Positions 1-64,000 of a stretch of 64,000 nucleotides of DNA are shown piece by piece. Position numbers and translations under genes: made by a program. Source of the stretch: Bolinopsis microptera (Eukaryota; Ctenophora; Tentaculata; Lobata; Bolinopsidae). How positions within the stretch are numbered: the stretch's first letter is position 1; every line of letters starts with the position of its first letter. The notes beneath the pieces are model-generated. The model saw nothing but the letters and a program-made list of their open reading frames with translations. It was not told the DNA's origin and did no database searches. The DNA is taken from assembly GCF_026151205.1 (NCBI RefSeq), contig NC_087080.1, positions 5,622,797 to 5,686,796 of the forward strand. The letters are read 5' to 3'.

Positions 1-304
1 TGTTATTTAAAAGTAATGTATAGTGTATACTCTGTACTCTGTATTGTTTGAAAAATTTGACAAGATGATGTATTTAGAACTTGTTAGACACTATAGTATT
101 ATAAATAAATATAATAGGGGTCACTCAGCAGATAAAAACATGTGCGATCATTCAGGAAATTGATAATTCGTGGTTAACTTACGGCGCGGTGATCGAATCA
201 AAATCATGTTAATACGCCTAAGCAGTGACTTCACAGTTCACCGCATGTTTACTGTTGAGTTTACTCGCGAACTCTTAAAAAAGTAAAAAGTTCTTGCCTC
301 TCTA

Positions 305-494
305 CTGTCCTCAACTACTTGTCCTAACTATCTGTCCTCAACTACTTGTCCTAACTATCCGTCCTCAACTATTTGTCCTAACTATCTGTCCTCAACTACT
401 TGTCCTAACTATCTGTCCTCAACTACTTGCCCTAACTATCTGTCCTCAACTACTTGTCCTAACTATCTGTCCTCAACTATTTGTCCTACTAAAT
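305..494. repeat. 27-bp minisatellite at the 3' end of the SLC22 gene
   Basis: About seven copies of a 27-bp unit alternating TGTCCTCAACTA and TTGTCCTAACTATC. The array overlaps the last codons of the transporter: on the minus strand the coding end GAGGACATT-TAG is the first, slightly diverged unit. The minisatellite therefore seems to have grown out of the stop-codon region into the 3' UTR. Confidence 0.9.
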
Positions 495-2791
495 GTCCTC
501 ATCCTCTTCTCGGAGCCTCTTCACTCCTTGCAGATCAGCTGGTGTTTCTGGTATCTCAACACCAGTAGTATCCTCCAACAAGAACCATGTCCCTACTGCA
601 GCCAGCACAGCACTTCCAGCAAAAATCGCAAGCACGATCCTGCGATCCAGTACGTTGTAAAGAAGACTGAGGTAAGGGCCGAGAAAGGAGCCAATTCTTG
701 CAACTCCGGAACACGAACTCAATATCATGCCTCGGTGGGAGGTTGGGGACAGCTCAACCGTGTACAGGAACACTGTGATAAACTCGGCCCCGATAAATAT
801 GATAGCTATGAGACAAGCCACTTGCCGGAGGTGCCATGTTGAAGACAGCGGAACGTCAATCATGGCAATCCCGAAACAGATTGCAATACCAAGACACACC
901 AGCATCTGTGTTTTCTTTCTTCCTGTTGCACCAATTAGAGCGAAACTTGTGGTACAAGCTACAACCTCGGAAATGCATGCGAACCCTTGACTTGCCATTA
1001 TGTTCTTGCCCATTTTGTGCCACCCGAAGCTGAGCCCGTAGTAAAATAGTGAGACCATGAACCAGCATATCATCAGAAAGAGCGTCCTCCTCAACATCAC
1101 TGGGTATATGATGAAATCTTTCATTTGTTTTAGAAGCCCCTCACTCTTACCTTTCTGTTCAACCTCTCTCTGGAGAACATTACTTTGGAGCGGAGGTGTG
1201 TTGTAGAATTTTGCCATCTTGTTCAGAATCTTCAAAGCCTGTTCCTCTTTGTCTTTGTAAACTAAGAATCTTGGTGACTCAGGGCAAATCAGAAGTTGTA
1301 TGTAGAAAAGGATTGAGATAATGGCTATAATCCCGATGTTGTACCTCCAGTTAGTAACCATGTAGGAGATGAAAATAAGGATTCCAGTACCACTAGGCCA
1401 GGTGATTGACAGTAGGGTGTTGGAAAGATTTCTCAGTCGGAGAGGAGTGAACTCCATTACCCACACATAATGTCCCGTTACGAAACTTAGCATGCCGAGA
1501 CCCTGCATTATCCTTAAGCCACACAAGGTCTGTATGTTTCCTGCGAATGCCATGCCGATGGTTGCAGAGACTGCAATCAAACCAGCCGCTAGTGTAACCT
1601 TCTTCCTCCCGAACATCTCGTATAAAGTAGAACTCCCTATCAACCCCACGAAACCACCTATAAAGTAAAAACTGTTGACATTGGAATTTTGGGATTCTGT
1701 GCCGCAGTAAATTCCAAAGTCAACAGCATAACTGGAGCGTTTTGGTGTCCAGATAAAGTCGACATCAGCTTTAAGTTTGTTGGTACACATAGTATCTCTG
1801 GTGTAAAATGTGTTGTTTTCTCCAGTGTGGTTCTGGAGAAGGGAAAAACACTGTTCTGAGGAGCACTCCCAGTCCGTGTACGGTATGTAGCCTGAAGAAA
1901 GTTTAACATTATCGACCATAGATGTATTTATGATCATAATTTATGCGATATTAAAATAAGACGGACGAAAATGTTAATTTTATGCTAAAAACTAAAATGT
2001 TCCCCAACATGATCATCTTGAAAGATAATATTGTATAATTATAATTATAAATAATAGAAAGCCTTTGAGCCTTACCAGTGAAGACCGGCAAATAGCACAT
2101 CATGGAAGCGGTTGATTTAGAAACCAAAAACATCAGGAAGAGAAATCCAACGTATCGCCCTGTAGATGTGCCTACCGTCCTGAGGAGAAAGTTAACCTCT
2201 CAGTAGATTAGATTTTTTTAGATTTGAAAAATTTTCAAAACGGTATTTACAAATCAACAGGATTATAAAACATAAAAATAAAAACCGCTTTGTCGGCAAA
2301 TGCCAGGGCCCTAACAATCCACTCAAAAAATTCAAAACAGGACCCAGAAGCTTGTAAGCCACTGGTCAAAAACAAAGTGAAATCTAATTAAATAAAGATT
2401 TTGTTCAAAAATCAAATAAAATCAAAATTACGCGACCAAAATTCAAAAACTCTCGTAAATATGAAAATCTTAGTATCAATCAATATCCATGATCAGAATA
2501 AATGAGGAAAAACGCGAAAATCACATACATTACTGTATTACAACAGATGTCAAAAATTGTTATTATTATTAACAAGTACTGCATTTATCACCTCAATTTA
2601 GTACCGCACAATGATAATGCGGTCCGCATTATCATTGTTTTGAAATTAATTGCCCAATCAGTGTGGTTAAAAATGTTTTCTAACCTGTCAACCAATTCAT
2701 CCATTGAAAGTTTCTCTGGAGACAGATTTTCACTGCCTTCATCATCTTCTTTCATCGATAATGGTTTAGATTCTTCCGTCTTATCGTTCAT
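489..2791 (-). CDS. SLC22-family (organic cation/anion/carnitine-like) MFS transporter
   Basis: Three coding exons: 2791-2685, 2179-2076 and 1891-489, with phases that join into 537 residues, close to the usual ~550 for SLC22. Exon 1 carries the acidic N-terminus ending MDELVDR, like the MDELLER start of SLC22 proteins. Exon 2 encodes GRYVGF and TM1 (about residues 45-68). Exon 3 opens with the extracellular Cys-rich loop with N-glycosylation sites (CSSEQC, NHT, NNT) and covers the remaining helices. Visible motifs are MFGRKK after TM2, PESPRFL before the central loop, and SPTSHRG near TM10-11. The tail is acidic (EEDEDI). It likely moves an organic ion across the plasma membrane; substrate cannot be read from sequence. 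The ATG at 2791 was chosen because the frame upstream offers only a TTG. Confidence 0.9.
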
Positions 2792-3424
2792 TTGAAGTGA
2801 AGACAAATCTCTCTGTTACCAATACTTTAGACCTAAAGCTGGAAAGTGACCTATGTTATCAAGATCAGAGGATGAAGGATCAACTCATAGTCATAAAAGA
2901 GATCATCAACGATGATACAAATTGATATAAGTGTAACGGCTTTCCGCTTTATGTTTTAGTTTTTGCATAAATTAACTTAAATTTAATACCATAGCGCAAT
3001 GCTATAGGATTTTTCTACAGAAAAAAAGGTAAACTCGATCTCGAACGTGTCAAAATTAAACACAAAAGAATATTCCTGAACAAAATTGGGAAGCAGCTTT
3101 AACTAATTATACAGTTATACCATTACGAAAACAAATATACCGATTATCGATACCAACCAGTTACTGAGTTAGTTAGGCAGTACTGTGGTAGAGGACTACC
3201 AAAACATAGTTTGTTGATCAAATTATCAATTCTTATCCGGCAAATTTCGCACATTATAGACTCATTACCTGCAAAATTATTATCGAATTCGAATCTGCTT
3301 TGAAATCTGGCTACAGTACAGGGTGATACTGATTACTTAAAATAAAAAACTAGACTTATCTTGGGTATTGATGGATGATATTGATACGTGTCTAAATTTC
3401 CTTATATATTAATATATATTAGTA
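2792..3424. other. Intergenic DNA upstream of the SLC22 gene
   Basis: AT-rich sequence with no credible exon on either strand. It should contain the SLC22 promoter because the gene starts at 2791 on the minus strand, but I see no distinct promoter element. Confidence 0.5.
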
Positions 3425-3465
3425 TATTTGACCAAAACCCATAATCATGGGTAGAGTGGACCGCT
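3425..3465 (+). repeat. Dispersed repeat end, partner at 42383-42424
   Basis: About 40 bp beginning TTTGACCAAAACCCATAATC match, in inverse orientation, the sequence near 42383-42424 with a few mismatches. This is probably the terminus of a mobile family, but the other end of each copy was not found. Confidence 0.55.
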
Positions 3466-3558
3466 GCTAGTGTCTCTCTTTTCCAAACAAAAGGAAATGA
3501 TATTAATTTGAATAACCGTCCGAAAATGCAAATTGATACCGAGAATGAAATCGGTCGC

Positions 3559-3642
3559 TCGCTTTTCCCATTCATTCACGGCTTACGAATTGTAATAAAG
3601 CTTTATTACAATTCGTAAGCCGTGAATGAATGGGAAAAGCGA
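3559..3642. repeat. Perfect 84-bp palindrome, 42-bp arms, no spacer
   Basis: The arms meet at a central AAGCTT (between 3600 and 3601) and are identical for 42 bases: CTTTATTACAATTCGTAAGC and onward on both strands. There is no loop and no mismatch. The sequence can extrude as a cruciform or fold as a hairpin. It lies in intergenic DNA between SLC22 and TMEM94. It could be a tiny fold-back MITE or a cloning/assembly hairpin artefact. Confidence 0.95.
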
Positions 3643-4031
3643 TCCCTGATTGGTTGGAGACTGCTTATAGGATGCGAATATCTCCCTATGATATTACTGA
3701 TTGGGTGACGGAATCACTGATTAAGTGCCGAGGTCACGTATCTGCAATATCTTAAAAGGGTCATAACTCGGTTAAATTGTGAACAACCAACTTGAAATTT
3801 TGGGAAAGCACTTCAATTATGAAACCAAATATGTCTAGAAACTTTGAAGCTCCTAGCTGAAAGCGTTCTCACTTTATGGTGACAATAGTGAAAAAGAGGG
3901 ATTGGCGTGCCACACCCACTGTAATTAATTAAATTTGACGAAACTTTCAGGAAATATAAGTTTGACCCATATCTATAAGTATAATCTCTGAAATTTTTGT
4001 GCAATTCTAAGAGTAAGAAGAATTACGTGAG

Positions 4032-4250
4032 TTATTAAAGGGACCGTAATATACAACTTAAACTTTTTTGACTGGTTCAAATGCTTTAATGGCGTTCATA
4101 TCAGCATGAAAAAAAAAATGAAAATTCGGCCAAGGAATAATAATTTTAGTGCCCAAAATTTGGACCCCAAGTGGTGTCAAAAACGCGAATTAAATGGGTA
4201 ATAATTATTTTAGCCTCTCTCGACTTGACACCACTATACTTATAGGATTA
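4032..4250 (-). repeat. Dispersed ~315-bp repeat, copy 1 (inverse, partial)
   Basis: Reverse complement of the family also seen at 44583-44905 and 61308-61625. Shared landmarks are ATGGTGTCAAG, TTCGCG..TTTGACACCAC, GGTCCAAATTT and CAGTCAAAAAAGTTT. This copy lacks the distal part with the TA-rich tail. No coding capacity; probably a non-autonomous element. Confidence 0.85.
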
Positions 4251-4554
4251 GACGGATTCCTGCTAGTAATTATAATGGTTATGAGTTGCGTAATTGTTGA
4301 TACTAGTTCGAATTCGATCATCTGGAAATGTTCATATATTTTACGTGCTCACTTAGAGTTAGGGAGCGTTCACATATGACGTCAGCAGCCGAGGGGGGAG
4401 GGGGGTTTGGAAATGCTGACGGTTGCTGACGGGGGGAGGGGGGGGGGTCTGACGTCAGCAAAAATACACGAATTTTGACAAAAATTGTTGCTTCAAATCA
4501 ATTTGATTAACAATAAAACTTCGCTAATTTATTTGGGAACTAGAACGAACACCG

Positions 4555-4810
4555 ATGCAACAATAAGACAACATTAAGACAACATTATGACAACAATAAG
4601 AGTAAGACAAGAATAAGACAACATTAACGCAACAAACACCAATAAGACAACAAACGATATAAGACAACATTAAGACAACATTGTCATTAAGGCAACATTA
4701 AAGCAAAAATTAAGGCAACAATAAGACAACATTATTAAGACAACAAATTCATTTAAAACAACATTAAGACAACAAACTCGTTTAAGACTACATTAATGCA
4801 ACAAAATGTT
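4555..4810. repeat. Irregular 11-13 bp tandem array (AAGACAACAT core)
   Basis: Roughly twenty degenerate repeats of AAGACAACATT or AAGACAACAAA inside the Harbinger-like element. Irregular spacing indicates slippage with later mutation. No protein is encoded. Confidence 0.85.
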
Positions 4811-5257
4811 TAGAATTTGTAATATACTTTAACCCGTTAATTAAAAGTCGGTTTAACTTTTAATTAATCCCTTCGGCCGGGATTTCACTGCCGCAGTTAA
4901 AAAGGGTAGGTATCTACTTCCGACCCAAAGTGTTCATTGTCCATTGAGCATCATGCCATGCTGCTACCATCGTGATCGTGTTACTCTCGTGGTCGCCACA
5001 TGACAGCTTACCAAACTGCTATTGGACAGCGCACGTTTGTCACGTGACGATTTGATTATTGATACTTATTGAGCACTGTATTTCATAGATCACATTTATT
5101 GAGTACAGTACTGAATAAATGTTAAATTCCTGTTAAATTCCTTTATGAAAGTTATTCCTTTGCGATAGATACTCCTGTAATTTCCAACGATTACAGTGAT
5201 ATTTCAAGCTTGACTCAACCCTTGCTGTTCTCTCAAACTATAAGGATGTGAAGGCAA

Positions 5258-5492
5258 TTCGGTAATATGCCGATGCACATCTGGGGCACACCTCGGGCAC
5301 ACATATAGTTTAATACTGTCACCAATATAAGTAATATAAATAATGATATCTAACCACCAGGTGTGCTCCAGGTGGTTCTGCCCGAGGTGTGCCCGAGGTG
5401 TGCTTTATGCCCGAGGTGTGCCCGAGGTGTGCCCGAGTTTGTGCCCCAGGTGTGCCCCAGATGTGCATCGGCAGATTACCGAGTTACCGATG
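5258..5492. repeat. Inverted-repeat element with iterated GCCCGAGGTGTG motif
   Basis: The left end (CGGTAATATGCCGATGCACA, continuing CTGGGGCACACC) is matched in inverse near 5443-5486. Between the arms the 12-bp motif GCCCGAGGTGTG and its variant GCCCCAGGTGTG occur about seven times, mostly in one orientation. It looks like a small TIR element nested in the Harbinger-like one. Confidence 0.8.
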
Positions 5493-6689
5493 TGAAATGT
5501 GAATCTAATTTTGCTTGAGCATGAAATCCAGCCCTTCTCGCTGGCTAATATAGGTCACGTTATCTATCAGCTGACTGTACCTCGTGACTGCGTCACTCGG
5601 TTACCACGTGCCCGACAAACTGGTGCCGTACCATAATACTACATACAGCGAGACGATATATTAATTTAATGCTCTGTAAATTTGTATTACCTGATAAATA
5701 ATGAGACCTAATTATTTCATTTTCAGAGTTTAAGTCACAATTTCGTATAACTCTAACTCAGTTGATGAAGTAAAATATCATTTAACAAAGTAAAATATAT
5801 TCGAAGAAATAGTGTTATACCTAATTTGTTGCCTTATTAAGTTTGACAGGGGGAGGTGGGGGGGGGGGGGGGTTAAATTTGCCAAAATCTTGCCGTCATT
5901 GCAAGTCATATGTGAACGCTCCCTTACCACGTATGTTAATGTTATGTGTCGGCCCTGATCACGGCAACGCAAATGATAGGCGTGGCTTCATTTGTTACTG
6001 GTTACTGTTTAGTGTTTACTGTTGACGTGTTGTTATGTTTAACTTTGTGATTGCTTCAAGTTCATGTGTAGCTGCCGTGGCCTGATTCTTCGGCTGTTAC
6101 ACTTACAGATCACTAATTCACTCGCTAGATCCCGATATATTATTATATACATGACCCCATGGTAAGTCGATCAAGATTGGGCGAGAAATTCATACCGTCA
6201 GGACCCTTTTCACAAAACTTTTAAAAATTCTTAGAGAGATTTAGTTGAAACGAGGTTTGTCATGCTGCTAAAATCTACACTTAAAGAACTAGTATTTATT
6301 GATATTTGAAATTAATCTGTGCATTTAATTGTTTCGGTTTTAACGATAAAAATACAATATCTTTAAAAATTTGTTTCAAATCAAAAAATATTTACAAAAT
6401 AAAATAAATAAATAGTTATAGTCATACATCAAAACATTAAGTATATTATAAATCAGTCGCAAAGGCGTATACAGTATAACGTAACGAAACTGAGATCAAT
6501 CAGGAAAATTAAAGTATAAATATGTGAACATTTAAACATAACCCATTGTTCGTACAGAAATCAAATATCGAATGGTATTACCACATACCAGAGAGATGTC
6601 TGTTTCGACACACAAATAATTATAACACTCTGCAGCCTGAATGCTGTGCATATCCATATCCTAATCCCTAATTAAAGGCCCTCTAGAGT

Positions 6690-33936
<27,247 letters not shown>

Positions 33937-34136
33937 GGTGAGTGTCTCAACAGTGTTCAGTGAAGTGGTTCATTCATTATCAGGGATTCCGATATTAGTA
34001 ATTTGTACCATGCTGAGAAGAAGACTGTCAATGTGACAATAAATACTTGTGATTAATGGTGGCATATACCTGAATAATAGATGTACGTGTTAAAGTTTCT
34101 AGATCATCTCATAACTATTTTCACTGCACACAGTAG

Positions 34137-34470
34137 ACGTTTATGGACGTGTTCTGTTCAATGCAATTTTGAGGATATTAGTACAATATTAGTAACCTTA
34201 TTATCCTCTAGGCAAATTTTGTCACAAAACGATATCTTGCTGGCAGCGAGATGTAAACTTTGTCACACTATAAAAATGTGACAGAGTTAACATGGCCTGG
34301 GGCCCTTGTTGTTTGACAAAATTTTTGAATTTCCAGTTCAATAGATAGTTCCATATGACAATTATCTAAAAATTTAACGACTTTTTCGTTAAATGGTACC
34401 ACCAGGTAAATTTCGTCACACATTTAAGAAATATTTATGAGGGATTTTTAGGACACCCTGACAAGGAAGA
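34137..34470 (+). mobile_element. Truncated, diverged copy of the ACTTTGTCACA element
   Basis: Collinear with the first ~420 bp of the element at 15316: GAGGATATT near the TIR, CCTCTAGGC..TTTGTCACA, ACGATATC, TTTGTCACACTAT and AGGACACCCTGA. The right portion and right TIR are missing. Confidence 0.85.
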
Positions 34471-35016
34471 AAGAAGAAAAGTTGGTACGGTAAGAAAACA
34501 TTTTACACTAATACACAACACAAAACCCAACTAATTTTATACATGCTCGAACTCAATAATACAGCAGAAACTGAATGCAGAAAAAAATTATAATAATATT
34601 CAACAAACATTTATGTAACTAAGACCTAGCTACAGTATCCCAAATCTTAATTTATAGATGCAAACTTTTGTCAAATCAGCAAGAGATATGTAAACAGAAT
34701 CTAATTCTTTGACATTGCTGTCGAAAAGATAAGGTTTCACTAAAAAAAAGTCATACACCAAATGGGCATTATATTTTATGAATTGTTTTACATCTTTTTA
34801 TTCTGTAAAATGTGCTAAAATTAAATTTCTTGTTTCATTGAATTTCTTGTTTCACTGAATTTTTATTCTTAGAAAATGAGATTTATTATAGCATTTAATT
34901 TAAGCTAACTTTGCTACTATTATGATAAAAGATGGACTACCAAGTATATTGAGGTGTAGTAAAGTCAAATATTTTGTTCATTGAACATTTATTCTAGTAT
35001 TTTGAAGTGTAGAAAT

Positions 35017-36447
35017 CAGAGGCACATATTAGGTGCGGTAAAAAATCGAAATTATGCGGTACCGCACCCGACTATAAAGGTAAAATGTGCGGTAAGGTGC
35101 GGTAAATTTTTACCAATTATGCGGCAAATGTGCGGCGATTTTTTCGAAATTTGTGCGGGAATTGTGCGGGTTTTTTTTGCATTTTCTCGAGGACTTTGGA
35201 AATTCTAAACGTATAACCGCCGCTCTTATCAAAAATAGGTCTGTTTATGTGTTACTGAGGGTGTAGTTCTTTACTAAGACCATGATTGAACCTATATTGA
35301 GATTCAGTTATCTGGGAACAGTGACTTGATCTGGTAGAGATCAGGAATCAGGATACAGTTATTTGAAGACGCCTCTTGATAGAGTCGATCAGATCCCATG
35401 CGTGATCGCAAATATGTGACACGCTTGTTGGCATTGATCGTCAGTATTTGTGAACCATTTGATCCAAGATCCATTAAGCCCACTATAAAGCCAACGCTGC
35501 AACGAATAAAGCTCATTACCCTTTACACCTACTTCTTCTATTATCACCTACGAATGATAACTGATACACTATAATCGAAGTACGGTAACGACGAGGGTTC
35601 CATAATGGCCTGGGTCACGGTCCCGAAAGGGCCTGGATCACGGTCCCGAAAGGGCCTGGGTAACGGTCCCGAAAGGGCGCGGGTAACGGTCCCGAAAGGG
35701 CCTGGGTCACGGTCCCGAAAGGGCCTGAGTCACGTGGCCTAAGCATGAGTTCCAAAAGGGCCTGGGTCACGGTCCCGAAAGGGCCTGGGTCAGGGTCCCG
35801 AAAGGGCCTGGGTCTGGGTCCCGAAAGGGCCTGGGTCACAGTCCCGAAAGGGCCTCGGTCACGTGGTAACCGGGTCACGTGACCTAAGCATGAGTTCCAA
35901 AAGGGCCTGGGTCACGGTCCCGAAAGGGCCTGGGTCAGGGTCCCGAAAGGGCCTGGGTCACGGTCCCGAAAGGGCCTGGGTCACGTGGTAACCGGGTCAC
36001 GTGACCTAAGCATGAGTTCCAAAAGGGCCTGGGTCAGGGTCCCGAAAGGGCCTGGGTCAGGGTCCCGAAAGGGCCTGGGTCAGGGTCCCGAAAGGGCCTG
36101 AGTCACGTGGTAACTGGGTCACGTGGCCTAGGTATGAGTTCCAAAAGGGCCTGGGTCACGGTCCCGAAAGGGCCTGGGTCAGGGTCCCGAAAGGGCCTGG
36201 GCCAGGGTCCCGAAAGGGCCTGAGTCACGGTCCTAAAAGTGCCCAACTTTTAACATATGTTGGTTTTACACTCGAAAATCTTAACGCGAAAATTTCAAAA
36301 TTATGCGAAATTACGCGGAAAATGCTAGATTATGCGGAAATATGCAGATAATTACAAAATGTGCGGAAAACAATAAATTATGCGGAAGTGTGCGGAAAAC
36401 GGTAAATTGTGCGATCCCGCACCCATCGCACCTAATATGTGCCCATG
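35017..36447. mobile_element. 1.43-kb hAT element with TGCGG motif array and inner satellite
   Basis: TIRs GGCACATATTAGGTGCG at both ends (35021 onward and inverted near 36427-36443), with outer bases CAGA and CATG. It is flanked by the perfect 8-bp duplication GTAGAAAT (35009-35016 and 36448-36455). Subterminal zones carry about ten copies each of ATGCGG, GTGCGG or TGCGGAAA. The centre is a 24-bp satellite. No transposase. Confidence 0.92.
35605..36235. repeat. 24-bp satellite with higher-order repeat inside the hAT element
   Basis: The unit GGTCACGGTCCCGAAAGGGC plus CTGG repeats about 25 times. Longer blocks containing GTCACGTGGCCTAAGCATGA and AGTTCCAAAAGGG recur four times at ~100-150-bp spacing, giving a higher-order pattern. 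It is much GC-richer than its surroundings. The open frame across it is an artefact. Confidence 0.92.
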
Positions 36448-36955
36448 GTAGAAATTGTAAAGATCTTTAATTTTATACTAAACTAGAAAACCCGTGGTCA
36501 CAGGGAGGAAGCTAATAGTATTCTATTTATTTGGCAGTCAGTTTAAATTGCATCAAAAAATATCCTACACAACCGAAGATACAGCCGATTATAATGTTGC
36601 TCGCACTAAACACAATTTAGTATCAACAAAACCGATAAAAATGCTGGTCTTACAATCTTTGCACGTGCACGTGCTTGTAACAACCCTCGTTACCATGGTT
36701 ACTTTGCAACCTTTTGCTTTTTACCTAATTTGCACGTGGGCAGTCGTACAGACATTATTATACCTAAATCTTTGAATTATAGTATAGATTATTGATGTTT
36801 TATAACGTTTTAGAGGGATGTAATTTGTAAGCTGGATATTTAAAATTATAAGTCTGTTGGAAATTAAAGTTTTTGATCTTTACTATTTATTGTTAATAAA
36901 ATGCTCATTTTAGCCAGTTATTTTAAGATTTTCATCATCATCATCATGACATTGC

Positions 36956-37495
36956 TTACCGATCTTCATAATCAGGATTTGCTGGCAATTCAAACACAGT
37001 GCCTTCATTTCCCATAAAACCATTATTCTTTATACCTCGAAGAAACTCCATGTATTCACCGGGCAAATTATTCTCCATAGCTCCCTTAAGAATAATACTA
37101 TGATACACTCCACTGGGAACTGGATCCAATTCCAGCCCTTTAACCAAATGATACGTTAAAACAGAAAGTTTCTCCGATTCTATAGTTGTAACTTCTTTGT
37201 CTTCCAGTCGCTGGTAAACATATGGGACTCCTTCTTGTTTATCAAGAGATGGAAGATGCTTAACATCAATTTCCCATACAACTCCCCAGACCTGTGATCC
37301 TTTTTGAGGTTTAATAGTTGCAGTTGCTCCACCCCATCTTTTGGAAAAATGCCCAAAACTGAGCTTGTAGTCATCCAATCGAGCAATAGAAACTTTCTTA
37401 GCAGATGGATTGTTTATGTGAATTCGTTCAGAAAACAAATTGCTTCCATATCCAAAATAAAGGAAAGCACCTACACCAGGTATTTTGATCGACAT
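36956..37495 (-). CDS. GGCT: Gamma-glutamylcyclotransferase
   Basis: 179 residues. GAFLYFGYGSNLFSERI is the substrate-binding YGSNL loop, ARLDDYKLSFG and EVWGVV-like QVWGVVWEI follow, and KQEGVPYVYQR carries the catalytic Glu of the family. Human GGCT is 188 residues. Family function: releases 5-oxoproline from gamma-glutamyl peptides in glutathione turnover; cytosolic. The ATG at 37495 was chosen because the upstream in-frame stretch is unlike GGCT and a splice-acceptor-like TTTAG lies ~20 bp upstream, so a 5' non-coding exon is likely. The coding part is one exon here. It could be a retrocopy, but no poly-A tract was seen and the frame is intact. Confidence 0.9.
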   Translation of the reverse strand: MSIKIPGVGAFLYFGYGSNLFSERIHINNPSAKKVSIARLDDYKLSFGHFSKRWGGATATIKPQKGSQVWGVVWEIDVKHLPSLDKQEGVPYVYQRLEDKEVTTIESEKLSVLTYHLVKGLELDPVPSGVYHSIILKGAMENNLPGEYMEFLRGIKNNGFMGNEGTVFELPANPDYEDR

Positions 37496-38698
37496 ATTAT
37501 CCAGATTTTTGCCTAAATAGATAATTAACCATGTTAATGTTTTTAAAAATTTAAAAAAAGAAGGGGGACCCCCAACCCATGTAGCTGAGACACTGTAGCT
37601 GAGACACAACAGCAAGTAGACCAAGGTGGCTCTTGTTTGTGGAAGGTGAATCAACTACCTGCCGAAGTGGTGGGTTGGTAGTCCCCCCTGGAATCATTTT
37701 GTCTGTAAAATTGTACACAATATAAAAATTAGAATAAATCATCTATAAAATTTACATAAACAAATCTAGGAGACCTCAAAGCTTCTCTTCTGAGGGATGC
37801 GTTTTTCAGTCCAAAATTCTGGGCTGTTTGTTTTCCTCTAATTCCCCTCATAATGCAAAAATGTGCTTCGTAGCAGATCAAACCTGAATCGTGTTCCGAT
37901 GTACAACCACAGTGCAAAATGGTCCCATACCACCCATCATGCCCAGACTAGACTCCCCATTTCCTGGAACAACAAATTCAAATACCTTACAACACGCTCT
38001 CAACTAGCTGGGGGCAATCTAAGTCTGAAGTCCAAGCTTTTCTTTTTTTCAAATTAAAAAAAAGAAAAGCTTGGACGTGTATACGCGTACTGCGTGACGC
38101 GCTTGTTTCACAAGTAAATAAGGCAAATATCTTATATCCAAGACCTCAAAATAAATGGGGAAACATTAAAATGGCCATCGACCGTAAGACGCGCGCACTG
38201 ACCATTGAATGGTTTTTTAGCTCGTATTTCGGCCAGCACATTATTTCGGAAACAATCAAAACGTTATAATTTCTTCCCATATAAAAATTTTGTTGAAATT
38301 TGGTCAGCTTACGTAAACATTTATGTTCTACTGAACCTAAATTAGTTTGAGCAATTTCGATGGTCAGAAGTTGAGTTATCAATGAATTTATACCTATTTT
38401 GTCATTTTTAGACCTCTTAGTCAAGGCCAATCTCTCCCAACTAATTTAAGTTGGGCGGGTAGTAACTAAACTTAAGTATGATTGGAAGGTTCTGACAAAT
38501 TTTCAGCATGATTTATGTTCAGGAACCAAAGATATGACAGATTAATATGACTAAAAAAAATGAATTTCGTCAAAACTCACTGATCATTCCAAAAAGGTAT
38601 GACAAATTTGGTACAGTGAAAATTCTCACAGTCTCTAGAAAACAATATTACAAAAATTTTGAAAATTAGAGCAAGTTTATTTTTACCGTGCACCCCTT
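37496..38698. other. Intergenic, no gene seen
   Basis: Contains a short AT-rich hairpin at about 38031-38074 (CCAAGCTTTTC arms). No exon with recognisable homology. Confidence 0.4.
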
Positions 38699-38770
38699 AA
38701 TATTAGAGTTAGGTTTAGCGTTAGGGTTAGGGTCAAAGTTAGGGTTAGAGTTAAGGTTAGGGCTAGACAA
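38699..38770. repeat. Degenerate TTAGGG-like interstitial repeat
   Basis: About ten hexamers of TTAGGG, TTAGAG or TTAGCG types in one orientation. A smaller group of similar hexamers lies near 47488-47570. This is the metazoan telomere motif at internal positions. Confidence 0.75.
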
Positions 38771-39055
38771 TCAAAGATACGAGTGTTATATTTGAAGTAA
38801 ATCGGAATAGATCGACATGAGCTTGCTATTATGATGTTGCCCAAATAAATGGTATAACGCGCGCAGTGCTGCTATTACCCGGGTTGCCAAACTTTGTGCA
38901 CGGTACCTGTTCAGAATTCGGGAAGCTTGAAAAAGCACCGCAATGTGCAATCAATCTTTTCGCTTGTGAGTTGATATCAGTTGTCTCTTATCAGTAAATA
39001 GGTAATTGCACTGCCTTTTACTGTGCAGCTTTGCTATACACGAAGTATACACAAT

Positions 39056-39899
39056 ATGGAATTTTCGGTCAGTACACTTCACGAACTGGAGAAACAGATT
39101 GAGGACTTATCAGACTCGGTTTTAGCGAATCTTAATTGCAGGAAACTAGAGGACCTCACTCATGACTTGTTCAAGCCAAAAGGCGTTACAAAGGATGTAA
39201 TAACCGAAATAGTTTTGAAGATGGGGTCTATGATATGTAAATCGAGAAATGTTTTGAGATCAGCAGCAGAGACGCTTGACCAACAGAAATCAGAACAGAT
39301 AAAAACTCAGAACGAGCTCATCCAATGCAAATCTGGTAAACTAGCTTCAGTGAAGGAGACAGTGAAAACAGAAATGAAACTGTTTACAGATGTTGTGAAG
39401 AATAACAGCGTAGCTTCTGATATCTCTCCAGCTAAAATCAAAATGGCTGTGAAATCGGCGATTACAGAAGATGATCGGTCGAAAAACTTTATCATCTTCG
39501 GGGCCCCAGAACAGCTCGAATGTGAAGAGCAAGAAATGAACGAACGGGATCTCGTGGGTGATATTTGGGGTTTTATGAAGTTCATTGGAAGGCCGACTAT
39601 AACAAACATTGAGAGAGTGGGAGTAAAGAAGTCTGACAGCCCTCGATCACGGCCGATAAAAGTTACTTTGCGAGATCCTGAAATTGTACGTGAATTTCTG
39701 AGCAGAGCAAAAGTCTTGAAATCGGTTGATGTGGCAGACTACAATTTCAACTACAACAAACTCTACTTATCTCCAGGACAGGTCGCAGGATGAGCGAATC
39801 TCTCGCCAAAGCTCGTACAGGAAATGAAAGAGGGAATCAAGAAGGACCCGAGCAAGAAATATTACATTAAAAACAACAAAGTTTGTGACGCTGAGTGAC
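39056..39899 (+). pseudogene. LINE ORF1-type RNA-binding protein gene with one in-frame stop
   Basis: MEFSVSTLHELEKQIEDL starts a coiled-coil-rich N-terminus. NFIIFGAPEQ (about residue 143), RVGVKKSD and RPIKVTLRDPE match the RRM-like core of LINE ORF1 proteins. LVQEMKEGIKKDPSK after the break matches the C-terminal domain. The frame is interrupted only by TGA at 39791-39793, then runs in the same frame to a second TGA ending at 39899. No RT ORF follows within the window, so it is a solitary or truncated copy. Confidence 0.82.
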
Positions 39900-42382
39900 T
39901 AATTATTTGAGAAAGTCAAGCATTTGTGTATGTGTGTGACGTTAATTTCATGGAGTTAAAACTTTTTGTATAAACTGAGAACAGAGGTTAGAGGAACTAC
40001 TGATAAGAGTATGATTAGACTGTGTTGCGTTATCAGTTGACTTTTTGCATCACTCTTCTAGATTATACGTAATAGGGTAACTTAGTTATAGAATAGGATT
40101 TTAGTTGTTGCAAGCATTGCACTAAGGTTTTAAGTTAAGGTAAGTAGGCCACGAACTGTTGAGCAAACTGGGCTGGAAGCCCAAGCAATATGCAGTTCTG
40201 GTCTTGAGGCTATTTTACAATGTTTTATAACATGTGCTTGCAACTAGAATCTTGAATGTCGCGTGCCCCACGGGGGATTTGATTTATTCATACAATTTAT
40301 TATATATTGGTTCCCAAAGCCCTTATGGGTACCAGCAAAAACTGGTTTTCAAACAAACAATGCTGTTTTCAAGCTTCCTGAATAGCAATGTTTCACCTAA
40401 CCATGTGCTTTCGAGCCATTGCGGGCGTGCTTGTAATTTCGCCTAGTCATACGTTGTATTGTCACGAACAATAGAATCATTAAAAACCAATACAATAAAA
40501 CATCTTTATCAATAAATGCCTAGCAGCACCAGACAGCGGCCGTGTACCTTTTTCGACTCCACGGAGTCCCTAATGGACTTTTGTTTACTTTTGTTAATAA
40601 TCGGACCAGGCCAACCTTTCTTCTCGAAAAATGTATCCTACTGTATTTCATTATAGTATCACAATGCTGGCAAGCATTACCGTCGCCCTTATATTCACAA
40701 CACTATTTACCCCCTATACGATTATATCCCCTTTATTGTTTTCCAGGCATTAAGACTCATCGAAAGTAGTTCAGCAGGTACATTTAAGTTCAAAACATTC
40801 TAATTCAATGTTGAAGATGACAGGAATAAGAAATAGTTATATGGAGGTTTTTAAGAAATTTGCGCAAAATACGCGCCAGCATGTTATACGAAATTAGGTA
40901 AAAAACCCAAAATCGCCATATTCAGGTGCCTTAAAAACCATGTTAAAATTGAGTTAGAGATCTGAACCTTTGCAGGCCGTCTAGACCTTGTCCAAATCGA
41001 CTGTAAAAAAAATGTCATGTTTCAGGAGTATCGGGAAGTGGGTTTTCTGGAACCCTGTTTTACAACAGATTGTCGTGAAGATATATATGTATATATATAT
41101 GTATATATGTATAGACGCTTTTTGCAGCTCAATTGTAGCCTACATTTAAGTGTCCGTAGATTCAAAAGTATAAACGATACAGTCCTCTCGAACCACAGGT
41201 TTTAAAGATAATTGTTTAAGCTTTAGTTACATTGTATTGAAAAATAATTTAACGTCATCATCATCACTTGATGACGTCATCAAGTTAAGTGTTTTTAAAA
41301 CTTGACTTTTGACAAAGTAACAACTTTTTAAATCGATTTTACACTATTAAGGAGTAATTTTTATTCAAATCTGAGGACATTTTCATCTTAGATAATTGTT
41401 CAAGCATTCCGAAATCTACGGGAATAGTTTCCTACCTTGCTCCCTTCATAAAGATATTTGCTATTGAAGTTAGTGCTTTTTTGAAGAATAATTTTATAAA
41501 AACACAAAGTTGTGAATTAGTATTCTCTGGTGTTGGGCCATCCCTTGGGTTGTGGAGCTCAATTTTGCTTCTTAAAGGTGTAAATTGTGTTATAGGAGTT
41601 CTTTAGTTATAAAAATCGAAAGATGCACACAGTGGGGAGCAACACCAATTACTGTTTGAAAATAGTAAAACGCTAAAATTGAATTTCACATCTTCTTTCA
41701 ACTTTGAGTCCATGTGATCCAGGTTTTTTGAGTTCTTCTGAACTTGAGCTATGATAAATACTATATTTTAAATCTCACTATTGCAAAAATTACGGTGATT
41801 CAATCATTGTACGCGCGCGTCTCAAAGTTGCACGATGCGAAAGGCTAGAGAATTTTGTCATTTGATTCGAATATATTCTGCTTCACGATAGTTAATGGCT
41901 CATTAAATGTGATTTAGTGCACTTTCTGAAAAACGAAAGTGCATATCATCGGTTAATCGACAGATAAAACCTAATAACACATGGGTTAAACGTTTTCAAA
42001 GCCTTATTATTTCGAAATCGTCAATAATTCCTCTTTAAGAGTTTCGACTAGCTGTGAAATTTACTGAATTAATAATCAAAAAAGTGATTTTGACTCTAAA
42101 ACCATAATTCAGGTAGAGTGTTCCTGCATTGTTCTCTTTTCCATCAAAGGAATTGATATTTTGGGAAAAAATTCAATCAAAGAAAAAAATGTAATGCAAA
42201 ATTTGAGTATTTCGAAAAAACTCTTTCTCCGCTGTTTTCCATTCCAATCACTTTCGAGCATGAAAAATTATTGATTTGAAAAATTGCTAGATAGCTACTG
42301 ATAATTCATCATGTATCATTTGATATTGAGGGAAAATTGTTCTCAACATAATTCTTTCTTTTGTAATTGAAACGGTTAATCT
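39900..42382. other. Intergenic repeat-poor DNA
   Basis: No supported gene. It includes a TATATATG microsatellite near 41080-41110 and possibly the 3' part of the ORF1 element. Confidence 0.4.
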
Positions 42383-42424
42383 GGCATACGGTTCACTCTA
42401 CCATGATTAAGGGTTTTGGTCAAA
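42383..42424 (-). repeat. Partner of the repeat end at 3425
   Basis: The inverse of the 3425-3465 sequence with few mismatches. Isolated here; no second end identified. Confidence 0.55.
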
Positions 42425-42946
42425 TTAAGATAAAGCAAATGTGAAGATATTACAACGAAATAGAGTATACCAAATTTTCCATGATATTAACTAACCGTGT
42501 TGATGGTTTTTAGATTTTGTATGTTGTAAGTATTTTAATGTGGCCCCAACGTTAATGTGGCTCTTGCTATGTGTTGGTTCAGCCGAATTAATTATTATAT
42601 AATCAAGTTTATTTTTCTTGTTAGTTGTCATCCGGCCAAACATTAAGCAACTTATATTGCAGTACCATTTACCATTTAATATATCAAAATATGTCATTGT
42701 AATTTTGCATGGCTGAAATGTAACGCTTGATTTATATATATAATGATTAATTGAATTTTCAAATAAAAAAGTGAAGCATTTACTCCTCCCCCTCAGCAAG
42801 ACAGTTAGATTGTATGTTTTAGATTAATAATAATAATAATTCTATACAGTTACATAATTGAAACAATTATGGCCCCTTATTGTGGGCAGAGTATGTGTCT
42901 TTATTGAATTCTCCTGATATAAACTTATCGAGTGACTGCATTAAAG

Positions 42947-43017
42947 ATAAGAAGATAAGATAAGATAAGAAGATAAGATACGATAAGATAAGATAAGATA
43001 AGATAAGAAGATAAAAT
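42947..43017. repeat. (GATAA)n microsatellite
   Basis: Pentamer GATAA with occasional GATAAGAA variants, directly upstream of the hAT element. Confidence 0.95.
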
Positions 43018-43076
43018 AATTTAAGGTGAGTTCTCTTAAAACTTTAAGACAATAGGAATAAATACTAGGACCTAAT

Positions 43077-43113
43077 CAGTGGCGTAACCTAGGGCCCCGC
43101 AGACCCGCTGTAT

Positions 43114-43144
<31 letters not shown>

Positions 43145-44092
43145 TATAATATAAGGGGGGCGCAATTTTCCTGAATTTTAGGCCCCAGTGACATAAAGTG
43201 AGGAATCTAAGAATCTAATTCCTAGCCATATTAATTTCCATAGCCACGCCGACTAATTTTTGTCAACAAAATTATTAAATCAACTTTAAAATAGTCGCTC
43301 TCGGTTGTTACACACTGTAACGCCGCGTACTGTACTTTAATTCTATATTTATCTGAGAAGATGTTCGAATCGAGCGCAAATGCCAGATTCCTGTCAGGAT
43401 CCTAGTTCTTGCGCTTAACTTGCGCGTTACCAAATAATCCAAGATATTTTTGTCAGGATCCAAGATTTTCCTACTACCAGTATGGTAGTATGGATTGTTT
43501 GGTAGTATGGTAGTATGGTAGTTGCAGGAACGCGCGAAGACCTATATGTAAATATTACTAAAGCGTACACGGAATCGTATCCTAGTCGGTTAATCCGTCG
43601 GTACTATACTAGCAGATCGCGAGTTCGAGACCTCGAAAGGAATTTTTTCACAATCTTTTGGCAATTATGAATAACTATACTAATGAATTAATAACTATAC
43701 TAATGAATAACTAAACCTCTGTAATATAACTAGCAAAGTAAAATGAAATCGTTATCCGGCCGCGGAGCGGCCGAAAAATTTATGGTAGTCGTTTTAAAAA
43801 TATATGGTAGCCGTTTTTTCTTTCCAGACTGGATTCCTAGTCCCTTTTTAAATTTATGTCACTGGGTTTTAGGCCCTAAAACGTCTTGTTTGTGTATTTC
43901 CCTGCCCAATTTAGCGTTCGGTCGACACGAAAAAAATATTTGGGGTACCTTTTTTTTGCTTCAGGGGGGCGCAAAAAGCCTTAGGGGGGGCGAGAAAAAA
44001 AGTACCCGACCTTTTTTTTTTTTTTTTTTTTTTTAGGGACACAAAAAATTTTAGGGGGGCGCTTTTCGTCATTGAGCGGGGGGACGCCACTG
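43077..44092. mobile_element. 1.0-kb non-autonomous hAT element
   Basis: Ends CAGTGGCGT on both strands, a typical hAT terminus. It is flanked by the perfect 8-bp duplication GACCTAAT (43069-43076 and 44093-44100). G-rich subterminal blocks with repeated GGGGGGCGC lie at both sides, including a ~28-base G tract at 43112-43139. The open frame at 43743-44036 has no transposase similarity. A tRNA-like segment lies inside. Confidence 0.95.
43577..43643 (+). ncRNA. tRNA-like segment with Pol III box-like sequences
   Basis: TAGTCGGTTAATCCG resembles an A box and AGTTCGAGACC a B box ~30 bp later. The segment ends AAAGGA followed by a run of six T, a Pol III terminator. The cloverleaf is poor, so this is a degenerate tRNA or SINE head captured inside the hAT element rather than a functional tRNA. 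Confidence 0.35.
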
Positions 44093-44582
44093 GACCTAAT
44101 AAAATGAAAACAAAATGCAGCCATCTAATTTGTTGTTGAGCTTTCTCTTCTCCTACGGTTGACTAGAGGAACCATCTTTGGGGAGTATTAGGAACTTAGA
44201 CCATTACAAATACTGTGCTGTAAGTTTGCAAGGCATGTGGACTAAGTGGGTCGAGAGTACTCAACTTGAAAGTGGGTGTTGAGAATCCTCAACTATACTA
44301 AAGATAATGATGTTCAGAAGATGAGGCAGTAGAGTGAGTAGTAGAGGCTGAAGAAGAATAAATGTCACAAGAGATGAGCACTATAATAATCATCTTTATG
44401 ATAGTTCACCAATGGCAATTTGTGCTAGAGAGCGGAAGGCAGTGATGCTATCACTATCATCTCTTAAGATAGACCATGATGGTTGGTCATTAAAGGAATG
44501 GTCCTGCAGGGTTTCCCTGTAAGAGCAGCTGCACAGTGGACAGTAGAAGAGTCTGTGATAAGATGTTTTAGACTAACTAACA

Positions 44583-44905
44583 GGAACCCGTATAACCCTA
44601 AAATGGTGTCAAGACTCAATGCTCAAGAGACTAAAATAATTATTACCTAATTAATTCGCGATTTTGACACACCTTGGTGGTCCAAATTTTGGGCTCTAAA
44701 ATTCCTATACCTTGGCCGATTTTTTATTTTTACATGCTGATTTGAAGGCCATCAAAGCATTTGACCCAGTCAAAAAAGTTTCAGTTTTATATCATTTACG
44801 GTTTTTGCGGAAAGTCGCGTTAAAGTTGATGCCGTGGTGTCAGTAAAATGGCACGGATAAATATATATATATATATCGTCTCGCTTTTTATATAGTAAGA
44901 TGATA
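44583..44905 (+). repeat. Dispersed ~315-bp repeat, copy 2
   Basis: Starts GGAACCCGTATAACCCTAAA and ends with an AT dinucleotide run then CTTTTTATATAGTAAGATGA. Nearly the same as 61308-61625 in the same orientation. Confidence 0.9.
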
Positions 44906-45539
44906 ATAATTGTCAAATGACGTTATGTATTATAAAACAGTTATAAATGTTCAATAGTTGTAGAGCGATTTCAAGAGTAGTGGTCCACAGGGGTCCGAAA
45001 AAGCCGTACAGGCACTTGGGTCCTTATCCTTGTCACTAATCTTAATTGGATTCGGCTTACACAAAACATGAACATTTAGACGTACACATTGACACAATAT
45101 TTATTAGAAAGCAAAACGTATAAAATAATACGTGCGTGCGCGGCTTGAGCCGCGACACATAAGAACAAATGCGTGTAGGGGCTGGAGTACGCTTGTCTAC
45201 AGATTAATGAAATGTTGCATTGTAAATATTAACAATTGACGATATATTATGATCTAATAGTAATTTTACAAAGCTGGCTTTGGATTTAGGTGAGATTGTA
45301 ATTTATTTAAAAAACCACTGATAGTTTTAAATTTATTTCTGTTTGTTGTATAATCATAAACAAGTTTATAATCCTGTTTTCATGAATGCGCGGCTTTGGC
45401 GGCCAGTTATTGATTTATACATTAAATTGAATTTAAAATAGAAATGTGAATATATTAAAATTTAAAATTTTCAAAACGGAGGCTTATAAATATTATTATA
45501 TTATAATTATAAAATAAAGGATAAAATTTTAAATTTGTT

Positions 45540-46540
45540 TCACTAAAATTTGTTTCACTTGTATGACCCGCCGCGCACGAGTGCGCAGCCGCTCTCCCTG
45601 TATCGTAAAAACGATAAACCCAAAGTGAAACGACCGTGGGGGTCACGACGTGATACAAGTTTCGCCACTGCAAGCGCAAAGGCTTTGGATTGACGGATGT
45701 TACTCGTCTAAGTTTCTTCGAAGTAGCGCGCGCCGCTTTCTTCTCGAAACGATGGCAAGAGCTACGAAGTAGCGCGCGCCGGGCCAGATCATTAACAATG
45801 GTCAAGCTTTGGATAGAGCATGCAACAGCAATGTTTGAAGTTGTTGTAGCGCGATTCGTTACTGTGCCGCGCACTCAATAAAGCTTCTCACAGCTAGATC
45901 GGCGAAATGCGCTATTGTGCCACGCCGAGCTGCGATGAATCTGGAATTGACATCGTTAATTAACAATGTTGTTAATGTTACTTGTCTAAATTCATTCGCA
46001 GTATAGCGCGCGCCACTTTCTTCCCGAAATGTCATAAACAAATTACCATGCCTGAGGCAAGTGCTACGAAGCTAGTCCGTTAACAATAGACCATGCGGAT
46101 GACTACATGACGCGTTTGTATACTGCGCGGGCCATAAAGTTGATCGCGCACCACTGCAACTGCAAGCATAAAGGAGCTTTGGTTACATGTTACAGGTTAG
46201 AGCAACATTGCATTTTAACTTGCAAATTAAAATTTGACGCCAAAAAGTAGCAACAAATTTGTTACACGTTGTATACCTCTCGTTCACGCGAAGCGTGCAG
46301 TGTACGCCGATCAAAAAGGGTTACAGCGTGTGTCAACAAAAAAAGCAAAATAAAAAGTAAAAAGTGTTCAAATCAAGGTGTTTTGTGTTAAAACACAAAG
46401 TATTGTGATTTTTTTTCATTTGTTGTTATGTCCATGTCATTTGTATAATTGATATTATTTATTTGCTCTAACCAGAGCCCTCTCGCTTGCAGTAGCGCGC
46501 GTCACGCAGTACGCGTAGGCACATGGCTATGTGAAATTAT
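45540..46540. other. Locally GC-rich, GCGCGCG-containing repeat zone
   Basis: Related segments with TAGCGCGCGCC, CTTTCTTC(T/C)CGAAA and GCTACGAAG occur at ~45715-45790 and ~46008-46070, partly repeated. Open frames here are probably by-products. It is most likely degraded mobile DNA. Confidence 0.5.
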
Positions 46541-47394
46541 CTATTATCATATTAAGATATTGTTATTATATTACTGGTGTCGATTTCCAGTTTTTTTTTG
46601 TTCAATGCTTATTTAACATAAAAATAGTATATCAATATAACGTTTCAAAATAAATTTTCATCCGGGTTTCTCAAACCTTGTTTTTTATTTATACATAACC
46701 GTTTGGCATTATTAAAAACCGAACTTTAACGATAAAAATCTGTTTTTGGCCTCCAATTTTTATGGCCTTCCTCAAAATTACGATAAAAGCATGCCAATAC
46801 AATTTAAGTATAAGCAACAATATTCAGCTATTTGCTTAACCATCAACCTGAACGTATACATTTTAGTTTAGATGGGTTATACATTTTTGGTCCAGAATTA
46901 TTGCTTCTGGTACTACTTAACTGTGTCAGGATACTAGGTTGTAGGTTTACAACCTACCAGGACCCGCGGCGAGTATGGAACAAATATTCTACGAGTATCA
47001 CCCGTTAAGAATACTAGGTTATAGTGTGTCATTACCATTTGGTTTGATTTGATTTGATTAAAAGGGATAGGAATAGAGGAGTCAGACTTAAGTCATTTAA
47101 GAGGACGGTAATTATAACTCATTCGTCAAATAAAATAATGAAGATGTTAATTTTTTTCAAATGAACAATTAATTTCGCATTCTTTAAATATTCAAAATGA
47201 TTCGAGCGTGCTCTACGCTCGATCATCTTCGATTAGATTTTTCTAAAAGGGACCCCAACAGTTCAAACCAACTAGAATCGATGTATTTTCGGACGCTGAT
47301 TCCGAATCACCCCCATTACATGACATAGGGTTAAAATGCTCTCCTGGCAAGATATTGGGTAAAAACTGTCTTGATCACGTGATATGACTGTAGG

Positions 47395-47468
47395 ATACAA
47401 GGATACAGGAATACAAAAGTGATAATTACTTTATTGAGTACACAATAGTTGTAATTCTGAAATATTTA
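47395..47468 (-). mobile_element. LINE 3'-end fragment (second copy of the tail)
   Basis: Read on the minus strand it matches the LINE 3' UTR at 15239-15311 almost base for base, including TTATCACTTTTGTATCC and the TGTATCCT units. The body of the element is not recognisable upstream, so this is a very short 5'-truncated insertion. Confidence 0.85.
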
Positions 47469-48305
47469 TATGGAAGTTGATATAATTTCTCCTTAGGGTT
47501 AGGGTTTCAGTATATGCTTTTGTTAGGGATTGGATTAGGGTTAAGTTTATGATCAGATTAGAGGGTAAGGTTTTGAACACGAACAGTCGTTCAGGGCCAG
47601 CTAGAGAACAGGTTGAAAAAGTCACCTGACAGTTGAGTGTAGAGTGATTAATCATCATCCCGACTGCAGAGTGTAAATCATCATCCAAAATGATTGGATT
47701 GAGCCAAATTGTAATGCATTGTAATTTGCCATTAAAATGACACTTGTCCTGAAACGATAGAAGCTCTAGCTTCTGAGATATCAAGCGTAACAATTTTATT
47801 CATTATGTGGGATCAGATGATTGGGTTGACACTAGATCGTGCAGGAAGCCCAAATGGTCACCCAATCAATTTTGGTAACGATTTCAACAAAATGTTTGAT
47901 AACTTTGTCATTTTAACTATGTTTGACACCTAATTTTTTATATCATTTGCCATATCTTCCACACTGCCATATGTAAAATTGAATTTTCTAGCATGTTCCA
48001 CAGAACAGGCATAATAAGCTATTTAATGTTGAAAGGTTTTGCCTCCAAAAATCGACTATATTGACTCAGACAGTTTTGAAATTGATATCGAAAGGTAACA
48101 TTCAGTGAAAAAATGTAAATTTTTCACATTTTTGAATCATATAATATTTAACAACTTGCAACTGTAAGTTTTTCTAAACTCCCTGGCCTCTTCCGAGGGG
48201 CAAATGGCTTATGTAATATTTGAACGATACTTTAATATTAAATCATTTAATAGCAATTTAGGAAATGATAATAAATAAATAACATCAGTTTAGTACCAAA
48301 CGAAG

Positions 48306-49680
48306 ATGACTCCCACAAATACCTCTCTTGTGAAATATGACAATCCAAAGCTTGTGAGTCGAAGTACTGATGCCAAAGCACAGAGAAAGCAAAAAAGTCC
48401 ACAACAATCACCAGCACCTGGTGTACCAGGTATACTGAAATTTGAATTATTTACTGAAATTTATTGATTTATGAGGCAGCATGATAAGATTGTGATTCAC
48501 TCGCAGTAACAGTTAAATACTGACTATTTGATTGAGCTCAATATCTGTTACCATTCTATTGTCTATGTACATTAATTTGTGAATTCGAAAGGGAGCACGA
48601 GAGATGGCAAATTGCCACCATTGGAGGTGAAGAATCAAGCAGAAGATATTTTGAACTCAATTCTACCCCCAAGAGAGTGGACTGAAAGTGGGCAGCTCTG
48701 GGTTCAACAGGTTGATAAATAAAGTGTGATTAATTGAAAAGGCTTATATTATACTATGAATCATCTTGAGCTTTCGTTAATACCATTTTGTTAGTTAATG
48801 ATAGATTCAGACCTCCTGTCAATGTACCTTAACTAATCTAGCTCTTGTATTAAAGCTTGAAAATCAAACTTAAATTAACGTTGTTCTCTGCCACCTATAG
48901 GTATCAAGCACTCCTGCCACAAGATTGGATGTTGTTAACCTACAAGAACAGTTAGATATTCGTCTGCAGCAGAGACAGGCCAGAGAAACTGGTATTTGCC
49001 CTGTCCGCAGAGAGCTTTACTCACAGGTATTTGATGATCCGTAAACTAGGTGTGTGAAAAGAGAATTTCAAACTGTTTAACATCTCAATTAATATTTTTT
49101 AAATCTCTAACAATCACTGTAATTGTGAATATTTCTAACACACAACTGGCAACTCTTTTAGTGTTTTGATGAGCTGATAAGACAAGTAACTATCTCCTGC
49201 GCTGAGCGTGGACTTCTGCTCCTTCGTGTGCGAGATGAAATCAGGATGACGATAGCTGCATACCAAACACTCTATGAGAGCAGTGTCGCATTTGGCATGC
49301 GCAAGGCTCTCCAGGCTGAACAAGGTCCGATCATCTGCATACTTTATACCCTTTTCTCATCAGTTTTCATCGATTATTAGTGTATAGAATTGAACATTAA
49401 TATACAATATACATTTTTGTAAGCTAAACTTTTTAACACGTGAAATGTAACAGGTAAGACTGATATGCAGAGGAAGATTGAGGAACTTGAGGAGGAAAAG
49501 AAAGATCTGGAACGTCAAGTAAACGAGTTGAAGTCCAAATGCGATGCTATCGAGAAGAGAGAAGCAGAGAGGCGAGTTGTTGAAGAGAAGAAACATGCAG
49601 AGGAGATACAGTTCTTGAAGAGGACCAACCAGCAGCTGAAGACACAGCTAGAGGGAATCATCCAGCCAAGCAAGAAATAA
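48306..49680 (+). CDS. DNALI1: Axonemal dynein light intermediate chain p28
   Basis: Exons 48306-48429, 48592-48710, 48901-49026, 49162-49324 and 49454-49680 join to 252 residues, against ~258-280 in vertebrates. Conserved blocks are SLVKYDNPKLVSR, ILPPREWTE, LDIRLQQRQARETGICPVRR, CFDELIRQVT, RDEIRMTIAAYQTLYESS and FGMRKALQAEQGK. The C-terminal third is a coiled coil (EELEEEKKDLERQV) ending FLKRTNQQLKTQLEGI. Family role: light chain of single-headed inner-arm dyneins in motile cilia. Exon 1 has two possible donors 9 bp apart (after CCTG or CCAG) in the same phase; the second fits the consensus better. Confidence 0.97.
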
Positions 49681-50183
49681 ACTCTAGAGACGAGGATTTT
49701 AGTTTGAGTAGATCAAAACTCGAATGTTATACATATCTGTACATAGTTTTCATTAAAAGGTTCCAGTTATCTATAGTATTGAATTGTAAAGGTTGTCAGA
49801 ATGTTCTGTCGGTGCTCTGAACCATTCCCTAGGGTAACCTTGTAATATTATTTATTGATTCCAAACGCAAACTTAGACCTTTGTCAGCAGGTATGATAAT
49901 TTGTGCAACTGGGACCTTACATACTGGGACGTTATAATACTGAAACAAGTTCTTGCTTTTGATAAAAATAACTTTGTATATCTTCCTTTCAGTTTGCTGT
50001 TTTCATTCTTTAATGAGCTTCTTAACTCCACAATTGATGATCTTAAAATCCTTCTCGCTTTAAAATCGCAGTGAGAGATACAAATCGTGATCAACAACAT
50101 AAATCTAATCATAGAAATTTCATACTTAGAAATGCTGAAAACTTGCTTCATGAATTGACTGCCAGCAGAATAACACTACCATC

Positions 50184-53100
50184 ATGGTCGAAGGAGGAAA
50201 TGACGACGGAAACATTAAACCATATCATGCTAGATTTTTAGCACGGATCCTCAGGTGTTTAAGACTTTATGATTTTTCAACAATTATTGATTTCCTAGCA
50301 ATAAAAGCCTAAAATATAGATTAATGCAGTATCACTTTTGTTAGACTAAAAATGTGGAACCGACATCACAAACCCTAAATGAATCTAAAATAATGCCAAA
50401 ATAGTAACACAGGCAATAATATTACCAGGTCGAGTCAGTTCACTGTAGGTATAGACAAGAAGCAATGTAATTTAACTCCAGTTGTCCTTGACACCAGAAA
50501 ATACCAAGCTGTCTTCAGTGAAGAACGTACCTCCTCTATTTACGAGGTTTGTTAACTTCTGCATCTTTATATTACATCCTGGGTACATCCTGCTTCAGTA
50601 CCTGTCCTTACTACTAGCTAAAGAGCACATCTAAAATACTCAGTTTTGTGTACTGCAAGATAACGGCGGTCTTGTTCCAGGTCCCAGACTGGGAGTTGCT
50701 ACACGCCATAGTTGGGTTATACGACAGTTACCTCCCTGAAATAACACCTGAAGTGTTGTACAACACCCTGACATGTCGATCTTCTCTCACTCTCGTCTTT
50801 CTTAAAGAACCTGAAGGTATTTCTAAAGTAAATGGGGAATTGACAACTACAGAACATTTACTGACTACTCAATTAATTCTTCTTAAATTATTGACTGTTT
50901 TAAATAAACCACTTGCACTTTTTGATCGTAAAATTTGAAACAATATGTGCAAGACTGGTTTATTTGATTTACTTTTTAGATGTATTGAAAGAACGAGACA
51001 GGGACGGTCCAAAAGAGCAGAAAGAAATTCCAAAACCCCAGAAAAAGGAAGGAGTAAAAGCAGAAGAAAGTAAGGATAAGAATAAGGAGGAAAAGGAGGA
51101 GGAGAGTGAGGATGAAGAGAGAATATTCACAGGAGTTTTTAGTGACGATGAGACAGATGATGAAGACAGCAGGTGGGTTTTAAGTACAATCCTCAGGGTC
51201 ACATGACTATTGCTAAAGTATTGTCGGTATTGAACTACTCACTGAAACTTAAATGGTGGAGCTGTATCCACTTTAAAACATAATTAAATAATGTACGTGG
51301 CTGATAACATTACGTCAACAGTGAAGAAGAAACAGAAGATGACGAACACTACGCTGCAAGTGTTGAGGAATATTTGGAGCAGGTTGAGAAGAGAAGAAAA
51401 CTCAGGGAAGAAAACCACTTAGAGTGAGTAAAATGTAAATACTGATCTCATTAATAAATAACAAAATAGGTTTGGAAATATACCGCATTTACCGAACAAG
51501 TAAATAAGACAGCCCCTTTAAGATAACATACTTTATACTCTGCTGCTTAATTAACTTCACCAAAATCACCAAATTTAGAAAAAGAACACCTGAAATATTT
51601 TCAATCCAAGTCACGCATCTTCTGAAACTATGCTCCTTGACGTCATACCATTTTCTCTCGAGTCTGCTGCTGAGTGGCCTCCAGCTGAAATTGTAGTTGG
51701 ACTATAAAGCTGGTTTGTTTGTGTGCTCGGATATTTTCTTGTTGCCACGTAATCCGATCGACTGAGTACTAAGCTTGGAGAATTCCTGGATAACGATTTA
51801 TTCCGCCTGCGAAAAATTCGACACAAAAATCGTCTCATATCCTTCTTCCTGAACAAATACACGAACGGATTCAACGCTGAGTTCATGGGAATAGCTGCAG
51901 TAACGACAACGTGTCTAAATAGAACAGATATAGTTTCTTTTCCAAGCACAAAATTGAACAGCACCACCACATACAGTAGATTGAAGAAACCAAAAAAGGT
52001 TGAGAGGATAAGAATTGTGCCTGTTGCTTGCCGACTGAGGTCTGTCGAACAAGGTCCGTCTGGAGAGTGGTTAGAAATTTTTCGTTTCAGAAGTTTCCAG
52101 ATCGTCATCAAATTCGCGCTCAGGACGACAGTTAAATCAAGAATTAAAGAAATGAGGAGGATGTAGTTGTAAACATCGACAAACTGTATGAGTCTGTCTC
52201 CTTGAACCACCAAAACATAGTACCATGATAGTCCCTCTTTTATTACATTGTAAGACAAGAATGCCGCAAAGGATATAATTATGAGCTTAGTGTTGGGATT
52301 GTAGAAAGGGAAGTAGGTTGAAACAGACCGAGCGACCGTTAACAGTGTCGTCACAAATCCAGTGCATTCTACAAACATGAAGAAGTTCAAGTGAAAGAAA
52401 CTCTGACCTATTTTGTTGACTTGCCAGTAATTGAAAGTCAGGTAGAATGTTGCAAAAAGACAAACGAGAAGATCTAGAATATTCAGGAGAGCAAGGAGTC
52501 TTTCTCCGAGTTTCTTGCTCTGATGAGTGACGAAATAGGACAGTGAGATAACGTTGGAGACTGTTCCAATGGCACTGATGCTGATAGAAATTAATATCAT
52601 TACTTTTAGCTCGGTTTTAGTAAGATATGTTTCGGTAACGGAAACTGCACTGTCTGAATGGTTGGTCGGGTATCCTTCGAAAAGCTCAGTGGTGGCCATG
52701 TCTTGATAGCAAAGTATGTAATGCTCAGCAACAGAAGGTTCTGACTCGGCTAACAAATATCAAATGTTCTCAAACAAGTGTCGAAACAAGGTATTGGTCA
52801 CGTTAACTGATCGATATACCATATATATCATGAAATGAGTCTAACAGCTGTGCGAGATTTCTGTCAGGCGTCGGCGCATAAATATTGTAGTATGTGTGTA
52901 CCACTATTATATATGTGGGATTCATGAAAACCTAAGAGCAGCGATATATAGACGTCCCAGAATGACGACCATCTGGTTTTCATTAGATAAAGTCAGATTG
53001 ATTGACCTGTGATATGGGCATGAAACAGCTGGTGCATTGCTCACCCCCAAAAAAGTGTGTTAATTCTAACACGACAGAAACATCACGTGTATGCATTATA

Positions 53101-56100
53101 CGGTGTTTTAGTTAATAATAATATGGCTAACAAAAATACTGTGCGAATTGCTCAAAAATCATTGTTATTGGGACCCTGAGAAAGATGAGACCCTGAGAGT
53201 GGTGCAGTGGTTCCCTGAGAGGAGTGCAGTGGTTCCCTGAGAGGAGTGCAGTGGTTCCCTGAGAGGAGTGCAGTGGTTCCCTGAGATGAGTGCAGTGGTT
53301 CCCTGAGAGTGGTGCAGTGGTTCTCTGAGAGGAGTGCAGTGGTTCTCTGAGAGGAGTGCAGTGGTTTCCTGAGAGGAGTGCAGTGGTTCCCTGAGAGGAG
53401 TGCAGTGGTTCTCTGAGAGGAGTGCAGTGGTTCTCTGAGAGGAGTGCAGTGGTTCCCTGAGAGGAGTGCAGTGGTTCCCTGAGAGGAGTGCAGTGGTTCC
53501 CTGAGAGGAGTGCAGTGGTTCCCTGAGAGGAGTGCAGTGGTTCCCTGAGAGGGGTGGGACCCAGATTTCAGTTCCAACATGTCACCCATATCTAAGGAAG
53601 CATCTCATCAGTGACATGGCCGCACCCAAAAAATCTGTTTCTGAACTGGACTTATTGTGGCATCCAGATGGCTAGCAAGATTAGTTTAAACAACGTCAAA
53701 AATACTAAAATACCGACTTTAACGAAAAAATTAATTTCTCTAACTCCATCCTTCTCCCCAGTCCAGCCAGTATTGGTGCAGAGTCCTTGTTGGTCGCAGC
53801 AGCCACCTTCAAGCGTGTTCACAACACGGAGGACTCTCCTCGCCGCGACAAGGAACGGATCATCCAGCTAGCACTGCTCGCTGTGAGGATAAGGTTCCGG
53901 AAACTGGGTGTTGGCAGACAGCTCCTTAATGTGAGATATCTATTGTCGCGTTCGTTGAGTCAAAGTCGTTTTATTTTGATCACTATTCTTAAAGAAAAAT
54001 AAAATAAAAAAAAAAGTTACAGTTATTTAATTGAGAAGCTGGTAAGTATACTAATGATAAAATTTCAGTTCGTACGTAACCCAATTGTGGTAGGAGAGTA
54101 CGATGCTTTAGTGTCGTATGTTGATCCCGGTGCCACAGGATTCTTCGTCAGAAATGGGTTCTCAAGTGACCTCATTCTTAATCATCGCTTCAGGTAGTGC
54201 CTCACTGCTCACCTCAGCGTCAAGTCTATTTTTCTGCTGCAAATTGATCGATCAGACGTGGTCAAGTGTCAAAAGTCAAAACACTTTTTTCTCCCCCCCA
54301 TCCCCAGCCATTATTAAATTTATTTCTCCTCAGTGACTTGGTGGATCATTGGGATAATTCTACGCTGATGAGCTACCTTCCGCCTTACTCCGGTAATATT
54401 TTATTTGTTACCAAAATTTAGTTGTAAGACTGAAAACTGCACTTCTCCTTCATGTCAAACCTAAAAACAGCAAATACGAATCCGTTGAAAATTAGAAGTT
54501 AATTGGATCTTTATGATCACTCTTTCTCCATTCTTACCCAAGAAAGTTATCTTAATCTTCTACTTACCTTGACTGATCCCCACAGAGTGTCTATCATCGG
54601 GTACGGTATCACTGCTGCGCGAGATGAGCTCAAGTCTCGGAGATGACATAAAGCGGTGGCGCAGCACGAGCGTGGAGGCATACCAGACGCAGCTCAGCTG
54701 TTTGGAACGCATGAGACACGAGATAATGTTGCTAAGGACTACCGTATCTTCTCAGGTCAGTGTTATTCGATGCTATTTATTATTACTCTGAAGTTTTGTG
54801 ATAGTTCCTGTTTGAATTTCAGAGCCGATCGAAAATATTGCGCTGTGAAAAGCTGCCTCGTAGATTATTTTATGGTCGTAAAATTTTTAAGAATTTTGGT
54901 CGTATAATTTTTTGCCATGCCCATATTTTTCGTGTTTAATGAAATATATTGCGATCAAGTATGGTTGTGGAAAGCTTGCTTGCAAGATCAGAATAAATTA
55001 AACAAAATAGTAAGCTTGATGCATGTTATTCGTTACAAATAAAGAGTAAGCAGCTTGATTTTCAAAAGATCAATAATCATTATTCGTTCATAATGAATGC
55101 AATGTATGCCTGTTATGCTACATTGCCTACATATTAATATGAATATTATAATTATGCAGCTGCATTGCAATTTTAAAACCGTACATGATGAAAAATGGTG
55201 TTTAGGAAACGACAATGAATTCACTGACGAATGAGATTGATAGGTTAAGACTGAGCAAAGGGGTCTGTGAGCGGGAGTTCAGAGAATACAGAGCACAGGT
55301 TTGGAACTATTTTAAATTTCTATGCACAAATTTGAGAAGCCCATTGCATTCTATACATACAGATCGAAGCAATTCCATTCTTCATACGTAGATTGTACAT
55401 TTCGGTTCAATGATGCGAATTTCACGTAAACGCTGTACACTTATTTTTGATCATTGACAATAACAAGTAATTAGCTTATCACTTACACAGGTGCGAGCCA
55501 TGTTGAGTAGACTCAAGAACGGTAAAGAGGACTTGGAATCAGCCGAGAGCGAAATCATGAGTCTCTCCTTAGTGGGAAATAAAGATAGTCTTGTGAATGG
55601 GCATGTGTCAGAAAATGTTGCAGTAACGGTAGGTTACGTCGAAAAAAGTACCACATATAAATGAATAAAGTACCACATCTAAATTGCTCCACGGTTTCAT
55701 TTACAAATTAACATTAAATTACTTTGATAAGTAAGTTTGGAATTTATTTCTTTATTGCAGTTTTGTTACGTTTCGATAAGTAATTAAAGCTGTCTTATCT
55801 ATATCATATCGCTACAATTTAAATTTCCTTTTTTATTGTTTTATTATGATTATTAGTTACCATTATTTCTCTCCATGTTGAGCGCTCATTATCTTTGACA
55901 TATCTCTCAGATCGGCGAGGAAGAATTTAGCGATCTAGAGGATGAAATAAGATCAGCCATATGTGCTGTACCTTCCTATAAGTCGATCAGAATAACCTCA
56001 ATTGAAAAGGTATTTTAAGTTTTCCTGGAAATTAACAGTTTAAGCTTTTAGTAATCCATTCATTTTATCTTCATTGCTAGAATTGGATCTTGAAAGTAAT

Positions 56101-57971
56101 GTTTTTATGCAATATTTTGCGTTTAATTTTAAATGTGATCCGTTCATCAGCAAAACGCAGAAAAGTCAGCATTGCTTCGAAATGTGTACAAAGCGCGGTG
56201 CAATGCACTACGTGACCCCAACATGACCATGAAGCTCTACTACTGTGGTGGCAAAGGTGGCACATTGCACAGGGTGCTAAAAGAGGGGTTCCAACCCAAG
56301 GATATGGTGGTTGGAGATTTCGGGGTGGGCATGTATTTCACCCAAAATCCTGTCAGAGCAATGCAGTATTCTGAGGTCGGCTAAATTTTTTGCTGGACGT
56401 TTTCTGTACATTGGATCTAGATTTAATACCCAACGTTCGCGTTGGTTAGATATTGAAATTTCATGATTCAGATATTTGAAGTATAGTTGGTAGTAGATTA
56501 CACTATTTTGTATTTCAGCCTGGGCTGCTATTGCAATGCGAAGTTGGGATCGGTAATGCAGAATCTGTACTTAAAATGGACCAAACCAGGTGACCTCCCC
56601 TATAGCTTTACAATTATATTTATCGTCTAATTATTGAATACTAAACAAGCTCTCAACCAGTGATCTGTTGACTGGCCACATCATTCTTCGATGTTCTTCT
56701 AAATCATTCCTCTAATCGGGTTAAGGAATCTCTGGCTTGAAATAAAGTCCAGAAGTCCTAAAACTAATTTCGCCTCCATCAAAACCCTAGCAACGTAAAA
56801 TCCCGGACTGCATTTGTACAAGACCACTTTTGGAAAATTTGCCATTTAAACTGGTCCGGAAATAGTGTTTTCATTACCTTGCTCGGGAATATTATAGTGG
56901 GTTAATTTATGACTGGGAAAATTAATGAACGGGAAAAATATGGCGGAATTTTTCAAAACCCACCAAGCATCAAAACGTATTACTATTAGTTTACCTTACT
57001 CGGAAACATTATAGTGGGTTAATTTATGACTGGGAAAATTAATGACCGGGAAAAATATGGCGGAATTTTCCAAAACCCACCACTTTATCCCAGTCATAAT
57101 ATTCCCGAGTAAGGTATGTTTTGAGGATAAATTAAGCGATATGGCAATATTTTAATTACAAAGGGTCTACTTATATATTTCACGGAACGCGCGAAAGTTG
57201 ATATACTACCGCAACTTTTTTTGTTCAGCAGTCAGTGCAACAGAATTTTACTGCGCGGTGTGTACAATTCTTCGTTGCTAAGTGACGAGCACATCCGTAG
57301 CAACGAAAGACATTTCAGCTAGGGACAAAGGTCCTCTTGTTATGTCGTCAATAAACCTCGCAGATATTTTGGCGGTTGCAAGATTAATCATGGTCCTTAA
57401 CCCAATTTATCACTCTTATTTGATTGTTATGCAGCATGAATTGTTTCGATTCCTGTTTCAATGTTCTTGACATACGTTGCATGCCACATTTCGCGCGCGA
57501 AGCGCGCGCCGCCGAAGGCGGAAATAATATCTCTGATATTTGTGATACGTAACATGTATCAACAATGTTCAAAGATACGCGTGAGGTACATACTAATAAA
57601 GTTGTTTCCCAGAAATCGACCACCAGTGGGATTTGACTCGATATTGACGGGAGAAAGAGACGTTGATCATATAGGGATATACAGTCATCAGAGGCACAAT
57701 GAACTGCAATATTTAGTTTTCGATAGTAAGCAGGTAAGCACAAAGCAGTGCAATGTGAAACTGAAAAAGAATACAACTACAAGATCTATCAGTCGTTAGT
57801 CGTACATATACAATATATTTTAATAGGGGTTGTGTTGTTCACATATTTACAGATAACCTGACTAAACAGGAAACTAGAGATAACGAGGATTTCATTTTAA
57901 ATTTCCATTATGAACTAAATAATCCCCATTTTCAGGCAGTACCTCTCTACCTGATTTATTTCACTGTTTGA
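50184..57971 (+). CDS. GNAT acetyltransferase-PARP catalytic-domain fusion protein
   Basis: Sixteen exons: 50184-50254, 50429-50546, 50681-50816, 50980-51172, 51322-51423, 53762-53930, 54069-54193, 54334-54392, 54586-54755, 55206-55298, 55491-55628, 55911-56009, 56151-56375, 56519-56589, 57613-57733, 57936-57971. They sum to 641 residues in one frame. Residues ~150-205 are a charged acidic insert. Residues ~207-320 hold a GNAT core: LALLAVRIRFRKLGVG (acetyl-CoA loop R-x-x-G-x-G) and GATGFFVRNGFSSD. Residues ~325-460 are helical or coiled coil. Residues ~500-641 are PARP-like (LYYCGG, GDFGVGMYFTQNP, YLVFDSKQAVPLYLIYF). The H-Y-E triad reads C523-Y553-Q622 by eye alignment. The start ATG has an ACCATC-ATG-G context. 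Intron 5 contains an antisense GPCR. Function unknown. Confidence 0.85.
51611..52699 (-). CDS. Intronless rhodopsin-like (class A) GPCR nested in an intron
   Basis: 362 residues from the ATG at 52699; the frame upstream opens only with TTG. An N-glycosylation site (NHS) lies in the short N-terminus. TM1 is around VMILISISISAIGTVSNVIS. TM3 ends ARSVSTYFP, so the usual DRY is ARS. TM7 has NSALNPFVYLF, the NPxxY motif, followed by a basic helix 8 (RKKDMRRFLCR). The Ser/Thr-rich tail is ~60 residues. It belongs to the broad class A set expanded in invertebrates; the ligand cannot be assigned. It lies wholly in intron 5 of the plus-strand GNAT-PARP gene. Confidence 0.88.
   Translation of the reverse strand: MATTELFEGYPTNHSDSAVSVTETYLTKTELKVMILISISISAIGTVSNVISLSYFVTHQSKKLGERLLALLNILDLLVCLFATFYLTFNYWQVNKIGQSFFHLNFFMFVECTGFVTTLLTVARSVSTYFPFYNPNTKLIIISFAAFLSYNVIKEGLSWYYVLVVQGDRLIQFVDVYNYILLISLILDLTVVLSANLMTIWKLLKRKISNHSPDGPCSTDLSRQATGTILILSTFFGFFNLLYVVVLFNFVLGKETISVLFRHVVVTAAIPMNSALNPFVYLFRKKDMRRFLCRIFRRRNKSLSRNSPSLVLSRSDYVATRKYPSTQTNQLYSPTTISAGGHSAADSRENGMTSRSIVSEDA
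53177..53552. repeat. 22-bp minisatellite (CTGAGAGGAGTGCAGTGGTTCC)
   Basis: About seventeen units with single-base variants (e.g. GAGATGAG, TTCTCTG). It sits in intron 5 of the GNAT-PARP gene, ~480 bp upstream of the nested GPCR start codon. The minus-strand open frame across it is an artefact of unit composition. Confidence 0.95.
56877..57114. mobile_element. MITE with internal tandem duplication in a GNAT-PARP intron
   Basis: CCTTGCTCGGGAATATTAT at the left and ATAATATTCCCGAGTAAGG at the right are TIRs flanked by TA on both sides. A ~115-bp inner unit (GTGGGTTAATTTATGACTGG ... CAAAACCCACCA) is present twice in tandem. The TA flank suggests a Tc1/mariner-like family. Confidence 0.85.
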
Positions 57972-58603
57972 AATTCCGGATTACAATTGCTTCATTTTAA
58001 TGACGCAATTGTGCCAACGAATTAGGAGCTAAAGAACTAAACTTTGAAGCTATAGCTATTATCTATGTTGACGTAGATAAAGAATAATCTGTAAATGGTA
58101 AAATATCATTCTCGAAATGCGGGTTTCTAGACTGTTCTGCATCATGAACGACATGAAAATCTGGTTATGTTTTCGACAATCATAATCCTAGATTTTAGTA
58201 CTGATGATGTTCCTGGACAATATTGATTACCTTATATATTCTTAAGGGTGCATTTGCATTGGCAGTTTCTGATATCTTTTCTATAACGTTTTTAGCTGGT
58301 TATGGCTTATACGTAATTTTAGATTTACTTTCTTTTTTATAGGAATTATTCTTATGAAGCTTTGTGAGATAATGTTCTTGGTTTATTTTATTTGAAGATG
58401 TATAATTTTGATTATATGAAATACTTTCTTTGCCTTATTGATAGAACAGAATCATAGTTGCGATTTCATCAACGCGAATTTTCTGTTATACTTACATTCG
58501 ACACTTTTCGACGTATTCTAATTCTAACGACCCATCTATCTCAATGGCGATTCCGTCATCATTCTGAACTGCTCGAGAAATTGATAAAAAACTTCTGTAT
58601 AGG

Positions 58604-59762
58604 ATGGCGGAGGTTCATATTATTGGTAACCTAGATGGCGGTGAAGGATTTTCCTCCCCAAATTTGTCATGCAAATGGTGTTTTGAAACTGGAGGAGCTT
58701 GGAGACTCTTAGAAGGAGTCAAAGACGGTCAAACTCAGGTATTTCAACATTGTCATAATTTCTCAGCTTTCTCACATTTTCTTTAGATTCTAATATATAT
58801 CTCCTTTCTAATATATATCTCCATATATCTCCATCAAGATCGGTAGTTCCCGCAATCAAACAACGAATGAGTTTTTAAAAGTTCCAATTAAGTTCCAATT
58901 TAAGATGATTTAAGAATTCCTCATCTATATTCTATGAGCGTATAAATGCACTAATTAATTCGATTCATTGACAGTGTACTTTAACTTATCCGATGCTACC
59001 ATCCACACTGTCAATATAAGCTAATCTATTATTGTTTCTGTTAGGTTGATCATCCTATAGATGAGGGAATAGCACACTGGTCTCATCCCATAGATCTACA
59101 CTACGCTATAAAGGGGATCCAGGGCTGGCCCAAACTCTCACTCCAGGTTTCTAAGCCTATACTGTATTTAAAGCGATGCCAACATGACGTAATAATATGA
59201 TTGTTTAGTAATACTTCTAGGTCCCTGTTATCACCAATAAATCAACATGATTGGTCCAACATGTCAGGTATACAGTGAAGATATGTACGGCAGAACCCAA
59301 CTAGTTGGGTATGGTTTTGTACATTTACCCACCTCTCCTGGATTTCACAAGATTGAGTGTCCTACTTGGCAACTGGCAGGTTAGTAGTCTATATTAAGTG
59401 GTCGATGTTTCAGAGTATTTGTCTTTCATAGTGATACCTGGTGATGACAGAATTTCCTTTTTTTTGGATAACTGGATTGAACTTAATCATTTTAATGCCT
59501 ATTCTTATGAGATTTGAGCTTTTTTCATATAAATTGTTAAATTGAAACATCAGAGGGACTGGTTTTAACTGTTTTTTGCTCAGGAAGTGCGATGGATCAA
59601 GTACAATCATATTTCGTTGGCAGTGGGCCTCAGCTTATTAATGATGACGTCATAGCATCTGGCTCAGACCGATATAGATTACAGACAATCGCCTCAGGGA
59701 CTGTTTACCTTTCTTTATTTCTTGTGACAAGGAACTTTAACAAGTTTGGTATAGAATCGTGA
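58604..59762 (+). CDS. B9D2: B9 domain-containing protein 2
   Basis: Exons 58604-58738, 59045-59146, 59268-59379 and 59584-59762 give 175 residues, the same as human B9D2. [20 protein letters not shown] starts the B9 (C2-like) domain. Other conserved parts are [50 protein letters not shown] and [10 protein letters not shown]. Family role: transition-zone tectonic/MKS complex with B9D1 and MKS1 at the base of cilia. Splice sites are all GT-AG and phases agree. Confidence 0.98.
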
Positions 59763-60528
59763 AATTTTCATAAGTATAACTCTTAAAGTGGAAATGCTGG
59801 GAAAATTTGCTTTTTATAGCTGGAAGTGCTGGGAATATTTGCTATTACACAGAGAATAGAGATTGATGTTGTATTTTGTATATGCTGACGGATTTTTATT
59901 GACCTACTCTGTAATCATCAGAAGTTTTCCATTTTTACCTGACGTCTCAGTTATTTTGACCAAATTTAATGCTGACAAATTTATTAATCTTATTTTTGTA
60001 CGCTTCTTGTGATGATATTTGAATATTTAACGTTTAAGTGATATTCGTATTATTTTGCACAATCAAAGATTTAAAAACGTTTCATAATGATACAATTCAA
60101 ATAGTTAAGTGTACCAGCCACTTTTACATGTATTTTACAATTTGTACTAGCAGTATATATCACCATAATTGTATATAGAGTCTACATTTCATATCATTGA
60201 AAATAAAAAATAATAATAAGGGATCGTTCACATATATAATGGGTCCGTCACATATTACGTAATCAATATTTTAGAAATTTTTACCCCCCTCCGTAAACAA
60301 CCGTAATCAAGACCCAACCCCCCCTGACAGCAATATTACGTAATCATGGCATGGCCGGACCCGGGACCCCCTCCTCCCCTTGACTTTTTTCCCTAGAAAA
60401 CACTTTTCTCTACGTTTCATGCAACCCTGATCATGCTATCATGATGAGCCGAAATTATTGTTATCAGTTATGATATCCGGCCAAGCACCTTCTAAACTAC
60501 TTACTATTATGGGGGGGGGGGGGGGGGT

Positions 60529-60606
60529 CAACCTCATTTTACCTCATTTTACCTCATCCCAATTTTGCCTTTTTTGGCTGGCCTCATGAGGTAAAATGAG
60601 GTAAAT
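60529..60606. repeat. Palindromic module ACCTCATTTTACCTC, left copy
   Basis: GTCAACCTCATTTTACCTCA opens the module and TGAGGTAAAATGAGGTAAA closes it; a G tract (60510-60527) precedes it. Almost identical to the module at 63068-63146. Confidence 0.92.
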
Positions 60607-60612
60607 CTCGGC

Positions 60613-61077
60613 AAAAATTTTTAACAGGTAAAATTCTCTAAATCGTCAATTTAGTCACGAAGGAGTATGGAAGGAGTTCTAAATGTGTGCTCCTCTAATA
60701 TAAACAGTAGGAAATGGTTAACTTTAGTCGAGGTCTCAGGTCTCTACAATGTCGGAAAGTTCCTGCAGGAATTTGCGCATTGCGCTTGAAGCGCAAGATT
60801 CACAGCGCCAAAAGCGAAGGTCGTAGAGACATGAGACCTTGACTAAAGTTAACCATTTCATACCATTGCTATAAGAGTATGCCACTTTCAGAGTCCTGAA
60901 CACACTCCCATATCTCTTAATCGTCAATTGTATGAATTTTACCTGTTAAAATATAATATCATCTTTTACTGATATCAATTTAGTTTAACACTGTTAGTTT
61001 TAAAAAAGAAAATAATACTTCACACCAAACTAACACACAATATGAGAATATAAAGAGGAAGGTTTTCTTGGAGACCT
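60613..61077. repeat. Left arm of the large inverted repeat
   Basis: Matches 61866-62322 in inverse over ~460 bp with scattered substitutions. Landmarks are TTTTAACAGGTAAAATTC, GAGGTCTCAGGTCTCTACAA, GCGCTTGAAGCGCAAG and CACACCAAACTAAC. Confidence 0.92.
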
Positions 61078-61307
61078 GGACCATCAAAATAGTGTACATT
61101 GCTGCTGTCATTGTCAAGACTCCAGAATAAGAGGGTCTAGTTGTGGGATTATGCTGGATAACAGATATGATAAGTGGTAACAGCCTACAAAAGAATGTTA
61201 GCTTACTAAGGAATTTTCCTCTTACCGAATTATACAAGAAGTTAACTAAGTTCCTCCTAGTCCTAAGCATTATCTTGTTTCAGAGGGAATGAGTGATTTA
61301 AAAAGAT

Positions 61308-61625
61308 GAGCAGCAGGAACCCGTATAACCCTAAAATGGTGTCAAGATTCAAGAGACTAAAATAATTATTATATATTTAATTCGCGTTTTTGACACCACT
61401 TGGGGGTCCAAATTTGGGGCTCTAAAACTTTTATTTCTTGGCCAATTTTTTATTTTTTCATGCTGATTTGGAGGCCATTAAAGCATTTGGCCCAGTCAAA
61501 AAAGTTTCAGTTGTATATCTTTTACGGTTTTTGCGGAAAGTAGCGTTAAAGTTGATGCCGTGGTGTCAGTAAAATGGCACGGATAAACATATATATATCG
61601 TATCGCTTTATATATAGTAAGATGA
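61308..61625 (+). repeat. Dispersed ~315-bp repeat, copy 3
   Basis: Lies in the spacer between the inverted arms. Same orientation and near-identical ends as 44583-44905. Confidence 0.9.
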
Positions 61626-61865
61626 GGCCAAAGAGTTAGTTGTGAAGAAGGCATTTGTACTCTGTAATTTCTAAGCTAATTTTTTTCGATATTTATAGCT
61701 ATTTACTGATCTTGTTTTGACGTATCAGCAAGATATCACTGGACCTCGTTAGTTGTTAGTCATGTTATGCTGATCCAGTTAGTGACGAGCTATGAAGTAA
61801 TCATTCGACCTCATTTAATACTGATCCTATCAATGACGAGCTATGAAGTAATCAGTGGATCGGAG

Positions 61866-62322
61866 TCCAAGGAAAACCTTCCTTTTTTATATTATCATAT
61901 TGTGCGTTAGTTTGGTGTGAAGTAATATGTTCTTTTTCAAAACTAACAGTGTTTTAAACTAAATTGATATCAGTTAAAGATGATATATTTTAACAGGTAA
62001 AATTCATATAATTGATGATTAAGAGCTGTAGGAGTGTGTTCAGGACTCTGAAAGTGACATACTCTCATAGCAATGGTATGGAATGGTTAATTTTAGTCAA
62101 GGTCTCATGTCTCTACGACCTTTGCTTTTGGCGCAGTGAATCTTGCGCTTCAGCGCCATGTGCAAATTACTGCAGGAACTTCCCGACATTGTAGAGACCT
62201 GAAACCTCGACTAAAGTTAACCATTTCCTACTGTTTATATTAGAGGAGCACACATTTAGAACTCCTTCCAAACTCCTTCGTGACTAAATTGACGATTTAG
62301 ATAATTTTACCTGTTAAAAATT
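61866..62322. repeat. Right arm of the large inverted repeat
   Basis: Inverse of 60613-61077. Because the two arms differ at many positions, they are not a recent assembly fold-over. Confidence 0.92.
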
Positions 62323-63067
62323 GGTGAAAAATATGGGCGTGGCCCAAGTCAGTATTATACGAAACCGTAGACACAAAAAATTGTTTGGTTGTTCCTGATC
62401 CTATAGAGCAACTAATTAGAGGTGATATCTAATTATTTGAACGAAAAGTGGTTTTGTGAACCGCCCTTTATTCTACAGCGAATCATGAACATTGAACATG
62501 TACATAAGAACTTAGAATTGTATGAAGTATGAGTTAATATGAGTAATTTATTATGAAATGACCTTTCACTATGCAATTTCGACTAAATTCATGTAGATAT
62601 CCAATCCACTTCCATGCACAACTGTTGTTTACATTTGGTCTAGTTAGACACAATTTGTTTCAGAGTGACTCGATAATTGCCATATCAAACTAAGATATTA
62701 TTTAAATGGTCCATGTCATGCAATGCGGAAATATCCCCATAAATTGGCAACTGCCAAAGTGACACTAAAGTTATTGCTAATTCCTTTACAAAACTTAGCA
62801 AGTGCTATTAACAATTTCCTAATGGATCATGGAAATTGAAATGTTCGATTTTCTTTTAATAAATAATAATTATAATGCGAAGTTGTATTTACCCCAAGTT
62901 TGGAGAGTAAGTAGGTTAAACTGGGAATGCCCCTTCCCAGGGACCACATCACCCCTAATAAACCATTAAATATCATGGGAGACCATGCACAGCCTCGAAT
63001 TATAGTATAATGACTTCGAATAAACCTTTTTTGTCTCTAAAAAAAGGCTTAGAAAACTAGATTTATT

Positions 63068-63146
63068 TACCTCATTTTACCTCATTTTACCTCATCCCAA
63101 TTTTGCCTTTTTTGGCTGGCCTCATGAGGTAAAATGAGGTTGACCC
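63068..63146. repeat. Palindromic module ACCTCATTTTACCTC, right copy
   Basis: Same module as 60529-60606, ending TGAGGTTGACCCC next to a C tract. With the left copy it frames the fold-back arms. Confidence 0.92.
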
Positions 63147-64000
63147 CCCCCCTATTATAGCCGGATAATCGATCAATTTCTAAATTTTATCACTATCAGA
63201 GTGATAGTGTTATTATTCTAGAGGGTAAAAAAGATAACGTAATCAACGACCAAACCCCCCCCCGCCCCCGGGATCAACCGTAAGCATTTGGAAACCCCAC
63301 CCCCCCCCTCGGCTGATTACGTAATACGTGAATGACCCCTAAGGTAAGCCAAATTTAGGTTATTCTGAGCCACTTTACCACATAGTTTACACATAGCTCT
63401 TCAGTAGAAATTACAGTAAGCTTTTCCAAAATCCAAACCCCCCCCTTTTGTGTAAGACGTAAAATAAGTAACAGGTAAGTAACAAGTAAGTAACAATGTG
63501 AATGATCCCTATAAAAACATGCTCAACACAAAACAAATAATTTTAAAACAGATTTCGAGCAGACTCCAGAAGGAGGTATCATTAAACGTAAAAACACAGA
63601 TATTTCAAGAAGAATAGAACAACACGAGGAACTTCATTGCACTGTATAGTCAACAAAGTGAGCTATTATATTAATAATTTTTACCCAACAATTCTACTGA
63701 AAATAACGAAATTGGTAGTCACTTTGTTGGTAGTTACTTTGTAATTTTACAACTGATGAACATGAATCTCTCAATCACATGGACACTGAAAAAAACAACG
63801 AAAAGACATCTCAACTTAAAATGACAGTCCTGCTTTTCTTTAACGCTTTTCTTTTCATAAAATCGTATGAAACAGACAAGAGTGTTGCAGGACAAATCGT
63901 TCTAATACTTAATTTACACAAAAATGAGATAGGACTCTCAAACATCGTCAAAGAGGGACGATTTCTTGCTTTGTTTCCTGTAGCTGGATGACGGTGCTGT

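Follow-up and report, generated by a model that had tools for sequence, protein, structure and literature searches.

A predicted gene in the window, a 64,000-nucleotide stretch of contig NC_087080.1 from the ctenophore Bolinopsis microptera, encodes a GNAT domain resembling GCN5, a coiled coil and a C-terminal PARP domain on a single chain, with Gln aligned to the catalytic Glu of both enzymes (Table 1). Since both catalytic Glu residues are replaced by Gln, the fusion protein may be a scaffold, a sensor or a weak enzyme instead of a normal one. The interpretation we favor, at about even chances, is that a disarmed GCN5-derived acetyltransferase, a coiled coil and a non-elongating PARP together serve primarily as a scaffold or as an adaptor that binds cofactors. 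The putatively GCN5-derived GNAT domain, divided by a charged insert, would head the chain that ends in the PARP domain. The coiled coil would probably dimerize the protein, and the pseudo-acetyltransferase half, which keeps its P-loop, may still bind acetyl-CoA, whereas the PARP half would be unable to elongate and would probably transfer little or no ADP-ribose.

Table 1 Positions of the GNAT-PARP fusion gene, its exons and its neighbors in the window
Feature	Position	Strand	Description
GNAT-PARP fusion gene, coding span	50184..57971	+	16 exons, 641 a.a.; predicted splice-junction model
Exon 1	50184..50254	+	Met1 to residue 23/24; start is the first ATG past an in-frame stop; least certain exon
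Exon 2	50429..50546	+	Splice-junction model
Exon 3	50681..50816	+	Residues 64-107, N-terminal half of GNAT core
Exons 4-5	50980..51423 (50980-51172, 51322-51423)	+	Charged insert, residues 109-206
Exon 6	53762..53930	+	GNAT motif A, Gln242; P-loop R-K-L-G-V-G (253-258)
Exons 7-8	54069..54392 (54069-54193, 54334-54392)	+	C-terminal half of GNAT core
Exons 9-11	54586..55628 (54586-54755, 55206-55298, 55491-55628)	+	Coiled-coil linker
Exons 12-16	55911..57971 (55911-56009, 56151-56375, 56519-56589, 57613-57733, 57936-57971)	+	PARP catalytic-type domain, Pfam match 462-638
Upstream neighbor, axonemal dynein light chain gene, last exons (start approximate)	49162..49680	+	Pfam PF10211, E 6.9e-81 (exon pieces joined by hand)
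Downstream neighbor, B9-C2 basal-body protein gene, first exons (end approximate)	58604..59384	+	Pfam PF07162, E 2.9e-42 (exon pieces joined by hand)

A preliminary description of this DNA had joined sixteen exons in one frame, and an independent rebuild reproduced that model: all 15 introns are GT-AG, the phases are compatible, and the single frame runs for 641 residues to a stop codon. A whole-genome protein search found 15 of the 16 exons again at their own locus. Codon scores favored the annotated frame in only 8 of the 16 exons and overall (0.201 versus 0.100 and 0.092 for the other frames), with a score trained on ORFs that are not all proven genes. A second genomic copy was rejected within the reach of the search, for which 21 candidates were scored: 15 of the 16 matches at E ≤ 1 lie on the locus, and the sole listed match elsewhere (E 0.02) is the genome's own GCN5.

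The PARP-like C-terminal domain proposed earlier was borne out by Pfam PARP (PF00644), which scored 33.4 bits (E 4e-8) on the whole protein and 42.6 bits (E 6.5e-11) on the C-terminal region alone, against a curated cut-off of 26.7. A profile of the PARP1-like and tankyrase-like genes from the same genome gave the domain 10.8 bits, compared with 4.1 for the best of 1000 shuffles, although the match consists of three weak pieces, the strongest of 4.2 bits. A chance match was therefore rejected, given the whole-protein E value and a score above all 1000 shuffles. An exon-by-exon PF00644 search of the genome listed 18 places at E ≤ 0.001, and the fusion gene is not among these, indicating that no exon is PARP-like enough singly. 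In the PDB, the PARP part matched PARP4 best (E 7e-4), followed by tankyrases (E 0.12 and weaker).

The catalytic triad H-Y-E reads C523-Y553-Q622 here, as the preliminary description had aligned it by eye, and Tyr is the sole member kept; C523 and Y553 are encoded in exon 13 and Q622 in exon 15. In a three-sequence alignment with the own-genome tankyrase-like and PARP1-like genes, which retain H-Y-E, C523 falls in the His column and Q622 in the Glu column; both columns recurred in an alignment with the human sequences as we take them to be. The assignment of Cys523 rests on these multiple alignments, because the printed pairwise PDB alignments stop short of it; it also lies outside the printed alignment to the own-genome PARP profile. 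In addition, Ala561 replaces, at a pocket position, a Ser of both own-genome genes that is a probable NAD+ contact. Gly524 after Cys523, the G-x-G-x-Y-F loop, Tyr553, Phe554 and Tyr564 are retained.

The GNAT core, also proposed earlier, was borne out by similarity to GCN5/PCAF, at modest scores. The best PDB matches of this part were GCN5/PCAF (E 1.6e-4), and the P-loop is present, but none of the three Pfam GNAT models passed its cut-off on the whole protein (18.1/27, 13.3/23.6 and 13.3/20.7 bits), nor after removal of the charged insert (20.3, 14.7 and 14.0 bits). The 16 PDB sequences at E ≤ 1 comprised 12 of the GCN5/KAT2 family, three PARP4 and one unrelated, and all 12 GNAT chains at that threshold were GCN5/PCAF in both searches run. 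Judged from search matches rather than from a tree, the GNAT half is nearer to GCN5 than to other GNATs. Exon 3 aligned weakly with GCN5 near L-P-x-x-x-x-E, with a local score matched or beaten by 26 of 5000 shuffles, and exons 7-8 share Y-x-D-x-x-A-x-G-x-F and T-L-M with GCN5.

A feature overlooked in the preliminary description is Gln242, which occupies the column of the GCN5 general-base Glu in alignments with Tetrahymena GCN5, gap-free around this residue, and with the own-genome GCN5. The latter keeps its catalytic Glu and is 58% identical to Tetrahymena GCN5 over the matched part. Since other bases serve in many GNATs outside GCN5, Q242 by itself is no proof of inactivity. In the passages concerned, the general base is E173 in yeast, E122 in Tetrahymena and E575 in human (PMC4964394), and yeast Gcn5 E173Q serves as a catalytically dead mutant (PMC4398931). 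The P-loop, R253-K-L-G-V-G258, fits the GNAT consensus Q/R-x-x-G-x-G/A (PMC4964394).

The charged insert (~98 residues, 59% D/E/K/R) breaks up the GNAT fold, and a coiled coil joins the GNAT and PARP domains. Its heptad register is mostly constant across the boundaries between exons 9 and 10 and between exons 10 and 11: 62 coiled-coil windows share a single register, a count equalled by 1 of 2000 shuffles, and a few windows favor another register or drop under threshold.

The continuity of the coiled coil bears on whether the model misjoins two neighboring genes or alternative transcripts, a GNAT ending around exon 9 and a PARP beginning around exon 10. The fusion was predicted from DNA alone, which leaves room for such an error, but we consider it improbable: introns 9-11 are short (450, 192 and 282 bases) with agreeing phases, and a gene boundary would cut the register running over the exon 9/10/11 junctions. 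Introns 9 and 11 contain AATAAA/ATTAAA motifs, which do not discriminate, being present in 9 of the 15 introns in all. An enzyme with acetyltransferase and ADP-ribosyltransferase both active is similarly doubtful. The preliminary description had regarded acetylation and ADP-ribose signaling as paired on one chain; both domains are indeed present and the P-loop is kept, but Q242 and Ala561, both of which it missed, weaken this pairing, Gln replaces Glu at both catalytic sites, and the change at the GCN5 site is that of the dead yeast mutant (PMC4398931, in part).

Rather unlikely, but less so, is an active mono-ADP-ribosyltransferase attached to a GNAT-derived binding module, in which Q622 would position NAD+ without elongation and Cys523 would partly stand in for His. 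Mono-ADP-ribosylation in place of polymer synthesis had been proposed earlier, alongside a changed activity or a sensor. The loss of polymer elongation is readily expected from Q622: in passages of the papers concerned, PARP1 E988Q loses elongation ~2800-fold (PMC6486540) and is employed as a mutant that still mono-ADP-ribosylates (PMC5552275). That mutant activity and the retained G524, Y553, F554 and Y564 agree with an active transferase. His-to-Cys and Ser-to-Ala (Ala561), however, would each lose a probable NAD+ contact, and Cys523 makes an ordinary mono-ADP-ribosyltransferase less likely. In the relevant part of PMC6701155, Arabidopsis PARP3 (Cys for His, Val for Tyr) is inactive, with neither polymer nor NAD+ binding, and Arabidopsis PARP1 changed to C-V-E lost polymer and still bound NAD+, in assays that read out polymer rather than single ADP-ribose. 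The H-Y-E His is also substituted in the inactive PARP9 and PARP13 (PMC6486540, in part).

The search for relatives covered viral and prokaryotic collections, and the lack of matches is therefore uninformative about animals. Viral contigs held no relative of the PARP or the GNAT part, phage records did not match the PARP part at E ≤ 0.01, and prokaryote genome contigs gave no match for the 435 residues from the C-terminal half of the GNAT to the protein end; NCBIfam gave a single weak, meaningless match. A literature search of titles and abstract openings did not find a GNAT-PARP fusion in an animal, at which depth an earlier description is possible, and the words 'acetyltransferase' and 'GNAT' are absent from the main text, as far as available, of two PARP surveys (PMC2964712, PMC4245714). 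A broader proposal, which we regard as unlikely and put forward tentatively, is an undescribed animal family that arose by fusion of a GCN5-type acetyltransferase with a PARP. The same Glu-to-Gln change would have disarmed each half, and the product would be a dimeric scaffold reading acetyl-CoA and/or NAD+ (or acetylated and ADP-ribosylated partners), perhaps at the cilium, since the gene sits between axonemal dynein light chain and B9 basal-body genes.

GCN5-type acetylases and PARPs each use a central metabolite (acetyl-CoA and NAD+) and each mark chromatin proteins. If the favored reading is true, the fusion would be a natural single-chain counterpart of the laboratory mutants Gcn5 E173Q and PARP1 E988Q, and would test whether disarmed enzyme pairs turn into metabolite-sensing scaffolds. 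If the PARP half is active instead, the meaning of Cys at the His site would have to be revised for the PARP family.

Compared with GCN5/PCAF (KAT2), the fusion has in common the GNAT core, the P-loop R/Q-x-x-G-x-G, Y-x-D-x-x-A-x-G-x-F and, toward the C-terminus, T-L-M, but differs in Gln for the general-base Glu, the insert and the PARP domain, and a bromodomain is missing among the nine Pfam families matched at E ≤ 1 by the whole protein. With PARP4 (vPARP) and tankyrase, it shares the G-x-G-x-Y-F loop and closing strand, but not the H-Y-E triad; orthology to either was rejected, since the accessory domains of neither are among the Pfam matches and the genome has a tankyrase-like gene at another locus. 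Plant PARP3 (Citarelli clade 1D, C-V-E) likewise has Cys at the His site (PMC2964712, PMC6701155, in part), but it retains Glu, lacks Tyr and carries BRCT/WGR/PRD, whereas the fusion keeps Tyr and loses Glu. In the TASOR pseudo-PARP of the HUSH complex, a non-catalytic PARP fold is reused in a larger chromatin protein (PMC7532188), but its pocket is far more degenerate, and the passages on TASOR mention no GNAT domain. Phage polyvalent proteins, as described in part of PMC7824862, also combine ADP-ribosyltransferase (ART) and GNAT domains in large proteins, but they are injected, unlike the animal GCN5-PARP fusion.

The gene model was rebuilt independently from the sequence, giving a plus-strand gene from 50184 to 57971 with 16 exons and 641 residues, in which Cys523, Tyr553 and Gln622 received identical residue numbers, in agreement with the sixteen exons in one frame of the preliminary description. 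All 15 introns have GT-AG borders, and retention of any one would introduce a stop. Across the whole message, the annotated frame had a codon score of 0.201, against 0.100 and 0.092 for the other frames; with the exons scored singly, it led in only 8 of 16. We searched the 264.65 Mb assembly (232 contigs; the window is C9:5622797-5686796) with the protein. Among the 16 matches listed at E ≤ 1, 15 lay at the locus itself, one for each exon except exon 16, and the remaining one (E 0.02) was the organism's own GCN5 gene, so within the reach of this search the fusion gene has a single copy.

Residues 351-443, encoded by exons 9 to 11, keep mostly a single heptad register across both exon junctions, with 62 coiled-coil windows in one register, a count equalled by 1 of 2000 shuffles. 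Were the model two genes, a boundary within intron 9 or 10 would split this predicted coiled coil; poly(A)-like motifs, found in 9 of the 15 introns, are uninformative on this point. An axonemal dynein light chain frame ends about 500 bases before the coding span starts, and a B9-C2 basal-body frame follows about 630 bases after the span stops, all three on the plus strand; the two neighbours suggest, and no more, a ciliary connection. The presence of axonemal dynein and B9 genes marks the source as a ciliated eukaryote.

Other features of the window
Feature	Position	Strand	Remarks
Open frame, 1188 residues	25742-29305	+	LDL-receptor class A and 7tm_1 matches
Tandem array	35597-36233		nested periods of 23, 46, 122 and 145 bases
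Intronless open frame, 382 residues	51614-52759	-	nested in intron 5, strand opposite to the fusion gene
Tandem array	53191-53556		intron 5; 22-base unit, 16.6 copies, 95% matches
Two 92-base direct repeats	56874-57116		intron 14; 95% alike, 21-base inverted ends

We read the 1188-residue frame as a probable LDLa-type 7TM receptor, a large part of which would lie in a single exon; its domain matches speak for an animal source. By eye, the 382-residue frame has the appearance of a rhodopsin-type 7TM receptor; it matched nothing in Pfam at E ≤ 0.001. The intron 14 repeats resemble a small non-autonomous transposable element.

The C-terminal PARP-like domain was upheld by Pfam, in which PF00644 (the PARP catalytic domain model) matched residues 462-638 at E 4e-8; the PARP part scanned alone gave E 6.5e-11 and covered almost the full profile. 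Its closest solved structures were PARP4 (E 7e-4) and then the tankyrases (E 0.12 and weaker). A profile built from two of the genome's other PARP genes gave it 10.8 bits, compared with at most 4.1 bits for 1000 shuffles, in three collinear pieces, each weak singly. Scanning the genome exon by exon with PF00644 listed 18 places, with the fusion gene absent at E ≤ 0.001, indicating that the PARP signal requires the joined exons. In alignment with a tankyrase-like and a PARP1-like gene of this genome (L002 and L001, labelled by eye; both H-Y-E), Cys523 occupies the His column, Tyr553 the Tyr column and Gln622 the Glu column, as had been proposed, and an alignment with human PARP sequences gave the same columns. 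The placement of Cys523 rests on multiple alignments, the pairwise PDB alignments listed stopping short of it. At PARP pocket positions beyond the triad, Gly524, Phe554 and Tyr564 are conserved and Ser is replaced by Ala561. In another PARP-domain gene of this genome, L003 (G000:C9:10152125-10155475), an extended run of acidic residues is visible by eye where the catalytic domain nears its end.

The proposed GNAT core stood by similarity to GCN5/PCAF structures but not by Pfam, where no GNAT model rose above the cut-off on the fusion protein. In the solved-structure search, all 12 GNAT chains at E ≤ 1 were GCN5 or PCAF (best 1.6e-4), and removing the charged insert improved the best value to 2.3e-5. 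The C-terminal half (residues 237-324) aligns with GCN5 nearly without gaps and contains, in order, the P-loop R253-K-L-G-V-G258, Y-x-D-x-x-A-x-G-x-F and T-L-M. The N-terminal half (residues 64-107) gives a collinear but weak alignment with GCN5, matched in score by 26 of 5000 shuffles; the 98 residues separating the halves are 59% Asp, Glu, Lys or Arg. At the GCN5 general-base column, Gln242 takes the place of Glu122 (Tetrahymena) or Glu173 (yeast), a substitution that adds to the preliminary description; the general-base role of these residues is given in passages of PMC4964394 and PMC3344931.

GCN5-like GNATs and PARPs are each already known. No fusion of the two with Glu to Gln in both was found among the papers listed in literature searches, and the words 'GNAT' and 'acetyltransferase' were absent from the main text of two PARP surveys (PMC2964712, PMC4245714). 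A passage of PMC7824862 refers to polyvalent proteins of phages that include ART and GNAT domains. The GNAT-PARP architecture may already be present in animal protein databases as automatic annotation.

According to excerpts of the respective papers, PARP1 E988Q lowers elongation about 2800-fold (PMC6486540) and serves for making mono-ADP-ribose marks (PMC5552275), the inactive PARP9 and PARP13 carry a substituted His (PMC6486540), Arabidopsis PARP3 (His to Cys, Tyr to Val) shows neither activity nor NAD+ binding, Arabidopsis PARP1 given C-V-E still binds NAD+ and makes no polymer (both PMC6701155), and yeast Gcn5 E173Q is in use as a catalytically dead mutant (PMC4398931). Taken in combination, these PARP and Gcn5 mutants would make polymer synthesis by the fusion protein very unlikely and acetyl transfer via the GCN5 mechanism unlikely, with mono-ADP-ribosylation possible but disfavoured. 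The loss of PAR synthesis argued for earlier agrees with E988Q; the mono-ADP-ribosylation offered as one alternative is disfavoured by the inactivity of His-substituted PARPs. From these judgements we prefer a scaffold or cofactor-binding adaptor, a reading to which we give about an even chance; for such a role the pseudo-PARP TASOR, as portrayed in part of PMC7532188, would be the model.
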